Source: Prevotella sp. (GTDB lineage: Bacteria > Bacteroidota > Bacteroidia > Bacteroidales > Bacteroidaceae). Taken from it: a DNA stretch of 64,000 bases. Under the pieces are notes generated by a model. The model was not told the DNA's origin. It saw nothing but the letters and a program-made list of their open reading frames with translations, and searched no databases. The first letter of the stretch is position 1. Every line of letters starts with the position of its first letter. Shown in pieces: positions 1 through 64,000 of this stretch. Position numbers and translations under genes: made by a program. The stretch spans positions 157,660-221,659 of the forward strand of contig JAFUEP010000024.1 of assembly GCA_017470345.1 (NCBI GenBank), read 5' to 3'.

Positions 1-491
1 GCGCATTCGAACAGCTGTTCCGTGAAAACTATTCACGGCTCTATGCCTATGCGTTCAGCATCCTGCAGTCGGAAGAGGACAGCCGCGACGCCGTCGACGA
101 GGCCTTCGTCGACGCCTGGCACCATCGCGAGGCCATCAGCGAAGGCAAGACCGAATCCTACATCTTCATCAGTCTGCGCAACAAGTGCCTGACGCAGCTG
201 CGTCGACAGACGTCGACCCACCCCCTGAGCGACGCCCTCCTGCACCGCCTCGAGGCCGAGACCGACGAGGAGTGGCGCGAGCGCGAGGAGCGCATCAGCC
301 GCATCGAGCAGGCCATCGGGCAGCTCTCCGAGCGCACCCGCTACGTGCTCCACCAGTGCTACTACGAGCGGCGCACCTATCGCGACGTGGCCCAGCAGCT
401 CGGCATCACCACCGACGGCGTGAAGAAGCACATCACGACGGCGCTGAGGTCGCTGCGCGGCATCTTTAACATAAATAAACACAAAACTTAG
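1..491 (+). CDS. ECF-type RNA polymerase sigma factor (5' end cut off by window)
   Basis: The reading frame is open from base 3 to a TAG at 489-491, giving about 162 residues without a start codon, so the N-terminus lies outside the window. The visible part begins FEQLFRENYSRLYAYAFSIL (region 2.1/2.2-like), continues with an AVDEAFVDAWHHR region 2 segment, and ends with a region 4 helix-turn-helix (YRDVAQQLGITTDGVKKHIT). This is the layout of the Bacteroidetes family 1 ECF sigma-70 factors. It is followed 88 bp later by a FecR anti-sigma gene and then a SusC with an STN domain. The inferred role is to switch on the downstream SusC/D locus when the receptor signals through the anti-sigma factor. 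Confidence 0.93.
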   Translation, partial: AFEQLFRENYSRLYAYAFSILQSEEDSRDAVDEAFVDAWHHREAISEGKTESYIFISLRNKCLTQLRRQTSTHPLSDALLHRLEAETDEEWREREERISRIEQAIGQLSERTRYVLHQCYYERRTYRDVAQQLGITTDGVKKHITTALRSLRGIFNINKHKT

Positions 492-579
492 TACCCATTT
501 CCGCGTTCCCAAGTCTATTTAAATACAAAAAACAAAACATAATCTTATCAAAAACAGATACGACAGAACAACCACTGAT

Positions 580-1683
580 ATGGAAGACATCGACAAGATA
601 GCCTCACCGGAACAGGAGCCCGAGCAGCTCTCAGACGAAGCAGCATGGGACCTGCACTGCGCCTTGGCCCGTCGGCACGCCGCAGCGCCCGACGTCGACG
701 AGGCGTGGCAGCGCTTCCGCCATGCCACCGGCCACCGCGACGGCCACCGCACCCTCTGGCGCGTGGCGGCCGTGGCGGCTGCCATCGCTGTTGCCGTGGG
801 GCTCTTCGTCCAGCTGTTGTCAAAGGATCACACGCCCGAGCGGCTCACGTCTGACGCCGTCATCGTGCTCCAGCACGACGAGGCCGACACGATGGGCGTG
901 ACGATGACCCGCGAGTTCGACGCCCTGACCGACGCCAGCCCCGCTCCGTCGACGCCCAAGCGGCCTGTGGCCACGACGCGCGTGGTCGTCGACGACGACG
1001 TCAACTTCGCCTCGCCCCGGGGCAACCGCGACATGCAGATGCCCTCGGTCGTGCTCATGACGACCCCCCGTGGCCGCGACCTCCACCTGACGCTCAGCGA
1101 CGGCACCCGCGTGTGGATGAACGCCGACAGCCGTCTGCAGTTTCCCGAGCAGTTCGGAGCCGGGCGGCGCGTCGTCCGGCTGACGGGCGAGGCCTACTTC
1201 GAGGTGGCCAAGGACGCCTCGCGGCCCTTCGTCGTCGAGAGCAGCTACATGACCGCCACCGTCCTCGGCACCACATTCAACATGCGGGCCTACTCGGCCG
1301 CCGACGCCAGCCTCGCGCTCGTCGAGGGCCGTGTCAGCGTGAAGCCCGCCGCCGGCGGACAGCCCCTCGTCGTCAGTCCCGGCCAGGAGGCGACGCTCAG
1401 CGCCGCCCGCACGGCCTTCGCCGTCCGCAAGGCCGACACCTACGGACTGACGCAGCGCAAGGAAGGGCTCTTCTACTTCCACGACGCCACGATGCGTCAG
1501 ATCATGACCGAGCTGGGCCGATGGTACAACAAGACGGTCGTCTTCGAGGACGCCAGCCTCATGGACATGCGCCTCCACTTCGTGGCCGAGCGCTCGCTGT
1601 CGCTGCCCCAGGTCATCAACCGCCTCTCCGAAATCGACGGCGTCCGCATCACGCTCAGCGCCGACGACATCACCATCGAGTAG
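580..1683 (+). CDS. FecR family anti-sigma factor with DUF4974 C-terminus
   Basis: A 367-residue inner-membrane anti-sigma factor. Residues 1-60 are the cytoplasmic sigma-binding part, about 61-80 form one membrane helix (VAAVAAAIAVAVGLF), and the FecR domain spans about 165-265 (LSDGTRVWMNADSRLQFPEQ, then LTGEAYFEVAKD, VLGTTFNMRAY and ALVEGRVSV). The last ~75 residues are a DUF4974-type domain starting KEGLFYFHDATMRQI. In Bacteroidetes such proteins hold the neighbouring ECF sigma factor inactive until the STN domain of the partner receptor contacts their periplasmic domain. The order sigma, FecR, STN-SusC is fully preserved here. The start at 580 is the only ATG giving the full cytoplasmic segment. 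Confidence 0.95.
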   Translation: MEDIDKIASPEQEPEQLSDEAAWDLHCALARRHAAAPDVDEAWQRFRHATGHRDGHRTLWRVAAVAAAIAVAVGLFVQLLSKDHTPERLTSDAVIVLQHDEADTMGVTMTREFDALTDASPAPSTPKRPVATTRVVVDDDVNFASPRGNRDMQMPSVVLMTTPRGRDLHLTLSDGTRVWMNADSRLQFPEQFGAGRRVVRLTGEAYFEVAKDASRPFVVESSYMTATVLGTTFNMRAYSAADASLALVEGRVSVKPAAGGQPLVVSPGQEATLSAARTAFAVRKADTYGLTQRKEGLFYFHDATMRQIMTELGRWYNKTVVFEDASLMDMRLHFVAERSLSLPQVINRLSEIDGVRITLSADDITIE

Positions 1684-1693
1684 GCACCCCCAA

Positions 1694-1890
1694 GATTCAG
1701 AATATTCTTTACAACAACCACGTATGCTAACGGCAAAGCGGCGCTTCTCGAGCAGAGAAGTGCCGCTTTTTTCATCGAGAAGCGGTCCTTTTCTCATCGA
1801 GAAGCGCCGCTTCTTTTTGTAATAATGACAAATGCGCTGATTTACAGATGCTTGTGGTTTCTTGACAAAACATTACGAATTTCCTTTACA
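1694..1890 (+). repeat. Copy 1 of the ~195-bp AAGCGGNNCTT structured element
   Basis: The gap between fecR and susC (1684-2076) holds this element. It starts with GATTCAGAATATTCTTTAC, has a core at 1735-1814 with four 11-mer words of the type AAGCGGNNCTT in +,-,+,- order that fold as two hairpins, and ends about 75 bp later with GAATTTCCTTTACA. Both ends carry the same direct motif GAATnTTnnTTTACA. Other copies lie at 15343-15536 (inverted), 33899-34093 and 42615-42815 (inverted). It may terminate fecR transcription or act in the susC leader. The rest of the gap (1891-2076) shows no further gene. Confidence 0.8.
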
Positions 1891-2076
1891 ATCCGTCGCC
1901 GCCGCGCCGTCGTCGCCGCCCACCATGAAAAAGAAAGCCAGAAAAGCGCGAAAACCCCTATTTTTTCAAAAAACAGCATTTTTTGCTTACAATTTGGTAC
2001 CCGTCCGCCCGATTTTCAGTCTTTTTTAATAAGAAGCGAACAACCATACAACCAATCTATCACTAAAATCATTGTT

Positions 2077-5000
2077 ATGAAGAAAGAGACATCTCTCGCG
2101 AAAGCCTTGGCTCTGCTGATCCTGCTGTTCACGGCAATCACTGCGGCCGCCCAGGGCAACAAAGTGACATTGAAATGTGATGGCATGCCGCTGCCCGACG
2201 CCTTGCAGAAGGTGGAACAGCTGTCAGGCTATTACAAGATCAACTTCAACTACGGCGACCTCAGCCGCCAGAAGGTGACAGCCGACATCCGCCAGGCCGA
2301 CGCCCCCGAGGCCGTCCGACAGCTGCTGCGCTCGCTGCCCTACAGCGTGACGACCAAGGGGCAGTTCATCCAGGTCAACCACAACGGCAGCGGACAGAAC
2401 GGCGGATGGGCCCCCGAGGGCAACACCGTCACGGGCCGCCTGCTCGACGCTGAGGGCAACCCGCTCATCGGCGCCACGGTGAAGGTCAGCGGCACGCAGC
2501 GCGCCACCGTCACCGACACCGACGGCCGCTACACGCTCGACGGCGTGCGCCAGGGCGACATGCTCGAATACAGCTACATCGGCATGAAGACCTACCGGCG
2601 CCGCGCCAGCCTGAAGGACGTCAGCATCATCCTCGAGCCCGACGCCACCACGCTGAGCGACGTCGTCGTCACCGGCATGCACACGATGGACAAGCGCCTC
2701 TTCACCGGATCGACCACCTTCATCGACGCCGCCGAGGCCAAGCTCGACGGTGTGCCCGACATCTCGCGCTCGCTCGAGGGCCGCGCCGCCGGCGTCACCG
2801 TCCAGAACGTCACCGGCACCTTCGGCACCGCACCCCGCATCCAGGTGCGCGGCGCCACGTCGATCTACGGCAACTCCACGCCGCTCTGGATCGTCGACGG
2901 CGTCATCCAGGAAAACGTCATCGAGGTCAACACCGACGACCTCTCATCCGGCAACGCCGAGACGCTGCTCTCGAGCGCCATCGCCGGCCTGAACGCCGAC
3001 GACATCGAGTCGTTCCAGATCCTGCGCGACGGCTCCGCCACGTCTATCTATGGTGCGCGCGCCATGGCCGGCGTCATCGTCATCAACACGAAGAAGGGCA
3101 CGGCCGGCAAGACCAACGTCAACTACACGGGTGAGTTCACCATGCGACTCGTGCCCTCCTACCAGAACTTCAACATCATGAACTCGCAGGAGCAGATGTC
3201 GGTCTATCAGGAGCTGCAGCGCAAGGGCTACCTCAACCCCGCAGACGTCATCAACGCCAGCCAGTCGGGCGTCTACGGCAAGCTGGCCGAGCTCATCCAG
3301 GACGGCACGGTGCTCAACACCGACGCCGGCCGCAACCAGTGGCTGCGCCAGCAGGAGGTGCGCAACACCGACTGGTTCGACGAGCTCTTCTCGAACAGCA
3401 TCATGCAGAACCACTCCGTCAGCGTCTCCACCGGCACGCAGAAGGCCCAGCACTACGCCTCCATCTCCGGCATGTTCGACCCGGGCTGGTATAAGCAGAG
3501 CCGCGTGAAGCGATATACGGCCAACGTCAGCTCGACGTTCAACTTCTCCAACAAGCTGCGGCTGCAGCTCAACGCCAACGCCTCGACGCGCGAGCAGCGC
3601 GCACCCGGCACCCTCTCATCGGAGGTCAACCTCGTCAGCGGCGAGGTCAGCCGAGCCTTCGACATCAACCCCTACAGCTACTCGCTCAACACCTCGCGCA
3701 CGCTCGACCCGCGGGAGTCGTACATCCGCAACTTCAGCCGGTTCAACATCTTCAAGGAGCTTGAGGAGAACTACATCGACCTGAACACCAACGAGTTCAA
3801 GATCCAGGGACTGCTCGCCTACAAGCCCATACAGGGACTGGAGCTCAGCGCCCTCGGCGCCCTGAAGCGCGCCTCCTCGTCGTCGGAGCACAACGCCACC
3901 GAGTTCTCCAACCAGGCCAACGCCTACCGCGCCATGCCCAACACGCTGGTGCGCGACGCCAACCCCTACCTCTACACCGACCCCACCGACCCCTACGCCG
4001 TGCCCACGTCGGTGCTGCCCACGGGCGGCATCTACGACCGCAACGACTATCGCATGACGTCGTGGGACTTCCGCGCCACGGCCGCCTACAACCACGTCTG
4101 GGCCGACACCCACATCATGAACCTCTTCGGCGGACTCGAGGCTAACAGCGTCGAGCGCGACAACACGTGGATGCGCGCATGGGGCATGCAGTACGAATAT
4201 TCCTACACGGGCAACTTCAACCCCAGCGTCTTCGACAAGATCAAGGAGGAGGGCACCGGCTACTACAGCCGGTCGACCGCACTGGAGCGCACCGCCGCCT
4301 TCTTCGGCACCGCCACCTATTCTTATAAGGGACGCTACATCGTCAACGGCACACTGCGCTACGAGGGCACCAACACCCTCGGACGCGACCGCCAGAGCCG
4401 ATGGCTGCCCACGTGGAACGTCTCGGCAGCATGGAACGCCCACGAGGAAGCCTTCTTCGAGGCCTTCAAGCCCACCTTCTCGCACTTCACCCTCAAGGGC
4501 TCCTACTCGCTGACGGCCGACCGCGGCCCCTACAGCATCTCGAACTCGAGCGCCATCATGAACAGCATCGTCGTCTGGCGACCCCTGAGCGACGACCAGG
4601 AGACGGCCATCCAGATCACCGAGCCGGGCAACTCCGAGCTGACCTACGAGAAGAAGCACGAGCTCTCGCTCACAGCCGACATGGGATTCCTCAACAACCG
4701 CATCAACCTCGAGATGAGCTGGTATAAGCGCAACAACTACGACCTCATCGGCCCCATCACCGTCTCGGGCGTCGGCGGATTCGTCGACAAGTTCGGCAAC
4801 ATCGCCGACATGAAGTCGAGCGGATTCGAGCTCTCGCTCTCGACGAAGAACATCAAGACCGAGGACTTCGAATGGAACACCACCTTCCTCTACTCGCACC
4901 AGCACAACGAGGTGACCAACCTGAAGAACACGGCGCGCGTCATCGACCTCGTACGCTCCAACGGCTTCGCCCTCGAGGGCTACCCCGTACGCTCGCTCTT

Positions 5001-5658
5001 CTCCATACCCTTCAGCCGCCTCAACAGCGAGGGCATCCCGATGTTCAACGTCGGCGGAGGACTGGAGACCTACAAGGACGTCAACTTCCAGGAGTATGCC
5101 GACCTGAGCTGGATGAAGTATGAGGGCTCGACCGACCCCACCGACTACGGCTCGCTGGAGAATGTCTTCAAGTATAAGGGCTTCCGGCTGACGGCCTTCA
5201 TCGTCTATTCCTTCGGCAACAAGGTGCGCCTCGACCCCGTCTTCAGCAACCAGTACACCGACCTCGACGCCACGCCGCGCGAGTTCAACAACCGCTGGTC
5301 GGCAGGCGGCGAGGAGGCGATGACCACCGTCCCCGTCATACCCTCCGTGCGCCAGAACTACATCTACGGCGCCTCCAACCTCGCCATCGCATACAATGCC
5401 TACAACTACTCGAGCGAGCGCGTGGCCAAGGGCGACTTCATCCGCATGAAGGAGATCTCGCTCGACTACACCTTCCCGCGCCACTGGCTGCAGCCCATCG
5501 GTGTGCAGAACGTCAACCTGAAGCTGCAGGCCACCAACCTCTTCCTCATCTACGCTGACAAGAAGCTCAACGGCATGGACCCCGAGTTCTTCAACACCGG
5601 CGGCGTGGCCTCACCCATGCCGCGGCAGTTCACGTTCACCGTCCGACTGGGATTCTGA
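2077..5658 (+). CDS. SusC family TonB-dependent outer-membrane transporter with STN signalling domain
   Basis: A 1193-residue outer-membrane transporter. The chosen ATG at 2077 gives a clean signal peptide (MKKETSLAKALALLILLFTA, cleavage near AAAQ). Residues about 28-98 are a secretin/TonB N-terminal (STN) domain, and about 110-195 a carboxypeptidase-regulatory-like domain (VTGRLLDAEGNPLIGATVKV). A TonB-box-like stretch (LSDVVVTGM), a plug domain with NTKKGTAGKTNVNY and a long beta-barrel follow, ending in aromatic F (TFTVRLGF). The frame is open further upstream, but that part crosses a hairpin repeat and looks non-coding. The STN domain plus the upstream ECF sigma/FecR pair indicates trans-envelope signalling. 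The substrate cannot be read; no glycoside hydrolase or PKD gene lies nearby. Confidence 0.96.
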   Translation: MKKETSLAKALALLILLFTAITAAAQGNKVTLKCDGMPLPDALQKVEQLSGYYKINFNYGDLSRQKVTADIRQADAPEAVRQLLRSLPYSVTTKGQFIQVNHNGSGQNGGWAPEGNTVTGRLLDAEGNPLIGATVKVSGTQRATVTDTDGRYTLDGVRQGDMLEYSYIGMKTYRRRASLKDVSIILEPDATTLSDVVVTGMHTMDKRLFTGSTTFIDAAEAKLDGVPDISRSLEGRAAGVTVQNVTGTFGTAPRIQVRGATSIYGNSTPLWIVDGVIQENVIEVNTDDLSSGNAETLLSSAIAGLNADDIESFQILRDGSATSIYGARAMAGVIVINTKKGTAGKTNVNYTGEFTMRLVPSYQNFNIMNSQEQMSVYQELQRKGYLNPADVINASQSGVYGKLAELIQDGTVLNTDAGRNQWLRQQEVRNTDWFDELFSNSIMQNHSVSVSTGTQKAQHYASISGMFDPGWYKQSRVKRYTANVSSTFNFSNKLRLQLNANASTREQRAPGTLSSEVNLVSGEVSRAFDINPYSYSLNTSRTLDPRESYIRNFSRFNIFKELEENYIDLNTNEFKIQGLLAYKPIQGLELSALGALKRASSSSEHNATEFSNQANAYRAMPNTLVRDANPYLYTDPTDPYAVPTSVLPTGGIYDRNDYRMTSWDFRATAAYNHVWADTHIMNLFGGLEANSVERDNTWMRAWGMQYEYSYTGNFNPSVFDKIKEEGTGYYSRSTALERTAAFFGTATYSYKGRYIVNGTLRYEGTNTLGRDRQSRWLPTWNVSAAWNAHEEAFFEAFKPTFSHFTLKGSYSLTADRGPYSISNSSAIMNSIVVWRPLSDDQETAIQITEPGNSELTYEKKHELSLTADMGFLNNRINLEMSWYKRNNYDLIGPITVSGVGGFVDKFGNIADMKSSGFELSLSTKNIKTEDFEWNTTFLYSHQHNEVTNLKNTARVIDLVRSNGFALEGYPVRSLFSIPFSRLNSEGIPMFNVGGGLETYKDVNFQEYADLSWMKYEGSTDPTDYGSLENVFKYKGFRLTAFIVYSFGNKVRLDPVFSNQYTDLDATPREFNNRWSAGGEEAMTTVPVIPSVRQNYIYGASNLAIAYNAYNYSSERVAKGDFIRMKEISLDYTFPRHWLQPIGVQNVNLKLQATNLFLIYADKKLNGMDPEFFNTGGVASPMPRQFTFTVRLGF

Positions 5659-5692
5659 TTAGATAATAGATAAAAGATAATAGATAATAGAT
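5659..5692 (+). repeat. Short tandem repeat, AGATAAT type
   Basis: The whole spacer between susC and susD is a tandem array of AGATAAT/AGATAAA-like heptamers. The same unit type fills the gap after susD (7416-7470) and, on the other strand, the aroQ 3' end (40943-40980). Confidence 0.85.
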
Positions 5693-7435
5693 ATGATTAC
5701 AAGATATATCCGAAAAATAGCAGCTGCTGTCTTCGTTTGTTGCGCCAGCTGCGCAACCTTCACCAGCTGCAACGACTTCCTCGACGAGACGCCCGACGGA
5801 CGCATCAGCGTCGACAACACGGGCAAGATCCGCGCACTGCTCACCACGGCCTATCCCGACGTCACCTACGTCCGAATGACCGAGCTGGCCAGCGACAACG
5901 CCGACGACCTCAACGGCGACCTCAACGGCAACTACGACCGCTTCTCCGAGCAGTGCTTCCGATGGCAGGAGGTCACCGAGAGCGACAACGAGAGCCCCAC
6001 GATGGTCTGGCAGGGCTACTACGCTGCCATCGCCGCCGCCAACAACGCCCTCGTGGCCATCGACAACCTCGGAGGGGCCGCCGCCAGCGACACGCTCCGC
6101 GCCCTGCGCGCCGAGGCGCTGCTCTGCCGCGCCTTCTCGCACTTCATGCTGACCAACCTGTTCTGCCTTAACTACTCGAAACAACACAGCCAGACCGACC
6201 CCGGCATACCCTACATCACCGAGCCGGAGACGACCCTCAACCCGCAGTATGACCGCGGCACCGTCGCCCACGACTACGAGATGATCGAGCGCGACCTGCT
6301 CGAGGGACTACAGCTCATGAGCGACGCCATCTACACCGTGCCGTCCTATCACTTCAACACGCGGGCGGCCTACACCTTCGCCTCGCGCTTCTACCTCTTC
6401 TACCAGCAGCCCGAGAAGGTCATCCAGTACGCCACGCTCGCACTCGACGACAACCCGCAGTCGCTCATGCGCGACTACGACGTCATGCAGTCGATGCCCA
6501 CCGACGACATGCAGCCCCGCTCGCGGCAGTATGTCTCGTCGACCGAGCCCGCCAACTTCCTCCTGCTGCCCGTCTACAGCACCGACCAGTACTACTTCCA
6601 GGGCTACTCCACCGGCGGACGATTCAACAACAACCACTACATCGGACAGGCCGAGGAGTTCTTCGCCACGCCCTGGATGCCCTCCGTCGAGGCCGCCCAG
6701 CAGTCGCAGAACCTCTATCGCTTCTACTGGTTCTACAGCCAGACCTACGACAAGTTCCTCCTGCCCAAGCAGCCCGCCTACTTCCAGGAGACCAACTCGA
6801 ACACCCACACGGGCTACTACCGCACCGTCGTCGTCGCACTGAAGGCTGAGGAGGCCCTGCTCAACCGCGCCGAGGCCTACGTCCTGACGGGTCAGAACCA
6901 GAAGGCGCTCGACGACATCAACGTATGGACACGCAACTTCGTCGTCGACTCCGTCACCTACGTCAGCGGCGGCCACTACAACTGGGACCCCTTCGAGTAT
7001 GTCGTGGAGTACAGCACCGAGCAGGTGCCTAACCAGCTGACCTTCGAGAGCATCCGCGAGTGGGCCTCCAAGTGGGGCTACTACCAGCCGCAGCAGCCCC
7101 TGCCGCGCAAGCGCCTCAACCCCGAGTTCGTCAGCCTCACCGAGGGCTCCACTCAGGAGGACCTGCTGCAGTGTCTGCTGCTCATCCGCCGACTGGAGTT
7201 CCTGCATGAGGGCATGCGATGGTTCGACATCAAGCGCTACGGCATGAAGATCTACCGCCGAGAGATCAACGCGGCCCTCAACATGCTGACACTGACCGAC
7301 TCTATGTCCTACCGCGACCCGCGTCAGGCCCTCCAGATTCCCTTCGAGGTGCAGGCCGCCGGCATCACGCCCAACGCCCGCCCCGAGGCCGAGCCCGCGG
7401 CCTTCGCCACTTGGAAGATAACAGATAACAGATAA
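5693..7435 (+). CDS. SusD/RagB family surface nutrient-binding lipoprotein
   Basis: A 580-residue lipoprotein that would sit on top of the SusC barrel and capture its ligand. The signal peptide ends in a lipobox FTSC with Cys26 as lipid anchor. NDFLDETPDGRI is the hallmark start of mature SusD proteins. Later SusD motifs are visible, such as ALRAEALLCRAFSHFMLTNL (helical TPR-like part) and RRLEFLHEGMRWFDIKRYG near the C-terminus. It lies 34 bp downstream of susC, in the same operon. The last residues (KITDNR, then stop) are encoded by the tandem repeat that fills the following gap, so the original C-terminus may have been altered. Confidence 0.96.
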   Translation: MITRYIRKIAAAVFVCCASCATFTSCNDFLDETPDGRISVDNTGKIRALLTTAYPDVTYVRMTELASDNADDLNGDLNGNYDRFSEQCFRWQEVTESDNESPTMVWQGYYAAIAAANNALVAIDNLGGAAASDTLRALRAEALLCRAFSHFMLTNLFCLNYSKQHSQTDPGIPYITEPETTLNPQYDRGTVAHDYEMIERDLLEGLQLMSDAIYTVPSYHFNTRAAYTFASRFYLFYQQPEKVIQYATLALDDNPQSLMRDYDVMQSMPTDDMQPRSRQYVSSTEPANFLLLPVYSTDQYYFQGYSTGGRFNNNHYIGQAEEFFATPWMPSVEAAQQSQNLYRFYWFYSQTYDKFLLPKQPAYFQETNSNTHTGYYRTVVVALKAEEALLNRAEAYVLTGQNQKALDDINVWTRNFVVDSVTYVSGGHYNWDPFEYVVEYSTEQVPNQLTFESIREWASKWGYYQPQQPLPRKRLNPEFVSLTEGSTQEDLLQCLLLIRRLEFLHEGMRWFDIKRYGMKIYRREINAALNMLTLTDSMSYRDPRQALQIPFEVQAAGITPNARPEAEPAAFATWKITDNR

Positions 7436-7470
7436 CAGATAAGAGATAATAGATAATAGATAATAGATAT
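7416..7470 (+). repeat. Tandem AGATAACAG/AGATAAT repeat running into the susD 3' end
   Basis: Units of AGATAACAG then AGATAAT/AGATAAG occupy the spacer between susD and the zinc lipoprotein gene and already start inside the susD reading frame, supplying its last codons and stop. Confidence 0.85.
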
Positions 7471-7474
7471 TGAT

Positions 7475-8434
7475 ATGAATACGAAATATTTCCTGAAAGT
7501 CGGGCTGACGGTCCTCCTGGGCGTCAACATCGCTGCGGCCCTCACCAGCTGCTCCGGCGACGACGACGTCGACACCGCCATCAGCGTCATCACCGACAAG
7601 CAGACACCAGAGAACGACCTCGACCGATGGCTCATGAAGAACTACGTCGAGCCATACAACATCGAGATGCGCTACCGTTGGGAGGACAACGAGATGCAGA
7701 TGGACTACATCCTCGTCCCAGCCAAGTATGAGAACGCCATTCGCATGGCCAAGATCCTGAAGTATATCTGCTTCGACGCCTTCGACGAGGTCACTGGCAG
7801 CAAGCAGTTCATCCGCAACTACTTCCCGAAGATCATCCAGCTCGTGGGCAACCCCGGATGGAGCCCCAGCGCCGACGGCTCCTACATCCTCGGACAGGCC
7901 GAGGGAGGCTACAAGATCAGCCTCTACTACGTCAACCACCTCGGCGACCAGTACTACGACGCCAACTGGCAGTCGCACGACGTCATCACCAGCCGCGAGC
8001 AGCTCAATGCCAACTACTTCCACACCATCATCCACGAGTTTGCACACGTCTTCCACCAGAAGGTGCCCTACAGCAACGCCTTCACCCAGATCACCGGCAC
8101 AGACTACGTCGGAGGCATGTACTCCAGCGTCTTCTCATCCAACGACGACCCGCGTGCCTACCTCATGGGATTCGTCACAGCCTATGCCGCATGCAACGCC
8201 GACGAGGACTTCGCCGAGACTTTCTCGACCTACATCTGCTCCACGCCCGAGGAGTTTGAGCTCATCCTCACCACCGCCGGCGCCAGCGGCCGGCAGCTCC
8301 TGGAGCGCAAGATCTCGATGGTGCGCAACTACTTCCGCTCTAACTGGGGCCTCGACCTCGACCGTGTGCGCGACGCCGTCCAGAAGCGCGAGGCCAACCT
8401 CGAGGGCCAGGACTTCGACGACATCAGCATCTGA
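7475..8434 (+). CDS. Substrate import-associated zinc metallohydrolase lipoprotein (HExxH)
   Basis: A 319-residue lipoprotein with a lipobox LTSC (Cys26). It has a zinc-protease motif HEFAHVFHQ at residues 187-195, with a further acidic region ADEDFAETFS about 55 residues later that could provide the third ligand. Length, motif and position directly after SusD match the Bacteroidetes family of import-associated zinc lipoproteins (putative zinc-binding metallopeptidase type), which accompany SusC/SusD pairs and DUF4302 proteins. Its biochemical activity is not established for the family as far as I know; proteolysis is an inference from the motif. The N-terminal region NIAAALTSC is nearly the same as that of the next gene (NIAAALTGC), suggesting shared signal-peptide ancestry. 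Confidence 0.88.
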   Translation: MNTKYFLKVGLTVLLGVNIAAALTSCSGDDDVDTAISVITDKQTPENDLDRWLMKNYVEPYNIEMRYRWEDNEMQMDYILVPAKYENAIRMAKILKYICFDAFDEVTGSKQFIRNYFPKIIQLVGNPGWSPSADGSYILGQAEGGYKISLYYVNHLGDQYYDANWQSHDVITSREQLNANYFHTIIHEFAHVFHQKVPYSNAFTQITGTDYVGGMYSSVFSSNDDPRAYLMGFVTAYAACNADEDFAETFSTYICSTPEEFELILTTAGASGRQLLERKISMVRNYFRSNWGLDLDRVRDAVQKREANLEGQDFDDISI

Positions 8435-8435
8435 G

Positions 8436-8513
8436 TGCATAGTTCATAGTGTATAGTTCATAGTGCATAGTGCATAGTGCATAGTTCATAGTTAACAGTT
8501 TACAGTTTACAGT
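8436..8513 (+). repeat. Tandem CATAGT-type repeat in the operon spacer
   Basis: The 80-bp gap between the zinc lipoprotein and DUF4302 genes consists of CATAGTGCATAGTTCATAGT-like units turning into ACAGTTT units just before the next ATG. No gene lies in it. Confidence 0.8.
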
Positions 8514-8514
8514 T

Positions 8515-9867
8515 ATGATTACAAAGATTATCAAGCAATACCTGCCCGCCGTCCTCCTCGGCTGCAACATCGCTGCGGCACTGACCGGATGCCAGATGAA
8601 GGAGGACGACATCTTCGACGTCGACCCCGCCAACCGTGCCGACCAGTGGATGGCCGACTACCGACGCGTGTTCAACAACAACCGCTACGGATGGGCGCTC
8701 TACTCCGTCGGACCTACCAGCGGGCGACACCCCATGGTGCAGACCTTCGCCGTCAAGTTCGACGACGTCAACAGCACCTTCTTCCGCTCCACGTCGACAG
8801 CACGACTGCCATACGTCAACACCCTCGACAGCGTCACCAGCATGTACTCGATGAAGAACGACAACGGCATCGTCCTCTCCTTCGACACCTACAACGCCTT
8901 CTTCCACTACTATGCCGACCAGTCGCAGTACTTCGCACAGGAGCTGCAGGCCGACTTCGAGTTCTGCCTCGACCGCTACTCCGCCAACGAGGACACCATC
9001 TTCGGCCGCGGCAAGACCAAGCAGCTGCCCTTCATGATGATCAAGCTGCCCGTCACCGCACAGCAGTATCAGGACGCCTGCGACAGCATCGCCTCCTTCT
9101 ACGCCCCCTACAACTGCTCCTTCGTCTGCGCCGGCGACACCCTGCCGGCACGCTTCCTCAGCGGCTATCAGAACCTCTCCATCTGGATGGACGGCGACGA
9201 CCCCTCCATCGACGGCCACCTCTTCAGCTATGGCAACCTCGTCGGAGGCATCTACTTCCTCGAGCCCATCGAGTATAAGGGCCACATCATCCGCGAGATG
9301 CACATCAAGGGCGACAAGTCGGGCTACGACGACATCTACGACCACGCACAGATCATCCCCAAGCCCTTCGCCAACTACTTCACCCAGGACGAGGAGTACG
9401 ACTCGCGATTCTTCGGCTACTCCGCCCTCGGCCCGTGGACCCAGCAGCAGTGGGACAAGGCCCGCGAGGCCCTCACGGCCAGCGGCGTCTACGACCCCAA
9501 CAGCCTCGTCTACGTCTGCATCTACACCGACGGCAAGGGCGAGTTCCATCTCATCTTCAACATGTGGTACGGCTCGGGCGAGATACACTACCCGATGGAG
9601 ATGCGCAAGATCAGCAACGACGAGATAGCCCTGCGCTGGACAGGCGAGGAGCACCACGGACTGGGCGTCAACCTCTATGAGGCCGGCTTCCGCTACTTCG
9701 TCGACGCCCTGGCCCCGAAGGACGAGTGGCGCACCTATCGCATCTCGGCCCAGACCGGCTCCGTCATGTCGCCCGGCGAGCTGAAGCTGACCGACGAGTC
9801 GAACCCCGACAACTCCTTCTACTTCCCCACCTACTTCCGCTACTACCACCAGAGCATCTGGGACTAA
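8515..9867 (+). CDS. DUF4302 family lipoprotein
   Basis: A 450-residue lipoprotein with lipobox LTGC (Cys26) followed by QMKEDDIFDVDPANRADQ, the typical beginning of DUF4302 proteins (an acidic EDDIFD segment, then an A-x-R helix). Further features include GWALYSVGP and a long beta-rich body. DUF4302 proteins are encoded with SusC/SusD and the HExxH lipoprotein in many Bacteroidetes uptake loci, and probably act at the cell surface as an accessory binding or processing factor; no enzymatic motif is seen. It is the last gene of the locus and faces the minus-strand DUF4294 gene across a perfect foldback repeat. Confidence 0.85.
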   Translation: MITKIIKQYLPAVLLGCNIAAALTGCQMKEDDIFDVDPANRADQWMADYRRVFNNNRYGWALYSVGPTSGRHPMVQTFAVKFDDVNSTFFRSTSTARLPYVNTLDSVTSMYSMKNDNGIVLSFDTYNAFFHYYADQSQYFAQELQADFEFCLDRYSANEDTIFGRGKTKQLPFMMIKLPVTAQQYQDACDSIASFYAPYNCSFVCAGDTLPARFLSGYQNLSIWMDGDDPSIDGHLFSYGNLVGGIYFLEPIEYKGHIIREMHIKGDKSGYDDIYDHAQIIPKPFANYFTQDEEYDSRFFGYSALGPWTQQQWDKAREALTASGVYDPNSLVYVCIYTDGKGEFHLIFNMWYGSGEIHYPMEMRKISNDEIALRWTGEEHHGLGVNLYEAGFRYFVDALAPKDEWRTYRISAQTGSVMSPGELKLTDESNPDNSFYFPTYFRYYHQSIWD

Positions 9868-9985
9868 GTGAAGTAAAAGATGAAAGATGAAAAGTGAAAG
9901 ATGAAAGATATGATTAGCTTTAGCACCGATTATTAAGCGGAAAGTCTAATCATATCTTTCATCTTTCACTTTTCATCTTTCACAT
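9868..9985. repeat. Foldback repeat between convergent genes (37-bp perfect arms)
   Basis: Bases 881-917 of the 9-kb block (9881-9917), built of GATGAAA/GTGAAA heptamers plus GATATGATTAG, are the exact reverse complement of 9946-9982. The loop is 28 bases. It could serve as a bidirectional terminator for the two converging genes. Confidence 0.9.
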
Positions 9986-9992
9986 AAAGGAC

Positions 9993-10604
9993 TCACAGCT
10001 GTCCCGCCTCGACCATCAGCACGACGCGCTCCGTCAGGCGGTCGACGCCGTCAGCGTCGTAGCCCTTCTTCAGCGACGCGCCGAACATCCAGGCGAAGGC
10101 CTGCCACATGCCCGACCGCACAGGGCCGATGAAAGCCTGCATCGCCTCGTAGGCCGTCGAGTTGCACTCGCGGTCCACCAGCTTGATGAGCAGCTTGCCC
10201 TGCGAGAACGTCAGCTTCTTCATCTTCGGCTTATATTCCTTCACGATGGCCGCCTCGACGCGCTTCATGTGCTCCTCCTTCTCCTTCTTCGTCGGCAGCG
10301 TCTCCAGATACTCCGCCGTCTCGATCAGCATCTGGCGCACCTCCTTGGCCAGCGGCAGCGTCTTCTTCACGTTCTTCACCAGCCTGAGGTAGGCCTGCTG
10401 CTGCCGACGGTTCTTGAACGTCGGCTCCGGATAGACGTAGACGTTCGACATCTCCATATACTGGATCGAGTCGCCGTCGACCACCGTCCGCGCCACCTTC
10501 ACCGTCGGCACCATCGTCGGCTCGCCCGTCGCGACCTCCTCCTGCGCCCGGGCCACCGTCAGCCCCGCCGCCGTCATCACTGCTGCCAAGAATCGTCTGT
10601 ACAT
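9993..10604 (-). CDS. DUF4294 domain-containing exported protein
   Basis: A 203-residue protein. The start at 10604 (MYRRFLAAVMTAAGLTVARA) is preferred because it opens with a signal peptide; a longer frame upstream adds only an unlikely tail. The mature part has VVDGDSIQYMEMSNVYVYPE followed by FKNRRQQQAYLRLVKNVKK and a long charged helical region (TLPTKKEKEEHMKRVEAAI), which is the DUF4294 signature. The function is unknown in the family. It is 16 bp downstream of the toxin gene of a toxin-antitoxin pair, in the same direction, so it may be read through from that promoter, but there is no functional hint that they belong together. Confidence 0.85.
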   Translation of the reverse strand: MYRRFLAAVMTAAGLTVARAQEEVATGEPTMVPTVKVARTVVDGDSIQYMEMSNVYVYPEPTFKNRRQQQAYLRLVKNVKKTLPLAKEVRQMLIETAEYLETLPTKKEKEEHMKRVEAAIVKEYKPKMKKLTFSQGKLLIKLVDRECNSTAYEAMQAFIGPVRSGMWQAFAWMFGASLKKGYDADGVDRLTERVVLMVEAGQL

Positions 10605-10620
10605 AATCCTATGACTATAA

Positions 10621-10911
10621 TTAATCGTGCATGTTCTGTTCATGACAAGCATCAACAATGATGACCACATCGCCACTGACAGTATAAGCATAATACCAAC
10701 GACCAGCTTTTGCCATAAACAAGCCGTTCCATCGGCTGAGCGTAGGACGTCGCCGTGGTAAGCCTGACTCTATCAGCCTGGCATTAAGGATGACATTCCG
10801 AATATTGTTCTCCATATCTTCTAATGAATATGTATGACAATATTTCTTTGCAACATTCCTATAAAAGCCCCATATCCTAGCCAGTGCTTCAGGTCTGAAA
10901 CTATATTGCAT
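10621..10911 (-). CDS. RelE/ParE-like toxin of a type II toxin-antitoxin module
   Basis: A 96-residue protein with the RelE/ParE superfamily outline: an N-terminal helix pair (YSFRPEALARIWGFYRNVAK), a central LIESGLPRRRPTLSRW, and a strand-rich end GRWYYAYTVSGDVVIIVDAC that resembles the terminal beta-strands of these mRNA interferase/gyrase toxins. It overlaps the preceding 89-aa gene by 11 bp, the usual antitoxin-toxin arrangement. The base composition is clearly lower in GC than in neighbouring genes, which fits horizontal transfer. The family assignment rests on fold-like sequence features and gene order, not on a catalytic motif. Confidence 0.72.
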   Translation of the reverse strand: MQYSFRPEALARIWGFYRNVAKKYCHTYSLEDMENNIRNVILNARLIESGLPRRRPTLSRWNGLFMAKAGRWYYAYTVSGDVVIIVDACHEQNMHD

Positions 10912-11170
10912 TATTGTCTCTGTAAATCTGGCGGACGTCTTCCAAAATCAAATTCAGAGCTTCTTCAGGAGTATATGACTCCTTGTCGGCGGGCAACTGG
11001 GGCAAGTCGCCATGATCCTCATAGAGCCATGGGTCGCTATAGTCAATCACTGCAGCCGAATCGTCATCAGAGCTGCTCAGCTCTGTGAAGAAGCCCGTGC
11101 GCAGCAGTGCTGCCAGCGCCTGCCGGGCCTCAGCATTGTTCTTGTCGTATGTGAGCGTCAGTGTACACAT
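10901..11170 (-). CDS. Putative antitoxin of the RelE-like module
   Basis: An 89-residue acidic protein (MCTLTLTYDKNNAEARQALA start; then a Ser/Asp-rich linker; then SDPWLYEDHG and an amphipathic end TPEEALNLILEDVRQIY). The small size, acidity and 11-bp overlap with the downstream toxin-like gene suggest an antitoxin that binds and blocks the toxin and may repress the promoter at 11200-11207. I see no clear ribbon-helix-helix or HTH domain at the N-terminus, so the DNA-binding role is uncertain. Confidence 0.65.
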   Translation of the reverse strand: MCTLTLTYDKNNAEARQALAALLRTGFFTELSSSDDDSAAVIDYSDPWLYEDHGDLPQLPADKESYTPEEALNLILEDVRQIYRDNNAI

Positions 11171-11199
11171 GATTTATCTGTTTTACTCTTTTCTGCCTG

Positions 11200-11207
11200 C
11201 AAAGATA
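11200..11207 (-). promoter_or_regulatory. Bacteroidetes -7 box for the toxin-antitoxin operon
   Basis: TATCTTTG on the minus strand matches the Bacteroidetes TAnnTTTG box, about 30 bp upstream of the antitoxin ATG. Confidence 0.6.
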
Positions 11208-11250
11208 AGCAATAATTTCCGTTCCGCCAAATTTTTTTGCCATACATGCA

Positions 11251-11287
11251 GCGGGGGCGGCATCCACACCAAGGATGCAGCCCCCGC
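11251..11287. terminator. GC-rich hairpin after the 55-aa gene
   Basis: A 15-bp stem with one mismatch (GCGGGGGCGGCATCC against GGATGCAGCCCCCGC) and a 7-base loop lies between the 55-aa gene and the toxin-antitoxin promoter. No T-run follows immediately on the minus strand, so intrinsic termination is likely but not certain. Confidence 0.5.
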
Positions 11288-11331
11288 CTATGAGAGTCTT
11301 TTCAATTCCTTTCTTTAATGCACAGACGAGA

Positions 11332-11499
11332 TTACTCCTCGTCGTCCCAGATGCTGCGGCTGCCGCGGCTGTCGCTGTAGCCGCCAGCAAACTCTTCCTT
11401 GCTTTCTGTGACGTCTTCCAGTCCTGTGACAGAACCGGCCAGGATGGCCTGGAGCTCAATCTGCTCGATGCTTACAGCAGGCTTGATATATGCTTTCAT
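11332..11499 (-). CDS. Small peptide of 55 residues, unknown function
   Basis: An ATG at 11499 opens a 55-residue frame ending TAA at 11332. The protein begins MKAYIKPAVSIEQIELQAIL, has a central AGSVTGLEDVTESKEEFAGG and an acidic, Arg/Ser-containing end SRGSRSIWDDEE. Short proteins of this plan (MK-Y-x-x-P start, hydrophobic middle followed by a small-residue break, charged tail with W/D/E) are frequent in Prevotella-like genomes and have no known role that I can name. It lies 43 bp downstream of the 1093-aa exported protein in the same direction and could be co-transcribed with it. Too short for usual ORF filters; supported by codon quality and by the recognisable outline. Confidence 0.6.
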   Translation of the reverse strand: MKAYIKPAVSIEQIELQAILAGSVTGLEDVTESKEEFAGGYSDSRGSRSIWDDEE

Positions 11500-11542
11500 T
11501 GTCGTAAATTCCTTTTAGTCGTTAATAATAATCTTCCAAAAC

Positions 11543-14500
11543 TTACTTCATGACAACCTTCTTGCCATTCTGGATGAAGATGCCCTTCTGAGCCGACTTC
11601 ACCTGCTGACCGTTCAGGTTGTAGACGCGTGTGCTCTCAGCATCGGCGGCAGCTACGCCTTCGATGCCAGTCGACTCGCTACCGTCGACGACGAACTTCA
11701 GCGAGCGGGCAGCGCTTTCAGACACCTGGATGTAAGCACGATAAGGAGCCACCATAGCAGCATTGGCACCAACAGGATAAATCACGTTCGAGCTCAGCAC
11801 GTAGTTGGTCACACCCTCAGCAGCGTTGACAGTGGTCTCGGCATAGACACCCTTCAGGCTGGCATTGCCCTTCACCACGTCCTTAGCCTCAGCAGCAACC
11901 ACGGCCACGTTGCTCAGTTCGATCGAGCTCTTGTCGCTCTCACTGCGCATCAGGAACGGCTCGTTGGGCGTGCTCTCGGTGATGCTCGTGAAGTTCAGCG
12001 TCGTGCCCTCATAGCTATCGAGCGTAGCCATCTTGTCGACGCCGCTCACAGCGAACGGATAGATAGCGGTAGCCCACTTGCCGGCTGTCAGCGAGCGCGT
12101 GATCTTCACTGCGGGATAGGTGCCGGGAGCGTAAGTGGGAACAGCGCCGTCGGCGAACTCAAGCACCTGCGAAGCATCCTTAGTAATAGAAACACCTGTT
12201 ATCACGGTATTACCACTGTTAGCCAGCTTCAGCACGTAGTTGCCAGCCTCACCGGTCACGAACTTGATGGTCTTGGTGACAAGGCTATTGGCAGCTTTGT
12301 ATTCAGTGTCATTTGCCTCATAGGCAATAGCAGCCATACCTTGCTCGCCGTTCAGGACAGAAGCTGTCATTCCATCATTGGAATCAGTTGCCCATGATGC
12401 ATACTTGAACGTCAGCGTATAAATGGTGTTAGCCTTAAGAGGCATGGTGTAGACACCTGCATTACCATACTCCATTGAACCAGGCTGGTTGTAATACACG
12501 GTTCCATTGGTGTCATCACCCTCTGCGCCGTTCTGGAACTGTCCCCAGCCATTTGTACGGTTCCAGCCATACTTCTGAATGTCAGTGTAGGAAGAGCCCT
12601 GACCAATGGCGAAGTTACCATTGTAGACGCACTCCACATCAGCAGTGTTGGCAGTCCAAGTGGCAGCGGTCAGGGCGGCGGTAGCATCAGTTATCAGTGA
12701 CTCTGCATTAGCAGCAGTCTGGTCAATAGCCTTGGCTGCGGCCAGAGTCTCCAGAGCAGCGACATTGTTATAAGGAGCATACTCGTCAGCCTCGAAGCCG
12801 AGAGTCTTAGCCTCAGCGGCAGCAATAGCAGAATTCAGAGCGGCATAGTCATCGGCATCTGCTTCAGGAATAGCTTCAACGAAAGTAAGCTTAATCCAGT
12901 CAACACCGAACCAACGTGCACCCATAGTGGCATTGTTCTTTACGCCAATGCGCAGCGTACCATCGAGAACCGAAATCTCATCAGTGGTCTTAGTGACAAG
13001 GCTTCCGTCATTGCTCTCTGTGTCTACACCAGCAAAGACTGTCATCTCTCCACTCGTGCCATAAACGCCGGCTGCACCGTTGACAGCGGCACCTTCCTCA
13101 TTATTGGCAGAGTTCCACATTGAAGCCTGAACGGTGTATTTTCCGATAGGCATATCAGCAAGTTCCTGGTAGTAATCGAAAGAACCATTGGCAGCAGTGC
13201 CAATCCAGTACTCTACGCATGTTGAGCCGTGAGTCCATGTATTGCCTCCGTTAGGAGCAGAAATGTTCCAGCCGGGGAAGTTGTTGTTTGCACAGTTCAA
13301 GAAGTCCCAGTTGTTGATGGCCAGTGTCATATCGGCACCCGCTGTGGTCTGAGCCTTAGCTGCAGCACGAAGCGCTGCCTCACAGGCGGCTTTCTGTTCA
13401 GCGGTAACAGCCTCAAGGGTTTTTGCCTCATAAACGGTCTTAATAGCAGTCACCGTCTCGTTGGCAGCGTATGAAGCCTGACCTGCTGCGTCAAGACTAT
13501 TGGCGGCATTGAGGATTGCAAGAGCAGCTGCATAGTTGTTAATGCTTGAGGTAGCGTTGGTTGTAGCAGTGTTCAGTGCACTAATGGCCTCAGTGATTTC
13601 ATCGACAGAAGTAAATGTAGCAAACTCCTTACCGCCATAAGTAGCAATGGCATTCTGAAGAGCAGCAAGAACAGAAGCGTTCATCTGAGCCGTCTGGTCT
13701 ACAGCAGCGGCAGCAGCCTTGGCCTCAGCAAGCGGAGTCTCATATATAGAGATGTCTTCGCCAAGGTAATAAAGCTTGAACTCGTCAAACACGCACCAAT
13801 CAGTACCAGCCTGTGTATCTTTCTTGACACCGATGGTGAGAGTACCGTCAGACACGACGATATCTTCGATGGCGTTCAAGTAGAAGCCTTGAGTAAAGCA
13901 GGCAGCTGCCTGCCACTGGTTGTTAGGAGTATTGTCTGCCCATCCCATTGAAGAGCAGAAGGCCGTGGCATTGGCATCGCCGGCAACGCTCATAAGGGGA
14001 GTATCCTTGCCACCAGCAAAGAATATGGCATTGAGAACTTCGGTACCATCAGCATGTGCAGCAACAGCAGCAGCATTACTGTTGGTGCCTCCATTGTTCC
14101 AACGATAGTAACCATAACATGTAGCACGATATTTGCCGTTAGGCAGACCTTCTACTTTCTGGGAAATGCTGAAGGCAGATTTGTTCCATGACTCGCCTGA
14201 ATGGCCAGCATTACCGCCACCACCGAGGTCAACATTGGATATTGTCCAACTGCTGGCATTAACACTCTTCACATCAATACCTGCGTCCTTCATAAAGAAG
14301 GTGGCATCAACGGGATTGGAAGAACTAGCCTCATCGAGTGCGGCTACAAGTTCAGCACGACTAATGAACTGCCACTTGGCAAAGTCGGTTGCCACATCAC
14401 CTGCCATCACTTTATAAAGTTTTGCGCCATCCTCTGTTACTTCCGTAGCATAGAGATTGCCCGTTCCATTATTGATTGTGAAATAATGGTTGGTTGCATC

Positions 14501-14824
14501 CACTTCAGTGATAGTCATTTGACAGACTGCACCATCCACATAGGGGTCTTCTACAGCGGTGATGTATTGATTCTGACCGCCATTGTTCTGTTGCGTCATA
14601 ATGGTATACTTCCCGTCAACAGCAGTGATAGTGACTGCATACGGGTCGTTCCATACCACAACCTTTGTACCATAATAAGCATCACCCTTAAGATAGGTAC
14701 CTGTCCCGACATTTTTAACAAAATACTCACCAGACCCTGATGTGGGCAGGTCAGCAGCACTTGCAGTCATACCCCCCCCAAGTACGAGGGCGGCAGCTGC
14801 GATGAAAAGTTTTAGTTTTTTCAT
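11543..14824 (-). CDS. Large exported protein with helical repeats and type IX-like C-terminal tail
   Basis: A 1093-residue secreted or surface protein. The signal peptide is MKKLKLFIAAAALVLGGGMT (cleavage near ASA-A). Residues 25-150 look like a ricin-like or lectin-like beta domain. Two carbohydrate-binding-like modules follow, with similar segments such as VSDGTLTIGVKKDTQAGTDW and VLDGTLRIGVKNNATMGARW, separated by alpha-helical Ala-rich repeats of FIVAR style (AEAKAAAAAVDQTAQMNASV; AAAEAKTLGF). The C-terminus VYNLNGQQVKSAQKGIFIQN followed by GKKVVMK is the sorting-tail pattern shared by seven other proteins of this window. Function unknown; a role in glycan binding is inference. Its codon use is less GC-biased than that of its neighbours. 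Confidence 0.82.
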   Translation of the reverse strand: MKKLKLFIAAAALVLGGGMTASAADLPTSGSGEYFVKNVGTGTYLKGDAYYGTKVVVWNDPYAVTITAVDGKYTIMTQQNNGGQNQYITAVEDPYVDGAVCQMTITEVDATNHYFTINNGTGNLYATEVTEDGAKLYKVMAGDVATDFAKWQFISRAELVAALDEASSSNPVDATFFMKDAGIDVKSVNASSWTISNVDLGGGGNAGHSGESWNKSAFSISQKVEGLPNGKYRATCYGYYRWNNGGTNSNAAAVAAHADGTEVLNAIFFAGGKDTPLMSVAGDANATAFCSSMGWADNTPNNQWQAAACFTQGFYLNAIEDIVVSDGTLTIGVKKDTQAGTDWCVFDEFKLYYLGEDISIYETPLAEAKAAAAAVDQTAQMNASVLAALQNAIATYGGKEFATFTSVDEITEAISALNTATTNATSSINNYAAALAILNAANSLDAAGQASYAANETVTAIKTVYEAKTLEAVTAEQKAACEAALRAAAKAQTTAGADMTLAINNWDFLNCANNNFPGWNISAPNGGNTWTHGSTCVEYWIGTAANGSFDYYQELADMPIGKYTVQASMWNSANNEEGAAVNGAAGVYGTSGEMTVFAGVDTESNDGSLVTKTTDEISVLDGTLRIGVKNNATMGARWFGVDWIKLTFVEAIPEADADDYAALNSAIAAAEAKTLGFEADEYAPYNNVAALETLAAAKAIDQTAANAESLITDATAALTAATWTANTADVECVYNGNFAIGQGSSYTDIQKYGWNRTNGWGQFQNGAEGDDTNGTVYYNQPGSMEYGNAGVYTMPLKANTIYTLTFKYASWATDSNDGMTASVLNGEQGMAAIAYEANDTEYKAANSLVTKTIKFVTGEAGNYVLKLANSGNTVITGVSITKDASQVLEFADGAVPTYAPGTYPAVKITRSLTAGKWATAIYPFAVSGVDKMATLDSYEGTTLNFTSITESTPNEPFLMRSESDKSSIELSNVAVVAAEAKDVVKGNASLKGVYAETTVNAAEGVTNYVLSSNVIYPVGANAAMVAPYRAYIQVSESAARSLKFVVDGSESTGIEGVAAADAESTRVYNLNGQQVKSAQKGIFIQNGKKVVMK

Positions 14825-14910
14825 AATGTTTTTATTAAGTTAGTAAATTGGTATAGTCTTACTATTTGTCATCATGATGCCTGTGTAAGCAGGAAGGATT
14901 TCACAGGTGG

Positions 14911-15045
14911 TCACAGTGCATTGGGCCAGGCGTGCATGTCGTCAAGATTTGAGAATCTTGTCCCCTTCCCTTCTGCGGTGTCACTCTCGCCTCTGTCGAG
15001 TTTTTCGAGAAACTCTTTTTCAGCATTGAGTTGTACGGCATTCAT
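14911..15045 (-). CDS. Possible 44-aa peptide or relic of an antitoxin-like gene
   Basis: An ATG at 15045 opens 44 codons (MNAVQLNAEKEFLEKLDRGE ... ends HAWPNAL). MNAVQLNAE and FLEKLDRG resemble, respectively, the start and the end of Bacteroidales antitoxin-like proteins that are normally about twice as long, so this may be an internally deleted copy. A TAnnTTTG box at 15116-15123 lies about 70 bp upstream. No toxin partner is adjacent. The rest of the 14825-15342 gap shows no gene. Confidence 0.35.
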   Translation of the reverse strand: MNAVQLNAEKEFLEKLDRGESDTAEGKGTRFSNLDDMHAWPNAL

Positions 15046-15115
15046 AACACACTTATTGTCGGTTAGTGGTTCGTCCTTGAATCTCTAATTGGTTGTAGTC
15101 AGCCCTTTTGGGTGG

Positions 15116-15123
15116 CAAAGTTA
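15116..15123 (-). promoter_or_regulatory. Bacteroidetes -7 box upstream of the 44-aa and 1093-aa genes
   Basis: TAACTTTG on the minus strand. It would give a ~290-base leader to the 1093-aa gene, or serve the small 44-aa frame first. Confidence 0.5.
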
Positions 15124-15342
15124 CAATAAATCAGCGAGATGTGTTCACTTGCGGGCTAAGAATTAACAAAAAATAAACTTTCGGGGAGGGGTATTATTTC
15201 AATTCGTGATCATAATTATTCTGATTCATTTCAAAAGACAAGACATGGTTCGGTTCGGATTTCTTGTCTGCGACGCTACATGTAATCTTCAGGAATCAGT
15301 CATGAATTATTCATGTAATATCTCTTTCGGAAACAGCAATTT

Positions 15343-15536
15343 TGTAAAGGAAATTCAGAATTTTTGTCCGGTTTTTACAACTGCCTGGTTTTTAGGCGTT
15401 TATTTGCAGGCAGAAAAAGAAGCGGTGCTTTTCGATGAGAGAAGCGGTGCTTTTTTGATCGAAAAGCGGCGCTTCTCTGGCCGAGAAGCGCCGCTTTTTC
15501 AAAATCCGTCCTGACGATGTAAAGAATATTCTGAAT
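15343..15536 (-). repeat. Copy 2 (inverted) of the ~195-bp AAGCGGNNCTT structured element
   Basis: On the minus strand this copy starts with GATTCAGAATATTCTTTAC, the same 19 bases as copy 1, and ends with ATTCTGAATTTCCTTTACA. Its core (15417-15499) contains four AAGCGGNNCTT words, read +,+,+,- on the plus strand. It lies in the gap between the 1093-aa gene and the thiamine locus. Confidence 0.8.
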
Positions 15537-15616
15537 CTACTCTGCCCGAGCCCGTCATAATTCCTAAATCCCAAGATTCGCTAGTCTACATTATCCATTC
15601 TTCAACCGCTCCGCGG

Positions 15617-15720
15617 TCTTACAAAAACAAAATAAAACAAAATAAAACATGAAAAAAACAATTAGCCTGATATATCCTGTTTTATTTTGTTTTTTCTTGT
15701 TTTATTTTGTTTTTGTAAGA
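15617..15720. repeat. Foldback repeat with 24-bp perfect arms downstream of pnuT
   Basis: TCTTACAAAAACAAAATAAA... at 15617-15640 is the exact reverse complement of 15697-15720. The loop contains a second inverted copy of the TTTTATTTTGTTTT motif. It ends 24 bp before the pnuT stop and could act as its terminator. Confidence 0.85.
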
Positions 15721-15743
15721 CGCAGGGCGTTACAGACTTCACC

Positions 15744-16316
15744 TCAGGCCGTGACGGGTATCATGCGGAGCCACTTGCGGTAGCCGGCGAGGGCGACGAC
15801 GGTGTAGAGGGCGTAGATGGCTGCCTTGAAGGGGATGCCCTTGTATATATATAATATGGTGCAGACGGCGTCGACGACGAACCAGAGGAGCCACTGCTCG
15901 GCGTACTTGTGGGCCAGTGCCCACAGGGCTACGATGCTGAGGGCGGTGGTGAAGGCGTCGGTGAGGGGTACGGTGGAGTTGGTCTGCGTGGCGAGGAAGA
16001 GCCAGATGACGCCCCACAGGAGCAGAAAGACGGCGGCGGTGGGCAGGACGAGGCGGAGGGGGAAGTGGCAGGGGGTGGGCGCAGGTGTGGACTGCTGTTT
16101 GGGCCTCCATTTCACATATCCATAGAGGCCGGCGAGGCAGTAGTAGACGGCGAGTCCGAAGTCGGCGTAGAGTCCGGCCTTATAGTAGAGCACCATGTCG
16201 ACGGCGGGCATGACGATGGAGGCGAGCCAGAGCCAGATGCTGGCACGATATTCGAGGTAGAGGTAGATGAGGCCGAGGACGAAGCCGAGGATGTCGAGAA
16301 AACGTAGGGTGTCCAT
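15744..16316 (-). CDS. pnuT: PnuC-family transporter, probably thiamine-specific PnuT
   Basis: A 190-residue integral membrane protein. The start at 16316 (MDTLRFLDILGFVLGLIYLY) is chosen because the upstream extension is repeat-derived Pro/Ser-rich sequence. PnuC-family features are the helix-rich layout, LEYRASIWLWLASIVMPAVD, YYCLAGLYGYVKW and the C-terminal WLLWFVVDAVCTILYIYKG. PnuC proteins facilitate nicotinamide riboside uptake; close relatives in Bacteroides carry thiamine (PnuT). The gene lies just downstream of a TonB receptor that follows a TPP riboswitch, so thiamine is the probable substrate. The kinase gene that usually follows (thiamine pyrophosphokinase) is absent from the window. 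Confidence 0.88.
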   Translation of the reverse strand: MDTLRFLDILGFVLGLIYLYLEYRASIWLWLASIVMPAVDMVLYYKAGLYADFGLAVYYCLAGLYGYVKWRPKQQSTPAPTPCHFPLRLVLPTAAVFLLLWGVIWLFLATQTNSTVPLTDAFTTALSIVALWALAHKYAEQWLLWFVVDAVCTILYIYKGIPFKAAIYALYTVVALAGYRKWLRMIPVTA

Positions 16317-16340
16317 ATTTTGAAGGTTGATGGTAGATGG

Positions 16341-16525
16341 TAGAAGGTAGAAGGGTCGGCTTCGCCGAGGACGAAGGTTGAAGGTTGAAGGAGGAGGGTT
16401 GCTGAGGTTTAGGATTTTGGTTGAAGGTGAAGGTGGTTTCCACAATCCTTATACTGCCTCGTTGGCAAAACCATTCCTTCAACCTTCGTCCTTCGTCCTC
16501 GGCGAAGCCGACCCTTCTACCTTCT
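16341..16525. repeat. Foldback repeat between pnuT and the thiamine receptor
   Basis: Left arm 16341-16390 (TAGAAGG units, then GTCGGCTTCGCCGAGGAC, then GAAGGTT units) is matched in reverse complement by 16476-16525 with one 8-base extra unit. The flanks of each arm are short tandem repeats (GGTAGAA, CTTCTTC). It separates two genes of one operon. Confidence 0.85.
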
Positions 16526-16548
16526 TCCTTCTTCCTTCTTCCTTCGTG

Positions 16549-18963
16549 TCAGAATCTCAGCGTCAGCGAACCCATGACGGTGCGGCCGGCCATGGGGATG
16601 AAGCCGATCTGATAGTAGCGGTTGTCGTTGGGATGGCCGTAGTCGTCGAGGATGGAGGAGTAGACCCATCCGCTGGAGGCGTAGCGGGCGTTGAGGACGT
16701 TGTTGACGTTGAGTCCTACGATGGCCTCGCGGAGACCCTTCACCCGCAGGGGCAGCTTATAGGAGGCGTAGAAGTTAGACACGCAGAAGGCTGGCAGGGA
16801 GCGGTCCTCGTTCTCGGTGTTGTCGAGGTATTGGCGCGAGGTGAAGTTGGTGTGCCATGTGGCCTGCAGCCCGCGCCAGTGGAAGTCGAGGAATCCGTTG
16901 AGGATGGCCGATGGCGAGAAGGCGAGGGTGGTGCCCTCGTAGTGGATGGGTCGGAAGGAGTCGTCCCAGTCGACGGAGGCCATCTCGGTGAAGTCCTTCA
17001 GTCGGTTCTGGCTGAGTGCGGCGTTGGCCTCAAGGGTGAGGACGGGCAGGAGGTCCCATGCGGCGGTGAGCTCTGCGCCCATGCGGTAGCTCGACTTGAT
17101 GTTGGTCGTGAGGGGCTCGCCGATCTCGCTGAGCTCGCCCGTCTGGACGAACTGGTCGTTATAGTCCATGTAGTAGAGGTTGGCGCCGAGGCGGAGGGTG
17201 CGTGTGGAGTAGTTGTAGCCCAGCTCGTAGTCGATGAGGCTCTCGGCCTCGGGGAGGGGATACTTGTAGTTGTCGGTGAAGTTGTTGCGCTCGGGCTCGC
17301 GGTGGCTGACGGCGACGGAGGCGTAGGCGAAGTGTGGCCCTGCGGAGTAGCTCAGTCCGACCTTGGGGTTGAAGAAGTTGTAGTGCTTGGCGATGTCGAG
17401 GGGCTGGTTGTAGTAGCGTCCGCCCTCCTCGTAGAATCGGTCGTTGATGCCGTTGGTCTCGTAGTCGACGTGGCGGAACTGGACGTCGGCGAAGAGCTTG
17501 AGGGCCATGGTGAGGTCGTAGCTGGCCTTAAGGAAGGCGCTGACGTCGTACTTGTCGGCGTTGGAGTCGTAGTATTTGTAGTCGCCCTGGGCGAGCACCT
17601 CGCTGCTCAGCGTCGGGTCGGCCAGATAGGTGAGGTAGCCGAAGTGGTTAGCATTAAATAGCTGGGCCGACAGCCCGCCGATGACCTCCTTGCGCTCGCC
17701 CTTGTAGCGGGTGTTGAAGAGGACGCCGAGCAGGTTCTGCGACATGCCTTTCTGGCGGACGGCGTCGGTCTTGACCGACTTGCCACGGGCGTCGACATAG
17801 CCGAGTCCGAACTTCGAGACCTTGCTCTGGGGACGGAACTCGTCGTAGTAGCCGCGGCCGTAGGTGTAGTGGAGGGTTCCCGAGGCGGTCCATCCGTTCT
17901 GCCAGTCGTAGGCCAGGGAGAGCAGGTTGTGGCTCTGGTGGAAGTTGTCGGTGGTGCGGGGCCAGTAGTGTTGAGAATTGGGAGTTGAGGATTGAGAATT
18001 GAAGGGGTAGCGCTCGGTCAGGTATTTGCCGTCGGGTCCCTTGACGAAGAGACCGTTGTCGTCGGTCACGAGGCGCTCATAGAGCGAATTGAAGCGTCCG
18101 AGTCCGGCGTCCCACATGTCGCGATAGTCCTTGATGCCCGTCGCGGTCTGATAGGCCCATGAGCCGTCGTCGTACGAGCCGTCCATGAGCGAGTAGTCGC
18201 CGTTGCCGGCGGTGACGCCGTTCCATGCCTGGCCCGTCTTCTCGAAGTTGCCGAAGTTCTTGTATCTGATGGCAATGCCATCAGACACCCAACTGAGGCC
18301 GGCGTAGTAGGAGCCCGAGCGGCCGTCGGTGCCATGGATGAAACCGTCTGTCTGGGTCTCGTGGTAGGCGCCGTCGAGGATGAAGTGGTCCCAGAGGAGG
18401 CCCGTGGAGAAGGATCCGCCGACGTTGAACGTGTTATAGGAGCCGTAAGAGCCCGACACCTCGGCCGAGGGTCGCGTCGAGGGGGCCTTCGAGGTCATGG
18501 CGATGGTGCCGCCGAAGGCGCCGTCGCCGTTGGTCGAGGTGCCTACGCCGCGCTGCAGCTGGACTGATCCGAGCAGCGATCCGTAGGAGTTCATGTTGGC
18601 CCAGAAGACGGTCTGGTCCTCGGGCGAGTTGAGGGGCACGCCGTCGAGCGTCACGTTGATACGGCTTCCGGCGGCGCCGCGGATGCGCATGTAGACGGAG
18701 CCCGTGCCCAGTCCGTTCTCGCTCCAGGCCTGGACGCCGGGTGTGCGTGCGAAGAGGAAGGGCAGCTCCTGGCCCGTGGTGGAGTGCTGCGCGAGCTCCT
18801 GGCGCTTGATGTTGCTGACGGCGTAGGGTGCGCTCTTCTGGGTGCGTACGCCGCTGACGACGACTTCCTGCAGTCGCGACATCTTCAGCGAGTCGGCCTC
18901 TGTCTGTGCCCCCGCTGCCTGGGTCATGGCCGCAGCCATGGCGACGAAAAGAATCTTTTCCAT
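16549..18963 (-). CDS. TonB-dependent outer-membrane receptor, probably for thiamine (OMR1-like)
   Basis: An 804-residue outer-membrane receptor. Residues 1-19 are a signal peptide, LQEVVVSGVRTQ near 31-42 is the TonB box, and a plug domain follows (LPFLFARTPGVQAWSENGLG; YMRIRGAAGSRINVTLDGVP; VQLQRGVGTSTNGDGAFGGT). The rest is a beta-barrel ending RTVMGSLTLRF with terminal Phe. No carboxypeptidase-like N-terminal extension is present. A TPP riboswitch lies immediately upstream and pnuT downstream, the arrangement of Bacteroidetes thiamine uptake loci. Residues about 321-331 (FNSQSSTPNSQ) are encoded by a GAGAATT-type short tandem repeat (17970-18003), probably in an extracellular loop. Confidence 0.93.
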   Translation of the reverse strand: MEKILFVAMAAAMTQAAGAQTEADSLKMSRLQEVVVSGVRTQKSAPYAVSNIKRQELAQHSTTGQELPFLFARTPGVQAWSENGLGTGSVYMRIRGAAGSRINVTLDGVPLNSPEDQTVFWANMNSYGSLLGSVQLQRGVGTSTNGDGAFGGTIAMTSKAPSTRPSAEVSGSYGSYNTFNVGGSFSTGLLWDHFILDGAYHETQTDGFIHGTDGRSGSYYAGLSWVSDGIAIRYKNFGNFEKTGQAWNGVTAGNGDYSLMDGSYDDGSWAYQTATGIKDYRDMWDAGLGRFNSLYERLVTDDNGLFVKGPDGKYLTERYPFNSQSSTPNSQHYWPRTTDNFHQSHNLLSLAYDWQNGWTASGTLHYTYGRGYYDEFRPQSKVSKFGLGYVDARGKSVKTDAVRQKGMSQNLLGVLFNTRYKGERKEVIGGLSAQLFNANHFGYLTYLADPTLSSEVLAQGDYKYYDSNADKYDVSAFLKASYDLTMALKLFADVQFRHVDYETNGINDRFYEEGGRYYNQPLDIAKHYNFFNPKVGLSYSAGPHFAYASVAVSHREPERNNFTDNYKYPLPEAESLIDYELGYNYSTRTLRLGANLYYMDYNDQFVQTGELSEIGEPLTTNIKSSYRMGAELTAAWDLLPVLTLEANAALSQNRLKDFTEMASVDWDDSFRPIHYEGTTLAFSPSAILNGFLDFHWRGLQATWHTNFTSRQYLDNTENEDRSLPAFCVSNFYASYKLPLRVKGLREAIVGLNVNNVLNARYASSGWVYSSILDDYGHPNDNRYYQIGFIPMAGRTVMGSLTLRF
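17970..18003. repeat. GAGAATT-type tandem repeat inside the thiamine receptor gene
   Basis: TTGAGAATTGGGAGTTGAGG-like units, in frame. The coding strand is the pyrimidine-rich, stop-free side and encodes N/S-S-Q-rich residues. Same unit type as 46482-46514, 50251-50280 and 37650-37735. Confidence 0.8.
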
Positions 18964-19007
18964 TCTTATCTTTTAAATTAGATTAAACAAAATGGGGATT
19001 TTTTACC

Positions 19008-19087
19008 GTTTCATCCCTTCGGCGGCATTATCCGCATCAGGTGCTGAGGGTATCATCTCAGCCCGCCACATCGACGGGCACCCCTTG
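19008..19087 (-). promoter_or_regulatory. TPP riboswitch (THI element)
   Basis: On the minus strand the order is GGGGTGCCC, GGGCTGAGATGATACCCTCA, then CACCTGATGCGGATAATGCC, then GCCGAAGGGATG, which are the conserved THI-box blocks (CTGAGA, ACCTGATnnGGATAATGCC, GAAGGGA). It ends about 45 bp before the ATG of the TonB receptor gene and would turn off receptor and pnuT expression when thiamine pyrophosphate is plentiful. Confidence 0.97.
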
Positions 19088-19097
19088 AATTCGGCTG

Positions 19098-19105
19098 CAA
19101 AGTTA
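19098..19105 (-). promoter_or_regulatory. Bacteroidetes -7 box in front of the TPP riboswitch
   Basis: TAACTTTG on the minus strand, placing the transcription start just before the riboswitch aptamer. Confidence 0.65.
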
Positions 19106-19186
19106 CGAAGAATAAATGAGAAACGAGAAAGAAATCGCAACTAAGTAGCAATGAAGGGGAAAGAAAGTTTCGAAACGGCAGCAAAA

Positions 19187-19310
19187 CGGCAGCCTTCGGC
19201 TGGAAATTATTCAAAATTAAAACAAAATTTTTCATTTTGCACACTCATGCTTGTGCCATTTTGTTTAATTTTGAATTCAATTTTGAATAATTTCCAGCCG
19301 AAGGCTGCCG
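19187..19310. repeat. Foldback repeat with 32-bp perfect arms
   Basis: 19187-19218 (CGGCAGCCTTCGGCTGGAAA..., containing the sub-palindrome CAGCCTTCGGCTG) is the exact reverse complement of 19279-19310. The loop is 60 bases. It lies 26 bp downstream of the stop of the 851-aa receptor gene and upstream of the thiamine operon promoter, so it could terminate the former. Confidence 0.9.
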
Positions 19311-19336
19311 TATAGCCGTATACACAACAGAGCCTA

Positions 19337-21892
19337 TCAGAACTCGTCGCCGCCGCCGTAGCCGCCCTGCGAGCCGGCGTCGTCGTCCATGGCGCCGGGC
19401 TGGTCGTCGCGGTCGGGACGCTTCTTCTGGGTCATGTTGCCGAAGTTCCATGTCAGCTGGATCTGCAGGCGCGGGTCACGGTGGCCTCGCTGGTGGCGCC
19501 AGAAGGTGGGGCCCTCGGTGAAGTTCTCCCATCGGCGGGTGTTGAAGACGTCGCGCCAGTTGAGGGCCAGTGCGAAGGTCTTGTTGAGGAACGTCTTGCG
19601 CACGCCGAGGTCGAGCGAGCCGTTGGCGCGGCGGTAGCCCTGGGTGATGACCTGGCGTGAGCGGTAGTTGCCGGTGGCCTGGATGCTGATGCTGTAGGGC
19701 AGGATGACGGAGGCCAGCAGTCGGGCGTCCCATGCGAAATTCTCGTCGGCATCGCCCGTGACGGTCTGTCCCTCGACTGTGGTCTGGAATCCGTCGAGGT
19801 GGTAATAGTAGGCGTTGAGCGTGGTGGTCAGGTCGAGGATGCGCCACAGCTTGTCCTTGAGGATGAGCTCGGCTCCGGCCCGCTGGCTGCGCGCCACGTT
19901 GAGGTTGGTCATGAACATGGTGGGTCGGCCGTCGTAGAGGCCCTGATAGCGGATGCGCTGCATGACGTCGGTCGTCGGGCGATAGTAGGTGCCGATGGAG
20001 AGGGTGTGGGCGGGCCACGTCTTGAGGTAGTTGAGCGAGAAGGAGTTGGTGTACTCGGGCGTCAGCTCCGGGTTGCCGAACTCGATCATCGAGGCGTCGC
20101 GCGTGTTCTTGAACGAGTTGAGCTGTCCGCCCCAGGGTCGGCGCAGGCGTCGCGTGTAGTTGAGCTGCAGCTGCGAGGTCGGCGTCAGCTCGTAGTTGAG
20201 GAAGAGCGAGGGGAAGAGCTGCGTGTAGTCCTTCTTGAAGGGCGTCTCCTTCTGGTAATAGTCGATGCTCTTGGTGTCGACGCGCCAGTATTCGCCGCGC
20301 AGTCCGGCCATGACGCCGAGGCGGCCGAACTTCATGTTGGCCGTGGCGTAGAGGGCATGGACGTCCATGTCGTAGATGAAGCGGTTGTAGAAGTAGGGGT
20401 CCTCAGCGAGTCGCGCGTCGTCGGGCCCGAGCCGCTCGGCCTGCCCCTGTGCGCTGTATTCGAAGCTCGACTGCGGCGTGTTCTCATGCGAGAAGCGTCC
20501 CTGATAGCCGGCCTCGATCTTCAGCCGCTCGGTGATCTGGTTCTCATAGTCGAGCTTGGCCTCCCATGAGCGGTTGCTGATCTCCATCGGGCGGTATTGA
20601 TAGCTGAATGAAGGCGTGGGGGCAAGGGCTGAGGAATAGAGCGGGAGGATGTAGGTGGTGTCGTTGAGGTATTCGTTGGAGCCGTCGCTGGCCCATCGGT
20701 TGAAGGAGACGACGGCGTCGAGCTTGTGGGTGCCTTGTTCATTGAACTTATGGGTGAACGAGAGCTCGCCGTGATACATGTGGTTGTCGCCGTCGCCCCA
20801 GGTCTGGCGGCGCAGCAGGCGGTCGTCGGTCTGTGCGCCGTCGGCGGCGAAGGTGCCGTAGCGATAGACGGTCAGGTTGTCGCTCTCGCGGTTGCCGTGC
20901 ATGGTCATGCCACTGAGGGCGAGGTCGTCGTTCTGGGTGAGGTGGAAGGTGAGTCCGGCGCGGGCGAAGAGTCCGCCGCCGTTGTTGTTGTCGTCGCCCT
21001 CGGAGATCTGGTAGGAGCTAAAGGCAGAACCTTTAGCCGCTCTGTAGCGCTGGTCGCTCATGTTCGAGCCCTTGCCGCGGCGACGGCGATAGCCCAGGTT
21101 GGCATAGGCGTCGACCCACTTCGAGGAGTAGTTGATGTTGCCGCCGAAGTTGTAGCCGCCCTGCTGGTTGGCGCCGGCCTGGAGCGAGCCGTAGTAGCCG
21201 GCGCGGCGGTCGCGCTTGAGGATGATGTTGATGATGCCGGCGGTGCCCTCGGGCGAATACTTGGCCGAGGGGTTGTCGATGACCTCGATGCGCTCGATGC
21301 TCTCGGCGGGAATCTGCTGCAGGATCTCGGCGCGGTTGTCGGAGGTCAGTCCGCTGGCCTTGCCGTTGATCCACACCTCGACGCTGGAGTTGCCGCGCAG
21401 CGAGATCTCGCCGTCGGTGGTCACCTCGATGGAGGGGATGTTCTCGAGCAGGTCGGTGACGGAGCCGCCGGCAGCCGCCAGCACCTCGTCGACGGTGAAC
21501 GTCTTGCGGTCGACCTCGAGCTTCATCTGCGACCGCTGGCCCGTCACCTGCACCTCGCTGAGCATGCGGGTGTCCTCGGCCATATAGATGGCGTTGAAGT
21601 GGTGGGAACGGTGCTGCGGGGTCAGCTGGAAGTTGCGCGTCGCCTTCTTGTATCCCACCAGTGTGACGGCGAGCGTGTAGCGCCCGTCGCGGAGGTCGCC
21701 GATGCTGAAGGCGCCGCTGGCGTCGGTCATGGCGCCGCCGACGATCTTGCCGACGGCGTCGGTGACGCTGATGCTGACAAACTGCATGGCCTCGTCGGTC
21801 TGCTTGTCGATAATCCTGCCGCGCACGACTCCCTGCGCCAGCATGCCGACGGCAGCGAGCAGGAGCGCGAAGGTCATAATAATTCTGTTCAT
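19337..21892 (-). CDS. TonB-dependent receptor-like outer-membrane beta-barrel protein
   Basis: An 851-residue outer-membrane protein. The ATG at 21892 gives the signal peptide MNRIIMTFALLLAAVGMLAQ; the upstream extension has no such feature. A carboxypeptidase-regulatory-like domain follows (VVRGRIIDKQTDEAMQFVSI ... LVGYKKATRNFQL), then a plug (VTDLLENIPSIEVTTDGEIS, LRGNSSVEVWINGK, IERIEVIDNPSAKYSPEGTA, GIINIILKR) and a barrel of the OMP_b-brl_3 type. The C-terminal tail after the last strand is Asp/Gly-rich (GSQGGYGGGDEF). It is not of the SusC type and has no SusD. Its substrate is not evident. The 98-aa membrane protein upstream is probably in the same transcript. Confidence 0.9.
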   Translation of the reverse strand: MNRIIMTFALLLAAVGMLAQGVVRGRIIDKQTDEAMQFVSISVTDAVGKIVGGAMTDASGAFSIGDLRDGRYTLAVTLVGYKKATRNFQLTPQHRSHHFNAIYMAEDTRMLSEVQVTGQRSQMKLEVDRKTFTVDEVLAAAGGSVTDLLENIPSIEVTTDGEISLRGNSSVEVWINGKASGLTSDNRAEILQQIPAESIERIEVIDNPSAKYSPEGTAGIINIILKRDRRAGYYGSLQAGANQQGGYNFGGNINYSSKWVDAYANLGYRRRRGKGSNMSDQRYRAAKGSAFSSYQISEGDDNNNGGGLFARAGLTFHLTQNDDLALSGMTMHGNRESDNLTVYRYGTFAADGAQTDDRLLRRQTWGDGDNHMYHGELSFTHKFNEQGTHKLDAVVSFNRWASDGSNEYLNDTTYILPLYSSALAPTPSFSYQYRPMEISNRSWEAKLDYENQITERLKIEAGYQGRFSHENTPQSSFEYSAQGQAERLGPDDARLAEDPYFYNRFIYDMDVHALYATANMKFGRLGVMAGLRGEYWRVDTKSIDYYQKETPFKKDYTQLFPSLFLNYELTPTSQLQLNYTRRLRRPWGGQLNSFKNTRDASMIEFGNPELTPEYTNSFSLNYLKTWPAHTLSIGTYYRPTTDVMQRIRYQGLYDGRPTMFMTNLNVARSQRAGAELILKDKLWRILDLTTTLNAYYYHLDGFQTTVEGQTVTGDADENFAWDARLLASVILPYSISIQATGNYRSRQVITQGYRRANGSLDLGVRKTFLNKTFALALNWRDVFNTRRWENFTEGPTFWRHQRGHRDPRLQIQLTWNFGNMTQKKRPDRDDQPGAMDDDAGSQGGYGGGDEF

Positions 21893-21954
21893 GATGATGT
21901 TTAAAAGTCCTGATTCAGTTTTTTTGAGGTTGACGGCCCGCCCCCACTCCACAC

Positions 21955-22251
21955 CTAACTGTGCAGCAGGAAGTAGAAGGCGGCGGCGATGACGATGATG
22001 AGATAGCTGCAGCCCTTCCATATCTTGCCGAAGACATAGCAGGCCAGGAGCAGCGCCACGACGATGATGATGTCCTCAGTGTCGAAGCGGATGGGGCGAT
22101 AGTCCATCATGCCGTCCATGCCGTCGAGCTCGTCCACACCGCGGCGGCCCGATGCGCCGTCGAGGTCGTCGTCGTAGTCCTGACCCCATGTGGCCATGGT
22201 GAGGAGCCATCCGCAGACAGCCATATAAACCCTGAAAAGCAATTGTCTCAT
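21955..22251 (-). CDS. Small membrane protein, unknown function
   Basis: A 98-residue protein. The start at 22251 (MRQLLFRVYMAVCGWLLTMA, cleavage near TWG-Q) gives a signal peptide. An acidic, Gly/Met-containing middle (DYDDDLDGASGRRGVDELDG, then MDGMMDY) leads to a hydrophobic end with one or two membrane helices (IIIVVALLLACYVFGKI; LIIVIAAAFYFLL). It is 62 bp upstream of the 851-aa receptor gene in the same direction, and a TAnnTTTG box lies ahead of it, so it is the first gene of that operon. I do not recognise a family. Confidence 0.7.
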   Translation of the reverse strand: MRQLLFRVYMAVCGWLLTMATWGQDYDDDLDGASGRRGVDELDGMDGMMDYRPIRFDTEDIIIVVALLLACYVFGKIWKGCSYLIIVIAAAFYFLLHS

Positions 22252-22288
22252 CGTTAACAGAATGTCGTATGTGTGGTTTTTTGCGGTG

Positions 22289-22296
22289 CAAAGGTA
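22289..22296 (-). promoter_or_regulatory. Bacteroidetes -7 box for the 98-aa protein/receptor operon
   Basis: TACCTTTG on the minus strand, about 40 bp upstream of the ATG at 22251. Confidence 0.6.
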
Positions 22297-22338
22297 TAAA
22301 ATAAATATTAAAATAAGGTATATATTAAATTTATTTTG

Positions 22339-22346
22339 TAATTTTG
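22339..22346 (+). promoter_or_regulatory. Bacteroidetes -7 box for the CoA-transferase gene
   Basis: TAATTTTG on the plus strand, 36 bp upstream of the ATG at 22382, in the divergent gap with the minus-strand box at 22289-22296. Confidence 0.65.
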
Positions 22347-22381
22347 CAGCCGAAAATCCAAAACAACCTATAAAAAACATT

Positions 22382-23887
22382 ATGGCTTACACACGTATGA
22401 CCGCTGCTGAAGCAGCAGCACTTATCAAGAATGGCGACCAGATTGCCATGAGTGGATTCACGCCCGCCGGCGTGGCCAAGGCCACGACGAAGGAGCTGGC
22501 CAAGCTGGCTCAGAAGGAGCACGAGGCCGGCCGCGAGTTCAAGGTGAGCATCTTCACCGGAGCATCGACGGGTCAGTCGACCGACGGCGACCTGGCCAAC
22601 GCTCAGGCTATCAAGTATCGTGCACCCTACACGACCAACCCCGACTTCCGCAAGCATGTCAACATGGGCGAGATCCCCTACAACGACCTGCACCTGAGCC
22701 ACATGGCACAGGAGCTGCGCTACGGCTTCTACGGCGAGCTGGACTGGGCCATCATCGAGGTCTGCGACATTGAGGAGGTGGGCGACGAGATGCGCGTCTA
22801 CCTGACCGCTGCCGGCGGCATCAGCCCCACGGCCGCCCGTCTGGCCAAGAAGGTCATCCTGGAGCTCAACGCCTTCCACAGCCCCAACGCCAAGTATATC
22901 CACGACGTCTACGAGCCGCTCGACCCGCCCTACCGCCGCCCCATACCCATCTTCAGCGTCGGCGACCGCATCGGCAAGCCCTACGTCTCGATACCCCGCG
23001 AGAAGGTGGTCGGCGTCGTCGAGTGCAACATCCCCGACGAGGCACGCGCCTTCAAGGACTCCGACCCCGTCACGGACAAGATAGGATTCCTCACCGCTGA
23101 GTTCCTCGTCTCCGAGCTCCACGCCGGACGCATCCCCAAGGAGTTCCTGCCCCTGCAGAGCGGCGTCGGCTCGACGGCCAACGCCATCCTCGGCGCCCTG
23201 GGCGAGGACAAGCACGTGCCCGACTTCAACATCTACACCGAGGTCATCCAGAACTCCGTCATCGAGATGATGCTCAACGGCCGCGTCAAGGACGCCTCAG
23301 CCTGTTCGCTGACCGTCTCGAACGAATGTCTGATGCAGGTCTACGATAACATCGGATACTTCAAGGATCACCTGACGCTGCGCCAGAGCGAGATCTCCAA
23401 CCACCCGGCCGTCATACGCCGACTCGGCGTCATCGCCATCAACACCGCCATCGAGGTCGACCTCTACGGCAACGTCAACTCCACACACATCAGCGGCACG
23501 AAGATGATGAACGGCATCGGCGGATCGGGCGACTTCGAGCGCAACGCCTACCTCTCCATCTTCACATGCCCCTCGACAGCCAAGGGCGGGCTCATCTCGT
23601 CGATCGTGCCCTTCGTCACCCACCAGGACTCCTCGGAGCACGACGTCAACATCATCGTCACCGAGCAGGGCGTCGCCGACCTGCGCCACAAGAGCCCCAT
23701 GCAGCGCGCCGAGGCCATCATCGAGAACTGCGCCCACCCCGACTATCGTCCCCTGCTGCGCGAATACCTCCGTCTGGGTCAGGGCGGCCACACCCGCCAC
23801 TGCCTCACCGCCGCCTTCGCCATGCACGACACGCTGGCCCGCAAGGGCGACATGCACCTGACGGACTTCTCAGAGTACGTGAAGTAA
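22382..23887 (+). CDS. Acetyl-CoA hydrolase/transferase family; probable succinate CoA-transferase
   Basis: A 501-residue cytoplasmic enzyme of the family that moves CoA between acids (succinate, acetate, propionate). Visible family motifs are MSGFTPAGVAKATTKEL near the N-terminus, IPIFSVGDRIGKPYVSIP, GVGSTANAILGAL, YTEVIQNSVIEMM with Glu287 as the probable catalytic glutamate that forms the CoA thioester, the Gly-rich GIGGSGDFERNA and IVTEQGVADLRHKSPMQRA. The ATG at 22382 is preferred over upstream codons because it follows a promoter and starts the conserved fold (MAYTRMTAAEAAALIKNGDQ). In propionate- and succinate-producing Bacteroidales such an enzyme releases the acid at the end of fermentation. 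Which acids it prefers cannot be read from the sequence. Confidence 0.93.
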   Translation: MAYTRMTAAEAAALIKNGDQIAMSGFTPAGVAKATTKELAKLAQKEHEAGREFKVSIFTGASTGQSTDGDLANAQAIKYRAPYTTNPDFRKHVNMGEIPYNDLHLSHMAQELRYGFYGELDWAIIEVCDIEEVGDEMRVYLTAAGGISPTAARLAKKVILELNAFHSPNAKYIHDVYEPLDPPYRRPIPIFSVGDRIGKPYVSIPREKVVGVVECNIPDEARAFKDSDPVTDKIGFLTAEFLVSELHAGRIPKEFLPLQSGVGSTANAILGALGEDKHVPDFNIYTEVIQNSVIEMMLNGRVKDASACSLTVSNECLMQVYDNIGYFKDHLTLRQSEISNHPAVIRRLGVIAINTAIEVDLYGNVNSTHISGTKMMNGIGGSGDFERNAYLSIFTCPSTAKGGLISSIVPFVTHQDSSEHDVNIIVTEQGVADLRHKSPMQRAEAIIENCAHPDYRPLLREYLRLGQGGHTRHCLTAAFAMHDTLARKGDMHLTDFSEYVK

Positions 23888-23915
23888 TCATCGCACACCC
23901 TCTACATTCATTTAT

Positions 23916-23951
23916 GCCCATATCTCCCGCTGCGGAGGTATGGGCTTTTTC
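23916..23951 (+). terminator. Intrinsic terminator after the CoA-transferase gene
   Basis: GCCCATATCTCC pairs with GGAGGTATGGGC over a 6-base loop and is followed by TTTTT. Confidence 0.85.
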
Positions 23952-23989
23952 TTTCCACTCACAATTCACACTGAGTCATATTTATTGTC

Positions 23990-24720
23990 AACCACGAGTT
24001 TATTTAACCACGAATTACACTAATTTCACGAATTAATTCTTAACCACGAATTACACTAATTCCACGAATTTTTTTTAAAACAACGAATTAAGACGAATTA
24101 CACGAATTGTCACGAATTAAAACTAATTTCACGAATTCTTTTTAAAAACAACGAATTAAGACGAATTGCACGAATTAAAACGAATTTTATTATATTTCAC
24201 GAATTATTTCTATTTCACGAATTATTTCTATTTCACGAATTTTTTTTTATTTCACGAATTATTTTTTCATTTCACGAATTGGCTGCGCACTGGCAATCGC
24301 TACATGTAGCAGACAATTCGTGACAATTCGTGACAATTCGTACAATTCGTGTAATTAGAATTAATTCGTGTCATTAATATTAATTCGTGTAATTAGTTTT
24401 AATTCGTGTAATTAGTTCAAATTCGTGTAATTAGTTCAAATTCGCGTAATTAGTTTTAATTCGTGTAATTAGTTTTAATTCGTGTAATTAGCTCAAATTT
24501 GTGTAATTAGTTCAAATTCGTGTCAATTCGTGTAATTCGTCTTAATTCGTTGTTTTTAAAAAGAATTCGTGAAATTAGTTTTAATTCGTGACAATTCGTG
24601 TAATTCGTCTTAATTCGTTGTTTTAAAAAAAATTCGTGGAATTAGTGTAATTCGTGGTTAAGAAATAATTCATGTTTAAGAAATAATTCGCAGTTAAGAA
24701 ACAATTCGTGGTGAAGATAA
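23990..24720. repeat. Giant AT-rich foldback made of CACGAATT/AATTCGTG units
   Basis: About 730 bp with no gene. The left half repeats CACGAATT plus short spacers, the right half repeats AATTCGTG. Bases 24039-24176 (138 nt) are the reverse complement of 24525-24662, with one mismatch that I can find. Between the arms are shorter irregular units (about 20 bp, such as TTCGTGTAATTAGTTCAAA) and a small unique centre around 24284-24312. The block separates the convergent CoA-transferase and hemolysin III genes. Confidence 0.95.
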
Positions 24721-24728
24721 AAAACTAG

Positions 24729-24785
24729 AAAACGGTGCTTTTCGAAAGTAATATACCCCTATATTACCTTCAAAAAGCACCGTTT
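24729..24785. repeat. CCCC-loop hairpin element, copy A
   Basis: A 57-base near-perfect hairpin: AAACGGTGCTTTT ... GTAATATA, loop CCCC, TATATTAC ... AAAAGCACCGTTT. Copies B (54125-54182) and C (62724-62785) keep the stem, the loop and the length. It lies 16 bp after the hemolysin III stop. Confidence 0.9.
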
Positions 24786-24800
24786 CGCGGTATGGGGAGG

Positions 24801-25454
24801 TCAGAGATATTGCACGAGGATGTCCCAGACGGCGATGATGTGGCAGACGCTGCCGAAGAGGACGAAGAAGTGGAAGGCGGTGTGCATGTAGCGGCGGCCG
24901 CGCCCGAGGCTGTAGAAGACGGCGCCGGTGATGTAGCAGATGCCCTCGGCCACGATCCAGTTGACGGCGACGAGGGGGGCAGCGTCCATCAGCGGCTTGA
25001 AGGCGACGAGCACCGACAGGCCCATGAGGCAGAAGCAGAGCGTCTCGACGTAGGAGTGCTCCTTGAGCCGGCGGAACGAGACGATGGTGCCGGCCAGGGC
25101 GCTGAGCCATACGAAGGCGAAGAGGCCCCATCCCCAGAGGCCCTCGGCGCGCAGGACGGTGAGCGTGATGGGCGAGTAGGAGCCTGCGATGTGCCAGTAG
25201 ATGGCGGCGTGGTCCCAACGGCGCAGCCGCTCCTTCCACGGGCTCTGGGCCGGCAGTGCATGATAGACGGTCGAGGCGACGTAGCTGGCGAGCATGCCGG
25301 CCAGATAGAGGCTGACGCCGAGCGAGGCCCACGCGTCGGCGGCCCTGGCGGCCATGACGATGAAGACCGTGCCGACGACGACCGCCAGCACTGCGCCGGC
25401 GGCGTGCGACCATGAGTTCCAGCGCTCTTCGCGCCGTGTGTAGCGTATTGCCAT
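24801..25454 (-). CDS. Hemolysin III / YqfA-like (PAQR superfamily) membrane protein
   Basis: A 217-residue protein with about seven membrane helices. The start at 25454 (MAIRYTRREERWNSWSHAAG) matches the family's E-x-x-N-x-x-S/T-H entry motif. Other superfamily residues are ASTVYHAL after helix 2, DHAAIYWHIAGSYSPI, and the last motif MHTAFHFFVLFGSVCHI with the histidines thought to bind a metal. Family members range from receptor-like proteins to putative hydrolases, and the bacterial ones have no firm function; hemolytic activity should not be assumed. The gene stands alone between the giant foldback and a tail-to-head neighbour operon. Confidence 0.9.
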   Translation of the reverse strand: MAIRYTRREERWNSWSHAAGAVLAVVVGTVFIVMAARAADAWASLGVSLYLAGMLASYVASTVYHALPAQSPWKERLRRWDHAAIYWHIAGSYSPITLTVLRAEGLWGWGLFAFVWLSALAGTIVSFRRLKEHSYVETLCFCLMGLSVLVAFKPLMDAAPLVAVNWIVAEGICYITGAVFYSLGRGRRYMHTAFHFFVLFGSVCHIIAVWDILVQYL

Positions 25455-25472
25455 GCTTCGCGTCTTTGGCTG

Positions 25473-25480
25473 CAAAGTTA
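25473..25480 (-). promoter_or_regulatory. Bacteroidetes -7 box for the hemolysin III gene
   Basis: TAACTTTG on the minus strand 19 bp upstream of the ATG. A second copy of CAAAGTTACGAAAA occurs at about 25555. Confidence 0.6.
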
Positions 25481-25579
25481 CGAAAAGTCGAGCGCAAAAC
25501 AAAAGAATTTATTCTTTTTTTGCCGAGACGGAGTAAGTTCGCCGTCATAGACGGCAAAGTTACGAAAAATAATCTTAAG

Positions 25580-25625
25580 AAAAGACACGGAAGCCACAAA
25601 AAGATTGCGGCTTCCGTGTCTTTTT
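25580..25625 (-). terminator. Intrinsic terminator of the three-gene exported-protein operon
   Basis: A 16-bp perfect stem (AAAAGACACGGAAGCC with its complement) around a 13-base loop, with A/T runs on both sides. It sits just after the stop of the 773-aa gene. Confidence 0.9.
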
Positions 25626-25651
25626 AATAAATCAGGTGACAATCACCGTTG

Positions 25652-27973
25652 TTACTTCCGGACGACCTTCTTGCCGTCGATGATGTAGAGGCCCTTCAGG
25701 GGAGCAGCGACGCGGCGGCCCTGCAGGTCGTAGACCGTCGTGCTCTTGGCGGCCGTCGTGCTCACGGACTCGATGCCCGTTGCCTCGTCCTGGGTCAGGA
25801 TGGGCGTGATGGCGGCATTGACGATCTCCTTGGTGTCCTTGTTGATGAGGAGCACGATGGCGCGGGCGTTGCCGGCCTCCTCCTGTCCCTCAGCGACGGG
25901 CACGTCGAGCGTGGTCTCAAAGACGTTGTCCTCGCCGGCCTTGATGTCCTTGGTGGGCAGGCTCTTCTGGATGCCGGTGACGTCGGTGGCAGCCACGGCC
26001 ACGTTGTTCAGTGCATAGTCGGGGTTGCTGTAGGGGTTGGTGAGCCACTCGGCCATGTCGTCGTCAGCATAGGCCGACTTGTAGTAGGTCAGGTAGTTGG
26101 AGATGCTCTGCTTGACGTTGTCCTTGATGACGACGAAGGCCAGGCGGTAGGGAGCGGTCTTGAAGTCGGCCATGAACTTGGCGTTGGCCGTCAGTGCGAC
26201 AGCGTCCTGCTTGTCATCGTCGGTCCACTGTGCGGTGAGGCTGACCGAGGCCTCCGTGGGCTTTTGCAGGGTTGGCATCACGACGTCGGCGGCACCGAAG
26301 TGGTTCTGGGCGTAGTTCGAGGGCGCCACGTTGCCGGTGTAGGGATCGGTGGTGAAGGCTCGGTTGACCTCTGCGACGGGATAGGTCGAGTACTTGTTGG
26401 TGTAGGTGTCGCCGTTGTAGACCTTCTGATAGTCGGCATAGGTGGGCACGGCGAGGGTGCCGTTGTAGTGGTCGATGAGGAAGGCGATGACGCCCTGGTC
26501 GCTGAGCAGCTGGCTGCCGACGATGGCGCGGGGCGCGAAGCCGTTGGTGGCGTTATAGAAGATTTCGGCGACGGCGGTGCGCTCGGCACTCTCGCTGAGG
26601 ACGGTGACGACGACGGAGCACTTCGACTTGCGGCCTGTGACGCCGTTGTCGCTGCCATTGACCTTGGTGATCTGCAGCTCAATCTCCTGCAGTCCGGCCT
26701 GCTGGGGGGCCTCCAGCTCGATGGCGACTGTTGCCTTGGCTCCGATCATGGCGTCAATGGGCGTGGTGAGGTCGAGGTGGCCTGTCTTCTCGGCACCGTC
26801 GAGGGTGTAGGTGAAGTCGATGCTCTGCACGCCGGCGGCACCCTGGTTGGTCAGGTTGAGGCTGAGGGCGATGGGCTGTCCGACGAGGGCGACCATGTCG
26901 TCGATGTCGTCGGCCACCTGGACGGCGTCCATCGTCATCGAGCTGCTGCTCACCTCAATCTGTGCGGCCAGACAGCCGGTCGACGACTTGTCGGTGAACT
27001 CGGTCTCGCCAGGCTGCATCAGGTAGAGGCCCTGGGGCACGCTCTTCTTGGCATAGACGATGGGCGTGCCCTCGTATTCGTTCCACCACTGGGTGACGCG
27101 GAACGAGTAGCCCACGTAGAGACCCGTCTCGGGCAGCTTGTAAGGCTCGGGCAGGGTGACGGTGGTGAAGCCGCTGCTCTGCACGGCCTCGGGCACCACC
27201 TCGACGAGGTTCTCGCCGTCGAGCTCGGAGCGCAGCCAGAACTTCACGTTCTCAGAGCTGCTGGCCGTGAGGCGGGTCTGGATGCGGATGGCGGTGATGT
27301 CGGCATCCTTCAGCGTGCCGTCGCCGGCGACGAACATGGCAGCGGCGTAATCGCCGGGCACCTTCGAGTTGCCCAGCAGGCCGGTCTGCTCAGAGCCGGT
27401 GAAGTTGCCCCACCACATGGTGACGGCGGGAGCCTTGAAGCCAATCTGTGCGGCGAGGCAGCCGACGGACGACTTGTCGGTGAACTCGGTCTCGCCGGGC
27501 TGCTTCAGGTAGAAGCCCTGGGGCACGCTCTTCTTGGCGTAGACCACGGGTGTGCCCTCGTATTCGTTCCACCACTGGGTGACGCTGAACGAGTAGCCCA
27601 CGTAGGCACCCGTCTCGGGCAGCACGTAGCCCTCGGGCAGGGTGACGGTGGTAAAGCCTGAGCCGGAGACCGACTCGGGCGCCACCTCGACGACGTTCTC
27701 GCCGTCGAGGGCGGTGCGGATCCAGAACTTCACGTCCTTGGAGCTGCTGGCCGTCAGGCGTGTCTGGATGCGGATCTGCTCGATGCTGACGCCCTTGAGT
27801 GTGCCGTCGCCGGCGACGAACATGGCGGCCTCGTAGTCGCCGGGCACCTTCGAGTTGCCTGTCACTGATGTCGACTCGTTGGTGTAGTTGCCCCACCAAG
27901 CCAGGTCGTCCTGAGCCTGTGCAGCCGTGACGGCGGCGCAGAGGGCCATGATAGTAAAGAATTTCTTCATCAT
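25652..27973 (-). CDS. Exported Omp28-like protein with duplicated N-terminal domain and lost CxxC
   Basis: A 773-residue exported protein. After the signal peptide (MMKKFFTIMALCAAVTAAQA) come two tandem copies of one ~160-residue domain: about 24-180 (WWGNYTNESTSVTGNSKVPG) and about 188-345 (WWGNFTGSEQTGLLGNSKVP), sharing whole stretches such as IRIQTRLTASSS and VTQWWNEYEGTP. A CARDB-like beta domain follows, then a region that aligns with the thioredoxin-like domain of the 610-aa neighbour, but where the neighbour has EEYTGTWCSACPRG this protein has AEIFYNATNGFAPRA, so both cysteines are missing. The C-terminal tail YDLQGRRVAAPLKGLYIIDG then KKVVRK is type IX-like. It is the last gene of a minus-strand operon, 46 bp after the 610-aa gene. 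Confidence 0.85.
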   Translation of the reverse strand: MMKKFFTIMALCAAVTAAQAQDDLAWWGNYTNESTSVTGNSKVPGDYEAAMFVAGDGTLKGVSIEQIRIQTRLTASSSKDVKFWIRTALDGENVVEVAPESVSGSGFTTVTLPEGYVLPETGAYVGYSFSVTQWWNEYEGTPVVYAKKSVPQGFYLKQPGETEFTDKSSVGCLAAQIGFKAPAVTMWWGNFTGSEQTGLLGNSKVPGDYAAAMFVAGDGTLKDADITAIRIQTRLTASSSENVKFWLRSELDGENLVEVVPEAVQSSGFTTVTLPEPYKLPETGLYVGYSFRVTQWWNEYEGTPIVYAKKSVPQGLYLMQPGETEFTDKSSTGCLAAQIEVSSSSMTMDAVQVADDIDDMVALVGQPIALSLNLTNQGAAGVQSIDFTYTLDGAEKTGHLDLTTPIDAMIGAKATVAIELEAPQQAGLQEIELQITKVNGSDNGVTGRKSKCSVVVTVLSESAERTAVAEIFYNATNGFAPRAIVGSQLLSDQGVIAFLIDHYNGTLAVPTYADYQKVYNGDTYTNKYSTYPVAEVNRAFTTDPYTGNVAPSNYAQNHFGAADVVMPTLQKPTEASVSLTAQWTDDDKQDAVALTANAKFMADFKTAPYRLAFVVIKDNVKQSISNYLTYYKSAYADDDMAEWLTNPYSNPDYALNNVAVAATDVTGIQKSLPTKDIKAGEDNVFETTLDVPVAEGQEEAGNARAIVLLINKDTKEIVNAAITPILTQDEATGIESVSTTAAKSTTVYDLQGRRVAAPLKGLYIIDGKKVVRK

Positions 27974-28019
27974 AGGTTTGTTTTTGTTTGAATTAGGTGA
28001 ATGGATTTGCTTTTGTGTC

Positions 28020-29852
28020 TTATCTGATGACCTTGCGGAAGCTGCCGTCGGGGCGCTGCTCGATGGTCAGGCCCCGCTGGGCGGCCGAGGCGGGGAGACC
28101 CTGCAGGTTGTAGCGTGCGACGGTGCGGGGTTGCTGTGACGCAGCAACAGACCAGACGGCAGCGGCATCCGGCGCCGGGGTGCAGACGGCGGCGTTGGCG
28201 ATGCGCTTGGTCGTCGCGTCGATGAGCAGCGCCACGACGTGGACGTTGCGGCGGTTCTGCGACACGGGCGTCAGCCGCAGCTCGTAGTCGTGCTTCATCG
28301 GCTGGCCGACGCGCTGCTCGCCGCTGAGGCTGCCCTCAATACCGCGCACGTCGCTCATGGCGATGACCACGTCGTTGTAGGCCACGTCGTCGAGCATGGT
28401 GCCCTCGGCGTTGACATACTGCTGCATGTCGTCCTCGACGTAGTAGGCCATGACGGGGTTCGAGAAGCTGTTCATCTGGTGCCAAGCATGGTCGCCCTCG
28501 GGCCCGCGCAACGAGTCTTCAATGAGGACGTAGGCCAGCTTGTAGTCGCACTGCGGCGCGTCGTAGGCAAAGCTGACGGTGGCGGCGACGGCGCACACGC
28601 TGTCGGCCGTCCAGCGGGCCTCGACGCTGAGGTCGGCAGGGGCCAGGATGCTGTTGGCGGCCAGGAAGTTCTGGTCGGCATGGAAGTGGCCGTCGCTGAG
28701 GTCGCCGTCGTAGGGGTCGGTCAGCTCGCCGCGGTCGAATCGGCAGGAGGGGAACTGGGTGGCGTTCATCACGTAGTAGTAGTCATAGTAGACGTCCATG
28801 GGGTCGCCGTTGAGCACGTGGACCGAGATGGCGATGAAGTCGTCGGGATACATCCGCTTCAAGCGGGCGATGCCGGCGAAGCCCCTGGGGCAGGCCGAGC
28901 ACCACGTGCCGGTGTACTCCTCCATGACGGTGCGGCGGTGGGTCATGTGCTGCAGGCTGACGACGTCGCACGCGGCCTGCCGGGCAGCGTCGGCGTTGGG
29001 GCGCCCGTTGACGCCAGTCAGGGTGAAGGTCAGCGGCATGCGCCCTGTGGCCTCGGGGCCCACGACGGGCACTGCGGCGTAGCCCTGCGCCCCGTAGACG
29101 TTGGCCAGTGGCTCTGCGAGGTCGAACGTGCCGGTCATCGTCTCGTCGCCGAAAGCGTAGGCGTATTGCAGTGAGCGGATGGGCTCGGTGCCGTTGTTGG
29201 CGAACATCACGTCGAGGCGGTCGTCGGTCATGTGGACGACGTTGTTCGAGCGGATGCCCCCGACGGATGCCGAGCAGGGCGTGAGGCTGCCGCCGCTGAG
29301 CAGCAGCTGCATGGCCAGCGAGCCGTAGCGCCGCGTGTTGTACCATTCGCGATACTGCCTGACCTGGGCCACGCGCAGCCACAGGCCGCCGTCGTTGAGG
29401 TCGTTGCACATGATGAGCGGTCGCTCGGACTGTCCGTCGAGCTCGGTCACGTTGAACGTGTAGCCGACGTAGAGGCCCTCCGCGGGGATGGCGACGGGCT
29501 CAGGCAGAGAGACGACGTTCCATCCCTCGACGGGATGGTCGATGCTCAGGGTGAGCAGGCGCTGGCCGTCGCCGTCGTCAAGGCTGGTGGCGAGCCATAG
29601 CGCCAGGCTGTCGATGTGCTCCACGCTGCTGAAGGGCAGCCGCACGGCCTCGATGCTGGTGCCGCCGGCCACGGCGTCGCTGCCGTCGACGTGGATGGCG
29701 GCCTCGTAGGTGGCCTCCTTGCTGACGCCGAGATAGTTCTCCGGCACCTGCGTCTCATGGCAATAGCCCCACCAGAGGCTGCCTTCGCTCTGTGCGGAGG
29801 CAGCCGTGGTGAGCATCATAGCTGTGATTAGGGAAATAAGGCGGGTTCTCAT
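28020..29852 (-). CDS. Exported Omp28-related protein with thioredoxin-like CxxC domain
   Basis: A 610-residue exported protein. The signal peptide ends near ASA-Q. Residues about 25-190 form one WWG domain related to the duplicated one of the 773-aa neighbour (SLWWGYCHE ... GLYVGYTFNV). A beta-rich linker leads to an Omp28-type thioredoxin-like domain with EEYTGTWCSACPRGF, where Cys318 and Cys321 form the CxxC pair. The tail ARYNLQGLPASAAQRGL ... FRKVIR is a degenerate version of the sorting tail. Its ATG follows the stop of the 548-aa gene directly (TAA then ATG), suggesting translational coupling. Exported disulfide or thiol chemistry is plausible, but no activity is known to me for this family. 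Confidence 0.85.
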   Translation of the reverse strand: MRTRLISLITAMMLTTAASAQSEGSLWWGYCHETQVPENYLGVSKEATYEAAIHVDGSDAVAGGTSIEAVRLPFSSVEHIDSLALWLATSLDDGDGQRLLTLSIDHPVEGWNVVSLPEPVAIPAEGLYVGYTFNVTELDGQSERPLIMCNDLNDGGLWLRVAQVRQYREWYNTRRYGSLAMQLLLSGGSLTPCSASVGGIRSNNVVHMTDDRLDVMFANNGTEPIRSLQYAYAFGDETMTGTFDLAEPLANVYGAQGYAAVPVVGPEATGRMPLTFTLTGVNGRPNADAARQAACDVVSLQHMTHRRTVMEEYTGTWCSACPRGFAGIARLKRMYPDDFIAISVHVLNGDPMDVYYDYYYVMNATQFPSCRFDRGELTDPYDGDLSDGHFHADQNFLAANSILAPADLSVEARWTADSVCAVAATVSFAYDAPQCDYKLAYVLIEDSLRGPEGDHAWHQMNSFSNPVMAYYVEDDMQQYVNAEGTMLDDVAYNDVVIAMSDVRGIEGSLSGEQRVGQPMKHDYELRLTPVSQNRRNVHVVALLIDATTKRIANAAVCTPAPDAAAVWSVAASQQPRTVARYNLQGLPASAAQRGLTIEQRPDGSFRKVIR

Positions 29853-31499
29853 TTAGCGAAGCATCTTGACGTTCCTGACGCTACCGTCGGCCATGCGCTG
29901 GCTGCGGATGACGAGTCCCTTGCCCGCATGGCTGAGGGCGCGGCCCTGCAGGTCGTAGAGGCGCTCGGCCACGGGGCTGGCCGTCAGCACGTCCTTGATG
30001 CCGGTGACGGTCTCGATGGTGGTGGTCTTCGTCTCCGTGTCGTAGTGGCAGATGTCACTGTAGGTCACCGTGCCGTTCATGCGGTAGATGCTCTGCAGGC
30101 TGATGGTCTTCGGGCGCAGGTCTTTGTCGATGGCCAGGACGTGGTAGGTCATCGTGCCGTTGGCGTTGTCGGTGCGTCCGTTGACCTTGCCGCGGTCGGT
30201 GAAGCGGCTGGGCACCTCCCACTCGTCGGGGAAGTGCTGGTAGTACTCACCCTTGCCGTTGGTGAAGTGGAGCTGCTCGCCGTCGAGATAGAAGCGATAG
30301 TAGAGCGAGTCGGGATTGATGAAGTCGCCGTTGACGTCCTCGACGGGCACGACATACATGATGCTCGACTGCACCTGATGGAACTGCGTGTCGATGTCGA
30401 AGTTGCGGATCTCGGGCGTCTTAGGCTTGGCTGCCACGCCGTAGAAGGGCTTCATGTCCTGCGAGGGGACCGACTGGCTGTAGCCGCCGCGCAGCTGCTG
30501 TCCGAGGACGAAGAGGATGCCGTCGGGACCATAGAGCGAGCGGTCGTCGGGGTTCCACTTCAGTGCGGCGTGGTCCTTGTTCTTATAGATGGGCCAGCCG
30601 TCGGAGTCGAGTCCGCTGTAGGATGCACCCTTCATGTAGAGGAAGTAGAGTCCGTCGTAGAGTCCCACGTACTGTCCGTTGTTGAGGATGACGGAGTCCT
30701 TCTCGGCGTTGAGCGTGCCCTTCACCCACGACTCAGGGTTCTTCGTCGAGAAGCCCTTGATGTAGAAGTCGTCGCCGTCCTGCGCGACATAGGCCATGAG
30801 GGGGAAGTAGTAGGGGTCGTTGCTGTCCCAGCGCAGCGAGTAGGGCTGGATGTCGGCCTCGGTGATGTGGGCGGGCAGCTTGACCAGCTCAGCCGTGAAG
30901 GGGATGAGCTCATAGCCCGAGTTGAGCGTGTTGGCGCCGCCCTCGTCGCTGGCCAGCGTCAGCTCCAGGTTGGGATTGGTGATGACGCCCGTGGCCTCAT
31001 CGTAGTCGAACTGGAAGTCGTCCGACTCGGTGTCGCCCCAGTAGACGCCTTGTTCGTCGGCATAGGCCAGCGAGACGTAGTAGGTGTAGTCGCCCTGCTC
31101 GACGTAGGGCTGGAAGTTGTCGAAGACGATGTGCTTGCGGTCGGCCGAGATCTCGCCGCGTATCCATGAGCCGTAGGTGTGGGTGTTGATGATGTTCTGG
31201 ATGTAGACGTCGTCGCCGTCGAAGACGACCTGCGTCCGCTGTCCGTAGCGATGGACCCACTCGTCCATGTTCTGCGAATAATAATAGGTGGCCATCTCAT
31301 AGATGCGCAGCTCGCCGTCGGGCTGCTCGTCGATGGGGTGCTTGGCGGCCCGGAAGCGTGCGTTCTGCGGAGCCGCCAGTGCTGTCGGCTCGGTGAACTG
31401 AGCTTTCACGGTCAGATTGTCGGCAGCCTGTGGCTGCGCACTGATGGTTGATACGAAAGCGCTGAAGAGCGCAGTCAGGCAAAGGGTAGAAATTCTCAT
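29853..31499 (-). CDS. Exported protein of unknown function with type IX-like tail
   Basis: A 548-residue protein with signal peptide MRISTLCLTALFSAFVSTIS. The body is beta-rich with repeated short segments of the form D-G-D-D-x-Y-I-x-x-x (DGDDVYIQNI; DGDDFYIKGFS) followed by W-V/I-x-G-x-L/I, typical of surface beta-propeller-like or calcium-binding-like folds seen in Prevotella exported proteins, though I cannot assign a family. The tail RLYDLQGRALSHAGKGLVIR ... VKMLR fits the shared sorting pattern. It is the first gene of the operon with the two Omp28-like genes and is divergent to the M6 protease gene at 31677. Confidence 0.8.
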   Translation of the reverse strand: MRISTLCLTALFSAFVSTISAQPQAADNLTVKAQFTEPTALAAPQNARFRAAKHPIDEQPDGELRIYEMATYYYSQNMDEWVHRYGQRTQVVFDGDDVYIQNIINTHTYGSWIRGEISADRKHIVFDNFQPYVEQGDYTYYVSLAYADEQGVYWGDTESDDFQFDYDEATGVITNPNLELTLASDEGGANTLNSGYELIPFTAELVKLPAHITEADIQPYSLRWDSNDPYYFPLMAYVAQDGDDFYIKGFSTKNPESWVKGTLNAEKDSVILNNGQYVGLYDGLYFLYMKGASYSGLDSDGWPIYKNKDHAALKWNPDDRSLYGPDGILFVLGQQLRGGYSQSVPSQDMKPFYGVAAKPKTPEIRNFDIDTQFHQVQSSIMYVVPVEDVNGDFINPDSLYYRFYLDGEQLHFTNGKGEYYQHFPDEWEVPSRFTDRGKVNGRTDNANGTMTYHVLAIDKDLRPKTISLQSIYRMNGTVTYSDICHYDTETKTTTIETVTGIKDVLTASPVAERLYDLQGRALSHAGKGLVIRSQRMADGSVRNVKMLR

Positions 31500-31546
31500 A
31501 GTACCTTTTTTTTAAAAGATGAAAATAATTATAGTAGTCGCGACTG

Positions 31547-31554
31547 CAAATTTA
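31547..31554 (-). promoter_or_regulatory. Bacteroidetes -7 box for the Omp28-like operon
   Basis: TAAATTTG on the minus strand, about 48 bp upstream of the ATG at 31499. Confidence 0.6.
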
Positions 31555-31640
31555 GCGATTATTTGTGTTATACAACATAAAAAAAACGAAAATAAAAGTA
31601 TTTTTAACAATCCAAATGTGTCATTCTCAGCCATTTCGAC

Positions 31641-31648
31641 TATTTTTG
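31641..31648 (+). promoter_or_regulatory. Bacteroidetes -7 box for the 740-aa M6 protease gene
   Basis: TATTTTTG on the plus strand, 29 bp upstream of the ATG at 31677, in the divergent gap with 31547-31554. Confidence 0.6.
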
Positions 31649-31676
31649 CAGACAACATTCAAAAAAACAGAAAAAC

Positions 31677-33899
31677 ATGATGAAAAGACTGACATCACTT
31701 CTTTGCTACATCGCCATGGCAACGGCCGCCATGGCCGTACCCGCCAAGCCGGGACTGTGGCGGACGCTGACGACGCCCGACGGACTTTCGGTCGAGGCAC
31801 AGCTGTGCGGCGACGAGCGCGGCGCCTTCTGGATGAGCGCCGACGGCCGGCGCTACGTCGAGGAGACCGACGGGCGCTTCCGCGAGGCATCGGCGGAGCT
31901 GCTGGCCCAGCGCCGGAGCGCGAGCCGGATGGCGGCCCGCAGCCTCAGCCACGCGCGCCAGGCGCCGCGGCGGACGCAGACGATGGGCCACTTCGAGGGC
32001 AAGAAGAAGGGCCTCATCATCCTGGCCGAGTTTCAGGACAAGACGTTCCTCGACGGCCACGACCGGGAATACTACGAGCGCGTGGCCAACGAGCGGGGAT
32101 TCAGCGACGACGGCTATCGCGGCAGCGTGAAGGACTACTTCCTCGACCAGAGCAAGGGCCGCTTCGAGCTCGACTTCGATGTCGTTGGGCCCGTCACCGT
32201 CAGCCACGGCTATGCCTACTACGGCCAGCCGGGCACCAACGACGTCGACGCCCACCCCTGGGAGATGGTCGTCGAGGCCTGCCAGCTGGCGGCCGACGAG
32301 GGCATCAGCTTCACCGACTACGACTGGGACGGCGACGGCTTCTGCGAGCAGGTCTTCGTCCTCTACGCCGGACAGGGCCAGAGCGACAGCTACGACGCCA
32401 ACACCATCTGGCCCCACGAATATGAGCTCCATCAGGTCACCGACGCCAGCGGCAAGCCCCTCTACGGCTACGACACGTTCATCGGCGGGTGCTACATCGA
32501 CACCTACGCCTGCGCCAACGAGCTGACCAGCAGCAACGGACCCAGCGGCATCGGCACCTTCTGCCACGAGTTCTCACACTGCATGGGACTGCCCGACCTC
32601 TACGACGTCGACTACCGGGGCTACTACGGCATGGGCCGCTGGGACATCATGGCCAACGGCCTCTACAACGGCGGCGCCTTCGTGCCCGCGGCCTACACCA
32701 GCTATGAGCGCATGGTCTGCGGATGGCTCGACCCCATCGAGCTCAGCGACGACTGCGAGGTGGAGGGGATGAAGGCGCTGGCCGACGGCGGCGATGCCTA
32801 CATCATATATAATGAGGGCAACCGCGACGAATACTACCTGCTGGAGAACCGACAGCTCACGGGATGGGACGCCGCACTGCCCGCCACGGGCCTGCTCGTG
32901 CTCCACGTCGACTACGACGAGCGCGTCTGGCGCCAGAACATCGTCAACAGCGTCTGCGACTACCGTGGCAATGCGGGCATGGAGGAGATGTGGAACACGC
33001 ACCAGCGGCTCACCATCGTCCCGGCCGACAACGAGAACGACAAGCGCTTCTGGAACAGCCGCGCCGGCGCCTACACACAGACGACCATCGAGGGCGACCC
33101 CTACCCCTCAGCCACCAACGGCAACGACTCGCTGACGAGCAACTCCGTGCCGGCGGCCACCGTCTACAATGCCAACACCGACGGGGGGCTCTACCTCAAC
33201 CGCGGCGTGCAGCAGATCCGGCAGTCAGCCGACGCCACCATCAGTTTCCGCTTCGAGGCCCGTTCAGAGAAGATCATCTACGTCGACACAACCATGACGG
33301 ACAAGCCCGACCTCACCGGCGCCATCTTCTATGAGTCCTTCGACCAATGCGCTGGCACGGGCGGCAACGACGGCGTCTTCAAGGGCTCCAGCGACGTCGC
33401 CTCGGCCGACTTCATGCCCGACAACGGGGGATGGGAATCGATGGTCATGTCGGGGGGCGCACGCTGCGCCAAGTTCGGCAATGCGGCCAACGACGGCATC
33501 GTCAGCATGCCGCCGCTGATGCTCACCGGCGACTCTCTCGAGCTGCAGTTCAAGGCCGCCCCCTGGAGCCGCGACGACACGAGTCTGACGCTCTCGGCCG
33601 ACGGCGAGGCGACCTTCGGGCAGCACGACTTCGAGATGGCCGAGGGCCAGTGGACCACGTTCAAGACCACCCTCACGGGCACGGGCCGCGTGGTCATCAC
33701 GCTGACGCCCGGCCGACGCTTCTTCCTCGACGAGGTGGTCGTCCGCAAGAAGCCCGACGCCGCCGCCATCCGCGACATCCGGCAACGGCCGGCAGGCCAT
33801 GAGCTCAAGCCGGCCGACTGCTACGACCTGCAGGGCCGGCGCGTAGCCTTGCCCGCGAAGGGCATCTATGTCCAGGGGGGCAGGAAGGTGGTCAGATAA
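31677..33899 (+). CDS. Exported M6 family metalloprotease with type IX-like tail
   Basis: A 740-residue secreted zinc protease. The signal peptide is MMKRLTSLLCYIAMATAAMA. Residues about 30-100 look like a propeptide, and the catalytic domain starts near GLIILAEFQDKTF. The M6 signature HEFSHCMGLPD lies at residues 297-307, providing two zinc histidines, the catalytic glutamate and the downstream Asp. YYGMGRWDIMANG is the conserved Met-turn-like segment. A C-terminal jelly-roll-like domain (about 560-690) precedes the tail CYDLQGRRVALPAKGIYVQG and RKVVR. Either of the two adjacent Met codons could be the start. Its likely job is extracellular protein digestion, with secretion through the type IX route inferred from the tail. 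Confidence 0.92.
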   Translation: MMKRLTSLLCYIAMATAAMAVPAKPGLWRTLTTPDGLSVEAQLCGDERGAFWMSADGRRYVEETDGRFREASAELLAQRRSASRMAARSLSHARQAPRRTQTMGHFEGKKKGLIILAEFQDKTFLDGHDREYYERVANERGFSDDGYRGSVKDYFLDQSKGRFELDFDVVGPVTVSHGYAYYGQPGTNDVDAHPWEMVVEACQLAADEGISFTDYDWDGDGFCEQVFVLYAGQGQSDSYDANTIWPHEYELHQVTDASGKPLYGYDTFIGGCYIDTYACANELTSSNGPSGIGTFCHEFSHCMGLPDLYDVDYRGYYGMGRWDIMANGLYNGGAFVPAAYTSYERMVCGWLDPIELSDDCEVEGMKALADGGDAYIIYNEGNRDEYYLLENRQLTGWDAALPATGLLVLHVDYDERVWRQNIVNSVCDYRGNAGMEEMWNTHQRLTIVPADNENDKRFWNSRAGAYTQTTIEGDPYPSATNGNDSLTSNSVPAATVYNANTDGGLYLNRGVQQIRQSADATISFRFEARSEKIIYVDTTMTDKPDLTGAIFYESFDQCAGTGGNDGVFKGSSDVASADFMPDNGGWESMVMSGGARCAKFGNAANDGIVSMPPLMLTGDSLELQFKAAPWSRDDTSLTLSADGEATFGQHDFEMAEGQWTTFKTTLTGTGRVVITLTPGRRFFLDEVVVRKKPDAAAIRDIRQRPAGHELKPADCYDLQGRRVALPAKGIYVQGGRKVVR

Positions 33900-34093
33900 T
33901 TCGGAATTATTTTTACATCATCGACAACTTCATCGACAAAGCGGTGCTTTTCTGTCCGAAAAGCACCGCTTCTCGATCAAAAAAGCGGCACTTCTCTCAT
34001 CGAAAAGCACCGCTTCTTTTTTAGCGATATGATATGTGATTGAATATCAGCGACTTGCAAAAACCGAGCAGTCGATTCGGAATTTTATTTACA
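33899..34093 (+). repeat. Copy 3 of the ~195-bp AAGCGGNNCTT structured element
   Basis: It starts within the stop codon of the M6 protease (ATTCGGAATTATTTTTACA) and ends ATTCGGAATTTTATTTACA, 12 bp before the RNase R stop. The core at 33939-34020 has four words in +,-,+,- order forming two hairpins. It fills the convergent gap almost completely. Confidence 0.82.
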
Positions 34094-34104
34094 AAACGAC
34101 CACG

Positions 34105-36408
34105 TCAGTCGGCCAACTCGAAGTCGAGCTGGCGGCGCTCCAGGTCGGCGCGGGCCACGCGGATGCGGATGGGGTCGCCGAGGAGATACTTGCGGTGGGT
34201 GCGGCGGCCGACGAGGCAGTAGCGGCGCTCGTCGAACTCGTAGTAGTCGCCGTCGAGGTCGTGCATGCCGATGAGCCCCTCGCAGTGGTTCTCGTCGATC
34301 TCGCAGTAGAGGCCGTAGGACTGTATGCCGGAGATGTGGGCGTCGAACTCCTGGCCGATCTTGTCGCCCATGAACTCCACCATCTTATACTTGATCGAGT
34401 CGCGCTCGGCCTGCTGGGCCGTCTGCTCCATGAGGCTGGAGTGCTCGCACTGCTCCTCGTAGTACTTCTGGTTGGCCGAGCGGCCGCCCTCCTGATAGCG
34501 GGTGAGCAGGCGGTGGACCATCGTGTCGGGATAGCGGCGGATGGGCGAGGTGAAGTGGGTGTAGTAGTCGAAGGCCAGTCCGTAGTGGCCGATGTTGTGG
34601 GTGGAGTACTTGGCCTTCATCATGGCCCTGAGGGCGAGCGTCTCGACGAGCTTCTGCTCGCGGTGGCCGTCGGCGTCGGCGATCAGTTTGTTGAGGCTCT
34701 TGGAGATGGCGCCGCGCGAGCCCTCCACCTTCAGCTTGTAGCCGAAGGGTGCCACGACGGTGCGCAGCTGCTCGAGCTTCTGCGGGTCGGGCTGGTCGTG
34801 GATGCGGTAGGGCAGCGTCTTGGCCTTCGTCCCTTTCGGCACGCGCCCTATCATCTCGGCCACGGTGCGGTTGGCCAGCAGCATGAACTCCTCGATGAGC
34901 TGGGTGGCGAGGGTCGACTTCTTATAGTAGCAGCGCGTCGGGTGGCCCTTCTCGTCGATGTCGAAGTGGAGCTCCTCGCGGTCGAACTTGACGGCGCCGC
35001 TCTTGAAGCGCCGCTCGCGCAGGGCCTGGGCCATGCGGCTCAAGACTCTAAGTGAAGAGTGAAGAGTGAAGAGTGAAGAATTTGCTGCCGCCACACTATC
35101 GTCAGATGGGACGGCGGCAGCAAATTTTTCACTTTTCACTTTTCCTTTTTCACTCAGGATCTCGTCGACCTCCTCGTAGGCGAAGCGGCGGTCGCTGCGG
35201 ATGACGGTGTGGACGAGGCGCGACGACTTGATATTGGCGTCTTCGTCTAAAACGAAGACCACACTGTAGCAGAGCTTCTCCTCGTCGGGGCGCAGCGAGC
35301 AGATGAAGTTGCAGAGGCGCTCGGGCAGCATCGGGATGGTGCGGTCGACGAGGTAGACGCTCGTGGCCCGCTGCTGCGCCTCCTTGTCGATGACGGAACC
35401 CTCGGTGACGTAGTGGGAGACGTCGGCAATGTGGACGCCTACCTCGTAGAGAGCCCCCCTCCCCGCCCCCCCGAGGGGGGGAGCAGATAGTTTTGTAGAC
35501 GGCAAAGCTATATACTCCTCCCCCTCGGGGGAGGCCGGGAGGGGGGCTTTGAGGGGTGCTATGCTGAGCGCATCGTCGAAGTCCTTGGCGTCCTTGGGGT
35601 CGATGGTGAAGGTGAGCACGTCGCGGAAGTCCTCGCGGCCCTCGAGGTCGGCGGGGGTGATGTCGGCATTGATCTTGTTGGCGGCCTCCTCCACCTTCTT
35701 CGGATACTTATAGGGCAGGCCGTACTTGGCCAGGATGGCGTGCATCTCGACGTTGTTGTCGCCCTGCTCGCCCAGCACGTCGATGACCTCGCCGACGAGG
35801 TTCTTCGACTCGGCCGACGGCCACTGCGTGATGCGCACGACGGCCTTCTGGCCGGTCTTGCCGCCCTTCAGCTTCTTCTTCGGGATGAGGATGTCCTGAG
35901 CCAGCTGCGAGCCGTCGGCGTTGAGGAAGGCATAGTCCTTCTCGACCTGCAGGATGCCGACGGCCTGCTCGTGCTTGCGCTCGATAATCTCGGTGACGAC
36001 GGCCTCGCGCATGTGGTTGGGCCGGCGCGCCATCATGGCCACGCGGACGCGGTCGCCGCCCATGGCCATCATCGAGTTGCGCTCGGAGACGAAGATGGGC
36101 TCGCCACCGCCGTCGGGGATGAATGAGTTCTTGCCGTTGGCCTTGCGGACGAAGGTGCCCTCCTGCACCTGCGTCTTCAGGTTCAGGCGGTAGGCGCCGT
36201 CCTGCGTCTTCACCACATAGTCGTCCCACGTCATCTCGTCGAGGGCGTCGATGGCGAGCATCTTCAGCGGATGCGTGTTGAGTCGGAGAGCCTTGAATAT
36301 CTGGCGCAGCGTCATTGCTTCGCCGGGGTTAGCCTGAAACAGGCCTTGCAGTGCGTTGGCCACGTCGCGCTTCGACGAGCGCCGTTTCATCGTCTTGTCT
36401 TTGCTCAT
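34105..36408 (-). CDS. rnr: Ribonuclease R (3'-5' exoribonuclease) with two repeat-derived insertions
   Basis: A 767-residue RNase II/R family enzyme that degrades structured RNA. The ATG at 36408 is used; the upstream extension is unlikely. The N-terminal winged-helix-like part (LRQIFKALRLNTHPLKML) is followed by OB domains, the RNB catalytic domain with KDAKDFDDALS (acidic Mg-binding residues), EVGVHIADVSHYV, LPERLCNFICSLRPDEEKLC and LLANRTVAEMIG, and an S1 domain near the end. Two stretches do not belong to the family: residues about 285-319, directly after DDALS, and about 419-453, after DEIL. Both are encoded by palindromic repeats (35450-35555, 35051-35154), keep the frame and lie where other RNase R proteins have short loops. 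Activity is probably kept. Confidence 0.95.
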   Translation of the reverse strand: MSKDKTMKRRSSKRDVANALQGLFQANPGEAMTLRQIFKALRLNTHPLKMLAIDALDEMTWDDYVVKTQDGAYRLNLKTQVQEGTFVRKANGKNSFIPDGGGEPIFVSERNSMMAMGGDRVRVAMMARRPNHMREAVVTEIIERKHEQAVGILQVEKDYAFLNADGSQLAQDILIPKKKLKGGKTGQKAVVRITQWPSAESKNLVGEVIDVLGEQGDNNVEMHAILAKYGLPYKYPKKVEEAANKINADITPADLEGREDFRDVLTFTIDPKDAKDFDDALSIAPLKAPLPASPEGEEYIALPSTKLSAPPLGGAGRGALYEVGVHIADVSHYVTEGSVIDKEAQQRATSVYLVDRTIPMLPERLCNFICSLRPDEEKLCYSVVFVLDEDANIKSSRLVHTVIRSDRRFAYEEVDEILSEKGKVKSEKFAAAVPSDDSVAAANSSLFTLHSSLRVLSRMAQALRERRFKSGAVKFDREELHFDIDEKGHPTRCYYKKSTLATQLIEEFMLLANRTVAEMIGRVPKGTKAKTLPYRIHDQPDPQKLEQLRTVVAPFGYKLKVEGSRGAISKSLNKLIADADGHREQKLVETLALRAMMKAKYSTHNIGHYGLAFDYYTHFTSPIRRYPDTMVHRLLTRYQEGGRSANQKYYEEQCEHSSLMEQTAQQAERDSIKYKMVEFMGDKIGQEFDAHISGIQSYGLYCEIDENHCEGLIGMHDLDGDYYEFDERRYCLVGRRTHRKYLLGDPIRIRVARADLERRQLDFELAD
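35051..35154. repeat. In-frame palindromic element inside rnr, TTTGCTGCCGCC core
   Basis: Ends are tandem GTGAAGA-like units on the left and their complement (TTTTCAC) on the right. The core TTTGCTGCCGCC (35081-35092) is mirrored by GGCGGCAGCAAA (35113-35124). It is translated as SEKGKVKSEK, FAAAVPSDDSVAAANS and SLFTLHSSL. The same core occurs in the epimerase gene at 37033-37137. Confidence 0.9.
35450..35555. repeat. In-frame GC-rich palindromic element inside rnr
   Basis: AGCCCCCCTCCCCGCCCCCC ... on the left is mirrored by CCGGGAGGGGGGCTTT on the right, with a loop around TAGACGGCAAAGCTAT. It encodes about 35 residues (APLKAPLPASPEGEEYIALP and SAPPLGGAGRGAL) between DDALSI and YEVGVHIADV. 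Confidence 0.88.
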
Positions 36409-36438
36409 AGTTATGTCGGATTTTAGTTGTATATGTGG

Positions 36439-36446
36439 CAAAGATA
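36439..36446 (-). promoter_or_regulatory. Bacteroidetes -7 box for rnr
   Basis: TATCTTTG on the minus strand, 31 bp upstream of the rnr ATG. Confidence 0.6.
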
Positions 36447-36520
36447 GTATTTTTTTCCGAACCGGCCAACTTATTTCTGCTTTTTATTGACAGCAGTGCG
36501 ACGGTTTAGCTTTTTTTTTG

Positions 36521-36528
36521 TATCTTTG
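36521..36528 (+). promoter_or_regulatory. Bacteroidetes -7 box for the epimerase gene
   Basis: TATCTTTG on the plus strand, 21 bp upstream of the ATG at 36549, divergent to the rnr promoter. Confidence 0.65.
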
Positions 36529-36548
36529 CAGCAAAGTTTTATCTGATT

Positions 36549-37649
36549 ATGCCAAAGATACTGATTACGGGAGCCAGCGGATTCATTGGCTCGTTTATCG
36601 TGGAGGAGGCCCTCCGGCGGGGCTGGGAGACGTGGGCTGCCTTGCGCCGCTCGAGCTCCAGGCAGTTCCTGCAGGACGAGCGCATCCACTTCATTGAGCT
36701 CAACCTGAGCAACGAGCAGCAGCTCACCGAGCAGCTGCGCGGCCATGAGTTCGACTACGTCGTGCATGCGGCCGGCGTGACGAAATGTATCGACCAGGCC
36801 GACTTCCGCCGCATCAACACCGAGGGGACGCAGCATCTCGTCCGGGCCCTCATCGCCCTCGGGATGCCGCTGCGCAGGTTTGTCTTCGTCAGCTCGCTGA
36901 GCGTCTTCGGCGCCATCCGCGAGCAGCAGCCCTACGAGGAGATCCGCGAGACCGACACGCCGCAGCCCAACACCGCCTACGGCCGCTCGAAGCTCGAGGC
37001 GGAGCAGTGGCTGGAGAGCGTCAATGACAGTGTAGAACGGAGAACGGAGAATGTAGAGTTTGCTACCGCCACTCCTTCTGCCGTTGATGGGACGGCGGCA
37101 GCAAACTCTCAGTTCTCCGTTCTCAGTTCTCCGTTCCCATATGTCATCCTCCGCCCGACGGGTGTCTATGGTCCCCGCGAGCGCGACTACTTCCTCATGG
37201 CCAAGTCGATCAAGCAGCACTCCGACTTCGCCGTGGGCTACAAGCGGCAGGACATCACCTTCGTCTATGTCGACGACGTCGTACAGGCCGTCTTCCTGGC
37301 CTGCGAGAAGGGTCAGACGGGCCGCAAGTATTTCCTCTCTGACGGACAGGTCTATCAGTCGACGACGTTCAGCGACCTCATCCGCGAGGAGCTGGGCCAC
37401 CCCTGGTTGATCCGCATCACGGCCCCCATCTGGGTGCTGCGCGTGGTGACCTTCTTCGGCGACCTCATCGGACGCATGACGGGCAAGATCTCGGCCCTGA
37501 ACAACGACAAGTATCACATCCTGCGCCAGCGCAACTGGCGCTGCGACATCGAGCCGGCCCGCCGCGAGCTGGGCTACGAGCCGCGGGTGCAGCTCGAGGA
37601 GGGCGTCCGCCGCACGATCCGCTGGTATAAGGAGAACGGATGGCTGTGA
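36549..37649 (+). CDS. NAD-dependent epimerase/dehydratase (extended SDR) with repeat-derived insertion
   Basis: A 366-residue short-chain dehydrogenase/reductase acting on a nucleotide sugar or lipid-linked substrate (unknown). The Rossmann motif GASGFIGSFI is at residues 8-17, followed by VVHAAGVTK, VSSLSVFGA and the catalytic YGRSK (Tyr and Lys), and then VILRPTGVYGPRERDY and FVYVDDVVQA of extended SDRs. Residues about 162-196 (ERRTENVEFATATPSAVDGT and AAANSQFSVLSSP) are encoded by a palindromic element and interrupt the usual helix-to-strand step between EAEQWLES and FPYVILRPTG. The downstream PAP2 gene may be co-transcribed. Lipid or glycan modification is suggested by that neighbour, but this is weak. 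Confidence 0.92.
   Translation: MPKILITGASGFIGSFIVEEALRRGWETWAALRRSSSRQFLQDERIHFIELNLSNEQQLTEQLRGHEFDYVVHAAGVTKCIDQADFRRINTEGTQHLVRALIALGMPLRRFVFVSSLSVFGAIREQQPYEEIRETDTPQPNTAYGRSKLEAEQWLESVNDSVERRTENVEFATATPSAVDGTAAANSQFSVLSSPFPYVILRPTGVYGPRERDYFLMAKSIKQHSDFAVGYKRQDITFVYVDDVVQAVFLACEKGQTGRKYFLSDGQVYQSTTFSDLIREELGHPWLIRITAPIWVLRVVTFFGDLIGRMTGKISALNNDKYHILRQRNWRCDIEPARRELGYEPRVQLEEGVRRTIRWYKENGWL
37033..37137. repeat. In-frame palindromic element inside the epimerase gene, TTTGCTGCCGCC core
   Basis: Ends are GGAGAAC tandem units (left) and GTTCTCCGTTCTCA units (right). The core TTTGCTACCGCCAC is mirrored by GGCGGCAGCAAA. Core, middle ATGGGACGGCGGCAGCAAA and size match the rnr element at 35051-35154, while the terminal tandem units differ. 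Confidence 0.9.
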
Positions 37650-37735
37650 GGAGAGTTGAGAACTGAGAGTTGAGAACTGAGAATTGAGAACTGAGAGTTG
37701 AGAACTGAGAATTTGGAATTGAGAATAGGGAATTA
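37650..37735 (+). repeat. GAGAACT/GAGAATT tandem repeat between epimerase and PAP2 genes
   Basis: About a dozen units of GAGAACT, GAGAGTT and GAGAATT fill the spacer and run into the apparent start of the PAP2 reading frame. Confidence 0.88.
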
Positions 37736-38681
37736 TAAATCCCCCCGGGGACTGTTGTGGGCCGAGTGGGCCATGGTGGGCTACGTCGCGCTGACGCTCG
37801 TGATGATGATCGTATGGTGGGACCAGCTGGTCAATCCTGTCGGCATGCTCGTCGGGCGGGCTGAGGCGGTCGCCACGACGCTGGTGCTATGGGGCATCTA
37901 CAGGTGGCGGCCCTGCCGACTGACGATGCTCATCCGCGTGGCTGGCCTGATGGCGTGGCTCGGATGGTGGTATCCCGACACTTACGAGCTCAACCGCGTG
38001 CTGCCTAACCTCGACCACCTCTTCGCACAGGCCGAGCAGTCATTGTTCGGCTGCCAGCCGGCACTGGTGCTCCTCCAGCGCTATGGCCAGCCCGTCGTCA
38101 GCGAGCTGCTGTCGCTGGGCTACGTCAGCTACTATCCGCTCATCATCACGCTCGTCGTCTTCTATTTCTTCCGGCGCTACGAGCGCTTCACGTATGCCGT
38201 CTACGTCGTCATGGCCTCCTTCTTCATCTTCTACGTCGTCTTCGACCTCCTGCCCGTCGCCGGACCGCAGTTCTACTATGAGGCCGTCGGCTGCGACCTC
38301 ATCGCGCAGGGACACTTCCCCGACCTGGGCCATTATTTCCGCGACCATCAGGAGTCGCTGCCCATACCGGGATGGAAGGACGGCCCGTTCTATCACCTGC
38401 TCGTCATCGCCCACGACGCCGGCGAACGGCCCACGGCGGCCTTCCCGTCGAGCCATGTCGGCGTGACGGTCGTGCTGCTGTGGCTGGCCTGGGAGGCCCG
38501 CTCACGTCGTCTGTTCTGGGGGATGATGCCGCTGGGCGTGCTCATGTTCTTCGCCACCTTCTATATCCAGGCCCACTACGCCATCGACGCCATTGCCGGA
38601 CTCTTTGCCGGCACGGCTATCTACTTCCTGCTCCGTTGGCTCTATGCCAAGGGCTATCCGAGCAGCCGGCGCGAGAAATAG
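37698..38681 (+). CDS. PAP2 superfamily membrane phosphatase/transferase
   Basis: An integral membrane protein with about six helices. PAP2-type catalytic motifs are RPTAAFPSSHVG and FYIQAHYAIDAIAG (histidines of the vanadium-haloperoxidase fold). Members dephosphorylate lipid phosphates or make phosphoryl-lipids such as inositol phosphorylceramide. The start is unclear: a TTG at 37698 lies inside the GAGAACT repeat and gives 327 residues with a repeat-encoded N-terminus (LRTENLELRIGNYK as read), while the first ATG is at 37773 (MVGYVALTLVMMIVWW) and gives 302 residues starting at the first helix. The 3' end overlaps the convergent permease gene by 28 bp. Confidence 0.85.
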   Translation: MRTENLELRIGNYKSPRGLLWAEWAMVGYVALTLVMMIVWWDQLVNPVGMLVGRAEAVATTLVLWGIYRWRPCRLTMLIRVAGLMAWLGWWYPDTYELNRVLPNLDHLFAQAEQSLFGCQPALVLLQRYGQPVVSELLSLGYVSYYPLIITLVVFYFFRRYERFTYAVYVVMASFFIFYVVFDLLPVAGPQFYYEAVGCDLIAQGHFPDLGHYFRDHQESLPIPGWKDGPFYHLLVIAHDAGERPTAAFPSSHVGVTVVLLWLAWEARSRRLFWGMMPLGVLMFFATFYIQAHYAIDAIAGLFAGTAIYFLLRWLYAKGYPSSRREK

Positions 38682-39886
38682 CGGACGGGATACCAGACGG
38701 AGAGGAACCCTACGGCCAGGACGGTGAAGAACACGAGGACAACGTCCCAGGGATGCACCGAGATGGGATAGGCGTCGACGATGAACGAGCCCTCGCTGTT
38801 GCCGAGCGATACGACGCCAAACTGCTGCTGAATCCAGCACAACAGCAATCCGAGCACGATGCCTGCCACGGCTCCGATGGCCGAGATCATGCGCCCCTCG
38901 AAGAGGAAGATGCGCGTGATCTGACGGTCGCTGGCGCCGAGGTTGCGCAGGGTCACGACGTCGTCGCGCTTGTCGATGATGAGCATCGACAGCGACCCGA
39001 TGATGTTGAAACAAGCCACCATCAGGATAAACGTCAGGAAGAGGTAGGCAAAGAACTTCTCGATCTTCATGATGCGGAACGTCTCGTCCTGCTGCTCATA
39101 GCGGTCGAGCACGCGATAGCGGTCGCCGGCAATCTGGCGGATCTGCTTCTTCGTCTTCTCGAAGTTGCTGCCGGGCTTCAGTCGCAGCTCGAGCGACGAG
39201 AGCATGCCCTGCTGGTCGAAGATGCGGCGGGCGAAGCCGATGCTGGTCAGCACGTAGTTCTTGTCGTACTTCGACTGCATCACCGAGAAGAGCACGCCCG
39301 GCGAATAGAGTTCGTCCTGGACGAAGCCGTCGGCCGGGTCGCTCATGTCGAGCTGTCCCTCGCGCCGCGGCGCATAGACGGCCAGCGGACCCTCGAAGCG
39401 GTAGCCCGTGCCCAGCTGCTCGGCCAGCCGGATACCCAGGATGCCGTAGTCGATGTCAGCGGCATGCAGCTGGAACTCGCCGCCCTCGGGCAGCAGGATG
39501 GCGCGGATATGGGTCAGGCGGTCGAAGTTGTCGTCGACACCCTTCACCGTGACCATCGCCTGACGCCCTTGATAGACCACCAGCGCCTGATCCTCGACGC
39601 ACTCCGTCGCCACGTCGACCTGCGGCAGGGCGCGGATCTCCGCGAGCAGCGGGTCGTCGGCCGGCGCCGTCTTGCCCTCGACGGGCGTGATCTGCAGCTG
39701 CGGGTCGAAGGCCGTGAAGAGCGAGGCGACGAGGTCGCTGAAGCCGTTGAACGCACTGAGCGCCACGACGAGGGCCGTGGTGGCCACGGCGACGCCCACC
39801 ACCGAGATCAGGCTGATCACGTTGATGGCGTTGGTCGACTTCTTCGAAAAGAGGTAACGGCGGGCGACGTAGAGTTCAAAGTTCAT
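38654..39886 (-). CDS. LolC/LolE-like FtsX-family ABC permease (lipoprotein release)
   Basis: A 410-residue inner-membrane permease. The first helix follows the typical start NFELYVARRYLFSKKSTNAI; then comes a long periplasmic MacB-like domain (about 45-270) and three helices at the C-terminus with FAYLFLTFILMVACFNIIGS, DKRDDVVTLRNLGAS and VVLVFFTVLAVGFLSVWYPV. This is the LolE/LolC plan, where the complex extracts lipoproteins from the inner membrane; Bacteroidales often have one permease type. The ATP-binding partner is not in the window. It overlaps the rbfA stop by 4 bp (ATGA), so translation is coupled. Confidence 0.9.
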   Translation of the reverse strand: MNFELYVARRYLFSKKSTNAINVISLISVVGVAVATTALVVALSAFNGFSDLVASLFTAFDPQLQITPVEGKTAPADDPLLAEIRALPQVDVATECVEDQALVVYQGRQAMVTVKGVDDNFDRLTHIRAILLPEGGEFQLHAADIDYGILGIRLAEQLGTGYRFEGPLAVYAPRREGQLDMSDPADGFVQDELYSPGVLFSVMQSKYDKNYVLTSIGFARRIFDQQGMLSSLELRLKPGSNFEKTKKQIRQIAGDRYRVLDRYEQQDETFRIMKIEKFFAYLFLTFILMVACFNIIGSLSMLIIDKRDDVVTLRNLGASDRQITRIFLFEGRMISAIGAVAGIVLGLLLCWIQQQFGVVSLGNSEGSFIVDAYPISVHPWDVVLVFFTVLAVGFLSVWYPVRYFSRRLLG

Positions 39887-40218
39887 TTCTTCAGCAGCTC
39901 GTCAATGTGCTCGATATAGTCGAGCGAGTCGTCGATGAAGAAGCGCAGCTCGGGCACGATGCGCAGCTGATAGCGCACCCGCTGGCCCAGCGCATAGCGG
40001 ATCTGCTGGTTCGTGCGGTTAATGTTCTCCAGGATCTCCTCGCCCCGCTCCGAGGGGAAGACGCTCAGGTAGGCAGTGCAGATGCTCAGGTCGGGCGAGA
40101 TGCGCACCCGCGTGACGCTGACCATCGTGCCGTGCATGGCGCGGGTCTGCTCCTGGAAGATCATGCTCAGCTCCTTCTGCAGCAGCCGGGCTATTTTGTT
40201 CTGTCGGGTTTCTTGCAT
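39883..40218 (-). CDS. rbfA: Ribosome-binding factor A
   Basis: A 111-residue cytoplasmic ribosome maturation factor that acts on the 30S subunit and the 5' end helix of 16S rRNA. The family pattern is clear: TRQNKIARLLQKELSMIFQE, then VSVTRVRISPDLSICTAYLS, NQQIRYALGQRVRYQLRIVP and the terminal ELRFFIDDSLDYIEHIDELL. Length is normal. It is the first gene of a two-gene operon with the LolC/E-like permease, an order common in Bacteroidales. Confidence 0.97.
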   Translation of the reverse strand: MQETRQNKIARLLQKELSMIFQEQTRAMHGTMVSVTRVRISPDLSICTAYLSVFPSERGEEILENINRTNQQIRYALGQRVRYQLRIVPELRFFIDDSLDYIEHIDELLKK

Positions 40219-40253
40219 AAGTTAAAAATGATAAAGAAAACTGTTTCGACCTG

Positions 40254-40261
40254 CAAAGATA
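40254..40261 (-). promoter_or_regulatory. Bacteroidetes -7 box for the rbfA operon
   Basis: TATCTTTG on the minus strand, 36 bp upstream of the rbfA ATG. Confidence 0.6.
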
Positions 40262-40308
40262 CGACATTTTCGGCAAACGGCCAAATCTTTCAGTCGAAAT
40301 CGCGCCCG

Positions 40309-40938
40309 TCACTTCTTACGCATCAGCGTCAGGCCGTCGCGCAGCGGCAGGATCACCTTCTCCACCCGACCGTCGCTGGCGATGTGGTCGTTGAAGCGGC
40401 GGATGCCCTGCGTCTGGTGGTCGTGATCGTAGGCCGGGTCGACGACATGGCCGTCCCACAGTGTATTGTCAGCCACGATGAAACCGCCCTTTTTTACGAC
40501 CGTCATCGTCATTTCGTAGATCTCGACATAGCGCCGCTTGTCGCCGTCGATGAAGGCCATGTCGAACGCGACACCCAGCCGCGGCGCCTCCTCGACGGCG
40601 TCGCCGATGGCGAACGTGATGCGGTCTGCCCACGGCGACCCGTCGATCCACGGCCGCGTGAAGTCCTCCAGCTCGTCGTCCACCTCGAACGTCCAGACAT
40701 GTCCGCCCTCAGGCAGCCCCTCGGCCAGGCACAGCGCACTGTAGCCGCTGAACGTGCCCACCTCGAGCACCGTCTGCGGGCGTATCATCCGGACCAGCAT
40801 GCGCAGCAGCCGTCCCTGCTGGTGCCCGCTGGCCATGCGGCCATTGAGCAGCCTCAGGTTCGTGGCCCGCCAGAGCCTATGCAGATAGTCCGGCTCCGCA
40901 TCGATATGCTCCTCGATATAATCGTCCAGTCCCCCCAT
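40309..40938 (-). CDS. Class I SAM-dependent O-methyltransferase
   Basis: A 209-residue methyltransferase of the caffeoyl-CoA/catechol O-methyltransferase family. The SAM site is VLEVGTFSGYSALCLAEGLP, followed by an acidic residue in VWTFEVDDE, AFIDGDKRRYVEIYE (metal-binding Asp), FIVADNTLWDGHVVD (DN pair) and the ending LPLRDGLTLMRKK. In bacteria some members methylate tRNA (TrmR) and others small catechols; the sequence does not decide between them. It lies 19 bp downstream of aroQ in the same direction and probably shares its transcript. Confidence 0.92.
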   Translation of the reverse strand: MGGLDDYIEEHIDAEPDYLHRLWRATNLRLLNGRMASGHQQGRLLRMLVRMIRPQTVLEVGTFSGYSALCLAEGLPEGGHVWTFEVDDELEDFTRPWIDGSPWADRITFAIGDAVEEAPRLGVAFDMAFIDGDKRRYVEIYEMTMTVVKKGGFIVADNTLWDGHVVDPAYDHDHQTQGIRRFNDHIASDGRVEKVILPLRDGLTLMRKK

Positions 40939-40942
40939 CCAA

Positions 40943-40980
40943 AATATCTATTATCTCTTATCTATTATCTTTTATCTCCT
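40943..40980 (-). repeat. AGATAAT-type tandem repeat at the aroQ 3' end
   Basis: On the minus strand units of AGATAAAAGATAATAGATAA span the aroQ stop codon and most of the spacer to the methyltransferase gene. They encode the last AroQ residues (EIKDNR). Confidence 0.85.
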
Positions 40981-41392
40981 TCACCGCCTCCACGCCCAGC
41001 CGGTAGCTGTCGAGGCCGAAGCCGCAGATGACGCCCCGGCAGGCCGCTGAGATCAAGCTGTGGTGGCGGAACTCCTCGCGCTGGTGCACGTTCGAGATGT
41101 GCACCTCGATCACCGGCACCTCGATAGCCCGTATGCAGTCGTGCAGGGCCACGCTCGTGTGGGTGTAGGCCCCGGCATTGAGCACCACGCCGTCGACCCC
41201 GCCGAAGCCCACCTCCTGCAGTTTGTTGATCAGTTCGCCCTCGACGTTGCTCTGCCAGTAGTCGATGTCGATGTCAGGATAGCGCTCGCGCAGCCCCTCG
41301 AGGCAATGCTCCATCGTCAGCGCCCCATAGACGCCGGGCTCGCGTCGGCCCAGCAGGTTGAGGTTGGGGCCGTTGAGTATCAGTATTTTCAT
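40958..41392 (-). CDS. aroQ: 3-dehydroquinate dehydratase, type II
   Basis: A 144-residue enzyme of the shikimate pathway converting 3-dehydroquinate to 3-dehydroshikimate. Type II motifs are ILNGPNLNLLGRREPGVYG (with the catalytic Tyr and the flexible-lid Arg), NAGAYTHTSVALHDCI, and EVHISNVHQREEFRHHSLIS with the catalytic His. The start at 41392 (MKILIL) is set by family length. The last residues and stop come from a tandem repeat shared with the susC/susD spacer. Codon use and context look native. Confidence 0.97.
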   Translation of the reverse strand: MKILILNGPNLNLLGRREPGVYGALTMEHCLEGLRERYPDIDIDYWQSNVEGELINKLQEVGFGGVDGVVLNAGAYTHTSVALHDCIRAIEVPVIEVHISNVHQREEFRHHSLISAACRGVICGFGLDSYRLGVEAVKEIKDNR

Positions 41393-41425
41393 GCTACGAA
41401 GAATGATGAATGGTGTTACTGAATG

Positions 41426-41433
41426 CAAAAGTA
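41426..41433 (-). promoter_or_regulatory. Bacteroidetes -7 box for aroQ
   Basis: TACTTTTG on the minus strand, 34 bp upstream of the ATG at 41392. Confidence 0.55.
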
Positions 41434-41498
41434 CAAAAAAACAAGCGTCGCGCCAAATTTTTATTTAGCTTTTCTCGCGTTTTTTCGTAAACTTAGAG

Positions 41499-41506
41499 TA
41501 ACTTTG
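41499..41506 (+). promoter_or_regulatory. Bacteroidetes -7 box very close to the xerD start
   Basis: TAACTTTG ends only 5 bp before the first ATG of xerD at 41512, which implies a leaderless transcript or use of the internal ATG at 41533. Confidence 0.55.
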
Positions 41507-41511
41507 CAGCG

Positions 41512-42429
41512 ATGGAAGAAGAATCATTGAAGATGAAGCGCGACTACATGCGCTACCTCAGGCTGCAGCGGTCGATGTCGGCGAACACGCTGGAGGCGTA
41601 CGGACGCGACGTCGACCGGCTGCTGGCTTACCTCCACGGCGAGGGCATCCGGCCGGAGGAGGCGACGCTGAGCGACCTGCAGACGTTTGCGGCGACGCTC
41701 CACGAGGTGGGCATCGGGCCGCGGTCGCAGGCTCGGATACTGAGCGGCGTGCGGTCGTTCTATCGCTTCATGGTCATCGACGGCTACATGAAGGACGACC
41801 CGACGGAGCTGCTCGAGTCGCCTGTGCTGGGCGAGCACCTGCCGGAGTTCCTGACGCCGGAGGAGGTGGACCAGCTGGAGGACTCGATCGACCTGTCGAA
41901 GCCTGAGGGCCATCGCAACCGGGCGATGATCGAGGTGATGTTCTCGTGCGGACTGCGCGTCAGCGAGCTGGTGACGCTGCAGTGGTCGCAGCTCTACGAG
42001 GAGGAGCGCTACGTGCGCGTCATGGGCAAGGGCTCGAAGGAGCGGCTGGTGCCGATCTCGGAGCGGGCGCTCAAGGAGATCGAGAACTACCTGCCGTGGC
42101 GCAACTCGCTGAAGATCAAGGCGGGGGAGGAGGGCTACGTCTTCCTGAACCGCCGCGGGGCCCACCTGACGCGCACGATGGTGCTCATCATGCTCAAGCG
42201 ACAGGCGGAGGAGGCGGGCATCCGCAAGACCATCTCGCCGCATACGCTGCGCCACTCGTTCGCCACGGCCCTGCTGGAGGGTGGCGCCGACCTGCGCGTC
42301 ATCCAGGCGCTCCTGGGCCATGAGTCGATCGGCACGACTGAGATCTACACGCATATCTCGATGCAGACGCTCCGCCGAGAAGTGCTCGAACATCACCCCC
42401 GCAACATGCTTTCAGGACATCAAGACTGA
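41512..42429 (+). CDS. xerD: Site-specific tyrosine recombinase XerD
   Basis: A 305-residue tyrosine recombinase. The N-terminal SAM-like DNA-binding domain (RDYMRYLRLQRSMSANTLEA) is followed by the catalytic domain with SCGLRVSEL (Arg), GKGSKERLVP (Lys region), SPHTLRHSFATALLEGGA (His-x-x-Arg), LGHESIGTTEIYTHI (His and nucleophilic Tyr). Length and sequence fit chromosomal XerD, which with XerC resolves chromosome dimers, and the surroundings are housekeeping genes. Two starts are possible, 41512 and 41533; the promoter box just 5 bp ahead favours the second or a leaderless message. The last residues (GHQD) are encoded by the ACATCAAGAC repeat that fills the following gap. Confidence 0.94.
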   Translation: MEEESLKMKRDYMRYLRLQRSMSANTLEAYGRDVDRLLAYLHGEGIRPEEATLSDLQTFAATLHEVGIGPRSQARILSGVRSFYRFMVIDGYMKDDPTELLESPVLGEHLPEFLTPEEVDQLEDSIDLSKPEGHRNRAMIEVMFSCGLRVSELVTLQWSQLYEEERYVRVMGKGSKERLVPISERALKEIENYLPWRNSLKIKAGEEGYVFLNRRGAHLTRTMVLIMLKRQAEEAGIRKTISPHTLRHSFATALLEGGADLRVIQALLGHESIGTTEIYTHISMQTLRREVLEHHPRNMLSGHQD

Positions 42430-42935
42430 GGACAACAAGACTTCAGACTACAGACTACAGACTTTAGACTATAGACTACAGACTATAGGCTATAGACTAT
42501 AGGCTATAGGACATCAAGACATCAAGACATCAAGACAACAAGACATCAAGATTCTTTTGATGTCTATGCATATATGAAGGGGATGGGATAATATTGGAGA
42601 AGGGAGGAAAAAGATGTAAAACGTAAAGATTTTTCGCAATCAATATCAACTATTTCAAAAACTCTTGATAATCAATTGATTAGAAGTTACAAGAAAAAGA
42701 AGCGGTGCTTTACGATGAAAGAAGCGGTCCTTTTCGCATCAAAAAGGACCGCTTCTTGATGTGAAAAGCACCGCTTTTCCCCCAACAACCCAGCATTTGT
42801 AAAAAAATATCACAAAAATTACATCAGTAGATTGTCTTGATGTCTTTGTTGTCTTGTTGTCTTGATGTCTTTGTTTTCTTGTTGTCTTGATGTCAATAGT
42901 CTGTAGTCTATAGTCTGTAGTCTATAGTCTTGATG
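42424..42935. repeat. Tandem-repeat foldback between xerD and dus
   Basis: The left side (42424-42555) consists of AGACTACAG/AGACTATAG units and then ACATCAAG units. The right side (42836-42935) consists of their reverse complements, GTCTTGATGT and TAGTCTGTAGTCTA. The arrays touch the stop codons of both convergent genes. Between them lies copy 4 of the ~195-bp element. No gene lies in the gap. Confidence 0.9.
42615..42815 (-). repeat. Copy 4 (inverted) of the ~195-bp AAGCGGNNCTT structured element
   Basis: The core (42698-42780) has the four words arranged +,+,-,- so that they nest into one long hairpin; GGTCC pairs with GGACC and GGTGC with GCACC. The ends are less conserved than in copies 1-3 but keep TTTACA-like boxes at similar distances (about 70 bp from the core on one side). 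Confidence 0.7.
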
Positions 42936-43916
42936 TCATCCCAGCAACGAGCGGGTCTGTTCGAGGATGGCGAGGAGTTCGTCGAGGTGTTCGGCACGCA
43001 GCATGGCGATGCGGGTCTGCCGGAAGTTGGGAATCGACTTGAAGATGGGCGTGGCGGCGAGGTGGCGGCGGGTGTGGATGATGCCGCGGGGCTCGTCGAT
43101 CTTCTCTACGTTGATGCGGAGGAGCTCCTCGAGGACGTCGAGCTTGCGGTTGAAATCGAAGGTCTCGTCGACACGGCCGTGGTCGAGCCAGTCGCGCATC
43201 TCCTTGAAGATCCAGGGGCGGCCGAAGGTGGCGCGGCCCACCATGACGGCGTCGACGCCATACTGGCGGAAGGCGTCGTCGGCAGCGGCGGCCGAGGTGA
43301 TGTCGCCGTTGCCGATGATGGGGATGGTGATGCGGGGGTTGCGGCGCACCTCGCCGATGAGGGTCCAGTCGGCCTGTCCGGTGTACATCTGCGAGCGGGT
43401 GCGGCCGTGGATGGTCAGTGCCTGTATGCCGCAGTCCTGCAGCTGCTCGGCGAGGGTGGTGATGATGAGCTGGTCGTGGTTCCAGCCCAGGCGTGTCTTC
43501 GCCGTGACGGGCACCCGGACGGCCTCGACGACGCGCCGCGTGATGTCGAGCATCTTGGGGATGTTCTGCAGCATGCCGGCGCCGGCGCCCTTGCCCGCCA
43601 CCTTCTTGACGGGGCAGCCGAAGTTGAGGTCGATGAGGTCGGGGCCGGCCTGCTCTACGATGCGTGCCGCCTCGACCATGGCGTCGGTGTCGCGGCCGTA
43701 AATCTGGATGCCGACGGGTCGCTCGTCGTCGCTGATCTGCAGCTTGCGGATGGTGGTCTTGACGTCGCGCACGAGGGCCTCTGCCGAGACGAACTCGGTG
43801 TAGACCATTGAGGCGCCGAAGCGCTTGCAGAGGCGGCGGAAGCCGATGTCGGTGACGTCCTCCATGGGTGCGAGGAAGACGGGGCGAGAGCCAAAGTCGA
43901 TGTTTCCTATTTTCAT
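42936..43916 (-). CDS. dusB: tRNA-dihydrouridine synthase (DusB-like)
   Basis: A 326-residue FMN enzyme that reduces uridines in tRNA D-loops. The start MKIGNIDFGSRPVFLAPMED is typical. Key motifs are the flavin-binding APMEDVTD, DLIDLNFGCPVKKVAGKGAG (Cys as the general acid), TAKTRLGW, ALTIHGRTRSQMYTG and GNGDITSAAAA, MVGRATFGRPWIF. The stop is directly adjacent to the tandem repeat block. It is separated by 2 bp from the dprA stop-side neighbour and is read in the same operon after dprA. Confidence 0.95.
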   Translation of the reverse strand: MKIGNIDFGSRPVFLAPMEDVTDIGFRRLCKRFGASMVYTEFVSAEALVRDVKTTIRKLQISDDERPVGIQIYGRDTDAMVEAARIVEQAGPDLIDLNFGCPVKKVAGKGAGAGMLQNIPKMLDITRRVVEAVRVPVTAKTRLGWNHDQLIITTLAEQLQDCGIQALTIHGRTRSQMYTGQADWTLIGEVRRNPRITIPIIGNGDITSAAAADDAFRQYGVDAVMVGRATFGRPWIFKEMRDWLDHGRVDETFDFNRKLDVLEELLRINVEKIDEPRGIIHTRRHLAATPIFKSIPNFRQTRIAMLRAEHLDELLAILEQTRSLLG

Positions 43917-43918
43917 TA

Positions 43919-45043
43919 TTATAGCAGGTGATAGGTGCCGCCGGCGAGGGGCTTAACGATGCCTTTCATCTCGAGGGTGAAGAGGGTGGCGGTGAGGGCG
44001 CCGACGGTCTGGTTGGTGCGGACGCTGATGACGTTGAGCTGCAGGTCGTTGGTGCGGCTGAGGAGGTCGACGACGGCCTGCTCGTCGGGCGTGAGGTCAG
44101 GGAAGAGTGAGCGCTCGATGCCGGCGGTGCGCGCCTCGCGTAGGGCGACGTCCGACTGCCATCCGACGGCGGCGATGAAGTCGTCGGCCGAGGCGATGAG
44201 GGCGGCGCGGTTGTCGCGGATGAGGTTGTTGCAGCCCTCGGAGGTGAGGGCGCCGACGGGTCCGGGGAAGGCGGTGACGTCGCGACCGTACTCCTGGGCG
44301 ATGCGTGCGGTGATGAGCGACCCGCCCTTGGCCGCCGACTCGACGACGACGGTGGCGTCGCTCATGCCTGCGACGATGCGGTTGCGCTGCCGGAAGTTGT
44401 GGGCGACGGGCTGCGTCGACGTCATATACTCGGTCAGCAGTCCGCCCTGCGTGGCCATGCGGACGGCAGTCTCACGATGGGCCGAGGGATAGATCGTGTC
44501 GAGCCCGTGGGCCAGCACGCCCACCGTCTCGTAGCCCACGGTGAGGGCCTGTCGGTGGGCCTCGATGTCGATGCCATAGGCCAGTCCGCTGACGACGAGC
44601 ACCTGCGGACAGAGCTCGCGGAGGCGGGTGAGGAAGCGGCGGACGAGGTCCTGACCGTAGATGGTCGCATGGCGTGTGCCGACGATGCTGAGGATGCGCC
44701 GCTGGTTGAGGTCGGCCGTGCCGCGATAGTAGAGCACCAGCGGGGCGTCGTCGCACTCGGCCAGGCGCCGGGGATAGCGCTCGTCGGCGAGGCATAGTGG
44801 CTCGACGTGATGGCGCTCCATGAAGCTGAGCTCCTCCTCGGCCCGGGCCAGGGCGCTGCTCCAGTCGCGGAGCGCCTCGATGGTGCGTGGCGTCACGTCG
44901 GGCACGATGTCGCCGATATAGTGTCGGTGGTCATAGACGGCCCGACCGCCCCCCGTCTGCCGATAGAGGTGGAGGGCGGTCTGGAAGTTGAAGCCCGTCA
45001 GCCGGGTCAGCGCCATGGTGTAGAGAATCTCCTGTTGTTCCAC
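43919..45043 (-). CDS. dprA: DNA-processing protein DprA/Smf
   Basis: A 374-residue protein that protects incoming single-stranded DNA and loads RecA during natural transformation. Its Rossmann-like domain shows SIVGTRHATIYGQ, VVSGLAYGIDIEAHRQAL, GVLAHGLDTIYPSAHR, LLTEYM, NFRQRNRIVAGMSDATVVVE and AKGGSLITA, all typical of DprA. A winged-helix C-terminal domain follows (LTPDEQAVVDLLSRTNDLQL ... LEMKGIVKPLAGGTYHLL). It is upstream of dusB with a 2-bp gap. DprA occurs also in non-competent bacteria, so competence cannot be concluded. Confidence 0.95.
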   Translation of the reverse strand: MEQQEILYTMALTRLTGFNFQTALHLYRQTGGGRAVYDHRHYIGDIVPDVTPRTIEALRDWSSALARAEEELSFMERHHVEPLCLADERYPRRLAECDDAPLVLYYRGTADLNQRRILSIVGTRHATIYGQDLVRRFLTRLRELCPQVLVVSGLAYGIDIEAHRQALTVGYETVGVLAHGLDTIYPSAHRETAVRMATQGGLLTEYMTSTQPVAHNFRQRNRIVAGMSDATVVVESAAKGGSLITARIAQEYGRDVTAFPGPVGALTSEGCNNLIRDNRAALIASADDFIAAVGWQSDVALREARTAGIERSLFPDLTPDEQAVVDLLSRTNDLQLNVISVRTNQTVGALTATLFTLEMKGIVKPLAGGTYHLL

Positions 45044-45071
45044 GATGTAGTCCTATTGTCGTTTCATCGTG

Positions 45072-45079
45072 CAAAGGTA
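45072..45079 (-). promoter_or_regulatory. Bacteroidetes -7 box for dprA-dusB
   Basis: TACCTTTG on the minus strand, about 30 bp upstream of the dprA ATG and inside the short gap after the 1406-aa protease gene. Confidence 0.6.
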
Positions 45080-45119
45080 GTGATTTCTTCCGAGATGGCA
45101 AAATTATTTATATTGAAAG

Positions 45120-48100
45120 CTATCTCACCACCTTCCCGATGCGGCCGTCGGGTCGACGGACGATGCGGATGCCGTGGCTGCCGGGGGCGACGCGGCGGCC
45201 GCTGAGGTCGTAGGCCTGTCCGGTTTGTTGCGTTGGCAACGCAACAGACTTGACGGCGTCGGTCTCTCCGGCGGTGAGGCTGCGGCGGGCGGCGTTCTCG
45301 ATGCTGATGGCTGTGTGGTCCTCGCCGTCGTAGTTGTTGATGAAGGCCACGACCTGCATCTTCTCGCGGTTCCAACGGCTGTCGAGGTCGAAGGTGTAGT
45401 CGTAAGTGAAGCGGTTGTCGGTCCACTCGACGGGCTCGCCCCAGGTCTGGTTGGTGGCGCGGGTGACGTGCTGGTGCAGGTAGACGCCGTCGGCCCCGAT
45501 CTGGTTCTCGGCGCGAATGTCGTCCTCGACGAGATAGAGGGTCAGTCGCGGATGGGCAGCCGTGTAGCGCTGGTTGCGCAGCAGGCTGACGTGGGCCGTC
45601 ACCTGCGAGCTGTCGGCATTGAACTCGAGGTTGAGCCCGACGACGGCGTTGGCCGGCTGCTGCATCTCAAAGTCGAAGAGCTCGGTCAGGTGGACATTGC
45701 TCTGCGGGATGAAGCAGGGCGTCTTGGCCCCCATGTTGTACTGGGCGTCGAACTCGGCCCGGCGGTCGATCATGACGGCCGGTGCATAGAGCGACGTGCC
45801 CTCGTTGTAGAGCCACGTGAGCGGCTCGTCCCACGACTGGGTGAGCCAGTCGGTGTAGTAGCCGGCATGATGGCAGACGGCGAAGACGCGGTCGGCATAG
45901 TCGGGCTTGGCCTCGAGGGCGAGGTGCATATAGGTGGCCACGCGGGGACAGTTGACACACTGCTCGGTGGTGAACTCCTCGACGACGACGTTCTTCAGGA
46001 AGGCGTAGGTGGCCGCCAGGGTGTTGTTGGCCTCGTTGTCGTCAGTGCTGAGGGTGAGCGTCCAGGGCGTGTCCTGGTCGGTATAGACGGGCGGGCGGAC
46101 GACGAAGCTGAGGCGTCGGCTCTCCGTGGAGCGCAGGGTCTCGTCGAAATGCGTGGTGATGGGGTCCAGGCCCGGCGCCTCGCAGGTGATGTCGAAGCCA
46201 TTGACCGTCTGGCTGCCGAAGTTCTGCACCGTGGCCTCCACGCGCAGGGCGTTGGCCCCCTGAGCCAGGTCGGGGCTCATGGTGGCAGCGGTCAGTCCGA
46301 GGTCGTGCTGAAGGATGTTGGTGCCGGTGATGACGGCCTCCATCGAGACGGCGCCCAGCTGGCTGATGTCCTGCCACTGGGCCTCGCCGTAGCGCAGATA
46401 GAACGTGTCGTAGAGCGGATCACCGACGATGGAGACGGTCTTGACGTTGGCGCGCTGGCGATAGGAGAAGCCGACGATCAACTGAGAATTGGGAATGGAG
46501 AATGGAGAATTGAGGCTGACCTCATTCCATCCCTTCTCGACGCGCTGGGCCGACTTCGAGGTGATGAGTCCCTCGGCGAGGTTCTCGCCGTCGAGGTCCT
46601 GGCGCACCCAGACGCGGAGCGAGTCGATGTTGGCACGCGAGAGGAGGAAGACGCGGACGGCGTCGATGCGGTTGCCCTCGTAGGCGGCCAGCATCTGTGC
46701 GGGCAGCCGCATGGCCACGTGGGCCCAGCCGGTGCCGTTCATCTGCAGGTCGGTCTGCTCGGCCACCTCGCCGTTGCTGTAGCCCAGACGGATGGTGTCG
46801 GCATGCTCCACGCCCACCTGGCACTCCTCGCTCCAGGCCGACAGCTCGCCCTCGTGGACGGCCCGCACGCGGAAGCTGTACTGCTGGGGCTGCAGACCGC
46901 TGAAGACGTAGCTGAGCTGGCCGCCCGAGCTGAGGTCGGCCATGCCCTCGACGGGCTGGCGCTCGATGGTGGTGCAGCGGGCCGTGACGTCGTCGATGGT
47001 GACGTAGCCCGAGGCACGCTCATAGCGCAGGCGGGCCCGCTCGGCAGCGTCGAGGCTGACGGTGACGGTCGAGGCCTCCTTGGTGAGGGCTATCGACTGC
47101 TTCGTCTGCCATTCGCCGTTGATCAACTGCTCGACGTGCAGCTGGCCGCTCTCGCTGCTGCTGCGCAGCCAGAACGTCAGCTCCTGGATGCGGGCCTCAG
47201 GCCAGCCGATCTCCAGGAAGTCGTCGTTGCGCGAGAAGCGCAGCGAGGGGCTAGCGGCGCCGTAATAGCCGTTGACACTGAAATAGGTGGAGCTCGACGT
47301 GGCCCACTCGGCGGGCAGTCCGTCAGCCTTGTCGGTGAAGTCGTAGCCCATGGTGCGCAGCGTCGTGCCGAAGCTGTTCTGGAAGAGCGTGACGCGATAG
47401 TCGTCGGCCCCCTCGACGGCCTCCCAGCGGGCGGTGAAGCCGTCGGAGGTGAGGTCGGTGGCCTCGAGTCCGCGGGGACTGCGGCGGGCGAAGGGCGTCT
47501 CCTGGGTGGTGATGGTCATGGTGGTCCAGCCGGAGTAGTAGTTGCCGCGCACGGCCTGCACGCTGACGGTGAAGGCCGAGCGCTCGGGCACGCCGCTGAT
47601 GGTGACGTCCGTGGGCACTTCGAACCACTTCTCCTGATAGTCGTCGACATAAGTGCCGTCCTGGCGCTTGACATTGACCAGATAGAACTGTGCGCCGGGC
47701 ACCTCGGTCCATGAGAACGTGAACGAGCTGTCAGCCAGCGCCGTAGTGGCGATCTCGGCGGGCGCCGGCATCACGTAGGCGGTATTGGCGAGCAGGAAGT
47801 CGACCGTGCCGTCCTCGTGCTCCACGACGTCGTCGAAGCTGAACTGCAGCCCGGCCTCCCAGGCCTCGAAGTCAAACTGGGTGACGCCGCTGGTGCCGGG
47901 GAAGGGGTCGCCGGCGCGGGTGGCGTCGCTCTCGGCCCGGTCGGCACAGACGATGCCCACGCGGGGATGTCCGACGGTGACGTTGAGCGTGTTGCGCTGC
48001 CATGCCAGCGTGTCGATGTCGATGTGCCAGACGACCAGTCCGTGGCCGGGCAGCGAGCGGTCGAAGCCCGTCTGCTGGCGGTTCTCCAGGACGAAGAACT

Positions 48101-49340
48101 CGCGGCCGTTGGTGCCGGGCACGCTCCAACGGTAGGCAAGAGCCCCCCCTACGGCCCCCGAGGGGGCTTCTATAGAACTGTGGGTGAGAGAGGGGACAGT
48201 TATGATGCTGTCGGCCCCGGCGGTCAGCTCCTCGTAGTCGAGCCAGCCGAGCTCGCCGCGCTCGAAGGCGGAGAACAGGGGCGGACAGTTCATGTTGTCG
48301 TTATAGGAGCCGCTGGCCATCGTGTCCCACGTGCCGATGTTATAGTTGAAGGGACTGTAGCTGATGTCGTAGTGGTCCATCAGGCCCAGGACGTGGCCGA
48401 ACTCATGGACGAAGACGCCGATGCCCAAAGGGATGAGGGCGCCGTCGTTGGTGTAGCGCAGCTCGTTGCTCGTGGCGTAGTGGCGGATTTTCTTGCCGTC
48501 GTGCTCGATGTGGATGTCCCAATCGCTGTCGAGGTCGGCCGAATGGGGCCAGATGTAGTCGACGGCGTTGGGATGGGTGGCCTGACCGATGCCGGCATAG
48601 AAGAGGTAGATGTTGTCGACATAGCCGTCGTCATCGTAGTCATACTCCGAGAAGTCGATCTCGTCGTCCACCTTCTGGCAGGCCTCGACCACCATCTGTC
48701 CGGCACGGGCGTCCTGCGTGGGCGTGTCGCTGCCGTACCAGGTGGCCTCATGGTCGAGCGTGATGGGGCCAACGACGACGAACTCATGGTCGAACTGGTA
48801 GTTCGACGACTGGTCGTAGAAGTCCATGGCCGAGCCTCGGGCGCCGTTGTCCCAGGTGAAACCGCGCTCGTTGAGCATGCGGGTGTAGTAGTCCTTGGGG
48901 TCGTCGATGCTGGTGAACTTCGTATCGCTGAACTCGATGAGGAAGACGAGGCTCTTGCTCTTGCCCGTCGTGGGGAAGTCGTTCATGCGGAGCTTGAAGC
49001 GGCGGGAGGGGCCCACCCCCTGCCCCTCCCCAAGGGAGGGGAGCATAGTTAGTCTTGAGGCGCGGCGGGCCTGGACGGCGTCGCGATTTTGGAGGGCCTT
49101 TTGGAAGTCGGCCTCGGTGCGGCGGTCGGGCTCGAGCATGCGGGTCTGTGGGTTCCAGCGGACAATCTGGCCGTCGTCGGTGTAGAGCTGGTGCCAGAAC
49201 TCGTCGCCACGCATGTGGACGGTGACGACGGTGCCGTCAGCCTGGCGCACCTGCTTCGGCGTCGGGTCGGCGGGAATGGCAAAAGCCGTGCCGGCCCCGA
49301 GGAGGGCCAGCACGGCTGCAGTGATGAGTTTGTGATTCAT
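45120..49340 (-). CDS. Large exported M6 metalloprotease fused to Fn3-like, Omp28-like and sorting domains
   Basis: A 1406-residue multidomain protein. After the signal peptide (MNHKLITAAVLALLGAGTAF) and a propeptide-like region comes an M6 protease domain with HEFGHVLGLMD at residues 312-322 and NIGTWDTMASG. Fibronectin-III-like repeats and a jelly-roll-like module follow, then a WWG-type domain as in the 773- and 610-aa proteins (DSLRVWVRQDLDGENLAEG), a CARDB-like domain, a thioredoxin-like Omp28 domain with EEFTTEQCVNCPRV (Cys1128, Cys1131), and the tail AYDLSGRRVAPGSHGIRIVR ... IGKVVR. Three repeat-derived stretches lie in frame: MLPSLGEGQGVGPS, IEAPSGAVGGA and PFSIPNSQL. Fusion of an M6 protease with an Omp28-type thiol domain is unusual. 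It follows the 1521-aa gene after 16 bp. Confidence 0.88.
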   Translation of the reverse strand: MNHKLITAAVLALLGAGTAFAIPADPTPKQVRQADGTVVTVHMRGDEFWHQLYTDDGQIVRWNPQTRMLEPDRRTEADFQKALQNRDAVQARRASRLTMLPSLGEGQGVGPSRRFKLRMNDFPTTGKSKSLVFLIEFSDTKFTSIDDPKDYYTRMLNERGFTWDNGARGSAMDFYDQSSNYQFDHEFVVVGPITLDHEATWYGSDTPTQDARAGQMVVEACQKVDDEIDFSEYDYDDDGYVDNIYLFYAGIGQATHPNAVDYIWPHSADLDSDWDIHIEHDGKKIRHYATSNELRYTNDGALIPLGIGVFVHEFGHVLGLMDHYDISYSPFNYNIGTWDTMASGSYNDNMNCPPLFSAFERGELGWLDYEELTAGADSIITVPSLTHSSIEAPSGAVGGALAYRWSVPGTNGREFFVLENRQQTGFDRSLPGHGLVVWHIDIDTLAWQRNTLNVTVGHPRVGIVCADRAESDATRAGDPFPGTSGVTQFDFEAWEAGLQFSFDDVVEHEDGTVDFLLANTAYVMPAPAEIATTALADSSFTFSWTEVPGAQFYLVNVKRQDGTYVDDYQEKWFEVPTDVTISGVPERSAFTVSVQAVRGNYYSGWTTMTITTQETPFARRSPRGLEATDLTSDGFTARWEAVEGADDYRVTLFQNSFGTTLRTMGYDFTDKADGLPAEWATSSSTYFSVNGYYGAASPSLRFSRNDDFLEIGWPEARIQELTFWLRSSSESGQLHVEQLINGEWQTKQSIALTKEASTVTVSLDAAERARLRYERASGYVTIDDVTARCTTIERQPVEGMADLSSGGQLSYVFSGLQPQQYSFRVRAVHEGELSAWSEECQVGVEHADTIRLGYSNGEVAEQTDLQMNGTGWAHVAMRLPAQMLAAYEGNRIDAVRVFLLSRANIDSLRVWVRQDLDGENLAEGLITSKSAQRVEKGWNEVSLNSPFSIPNSQLIVGFSYRQRANVKTVSIVGDPLYDTFYLRYGEAQWQDISQLGAVSMEAVITGTNILQHDLGLTAATMSPDLAQGANALRVEATVQNFGSQTVNGFDITCEAPGLDPITTHFDETLRSTESRRLSFVVRPPVYTDQDTPWTLTLSTDDNEANNTLAATYAFLKNVVVEEFTTEQCVNCPRVATYMHLALEAKPDYADRVFAVCHHAGYYTDWLTQSWDEPLTWLYNEGTSLYAPAVMIDRRAEFDAQYNMGAKTPCFIPQSNVHLTELFDFEMQQPANAVVGLNLEFNADSSQVTAHVSLLRNQRYTAAHPRLTLYLVEDDIRAENQIGADGVYLHQHVTRATNQTWGEPVEWTDNRFTYDYTFDLDSRWNREKMQVVAFINNYDGEDHTAISIENAARRSLTAGETDAVKSVALPTQQTGQAYDLSGRRVAPGSHGIRIVRRPDGRIGKVVR
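46482..46514. repeat. GAGAATT-type tandem repeat inside the 1406-aa protease gene
   Basis: CTGAGAATTGGGAATGGAGA-like units, in frame; coding strand is the stop-free pyrimidine-rich side. It encodes NSPFSIPNSQL, which stands in the place of PEPYKLPETGL in the homologous domain of the 773-aa protein with no change of length. Confidence 0.8.
48141..48178. repeat. GC-rich palindrome inside the 1406-aa protease gene (IEAPSGAVGGA type)
   Basis: AGCCCCCCCTACGGCCCCCG ... AGGGGGCTTCTATAGA. Its coding strand matches the unit at 55339-55370 in the TPR/AraC gene over about 30 bases and is read in the same frame in both genes. Confidence 0.88.
49005..49047. repeat. GC-rich palindrome inside the 1406-aa protease gene (CTCCCTTGGGGAG type)
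   Basis: GAGGGGCCCACCCCCTGCCC ... CTCCCCAAGGGAGGGGAGCA, in frame, encoding MLPSLGEGQGVGPS between propeptide and catalytic domain. It resembles the intergenic foldbacks at 55897-56013 and 59448-59561. Confidence 0.75.
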
Positions 49341-49356
49341 AGTCTAATGTTCATGG

Positions 49357-52300
49357 TTATTTGATGATGACCTTCTGAGTCTGACCGTCAGCGCGCTTCA
49401 GGATGTTCAGGCCCTTGCGGAGGTTCTCTGTGCGGCGGCCCTGCAGGTCGTAGATCCGGACGATGGGTTGCGACTCAGTCGCAACAGACGCAACGCCGTT
49501 GGTGAAGGCGACGGGGTTGGTGGGCAGGGATTCGCCGAGGTCATAGAGGGCGGTGACGCGGTAGGTGCCGTTCTGCGAGGCCTGGGCCGTGGGCTCAGTG
49601 GCAGTGCCGACGAGCTGCGTGCCGTTGTAGATGTTGTAGCCTAAGAGCTGCGGAGCCTGGGCTGCCGTGTACTGGATCTCGTCGATCATGATACCGAAGA
49701 GGTTGTAGGGTATGTGCAGTGCCACATACTTCGTGTTGGCGGGCAGGGTCAAGGTGACCTGCTGCCAGGTCTGCGTGGTGGTGAAGTTGATGGTCTGCAG
49801 CACCTGCGTGAACGAGTCCGGGTTGCGGTCGGTCTGGCTGGAGCGCACCTCGAGCGTAGAGCCGGAGCCGTTGCTGAGCACCCAGAACGAGAAGGTGGTG
49901 CCGCCCTTCACCTCGGGCGAGATGAACCAGTCGTCGTCGTCGTCGATGGGATAGCCGTCGGCCGAGAGGTCGTAGTGGCCCCAGCAGATGAGGCATCGCT
50001 CACCCTGATGCTGCTTCCACATGGCGGCGTTGGGGTTGCCGCTCTCGGCAGCGTTCCAGGTCATGAAGGGCTGGGGCAGTCCGACGTAGGGCCAGTAGGT
50101 GCCGTAGTACATCAGCATGTAGGTTGTCGGGTTCTGGTCGCCGTCGATGTTGAGCCAGCCGCTGATCTCAGGAGCGATGCTGAAGACGGGCTGGTCCTCG
50201 AAGTCGAGCATCACCTCGCGGCCGTCCATCTGCTCTGGGGCGAGCCAGGATAATTGAGAATTGAGAATTGAGAGTTGAGAGGGCGCGGGCAGTTCGACCT
50301 GCTCGGGCGTCAGTTCCACCTCGGCGCTCAGGTTGTTGTCCTGGTTATCATCGTCGTAGAGCAGTTCAGCGCTGTAGATGATCTCCTCCATCGTCGACGA
50401 GATATTGAGCGGGAACGACAGCACCTCCGTCTGTCCGGGCTCCAAGCTCTTGGTGCCCTCAGCCTCGGCAATGACCTCGCCGTTGAGCGTAAAGAGCACG
50501 CTATAGTCGCTGGCAGCCTGGGCGCCGAGGTTGCTAACGGCCACCTCAACCTCCGTCTGCTGACCGTTCTTCGGGGCGAAGGGGCGCGAGATGGTGGTCA
50601 GAGCCAAGTCGTTGCCCTGAGCCTCGGCAATGTTCCAGTTGTCCACCCAGATGCGGGCATCGGGCGTCGGCATATAGCCGGTGAGGAGCACCTGTGCACG
50701 CTTGCCGACGAGACTCTTCAGCGAGAACGAAGCCTCGCGCCAGCCGTTGCCCTGCCCCAGGAAGATGGTGTCAGAGCAAGCCTCGATGTCGGCACCGTTG
50801 GTGATGGCATCGATGGTGATATAGCCTCCCTTGGCCACACCCTCCTTGTCGTAGATCCAGAGGTGGAACATAGGCAGAGTGGCCTGCTTGAAGTCGATGA
50901 TAGGCGTGCAGAAGCTAGCTTTGCCGTCGACGGCACCTTGGTTGATGAGGATGAGGTCGATGCCGTCGTTGTTCTGGGCCTTCACATTGCCGTTATAGAA
51001 GCCCTGGTCGATGGCCCAGCCAACAGTTCGTTCAGCATTGTCGTATGTAATATAAGGAGCATGGTGCAGACCCTGCTGCCCAAATTCCTCGACGTAGGGC
51101 ATCGTGTAGGGCTTGCCGAGCACGACGCCCACGCGCTTGTAGTCGCTCTCGCCCTGCACGCTGGTGGCGGTGACGGCGAGGATGTACTGCTCCTGCTGTG
51201 TGCGGGTCGGGTCGATCATCTCCACTTCAATCTCAGTGTCGGTCACCTCAGAGGCTACGGCATGGTAGTTGGGATAGGTGGTGAAGTATTGGTAGATGGT
51301 ATAGGTGACATTGTCAGTGTCGACATAGCCTCCGTTGACGCCTCGGTCGGCCACATGGTAGACCAGATTCACCGAGCCCTCGTCCTCCTCGCTCCAAATC
51401 ATGCGGGCGTCGGCCATGACGGGCACGTCGACACCGGCGAAGGCGCGCTTCTGCACGGGCCAGCCCTGCGCGCCGGCGCTCTCAGCCACGACGCGCACGT
51501 AGTTGAAGCCCTGACGGGCGCTGACGTCGACGCTGACGGGCTGACCGGGCTGCACGGTGGTGTTCTCGCCGATGAGCTCGCCGCTGTTGACGTCGTAGAC
51601 CTTGACGGCAGTCAATGAGCTGAGCGGCTCGCCCTTGATGTCGGTGGCGGGAGCCGTCATGCTGACGGTGGCGCTCAGTGCCCCCTTGTCGGCGGCCTGA
51701 TAGACCACGTCGGTGGCTGCGGCGGGAGCCTCGGTGACGGTCCACTCATCGACGTGTATGTCATCAACAAACCAAGTATATTGTCCGAATACATAGTCGC
51801 GCAGACCGAAATAGTAGGTGCCGTCGGCGTCGGGTTCGACGTAGGCGCTGTAGATTTCGCCGTCCATCATGTGGTCGGGGTCAAGCTGTGCGACGAGCTT
51901 CGTCATGCCCTTAACTGACTGCGACGTGCCGAGCCAGATGTCGAGGTTGCTGTAGCCCGAGTATTTGGCGCGGAACTCATAGACGTGGCCTTTCTTCATG
52001 CGGAAGGGTGGCGAGATGAGCCAGTCGTCGTTGCGGCCGGAGACGATGCCGCTCTTGCCATAGAACTGGTGCGAGTAGGTGTTCCACTGCCATGTGGCCC
52101 GCGTTCCGTCGTTGTTGGCGTTGATGACGAGCCAGCCCAGAATCTGGTTGATGCTCTCGAGGTCGTTATCGTAAGGCATGGCCATATAGGTGCCGGCGGT
52201 GATCTGTTCGGTGGTGGCGGGAGCACCCTCGCGGCCGTTCAGCAGCGGCGTGACGGTGTAGGTGTAGTAGGCCATCTCCTCGGGCAGTTCAGTGTCCTGC

Positions 52301-53922
52301 ACGCGGCGCGAGGTGACGCCGTCGGCCAGCACCTTGCCGTCATTGTCGCGCACGACGCGATAAGTCAGCGTGCCGCCGTCATACTGGCCGCCGAAGTCCT
52401 TGTAGCGGCCCTGCGTGGGAGCTGCCCAGGTGATGGTGGCCACGTTCTGAGAGTTCAGGCTGATGCGCAGGTTGCTCACAGCGGCGGGCACGTCCTTGCC
52501 GCAGACTTTCATCTCGGCGGCCGTCAGGGTCTCGATGTTGCTGTCGGAGGGCTCCATCTGCAGTCGGATGGTGTGCAAGCCGGGCGTCACGTCGGCCATC
52601 AGTTCCAGCTGCTGACCGTAGCCGATCGTCTCAGGCAGGTCGAACAGTTCGGCCTCCACGTTGTCGATAAAGAGCTTCACGCCGAGTGTGCCGGCGGGCG
52701 CGGTGCCGTCGGTCAGCGTGGCGGGCGTGGTGAGCTTCAGGGTGAGCAGATAGCCGTCGTCGTCAGTCGTCACCTGCAGGTCGCTGACGTCGTTGAGCTG
52801 CTTCTTAGTCTGGGCAATCTGTGCGGGGTCGACGTAAATCCAGTTGAAGCCCGTGGGGGCGTTCATCAGTCGCTTGGTGGCGATGGTGCCGCCGTTGGCA
52901 TTGACGACATCCTCGGGCCGGAAGCTGAAGTAGACCGTGCCCTGCTCGAAGTCGTAGTAGTTCATGAAGAACACGCCGGCGTCGGGGTCGTAGCACATGG
53001 GCTGTCCATAGACGCTATTGCCCGTGCCTTCGAGCGTGCCGACATAGGTATAGGTGGCGTCGAGCGGGTTGACACGGGCCACCCAGACGCCCTGGCGTCC
53101 GGCGCCGCGCAGGGCGGCATAGAGCTGACCGTCGATGGTGAACAGTTCGCAGGGGTTGACGTTCTTTTGGGCGTCGTAGCCGTTATACTGGCATATTTCG
53201 CCCACGCGGCGCATCTGTCCGCTGATGGTGTCTACTATATTAAAGTAATAGGGCTGGATGCTGCCCGACGTGTTGCCCAACGAGATGGCATAGACCTGAC
53301 GGTTGACGGGGTCGTAGCAGATGCCGCGGTAGGGAATGCCCGACTGGTCGGCTATCTGGATGGTCTGCTTCTCGCCCACCTGCTGCAGGGTGCGCTTGTC
53401 GAACTTGGTGATGACGGCGGTCATGGTGGAGCCGCTCGTCACGGGCCGATAGCTGTAGAAGTAGCTTGGCGTCTGGTAGCTGTAGGGCGACATGTCGTCG
53501 TTGGCGGCGATGGTGTCGTGGCTCCACGCCCAGTTGCCACCGGCATCCTGCAGGTTGAATCCCACCATGCCGCAGATCTGTGTGGTGCCGTCGTCGGCCA
53601 GACCGGCGTAGGTATTCTGTCCGCGGAAGCGATAGACGGTGGCGTCGTCGGGCTTGCGAGGATCGCGCATCGGCACACGGGCGGCAGGGCGCTGCCCGCC
53701 GTTGGCCTCCATATACTGCTCGAGGGCCACGCGGTCGGCCTCAGCCGTCATAGCGTCGGCCGACGTAGCGGTGGTCAACGTCGTGGCCCGAGTGGCCTTC
53801 TGCGCCGGGTTGCCGCTGGCATGGCCCAGGTCGGGCATGCGGAACACTGACTGTGCCCCTGCCGTGGCCGTGGCCGCGAGCGTCAGGGCGACAAGCATTT
53901 GTCTGAGTGAGTTCTTTTTCAT
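49357..53922 (-). CDS. Very large exported protein with Fn3-like and cleaved-adhesin-like jelly-roll domains
   Basis: A 1521-residue exported protein; signal peptide MKKNSLRQMLVALTLAATAT. The N-terminal half has a propeller-like region with YFYSYRPVTSGSTMTAVITK and CYDPVNRQVYAISLG. Fn3-like domains follow (AVSNLRISLNSQNVATITWA; WAAPTQGRYKDFGGQ) and at least three jelly-roll modules of the choice-of-anchor/cleaved-adhesin type with the motif NDDWLISPPFRMKKGHVYEF, KASFCTPIIDF and DDDDWFISPEVKGGTTFSFW. The tail RIYDLQGRRTENLRKGLNIL ... TQKVIIK is the shared sorting signal. Close in organisation to the 1047-aa protein at 56217. No catalytic motif is seen, and adhesion or glycan/protein binding is a guess. 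Confidence 0.85.
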   Translation of the reverse strand: MKKNSLRQMLVALTLAATATAGAQSVFRMPDLGHASGNPAQKATRATTLTTATSADAMTAEADRVALEQYMEANGGQRPAARVPMRDPRKPDDATVYRFRGQNTYAGLADDGTTQICGMVGFNLQDAGGNWAWSHDTIAANDDMSPYSYQTPSYFYSYRPVTSGSTMTAVITKFDKRTLQQVGEKQTIQIADQSGIPYRGICYDPVNRQVYAISLGNTSGSIQPYYFNIVDTISGQMRRVGEICQYNGYDAQKNVNPCELFTIDGQLYAALRGAGRQGVWVARVNPLDATYTYVGTLEGTGNSVYGQPMCYDPDAGVFFMNYYDFEQGTVYFSFRPEDVVNANGGTIATKRLMNAPTGFNWIYVDPAQIAQTKKQLNDVSDLQVTTDDDGYLLTLKLTTPATLTDGTAPAGTLGVKLFIDNVEAELFDLPETIGYGQQLELMADVTPGLHTIRLQMEPSDSNIETLTAAEMKVCGKDVPAAVSNLRISLNSQNVATITWAAPTQGRYKDFGGQYDGGTLTYRVVRDNDGKVLADGVTSRRVQDTELPEEMAYYTYTVTPLLNGREGAPATTEQITAGTYMAMPYDNDLESINQILGWLVINANNDGTRATWQWNTYSHQFYGKSGIVSGRNDDWLISPPFRMKKGHVYEFRAKYSGYSNLDIWLGTSQSVKGMTKLVAQLDPDHMMDGEIYSAYVEPDADGTYYFGLRDYVFGQYTWFVDDIHVDEWTVTEAPAAATDVVYQAADKGALSATVSMTAPATDIKGEPLSSLTAVKVYDVNSGELIGENTTVQPGQPVSVDVSARQGFNYVRVVAESAGAQGWPVQKRAFAGVDVPVMADARMIWSEEDEGSVNLVYHVADRGVNGGYVDTDNVTYTIYQYFTTYPNYHAVASEVTDTEIEVEMIDPTRTQQEQYILAVTATSVQGESDYKRVGVVLGKPYTMPYVEEFGQQGLHHAPYITYDNAERTVGWAIDQGFYNGNVKAQNNDGIDLILINQGAVDGKASFCTPIIDFKQATLPMFHLWIYDKEGVAKGGYITIDAITNGADIEACSDTIFLGQGNGWREASFSLKSLVGKRAQVLLTGYMPTPDARIWVDNWNIAEAQGNDLALTTISRPFAPKNGQQTEVEVAVSNLGAQAASDYSVLFTLNGEVIAEAEGTKSLEPGQTEVLSFPLNISSTMEEIIYSAELLYDDDNQDNNLSAEVELTPEQVELPAPSQLSILNSQLSWLAPEQMDGREVMLDFEDQPVFSIAPEISGWLNIDGDQNPTTYMLMYYGTYWPYVGLPQPFMTWNAAESGNPNAAMWKQHQGERCLICWGHYDLSADGYPIDDDDDWFISPEVKGGTTFSFWVLSNGSGSTLEVRSSQTDRNPDSFTQVLQTINFTTTQTWQQVTLTLPANTKYVALHIPYNLFGIMIDEIQYTAAQAPQLLGYNIYNGTQLVGTATEPTAQASQNGTYRVTALYDLGESLPTNPVAFTNGVASVATESQPIVRIYDLQGRRTENLRKGLNILKRADGQTQKVIIK
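50251..50280. repeat. GAGAATT tandem repeat inside the 1521-aa gene
   Basis: AATTGAGAATTGAGAATTGA units in frame, encoding PSQLSILNSQLSWLAP at a domain boundary. Coding strand is again the pyrimidine-rich one. Confidence 0.85.
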
Positions 53923-53991
53923 AAGCTTCGTTTTGGTTTTATTTGTATGGTTTTATTGAATTCAAACAATGGCTGGATTATAATCTGCCCG

Positions 53992-53999
53992 CAAAAATA
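53992..53999 (-). promoter_or_regulatory. Bacteroidetes -7 box for the 1521-aa/1406-aa operon
   Basis: TATTTTTG on the minus strand, 70 bp upstream of the ATG at 53922. The divergent gap 53923-54376 also holds the CCCC-loop hairpin and the promoter of the TPR/AraC gene; nothing else is evident. Confidence 0.5.
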
Positions 54000-54124
54000 A
54001 CGCTTTTTGTTTAAAACAGCAACTGATTTTGCCGATTCTGTTTTCATTTTCTTGAAAATGCAACGTTTTTGGCTGTCCGCGATGCCGTCGTCGGCCGGCG
54101 ATGGCCGAGAGCACCAAAAACCGT

Positions 54125-54182
54125 AAAACGGCGCTTTTTGAAGGTAATATACCCCTATATTACTTCGGAAAAGCGCCGTTTT
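54125..54182. repeat. CCCC-loop hairpin element, copy B
   Basis: AAAACGGCGCTTTTT ... GTAATATA, CCCC, TATATTAC ... AAAAGCGCCGTTTT. The GGCGC/GCGCC pair here replaces GGTGC/GCACC of copies A and C, a compensatory change that keeps the stem. Confidence 0.9.
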
Positions 54183-54360
54183 GCGATTTCTGAACCTCTG
54201 ATGACGATGATGGCGAGCGGCGCGTCACTGCGAATAAATTGAAGATTCGGCAGCCTGCGGCTGCCTTCATTCCGACCCGCTGAGCGGATAGGAGCGGCAG
54301 CCGTTAAGGCTAAATGTGGTTAAAATTCGATGAAATCTTCATTTTTTGCAAAATAATTAG

Positions 54361-54368
54361 TAATTTTG
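54361..54368 (+). promoter_or_regulatory. Bacteroidetes -7 box for the TPR/AraC regulator gene
   Basis: TAATTTTG, 8 bp before the ATG at 54377, with a TTTG-containing stretch (TTTTTTGC) about 20 bp further upstream as possible -33 box. Confidence 0.55.
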
Positions 54369-54376
54369 TGGCCGAA

Positions 54377-55807
54377 ATGAAGATGAAATGCCTGCTGACC
54401 GGATTGACGCTCATGCTGGCGGTGCTCACTATGCGCGGCGCCGCCCTGACGGACTCTGTGACGATGCTCAAGGCGCAGGCCGACGAGCTGTTCAACAGCG
54501 AGCAATACTCCAAGGCGCTCGACGTCTACATCGACGCCCTCGACGCCGCCGAACGGGCCGGCGACCGGCGGATGAGCATCGCCATCACCGGGAACATTGC
54601 CAACATCTATGCCATCTCGGACGAATACGAGCGCTGCGAGCACTACATCAAGATGGGATACGAGGCGGCCACACAGCAGGGCGACCAGGACCTCACAGCC
54701 AAGTTCATCATCAACAGCGTGGGCATCTACTGCGCGATGAACGACGCCGCCAGGGCCCGCCGACAGCTGGAGCTGATGAACACGAATCCGCTGACCGACA
54801 CCGTCCTCTGGCGATTCTACACCATCCATTACGCCGGCGACGTCAGCCGCATAGAGCGCCGCTACGACACGGCCCACCGGCTGGCCGCCGAGGCCCTCGA
54901 CTATGCACTGGAGCGACACATCGGCCTGCGCTACGAGATGGTGGAATACAGCGAGCTGGCCAGCATCGCCCTCGCACAGGAGCGGCCGCTCGACGCCCTA
55001 CCCTACCTCCGGCAGCACCTGCACAAGGCCGACAGCGCCGACAGCCGCGAGCTATACGCCACGTCGTGCCACATGCTGGCCGAGGCCTACCAGAAGGCGG
55101 GCTACGAGGACAGCGCCCAGTTCTACAGCTCGATCTACAACACGCTGCGCGACAGCGTCATCGACCAGCGCCAGCTGGCCGCCGCCAAGGAGAAGCTCTA
55201 TCAATACGAGAACCGCCGCACCCAGGGCCGCATCTCGTCGCTCAACGACCAGGTGACCCGCCAGTGGTGGCTACTGGCCGTCGTCGTCGCCCTCAGCCTT
55301 ATCGCCCTTACCTTATTATATATAAGGAGAAATAAAACTATAGAAGCCCCCTCGGGGGCCGTAGGGGGGGCTTCACCCTCGGGGGCCGTAGGGGGGGCTT
55401 CTGAGCCATCTGTTGAATTCTCGTCCTTAGACCGCACGCCCATCCACCTGAACGACGAGCAGGTGCGCGAGCTGGCCGACCGCATCGACGCCGTGATGAG
55501 CGACGTCAGCATCATCAGCGACACCGACTTCTCGCTGCAGCAGCTGGCACAGCTCGTCGACTCGAACACGAAGTACGTCTCCTACACCATCAACGAGGTG
55601 CACGGCAAGACGTTCAAGAACCTGCTCAACGAGCGGCGCATCGACGAGGCCGCCCGACGCCTGCAGGACCACGAGCACTACGGCAACATCACCATCCAGG
55701 GCATCTATCAGGAGCTGGGCTACAACTCCGCCGCCGCCTTCATCCAGGCCTTCAAGAAACTGAAGGGCATGACGCCCTCGCAATTCCAGAAGGCCGCCAA
55801 CTCTTAA
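54377..55807 (+). CDS. Membrane-anchored TPR protein with AraC-type DNA-binding domain
   Basis: A 476-residue regulator. The start at 54377 (MKMKCLLTGLTLMLAVLTMR) gives a signal peptide, while the upstream frame is unlikely. Residues about 25-280 are tetratricopeptide-like helices in the periplasm (AQADELFNSEQYSKALDVYI; AITGNIANIYAISDEYERCE), about 300-320 one membrane helix (WWLLAVVVALSLIALTLLYI), and about 385-475 a cytoplasmic AraC-type helix-turn-helix (DFSLQQLAQLVDSNTKYVSY; GYNSAAAFIQAFKKLKGMTP). The linker contains APSGAVGGASPSGAVGGASE, encoded by two tandem GC-rich repeat units. Such proteins are common in Bacteroidales and are thought to sense something outside the inner membrane. It is divergent from the 1521-aa exported protein operon, a possible target. 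Confidence 0.88.
   Translation: MKMKCLLTGLTLMLAVLTMRGAALTDSVTMLKAQADELFNSEQYSKALDVYIDALDAAERAGDRRMSIAITGNIANIYAISDEYERCEHYIKMGYEAATQQGDQDLTAKFIINSVGIYCAMNDAARARRQLELMNTNPLTDTVLWRFYTIHYAGDVSRIERRYDTAHRLAAEALDYALERHIGLRYEMVEYSELASIALAQERPLDALPYLRQHLHKADSADSRELYATSCHMLAEAYQKAGYEDSAQFYSSIYNTLRDSVIDQRQLAAAKEKLYQYENRRTQGRISSLNDQVTRQWWLLAVVVALSLIALTLLYIRRNKTIEAPSGAVGGASPSGAVGGASEPSVEFSSLDRTPIHLNDEQVRELADRIDAVMSDVSIISDTDFSLQQLAQLVDSNTKYVSYTINEVHGKTFKNLLNERRIDEAARRLQDHEHYGNITIQGIYQELGYNSAAAFIQAFKKLKGMTPSQFQKAANS
55339..55402. repeat. Two tandem GC-rich palindromes inside the TPR/AraC gene
   Basis: AGCCCCCTCGGGGGCCGTAG plus GGGGGG occurs twice in a row, in frame (PSGAVGGA twice), in the linker between membrane helix and HTH domain. 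The first unit with its upstream CTATAGA is shared with 48141-48178. Confidence 0.9.
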
Positions 55808-56080
55808 TAGAGTAAGCGCATACTGTTAAGAGAGTAAGCGCATAATGTTAATAATAGAGCGTCAACCTCCCTTTCCACCGCGGATGACGGCGCAGCTACT
55901 CCCCTCCTTGGAAAGGAGGGGTTGGGGGTGGTTGATACTCTGCAGTTTAACTTACTAATAATAATAGCGCAGTTGTCAACCACCCCTGCCCCTCCTTTCC
56001 AAGGAGGGGAGTAAGGTTAGACCTGTCCCGCAATTTAATTCCTTCTTACGGGGCGCCCCCCTTGATTCCCCCCAAAAACA
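55808..56080. repeat. Repeat-filled gap: tandem GAGTAAGCGCATA units and a GC-rich foldback
   Basis: Directly after the regulator stop come two GAGTAAGCGCATA units. Bases 55897-55935 (TACTCCCCTCCTTGGAAAGG...) are nearly the reverse complement of 55976-56013. A further CCCCCC/GGGG stretch lies near 56048-56080. No gene is seen between 55808 and 56216. Confidence 0.85.
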
Positions 56081-56164
56081 ATCTTAAAGGACCTTTTTGT
56101 TTGTTAGTTTCTTGAAAATAAAAAACAAAACGGCGTTTTTTGCGTCGTTTTCGCTACGATTTCG

Positions 56165-56172
56165 TATATTTG
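56165..56172 (+). promoter_or_regulatory. Bacteroidetes -7 box for the 1047-aa exported protein gene
   Basis: TATATTTG on the plus strand, 44 bp upstream of the ATG, preceded by TTTTTTGC about 20 bp upstream. Confidence 0.6.
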
Positions 56173-56216
56173 CCAGCAAATTCGTTTTCAATTCATTAAC
56201 TAACAAACTTAAGCGT

Positions 56217-59200
56217 ATGAAAAAATTTACTAAGTTCTTCCTCGCAGCGCTGGCACTGACCTTCAGCACCGGACTCGCTGCACAGGACGCGCAGGAGGTG
56301 GTCTACAACTCTTGCGGTTACGACGTGAACGCCAAGAAGATGATCAACTTCACGTGGACGGCCGAGGGATTCAAGTCGGCTGACGCCCCTGAGGCACAGA
56401 ACCTATCGGCTCTGGGCTACAAGCGCGACTCCATCTTCTACACCCTCAGCGCCAACGGCGACCAGCAGACGCTGACCGCCATGCACGCCGAGACGTTCGA
56501 GCAGGTCAGCCAGGTCAGCGGCCCGCAGAACGCCGCCTGCGGTCTGCCCATCCAGCTTTATGCCACCACACAGTATCCCCTCGGCACCTTCGCCATCGCT
56601 GCAGCCAAGGAGGAGGGCGTCGGCACACGATTCTATACGGCCGTGCTCGACGAGCAGAAGGCCGAGCTGAAGCGCGTCACGACCATCAGCTACTGGTATG
56701 ACGACGCTGCGAAGACCAGCATCCGCCCGATCACCTTCTTCTTCAGCTATGCCAACCCCTACTTCGTCTATGTCAAGCGCCAGGGCGGCGAAGAGAGCCT
56801 CTGGCTGGGACAGCTCAACATCATGACGGGCGCCATCACTGAGACGGGCGTCATCGACGTCATCAAGAACGTCGACCCGGAGAAGGCCGTCGCCTCGATC
56901 TATCCCATCGGCTACACCAACTACCTCGTCATCAGCCCCGACGGCCAGGAGAACTCGAGCATCTACACGCTGCCCACGTTCGCACAGAACGGCGTCGTCA
57001 ACTGCCAGCTGCAGACGAAGGCCAAGACCGTGCTCGCCAGCTGCTATCAGCGTCCGTCGACCGTCACTGGCGGCATGACGGGAACGCCCATCGCCAAGAT
57101 TCAGGACCTGAAGTACGAGATCGACGGCACCAAGATCACCGTCACCTTCACCATGCCGGCAGCTGACGTAAAGGGCAATGCTCTGGTAGCCGACGACTGG
57201 GCTGCCAGCCAGGATTACTCCCGCCAGGTCACGGCCAACGTCTACATGGAGGGTAGCTTTATCACCATGACCAAGCCCGAGGGCGTCAACTACTTCTTCC
57301 CCGGCGACAAGGTGACACTGACGGGCGACCTGAGCACCATCTACGGCATGACCAACCCCAACGGACTGCACTGCTTCACCGTCGCCACATCGCCCGCTAA
57401 CGGCTATACAGGCAAATCGATGAACTACACCTCGGTCTTCGCTCTCGTCGGAGGCGCCAAGCCCGAGCCTGTCACCAACGCCAAGGCCGAGAAGTCGGGC
57501 GCCAACAGCGCCACCTTCTCATGGACCGCGCCCACCGCTACGGAATACGCCGACTGGGGCTATGAGTTCGACGGCTCGAACCTGAGCTACACCATCGTGC
57601 GCAACGTCGACGGCGTCGTCGTCGCAGAGGGTATCACCGAGTGCACCGCCGAGGTCGGCAACCTGGCCAAGGAGCCCGGCGACTACGACTTCAGCGTCTA
57701 TGCCGTGGCTAACGGCACGCAGAGCGCCGCAGCTGCCACCAACGCCATCAACTGCGAGCCCCCGACCTACGACTTCCTGGCCTACAACAACACGACGAAG
57801 ACCCTGGTGGCCTTCAACCTCGACGAGGCCTTCACCCACACCGACTGGATGCAGAACAACGACATCCAGAGCGAGGTAGGATTCGTCCGCGGACAGAAGC
57901 TCTACACCGCCAACTTCAGCTTCAACAACAGCAACCCCAGCTATGCCTATGGATGGCAGACCTTCGGCATCTTCACTGCCGAGAAGCTGGAGCGCCAGGG
58001 ATACAACACCTCTAACTACTGGTATCCCAACAACGGACAGATCATCCGCCACCTGACGACAGCTGCCTTCGATCCCCTGCAGGACCGCGTCTTCGGCATC
58101 GCCTCCGACACCGTGCGCAATGCCGACCAGCAGGCCGTCGCACTGAAGTACTACGTCGTCGACGTCGACACCGTCGCCAGCTACACGCTGCAGAACCGCA
58201 TCGTCGCCGAGCTCGGCACGTGGAAACTCAACGATGCTCAGCAGAACGCCAAGGCCGTCATGGCCGTCGCTGCCTTCAACAAGAAGTTCTATGCCGCCGT
58301 GGCCAACCGCACCGCCGGACAGATGGCCTATGAGCTCTGCACCTTCAACCCCATGACACAGCAGCTCGACCGCGTCGCTGACATTGCCCTCGACATCGAC
58401 GTCGACTTCGGACCTCAGTTCTTCCTCTCCACCGCCGACAAGCTCTATCTGGGCTACAACGCTCCCGAGAAGAACACCGTGCTCTATGAGATCAGCACCG
58501 CCGACGGCGCACTGACCAAGGTCTTCGAGATGAACGGCCGCTACAACTATGCCTACCAGAAGCCTTCGGTCGTCGCAAAGCCTGCCAAGCAGATCGGCGC
58601 CATGACCGCTCCCACCATCACCCGCGATGAGGAGACGGGCAAATACAACGTCGAGCTGACCCTGCCCACCACCTACGCCGACGGCACGGCCATCACTGAC
58701 GAGATGCGCGTCCGCGTGCTGCAGGACGGCGTACAGCTCTCGCTCAGCCCCATCGTCAGCCCCGACACCAAGGTTGAGATCACCGGCCTCAACGTCGCTG
58801 AGGGTCTCCACCTGCTCACCTTCATCGCCATCGAGCCGTTCTCGCCCTCAGTAGGCACATCGTGCATCGCTGCCACCGTGATCAACGGCCCGGCCAAGCC
58901 CAACGCTCCCACCAACGTCGTGGCTGAGATGTTCGGCGACAACGAGGCTCAGGTCAACTGGACTGCTCCCACCACGACCATCTGGGCCGACTGGGGCGCC
59001 ACGATCGCCGCTACCGACAAACTGACCTACATCGTCGAGGTCACTCAGACGGGTGAGATCATCTCCGAGGAAGGTCTCGTCGACGCCGAGTGGTATGCCG
59101 AGCATATTGCCGACTACAACGGCCAGTACAGCTTCACCGTCTATGCCGTCAACGGCACGCAGAAGAGTGCCGGCGCCGAGTCGAACCTCGTCGAGGTCAT

Positions 59201-59360
59201 CGGACAGCTCGATCCCACCGCCATCAGCGCCGTCAGCACCGACGCCGCCACGACGGTCGGCATCTACAACGAGGCCGGCATGCGCACCGACCGCCTGCAG
59301 CGTGGCCTCAACATCGTCCGCCGCGCCGATGGCAAGACCGTCAAGCTCATCGTGAAGTAA
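56217..59360 (+). CDS. Large exported protein with Fn3-like domains and type IX-like tail
   Basis: A 1047-residue exported protein. The ATG at 56217 gives the signal peptide MKKFTKFFLAALALTFSTGL (cleavage near LAA-Q). Two propeller-like halves (residues about 25-390 and about 560-850) alternate with Fn3-like domains carrying similar segments: FSWTAPTATEYADWGYEFDG near 475 and VNWTAPTTTIWADWGATIAA near 920. This suggests internal duplication, and the same plan is seen in the N-terminal half of the 1521-aa protein. The tail GIYNEAGMRTDRLQRGLNIV ... GKTVKLIVK is a divergent version of the sorting tail. Function unknown. It is transcribed alone with its own promoter and terminator. Confidence 0.85.
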   Translation: MKKFTKFFLAALALTFSTGLAAQDAQEVVYNSCGYDVNAKKMINFTWTAEGFKSADAPEAQNLSALGYKRDSIFYTLSANGDQQTLTAMHAETFEQVSQVSGPQNAACGLPIQLYATTQYPLGTFAIAAAKEEGVGTRFYTAVLDEQKAELKRVTTISYWYDDAAKTSIRPITFFFSYANPYFVYVKRQGGEESLWLGQLNIMTGAITETGVIDVIKNVDPEKAVASIYPIGYTNYLVISPDGQENSSIYTLPTFAQNGVVNCQLQTKAKTVLASCYQRPSTVTGGMTGTPIAKIQDLKYEIDGTKITVTFTMPAADVKGNALVADDWAASQDYSRQVTANVYMEGSFITMTKPEGVNYFFPGDKVTLTGDLSTIYGMTNPNGLHCFTVATSPANGYTGKSMNYTSVFALVGGAKPEPVTNAKAEKSGANSATFSWTAPTATEYADWGYEFDGSNLSYTIVRNVDGVVVAEGITECTAEVGNLAKEPGDYDFSVYAVANGTQSAAAATNAINCEPPTYDFLAYNNTTKTLVAFNLDEAFTHTDWMQNNDIQSEVGFVRGQKLYTANFSFNNSNPSYAYGWQTFGIFTAEKLERQGYNTSNYWYPNNGQIIRHLTTAAFDPLQDRVFGIASDTVRNADQQAVALKYYVVDVDTVASYTLQNRIVAELGTWKLNDAQQNAKAVMAVAAFNKKFYAAVANRTAGQMAYELCTFNPMTQQLDRVADIALDIDVDFGPQFFLSTADKLYLGYNAPEKNTVLYEISTADGALTKVFEMNGRYNYAYQKPSVVAKPAKQIGAMTAPTITRDEETGKYNVELTLPTTYADGTAITDEMRVRVLQDGVQLSLSPIVSPDTKVEITGLNVAEGLHLLTFIAIEPFSPSVGTSCIAATVINGPAKPNAPTNVVAEMFGDNEAQVNWTAPTTTIWADWGATIAATDKLTYIVEVTQTGEIISEEGLVDAEWYAEHIADYNGQYSFTVYAVNGTQKSAGAESNLVEVIGQLDPTAISAVSTDAATTVGIYNEAGMRTDRLQRGLNIVRRADGKTVKLIVK

Positions 59361-59384
59361 TTCCCGACATTAAGCGATAAAAAG

Positions 59385-59426
59385 AATCCTGGGCGAAACC
59401 GCAATGGTTTCGCCCAGGATTGTTTT
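59385..59426 (+). terminator. Intrinsic terminator after the 1047-aa gene
   Basis: A 16-bp perfect stem AATCCTGGGCGAAACC / GGTTTCGCCCAGGATT with a 5-base loop, followed by GTTTT. Confidence 0.92.
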
Positions 59427-59447
59427 AGGGGACCGAGCCCCACGAGG

Positions 59448-59561
59448 GCCTCCCCCGACCCCTCCGAAGGAGGGGAGTTGGCTGGCGCACTGTCCGCCGT
59501 AGATGACTAATGGAAATGACGGCGCAGCCAGCTCCCCTCCTTCGGAGGGGTCGGGGGAGGC
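59448..59561. repeat. GC-rich foldback with 37-bp arms between convergent genes
   Basis: GCCTCCCCCGACCCCTCCGA... at 59448-59484 is the reverse complement of 59525-59561 except one base. A T-run follows the right arm. It has the same type of arms as 55897-56013, and both are associated with ATGACGGCGCAG. It ends 5 bp before the thioesterase stop. Confidence 0.92.
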
Positions 59562-59566
59562 TTTTT

Positions 59567-59968
59567 TCACCCTACAAACCTCGCGAAGGCCTCATCGTAT
59601 GGCGACATGCGGGCCAGCTGACCATTGACGAGGCAGACCAGCTCGATGCGCCCGCGGAAGCAGAGCTGGTCGTCGCCGACGCGGTAGAGGTCCTGATGGA
59701 AGACATACTTGATGCCGTCCTTCTCCAGTCTGAGACAGGAGCGGAACTCGTCGTCGGGGCGCAGCGGCGCCTTATACTGCAGCTGCATGCGGGCCACGAC
59801 GGCGTCGACACCCTGGCGGTGGAGCTCGGCGAAGCTCAGGCCGCACTCCTTGAGAAAGAGGTGGCGCGTGTGCTCGCAATAGTGGATATACTGGGCGTTG
59901 TTGACGATGCCTTCGATGTCGCACTCGTAGTCGCGCACCTGCATCACGGTTTCAAAGTGGTAGTCCAT
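59567..59968 (-). CDS. Acyl-CoA thioesterase, 4-hydroxybenzoyl-CoA thioesterase (hotdog) family
   Basis: A 133-residue hotdog-fold protein from the ATG at 59968 (MDYHFETVMQVRDYECDIEG); a TTG five codons upstream is less likely because the ATG has AAGGAAA at ribosome-binding distance. The family signature DYECDIEGIVNNAQYIHYCE contains the catalytic Asp and the N-N-x-x-Y segment, followed by AELHRQGVDAVVARMQLQYK. It hydrolyses an acyl-CoA or acyl-ACP of unknown chain length. The gene follows the DUF2851 gene after a 76/79-bp tandem duplication that also supplied its ribosome-binding region. Confidence 0.9.
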   Translation of the reverse strand: MDYHFETVMQVRDYECDIEGIVNNAQYIHYCEHTRHLFLKECGLSFAELHRQGVDAVVARMQLQYKAPLRPDDEFRSCLRLEKDGIKYVFHQDLYRVGDDQLCFRGRIELVCLVNGQLARMSPYDEAFARFVG

Positions 59969-60135
59969 TCTCGTTTCCTTCAATAAAAAAATATTGGTAT
60001 ATGGGACTTACTCCCCTCCTTCGGAGGGGTTGGGGGAGGCTTATTCTCGTTTCCTTCAATAAATAATAAATATTGGTATATGGGACTTACTCCCCTCCTT
60101 CGGAGGGGTTGGGGGAGGCTTATTCTCGTTTCCTT
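59967..60135 (-). repeat. Tandem duplication around the DUF2851 end and thioesterase start
   Basis: ATTCTCGTTTCCTT occurs at 59967, 60043 and 60122 (steps of 76 and 79 bp), each of the first two followed by CAATAA..., ATATTGGTATATGGGACTTA and a GC-rich TCCCCTCCTTCGGAGGGG hairpin. The third copy is the coding 3' end of the DUF2851 gene; the first copy overlaps the thioesterase ATG. Confidence 0.92.
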
Positions 60136-61421
60136 AGATATTCATAGCCGAAGCGGCAGCGGAGGCAGTCGCGGCGGTCGCAGTATTCTTTCTTAAGTTG
60201 GATGAGGGCCTGGGAGTCGCCGGCCGTCTTGACCTCCAGTCCGCACTCGCGCCACATACGGATGATGTGGTTCTGCTCGGCCCGCAGCTGCTCGAGGAAG
60301 TCGAAGGCGCGGTCGCACAGCTCCTCCTTCTGACGATGACGGCCGACGGCAAAGAGCATCGGGATGATGGTGTTGATGAGGAGGAGGTTTGTCGATGAAA
60401 CCGAGAGATTTTTCGGATTTTTCGTGCTTTCTGAGCCAAACGTGTAGTGCGTCTCCCAGTAGGGCGTGACGTGGGTCTGCATCAGCTGGCGCGCCTTCTC
60501 GAGCGTGTCGCACTCCAGCAGCACGCTCAGTCCGGCCCGCCGCTCATAGTAGAGGTTGGCCAGCTGCGAGATGCGGATGTGGGGGAAGTTCTGTGGGCGG
60601 AGCCGGAGGAAGCGCCAGACGGCATGGTTCATCGGCGTCATCGAGAACTTATGCGCCAGGTAGCGATATTCGTTGCGCAGCCGCTGGAAGTAGCCCTCCT
60701 GCAGGGCCGCCTCACGATAGCGCTCGGGCACGGCCGCCTCGTCGAGCAGTCCGGCCTGGCCCATGAAGATGGCCTCCACCTGGAACAGGTCGTCGCGATG
60801 CTTGCCGACGGCGCCGAGGGGCACCTGCCGGGCCCACAGCTCGAAGGCCTCGCCGTTGATGCCGAAGCCGTAGTTGCGGGCCAGTGTCATGAAGTAGGCG
60901 TCCTCCCACGAGCCGTCCTTCAGCCGGGCGCGCTGCTCGATGGCGCGCGTCTTCTGCTCCAGCCGCTCGGTCTGCAGGGCCGCCATCCAGGCATGCACCA
61001 TGAGGGGCGTCAGCTGCGGGATGATCTTATAGCAGGGCGGATAGTGGTCGGTGCGGAGCAGCTCCTCATAGTGCTCGCCGACCTCGCGGGGCACGTCGAT
61101 GACCATCTGGGGCACGTACTGGCCCTGCGAGTTGCGCACGTCGGCATCGGCCTCGGCGACGACGTGCAGCACGACGTTGTCGTAGCGCTCATCGCGGTCG
61201 TGATGGTGCACATACCAGTCGCTCGAGCGCACGTGTATCTCGACGTTGCCCACCCAGAGCGTGCCCCCGATTTTCACCTTCGCGTTGAAGAAGTCGGGGC
61301 CCGCGTTCTGATTGTGCAGCCCGGGGTCGAGCAGCTCGACGTCGCGGCCGTCGGTCGTCGCCAGTGGGCGAAGCGGCAGCATGCGGTGCTTCCAGACGTA
61401 GTGTAGCAGTCGTTCCTCCAT
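60120..61421 (-). CDS. DUF2851 family protein
   Basis: A 433-residue protein found widely in Bacteroidetes. Family features are the start MEERLLHYVWKHRMLPLRPL, then LLDPGLHNQNAGPDFFNAKV, WVGNVEIHVRSSDWYVHHHD and VVLHVVAEAD, which resemble a nuclease-like core (N-x-D/E and His clusters), and a Cys-rich end YCDRRDCLRCRFGYEYL that may bind a metal. Its function is unknown to me. It is the first gene of a two-gene unit with the thioesterase and is divergent from the alpha/beta hydrolase gene. Confidence 0.9.
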   Translation of the reverse strand: MEERLLHYVWKHRMLPLRPLATTDGRDVELLDPGLHNQNAGPDFFNAKVKIGGTLWVGNVEIHVRSSDWYVHHHDRDERYDNVVLHVVAEADADVRNSQGQYVPQMVIDVPREVGEHYEELLRTDHYPPCYKIIPQLTPLMVHAWMAALQTERLEQKTRAIEQRARLKDGSWEDAYFMTLARNYGFGINGEAFELWARQVPLGAVGKHRDDLFQVEAIFMGQAGLLDEAAVPERYREAALQEGYFQRLRNEYRYLAHKFSMTPMNHAVWRFLRLRPQNFPHIRISQLANLYYERRAGLSVLLECDTLEKARQLMQTHVTPYWETHYTFGSESTKNPKNLSVSSTNLLLINTIIPMLFAVGRHRQKEELCDRAFDFLEQLRAEQNHIIRMWRECGLEVKTAGDSQALIQLKKEYCDRRDCLRCRFGYEYLRKRE

Positions 61422-61437
61422 AGGTGAAAAATTTCTG

Positions 61438-61445
61438 CAAAGTTA
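61438..61445 (-). promoter_or_regulatory. Bacteroidetes -7 box for the DUF2851 gene
   Basis: TAACTTTG on the minus strand, 17 bp upstream of the ATG at 61421. Confidence 0.6.
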
Positions 61446-61467
61446 GGCATTATCTGCGAAAAATGTG

Positions 61468-61475
61468 TAACTTTG
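61468..61475 (+). promoter_or_regulatory. Bacteroidetes -7 box for the alpha/beta hydrolase gene
   Basis: TAACTTTG on the plus strand, 23 bp upstream of the ATG at 61498, back to back with the DUF2851 box. Confidence 0.65.
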
Positions 61476-61497
61476 CACCAAAATAATTCCTAAAACA

Positions 61498-62667
61498 ATG
61501 AAAAAGACTAAACTACTTCTCGCCCTGGCCATGGCCGTGCTGACGTCGGCGCCGGCTGCAGGACAAAAGAAATCACCCGTCGAGAAGCGCGAGCGCTTCG
61601 AGTTTTCCTTCGACCTGCCGGCCTACGTCGAGCAGCTGAAGCAGGAGCTGACCTACCCCCTGAGCTGGGAGAACTCGGGCATCAAGAGCTTCAGAAAATG
61701 GCAGAAGAAGGCCCGCCAGCGGGTGTTCGACTGCATGATGACGCCCCCTCGTGCGGCCGACGCGTGGGACATGAAGATCGTGGCCGAGGAGCAGCGCGAC
61801 GGCTACCGCGCCCTGCGCATCGCCTTCAATCAGAATGCCTATGCCCGCACGGAGGCGCTCGTGCTGGTGCCCGACGGCGAGGGCCCCTTCCCGGCCGTCA
61901 ACCTGCTGCACGACCACGGCGCCCATCTCTATATCGGCAAGGAGAAGATGATCCGGCCGTTCGGCGTGGAGCAGGCCGTCATCGACGATGCCGACGCGTG
62001 GGCTAAGAACCTCTACGGCTCGCAGTACGTCGGCGACTATCTGGCCCGCCACGGCTACGTCTGCTTCTCGGCCGACGCACCCATGTGGGGCGAGCGCGGC
62101 CGCGAGGAGGGCGTCGACCGCTCCAAGTATGACATCATCGCCGGCAACATGATGATGCTGGGGCGCGACCTCTGCGGATTCATGCACTACGACGACATCG
62201 CGGCCACCGAGTTCCTGGCCACCCTGCCATGGGTCGACCCGCAGCGTATCGGCTGCATGGGATGCTCGATGGGGGCCTATCGCGCATGGATGCTCTCGGC
62301 CCTGAGCGACCGCATCCGGGCGAGCGCCGCCATCTGCTGGATGGTCACCACCGACGTGCAGATGTCCACCGCTGACGGCAAGCGCGAGTATGGCGGCTTC
62401 GCCAACTGTCTGCCCGGCCTGCGCCAGTGGCTCGACTATCCCGACATCGCCTCGCTGGCCGCGCCGAAGCCAATGCTCTTCATCAACGGCACGCAGGACC
62501 ACCTCTTCCCCGTGCGGGGCGTCAAGAAAGCCTTCGAGCAGATGCACCAGACGTGGCGCCGACTGGGTGCCGACGAGCGGCTGACGACGGAGCTGTGGGA
62601 CGTGCCCCACTCCTGCGGCGTGGAGATCCAGAAGTACATGCTCGACTTCTTTAATCGGAATCTGTAG
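61498..62667 (+). CDS. Exported alpha/beta hydrolase (dienelactone hydrolase/acetyl esterase-like)
   Basis: A 389-residue exported enzyme with signal peptide MKKTKLLLALAMAVLTSAPA. The alpha/beta hydrolase fold is shown by PFPAVNLLHDHGAH (oxyanion region), ARHGYVCFSADAPMWGERGR, the nucleophile elbow GCMGCSMGAYRAW with Ser, INGTQDHLFPVRG with the probable Asp and the final PHSCGVEIQ with His. The family has esterases acting on acetylated xylan or related glycans, which would fit a fibre-degrading Prevotella, but the substrate is not readable. No polysaccharide-utilisation genes are next to it. Confidence 0.87.
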   Translation: MKKTKLLLALAMAVLTSAPAAGQKKSPVEKRERFEFSFDLPAYVEQLKQELTYPLSWENSGIKSFRKWQKKARQRVFDCMMTPPRAADAWDMKIVAEEQRDGYRALRIAFNQNAYARTEALVLVPDGEGPFPAVNLLHDHGAHLYIGKEKMIRPFGVEQAVIDDADAWAKNLYGSQYVGDYLARHGYVCFSADAPMWGERGREEGVDRSKYDIIAGNMMMLGRDLCGFMHYDDIAATEFLATLPWVDPQRIGCMGCSMGAYRAWMLSALSDRIRASAAICWMVTTDVQMSTADGKREYGGFANCLPGLRQWLDYPDIASLAAPKPMLFINGTQDHLFPVRGVKKAFEQMHQTWRRLGADERLTTELWDVPHSCGVEIQKYMLDFFNRNL

Positions 62668-62723
62668 TCCGCATGGCGCAAGCAGCGCCATATATCCTCT
62701 CTTGAATTGAACAAACGAAAAAC

Positions 62724-62785
62724 GAGAAACGGTGCTTTTTGAAAGTAATATACCCCTATATTACCTTCGAAAAGCACCGTTTCTC
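62724..62785. repeat. CCCC-loop hairpin element, copy C
   Basis: GAGAAACGGTGCTTTTT ... GTAATATA, CCCC, TATATTAC ... AAAAGCACCGTTTCTC, perfectly paired apart from the small bulge next to the AT stem. In the convergent gap after the hydrolase. The same gap (62668-62934) also has a 21-bp direct repeat (TACTCCTAAAATCCCAGAAT at 62845 and 62913), the second copy touching the cobD stop. Confidence 0.9.
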
Positions 62786-62934
62786 CTATTTCTGCGAGTC
62801 GCAGCCCGGGCGGACTTCCAGCCCTCAATGCTTCATCCCCCCTGTACTCCTAAAATCCCAGAATCAGTCTCAAATGACAGTTGCAAATCATGCGCAGCCG
62901 CTCCCCTCCTTATACTCCTAAAATCCCAGAATCC

Positions 62935-63906
62935 TTAGAATAAGACAACCCCACAGCTCCTAAGAATAGCCGTCAGCCCGACGGCCAGCAGCTCCGCGAC
63001 GAAGCAGAGGCGCAGGCTGACGCGGAGGTCGGCCGTGCTGAGTTGGCGCGGGTTGTGGCCGATATAGGGCTTGACGACGGCCTCGCCGAAATAGTCGTGG
63101 GTGCCGCCGAACCGACAGTCGAGGCACCCGGCCAGCGCCGCCTCCGGCCAGCCGCTGTTGGGCGACGCATGGCACGGCCCATAGCGGCGGACGAAGGGCA
63201 GCAGCGGCTCGCTATGCGTGCGACGTGTGCCGAAGAGCAGGGCGAGACGATAGCCCGCCAGCATGAGCAGGGCCGTCAGCCGGGCGGGGATATAATTGGC
63301 TGCGTCGTCGATGCGGGCGGCCCAGCAACCGAAGTCGCGGTAGCGCTCCGAGCGATAGCCGATCATCGAGTCGAGCGTGTTGACCATCTTGTAGGCCATC
63401 ATGCCGGGCACCCCCAGCAGCGCCAACCAGAACAGCGGCGCCACGACGCCGTCGCTCAGGTTCTCGGCCAGCGTCTCGAGGGCGGCCGTGCGCACCTCCT
63501 GGGCCGACAGCCGGGCGGTGTCGCGTCCAACGATGCGGCTCACCTGTCGCCGGCCGTCGTCGAGCGAGCGGTCGAGGGCCAGAAAGACGTCGCGCACCTC
63601 GCGCCGCAGCGTCCGGCCGGCCAGACAGAAGAAGATGAGGACGACGGCCACGACAAAGGCTGCCCAGGACGACCATCGGCTGACGGCGTCAATGAGCAGC
63701 CATGTCAGCAGGAAGACCAGCAAAATACTTCCCACGGCCAGGGCGGCGCCCGCTGCTTTGCGCCGTCGCCCGCGGTTGAGGCGGTGTTCCCAGAAGCTGA
63801 TCCACCGGCCGAAGCCTACCACGGGGTGCGGCAGCCAGGCAGGATCGCCCAGCAGCTGGTCGAAGAGCCATGCCAGGGGCACGGCCAGACGTGACATCAG
63901 CAACAT
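62935..63906 (-). CDS. cobD: Adenosylcobinamide-phosphate synthase CobD/CbiB
   Basis: A 323-residue membrane enzyme of the last steps of vitamin B12 synthesis, attaching the aminopropanol arm to adenosylcobyric acid. Family motifs are FDQLLGDPAWLPHPVVGFGR, VRTAALETLAENLSDGVVAP, AYKMVNTLDSMIGYRSERYR, DFGCWAARIDDAANYIPARL and the C-terminal SPNSGWPEAALAG. Length is typical. No other cobalamin gene is in the window; the rest of the pathway presumably lies to the right (upstream on this strand). No B12 riboswitch is visible in the 94 bp left before the window end. Confidence 0.95.
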   Translation of the reverse strand: MLLMSRLAVPLAWLFDQLLGDPAWLPHPVVGFGRWISFWEHRLNRGRRRKAAGAALAVGSILLVFLLTWLLIDAVSRWSSWAAFVVAVVLIFFCLAGRTLRREVRDVFLALDRSLDDGRRQVSRIVGRDTARLSAQEVRTAALETLAENLSDGVVAPLFWLALLGVPGMMAYKMVNTLDSMIGYRSERYRDFGCWAARIDDAANYIPARLTALLMLAGYRLALLFGTRRTHSEPLLPFVRRYGPCHASPNSGWPEAALAGCLDCRFGGTHDYFGEAVVKPYIGHNPRQLSTADLRVSLRLCFVAELLAVGLTAILRSCGVVLF

Positions 63907-63955
63907 AGTTCGTTCCTCTTTTCCCTGTATTTAACTTCGTTTTGCAGTAGGAGGC

Positions 63956-64000
63956 GACGTGTCTCACGTCGCAATCCAGCAATGCGACGTGAGACACGTC
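63956..64000. repeat. Double palindrome at the window edge
   Basis: GACGTGTCTCACGTCGC (63956-63972) is the reverse complement of 63984-64000, and the CGACGTG ... CACGTCG part of each arm is itself palindromic. The loop is 11 bases. It may continue beyond the window. Confidence 0.85.

Follow-up and report, generated by a model that had tools for sequence, protein, structure and literature searches.

In a stretch of 64,000 nucleotides from Prevotella sp. (GCA_017470345.1, contig JAFUEP010000024.1, positions 157,660 to 221,659; hereafter the window), an rnr gene and a gene for an SDR epimerase each contain a palindromic element that is read in frame. The two elements are copies of one repeat family with sharp ends, a defined anatomy and a known distribution. 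We consider it probable that both represent a non-autonomous, mobile repeat, able to form a hairpin and tolerated in frame, which acts much as the Rickettsia palindromic elements (RPE) do.

The two elements and their host genes

An earlier note, made from the letters of the window without database searches, had pointed to palindromes in both genes. Both are present and belong to the same family, and their cores have 20 identical nucleotides in common, GATGGGACGGCGGCAGCAAA. The features are:

34105..36441, minus strand: rnr (RNase R), 778 aa as listed; TIGR02063 RNase_R, 714.5 bits (cut-off 597.85)
35051-35154: complete element of 104 nt (core 44) within rnr; covariance match C15:192705-192818
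35051-35080: its left arm, four AGTGAAG heptads
35081-35124: its palindromic core, 44 nt: TTTGCTGCCGCC, 20-nt loop, GGCGGCAGCAAA
35125-35154: its right arm
35452..35548: second, unrelated G/C-rich palindrome in rnr, in frame, missing from 29 aligned homologues
36549..37649, plus strand: NAD-dependent epimerase/dehydratase (SDR), 366 aa; PF01370 Epimerase, E 1.2e-40
37029-37135: complete element of 107 nt (core 47) within the SDR epimerase gene; covariance match C15:194683-194799
37029-37058: its left arm
37059-37105: its palindromic core, 47 nt: TTTGCTACCGCC, 23-nt loop, GGCGGCAGCAAA
37106-37135: its right arm; both arms of GGAGAAC/TGAGAAC-type heptads

We set the limits of both window elements by giving the core a 30-nt arm at either end, a boundary derived from 129 elements. 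The limits first given for the rnr element stand, while the epimerase element begins at 37029, 4 nt earlier than the proposed start at 37033. Arm complementarity is 82% over 50 nt in the rnr element and 86% over 37 nt in the epimerase element. The terminal units of the two do differ, as heptad types within one family, and both host genes are uninterrupted, at 778 and 366 aa. Plain heptad arrays without cores are also common in the window.

Homologues that lack the insert were found for both genes: the inserted residues are missing from all 29 aligned rnr homologues and from 23 of 24 epimerase rows, the remaining row carrying one half-element (5 of the 29 other epimerase loci, with scores of 150 bits or less, were excluded from this alignment). 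The suggestion that the rnr element was added at a short loop can be refined: the site is a loop of naturally variable length among relatives, and the element partly replaces residues there. Our search for a base-exact empty site in a very close relative found none, and at the DNA level it returned diverged homologues only. The diverged epimerase homologues are informative for the half-element, not for base-exact boundaries.

A repeat family with sharp ends

The earlier note expected further copies in the genome. A covariance model, with which we scored 150 of 1314 first-look candidates, found at least 31 complete copies in this 68-contig, 61.6% complete assembly (E <= 6.4e-12; the next match has E = 0.004), and the 12-mer GGCGGCAGCAAA occurs exactly 29 times, compared with 0 for the reversed control, so the palindromes are not due to chance. 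Halves rather than full elements account for 11 of the 29 exact 12-mer matches, and singles and inverted pairs both occur. One element is present together with its gene on two contigs (C31 and C47).

Each element consists of two inverted halves, and each half is made up of a half-core TTTGCTRCCGC(C) and four heptads. The loop between the halves is ~10 to 35 nt long, and the whole element ~92 to 117 bp. The heptad types in the family are GTGAAAA, GTGAAGA, GTGTAGA and GGAGAAC. In the hairpin 86.7% of cells are paired, compared with 46-49% in slid controls, and the ends are sharp: among elements with an exact core and 70 nt on both sides (26 of the 31 in this genome), lag-7 repetition and pairing fall to background ~30 nt outside the core. 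Identity with a known RNA family was considered and rejected, as five loci matched microRNA models only, all under gathering scores.

The model has matches in 82 of 150 same-genus genomes. When 24 same-genus loci were viewed, 20 had this core or a close variant and two had another core (L164, L169); our script did not resolve the remaining L159 and L163. Prevotella communis strain E15-14, whose genome is complete, also carries the family, and one viewed copy there lies in frame within a 381-aa frame. A search of 60 genomes for the exact inverted 12-mer pair matched this genome and 0 of the 59 other relatives, which indicates that cores diverge quickly. A relaxed pair is found in 5 of the 60, one of which, besides this genome, resembles the family (G032). 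Wider draws matched in 12 of 296 genomes of the phylum and 13 of 247 of the order (own included), the matches outside this genome being weak, and most of 19 phylum-draw loci viewed were heptad-armed palindromes with other cores. Our literature search found no earlier report of this Prevotella element family.

Copies inside genes keep one frame and one length class

An open frame spans 20 of the 31 copies in this genome, leaving 60 codons or more to either side, and the hosts include CTP synthase (pyrG), Mfd and ArgC. All 19 host frames scanned have Pfam family matches, and elements lie inside the domain alignments to HisKA, ABC_tran, Semialdhyde_dh, RNB, GATase and GH88, lengthening these domains relative to the profile. 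When CTP synthase is aligned with PDB 9kao, the alignment runs to residue 460 and resumes at 463. In other genomes the hosts include ligA, argS and uvrA, one copy occurs at the boundary of the murF-alr domains, and a FeoA-FeoB fusion has one in its linker.

Of the copies embedded in genes of other genomes, 29 of 29 are in frame 0. Their core length is 2 mod 3 in all 29, compared with 27 of the 79 non-genic copies (Fisher 4.6e-11), and in this genome the figures are 18/18 in genes and 3/8 outside, so that one length class holds in 47 of 47 gene copies (29 and 18). In this frame survey 8 of 116 places were set aside for weak heptad arms, three truncated or half-armed (L184, L192, L242). A further set of gene copies follows the same frame and length rule, in frame 0, in seven of seven cases. 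The right half of the gene copies is open at offset 2 in 34/47 and at offset 1 in 22/47, and therefore stop codons alone do not impose the rule. These statistics point to selection for a readable host gene, as judged from the sequences, and the idea of an element shaped to survive within proteins is borne out to the extent that gene copies hold one frame and one length class.

The predicted inserted peptide is of a conserved kind and uses one reading frame: S-x-E-x-x-V-x-S-x-E-F-A-[AT]-A-...-A-[AV]-A-N-S-x-L-x-T-L-x-S-x-L. The earlier note held that the palindrome codes for similar peptides in both directions. The peptides that it quoted are correct, but coding on both strands is not the rule, since frame 0 is open on one strand in 22 of the 29 gene-embedded copies of other genomes and on both in seven. 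The mean folding energy in gene copies is -58 kcal/mol, and weaker hairpins in gene copies were not seen, either in arm complementarity (0.796 vs 0.778, p 0.50) or in folding energy (p 0.18).

Copies outside genes

Non-genic copies favor the 3' ends of genes. By naive gene calls, with 10 of 82 copies set aside (seven at an edge, three within a predicted frame), 42 of 72 lie between convergent genes, compared with 117 of 580 control pairs. The same naive caller ends 45 of 109 flanking genes within an arm, because the arms contain stop codons. In a first set, 91 of 164 strands have a TTTTT tract after the stem, and in a second set 12 of 48. We considered that such tracts are avoided in genes (3/47 vs 91/164 strands), but the second set did not reproduce this (4/14 vs 12/48, p 0.74), and gene copies have no asymmetry between sense and antisense tracts (1 vs 1). 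A terminator scanner (loops 3-8) found nothing at the intergenic A-type copy of L136, and its sites were no more numerous than in shuffles; one of its three sites falls within the contig's other element. A-type, GTGAAAA-like arms are present in 2 of 18 gene copies in this genome and in 7 of 8 others (p 4e-4). The copies outside genes may act as bidirectional terminator-like hairpins, but the scanner result makes this a weak reading.

Cores probably spread, and arms tend to change together

Among pairs of cores that are at least 93% identical, 12 of 23 lack any flanking 11-mer in common. These 12 include a 44-nt core that is identical in two species, where it lies in a GH106 gene and in an FGGY-kinase gene; the arms of this core are of the GTGAAGA type in one species but of the GTGTAGA type in another. 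The occurrence of nearly the same core at unrelated sites supports spread, and to this extent, with 31 copies in the genome, the mobile-element reading of the earlier note stands; movement itself we infer. All eight letters at one heptad position are identical in 44% of elements, compared with 2.7% when shuffled, and the eight heptads of each copy tend to change together. No signal of target-site duplication was found in 144 boundary and length combinations over 129 elements (best z 2.9). By the definition of a MITE, the inverted repeats are present and the duplication signal is absent over these 129 elements.

Proposed explanation and alternatives

In the explanation that we favor, a trans-acting activity would copy the element to new sites, probably by way of a single-stranded hairpin, and copies would land both within and between genes. 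Within genes, only copies that keep the frame (core 2 mod 3, constant arms) and are free of stops on the coding strand would persist, so that the host protein would be translated with an extra peptide of ~35 residues, probably in a surface loop. Outside genes, copies would persist mainly near stop codons at 3' ends, most of all where two genes converge. Within each copy the arms would be homogenised together, most simply if one arm is copied from the other while folded back.

The element could instead be of the REPIN type, with inverted REP-like halves moved as single-stranded DNA by a RAYT (a Y1/HuH transposase). We think this unlikely, although several observations fit it: single halves exist beside inverted pairs, target duplication is absent, the preference for gene 3' ends and for the space between convergent genes matches that of REPs as PMC3733652 describes them, and model matches are associated with the presence of Y1 over 150 genomes searched for the PF01797 family (odds ratio 2.8, p 0.003). 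That association may stem from genome size or completeness, however, and 31 of the 82 model-positive genomes, some of them incomplete, have no Y1 match. At 36 Y1 loci picked from more than 100 places listed, the element is found at none within the 2-7.5 kb fetched, and no transposase for the element was identified among these Y1_Tnp loci. Some Y1 loci, that of this genome included, have other palindromes nearby.

Other explanations do without movement or without a changed protein. Strong predicted mRNA hairpins (the mean of -58 kcal/mol given above) and essential-type host genes would suit an insert that is removed after transcription or translation, or bypassed by the ribosome, in an intron-, intein- or bypass-like manner that leaves the protein unchanged; yet such a process needs neither a frame nor stop-free arms, while 47 of 47 gene copies share one length class and 29 of 29 one frame, and Rfam gave only microRNA-hairpin matches below gathering scores at the five loci. 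We regard it as very improbable. Equally improbable is local, non-mobile slippage of heptads in variable loops, with similar low-complexity peptides arising by convergence: it would agree with the varying length of the rnr loop and the frequent coreless arrays in the window, but not with inverted pairs that have a core in common, ends that are sharp once four heptads have passed, loops that are almost the same at unrelated sites and insertions inside conserved domains. An artefact of metagenome assembly or binning, which the 68 contigs, the 61.6% completeness and the element and gene duplicated on two contigs might suggest, has a negligible probability, given that the family is also in the complete Prevotella communis E15-14 genome and in the 82 same-genus genomes.

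Beyond the favored explanation of a mobile repeat tolerated in frame, we offer a tentative reading, possible but with the odds against it, in which the element has two lives in the same genomes: outside genes a bidirectional, terminator-like spacer beside stop codons and inside genes a frame-neutral coding module, each with its own dialect of arms. Arms would then be more than passively inherited: cores would travel, and heptads would be rewritten together as by templated addition of heptad repeats and then fold-back copying. If this is true, the heptad-armed palindromes with other cores in Bacteroidota would be one class with a common arm-writing machinery.

Implications

For Rickettsia and Wolbachia, reduced genomes and drift can be blamed for selfish DNA in proteins. 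It is from these bacteria that its persistence in proteins at high frequency is best known, according to the portions of reviews that treat them (PMC2229807, PMC10969869, PMC3733652). A many-copy family of Bacteroidota in essential-type genes (ligA, argS, murF-alr, pyrG, mfd) would untie the phenomenon from intracellular life. The copies amount to a natural library of ~35-residue insertions tolerated by conserved enzymes, and Prevotella communis and Fibrella species are strains suited to testing movement, translation and function. The concerted heptad arms hint at an undescribed mode of making or copying repeats. For annotation, such insertions split or stretch domain matches.

Comparison with known systems

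REP, REPIN and BIME elements are, in the relevant parts of PMC3733652 and PMC6006769, likewise inverted pairs of a short unit that form hairpins between convergent and co-directional genes. The Prevotella element differs in its tandem-heptad arms, in its absence at the 36 RAYT/Y1 loci, in having 20 of 31 copies in frame within genes, and in having no conserved GTAG/CGTC end tag, as judged from composition by position and from the alignment, GTAG occurring only within GTGTAGA heptads and not in GTGAAAA arms.

Cyanobacterial STRRs are heptamer tandem repeats with a comparable period of seven. The TAACTGA repeats of Beggiatoaceae, Cyanobacteria and five Bacteroidetes also have a period of seven and lie mostly beside genes, but as PMC4679880 outlines them they are simple direct arrays, located for the most part upstream of start codons, whereas the Prevotella element has four heptads in mirror order around a conserved core and also occurs within coding sequence. 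PARCEL repeats of Mollicutes and others are palindromic coding repeats with a horizontal distribution; in the description drawn from PMC2996958 they are tandem domains largely of membrane and surface proteins, in contrast to single insertions in housekeeping enzymes. ERIC and the 107-bp Correia-type MITEs are small repeats whose open frames can be fused in frame to genes, and they have terminal repeats with target duplication in the summary given by PMC2229807, a duplication not seen here.

The closest likeness is to RPE and the Wolbachia palindromic repeats (Ogata et al. 2000, 2002, 2005), as portrayed in the parts of PMC2229807, PMC10969869 and PMC3733652 devoted to them. These too are palindromic, ~105-150 bp long and present in many copies, both intergenic and in frame in unrelated conserved genes, with a conserved inserted peptide, and target duplication is listed there as unresolved. 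The earlier note had drawn the same parallel, and it holds in copy number, in insertion in frame in unrelated open genes and in a conserved peptide read in one frame. The differences are in the hosts, here Bacteroidota of largely Prevotella type and there intracellular alphaproteobacteria, and in the heptad arms with their concerted change, the conserved TTTGCTRCCGC core and the strong placement at gene 3' ends. We set the element beside RPE by description, not by sequence homology, as one that by analogy works like them.

Elements in rnr and the epimerase gene

An earlier note had placed one palindrome in each of two genes of the window, rnr and an SDR epimerase gene. Both were found there, and both host frames are open and uninterrupted. 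With the ends set by the boundary adopted in our analysis, they are:

35051-35154, element in rnr
37029-37135, element in the SDR epimerase gene

The rnr product matches the RNase R model TIGR02063 above its cut-off, and the epimerase product matches the Epimerase family PF01370. The 12-mer described as common to the two elements, GGCGGCAGCAAA, indeed recurs in the genome containing the window (2.67 Mb in 68 contigs, estimated 61.6% complete), with 29 exact matches and 0 for the reversed control. Homologues are without the elements, 29 of 29 for rnr and 23 of 24 for the epimerase. The closest epimerase relative (G022, locus L073) carries one half-element at the same site, in frame, with a different heptad type. 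The RNase R insertion site is a loop whose length varies among relatives and which is 17 residues shorter in PDB 8cdu. The rnr gene also holds a second, unrelated G/C-rich palindrome in frame (35452-35548), which is missing from all 29 aligned homologues and has one further near-full copy at C16:168650 in the same genome.

Family size and anatomy

The element consists of two inverted halves, each with a TTTGCT-type half-core and four heptads; the core is both half-cores plus the loop between them. In a family alignment built on 15 complete copies, 86.7% of cells are paired in the hairpin, compared to 46-49% in slid controls, and 21 pairs have two-sided changes, compared to 14.6 in shuffles. 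A covariance model detects at least 31 complete elements in this genome (E <= 6.4e-12, with the next match at E = 0.004), which is a lower bound because scoring covered 150 of the 1314 first-look candidates. The TTTGCT-type core or a close variant is present in 30 of the 31, and the remaining element, at C33:14236, has a different core, ATATGATTAG...CTAATCATAT, which is also found in the window array 9876-9983 (core ATGATTAG). Single halves make up 11 of the 29 exact 12-mer matches, and some of these halves are arranged in tandem at 46- or 48-nt spacing.

Across 129 heptad-armed elements, 47 of them in genes, arm pairing and period-7 repetition reach ~30 nt from the core and then drop to background, so the element is a discrete unit whose arms, four heptads per side, add 60 nt to the core; it is no open-ended heptad array. 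The eight heptads of one element tend to agree: all eight share the same letter at one variable position in 44% of elements (2.7% when positions are shuffled) and at a second in 37% (0.4%), and the majority letters of the left and right arms match in 89%, versus 53% and 46%. No target-site duplication was seen at the element boundaries examined.

The window contains other repeats.

9876-9983, 15624-15713, 16322-16545, 24004-24717, 42438-42930: mirror-image pairs of short tandem arrays with different cores (units are 7-, 8-, 10- and 19-mers)
5660-5693, 7416-7469, 8434-8507, 37651-37734: simple heptad arrays, of which the first three follow an apparent gene end, extend to an ATG, and are somewhat similar to the TAACTGA repeats of Beggiatoaceae
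1755-1817, 15418-15499, 33946-34017, near 42700: tandem repeats of another family, with 22-bp units that resemble GCGGTGCTTTT

Copies inside genes

Of the 31 elements, 20 lie within an open frame that extends for 60 codons or more to either side. All 19 host frames scanned match a Pfam family, and the twentieth is the same gene and element on a second contig (C31 and C47). In other species, 10 of 30 host frames were scanned and then 3 more.

Examples of host genes of the element
Own genome: RNase R, CTP synthase, Mfd, ClpA-like ATPase (slightly below the ClpA cut-off), SDR epimerase, ArgC, PatB-type lyase, MenC-like enzyme, glycyl-radical activase, ABC exporter, hybrid two-component regulator, M24 peptidase, GH88 enzyme, GH106 enzyme
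Other species, within the gene: ligA, argS, uvrA
Other species, at a domain boundary: murF-alr
Other species, in a linker: FeoA-FeoB fusion

The insert stretches the matches to HisKA (93 residues over 63 profile positions), ABC_tran (177 over 137), Semialdhyde_dh (156 over 121) and GH88 (367 over 325), and the alignment of the CTP synthase with PDB 9kao runs to residue 460 and resumes at 463.

Among the matches listed for the core pattern in collections of genomes and viral sequences, heptad arms are present at 108 of 116 places, and 29 of these 108 are gene-embedded, within an open frame that reaches 50 codons or more to either side. Every one of the 29 is read in the TTT-aligned frame and has a core length of 2 mod 3, compared to core lengths of 0, 1 and 2 mod 3 in 28, 24 and 27 of the 79 copies outside genes (Fisher 4.6e-11 for 2 mod 3). 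The same length is found in 18/18 gene copies versus 3/8 others in our own genome, and in 7/7 versus 13/24 in a further small set, which probably has one gene (L149) in common with the core-pattern set. Stop codons alone are insufficient to force the frame rule: of 47 gene copies, 34 or 22 keep an open right half when it is read at other offsets. As arm length is constant, the simplest reading is that the insertions surviving in genes are those that keep the host frame. Alternatively, the insert could be removed before or after translation; the selection on frame and length in gene copies is evidence against this.

Copies outside genes

Using neighbourhoods from a naive gene caller, convergent gene pairs flank 42 of 72 outside-gene copies, versus 117 of 580 neighbouring pairs at the same loci, and divergent pairs flank 5 of 72 versus 92 of 580 (orientation bias, Fisher 9e-6). 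REPs likewise prefer convergent and co-directional spacers, according to PMC3733652. Among flanking 3' ends, 83 of 109 lie inside an arm or no more than 20 nt from the edge of the element, 38 just outside the element and 45 inside an arm, the latter partly by construction because the arms contain stop codons. TTTTT directly follows the stem on 91 of 164 strands, compared to 3 of 47 coding strands of copies in genes, which suggests that the outside-gene copies are bidirectional terminators. This contrast was not repeated in a second set. At locus L136, a terminator scanner placed no site at the intergenic copy with GTGAAAA-like arms; it reported three sites, one of them in another element, with no excess over shuffles.

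Distribution and spread

Under stricter filters (E <= 1e-5), the model matches 82 of 150 same-genus genomes, and 20 of the 24 same-genus loci viewed have the TTTGCT-type core or a close variant. Among 60 relatives, the exact inverted 12-mer pair occurs in our own genome only, and phylum and order draws gave only weak model matches outside it. The core pattern occurs in at least 113 stretches of the genome collection. Of the 80 named stretches among the matches listed, 74 come from Prevotella, Prevotellaceae, Bacteroidaceae or Bacteroidales, including Prevotella communis strain E15-14, and three are from Fibrella, with heptad arms. Many of the 74 bear the name of a site in the ruminant gut, and this spread suggests that the genome containing the window is a Prevotella too. 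The Oscillospiraceae, Chloroflexi and Sphingobium stretches (3 of the 80) are without clear arms and look like chance. Counting two strands per place, model matches number at least 150 in Fibrella aquatilis, whereas F. rubiginis has 94 and P. communis 29.

Other cores are present in 3 of 6 F. rubiginis loci viewed. Entirely different cores with heptad arms were noted at L301, L303 and L306 (F. rubiginis) and at L164 and L169 (same genus), which suggests that arms and cores are modules that can be separated. For core pairs at least 93% identical, 12 of 23 have no flanking 11-mer in common. One of these 12 is an identical 44-nt core shared by the GH106 gene of our own genome and another species' FGGY kinase gene, with different heptad arms. 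One element lies between genes on a phage-like viral contig (L288, with a Peptidase_S74 protein), a possible transfer route.

RAYTs (Y1 transposases, PF01797) are natural suspects for moving the element, and Y1 genes and model matches co-occur somewhat (p 0.003; 51 genomes have both, 31 the element only, 25 Y1 only, 43 neither). However, none of the 36 Y1 loci examined has the element, while other palindromes are present at some. Atypical flanking structures have been reported for Bacteroidetes RAYTs (PMC6006769), which leaves room for a diverged relationship between RAYT and element. The sole Y1 match in our own genome (E <= 1e-5) lies in an open frame of ~1200 aa (L337, G000:C35:30000-34000), and palindromes TAGGAGGCGACGTG... 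flank it on both sides.

Comparison with known systems

Mostly subscription-free literature was searched for the letters of the core and for palindromic elements within genes of Prevotella, Bacteroidales or Bacteroidetes; among the matches listed, no paper describes this element. Going by the reviews of Rickettsia palindromic elements (PMC2229807, PMC10969869), the element appears to work in a similar way; its hosts, heptad arms and core are different.
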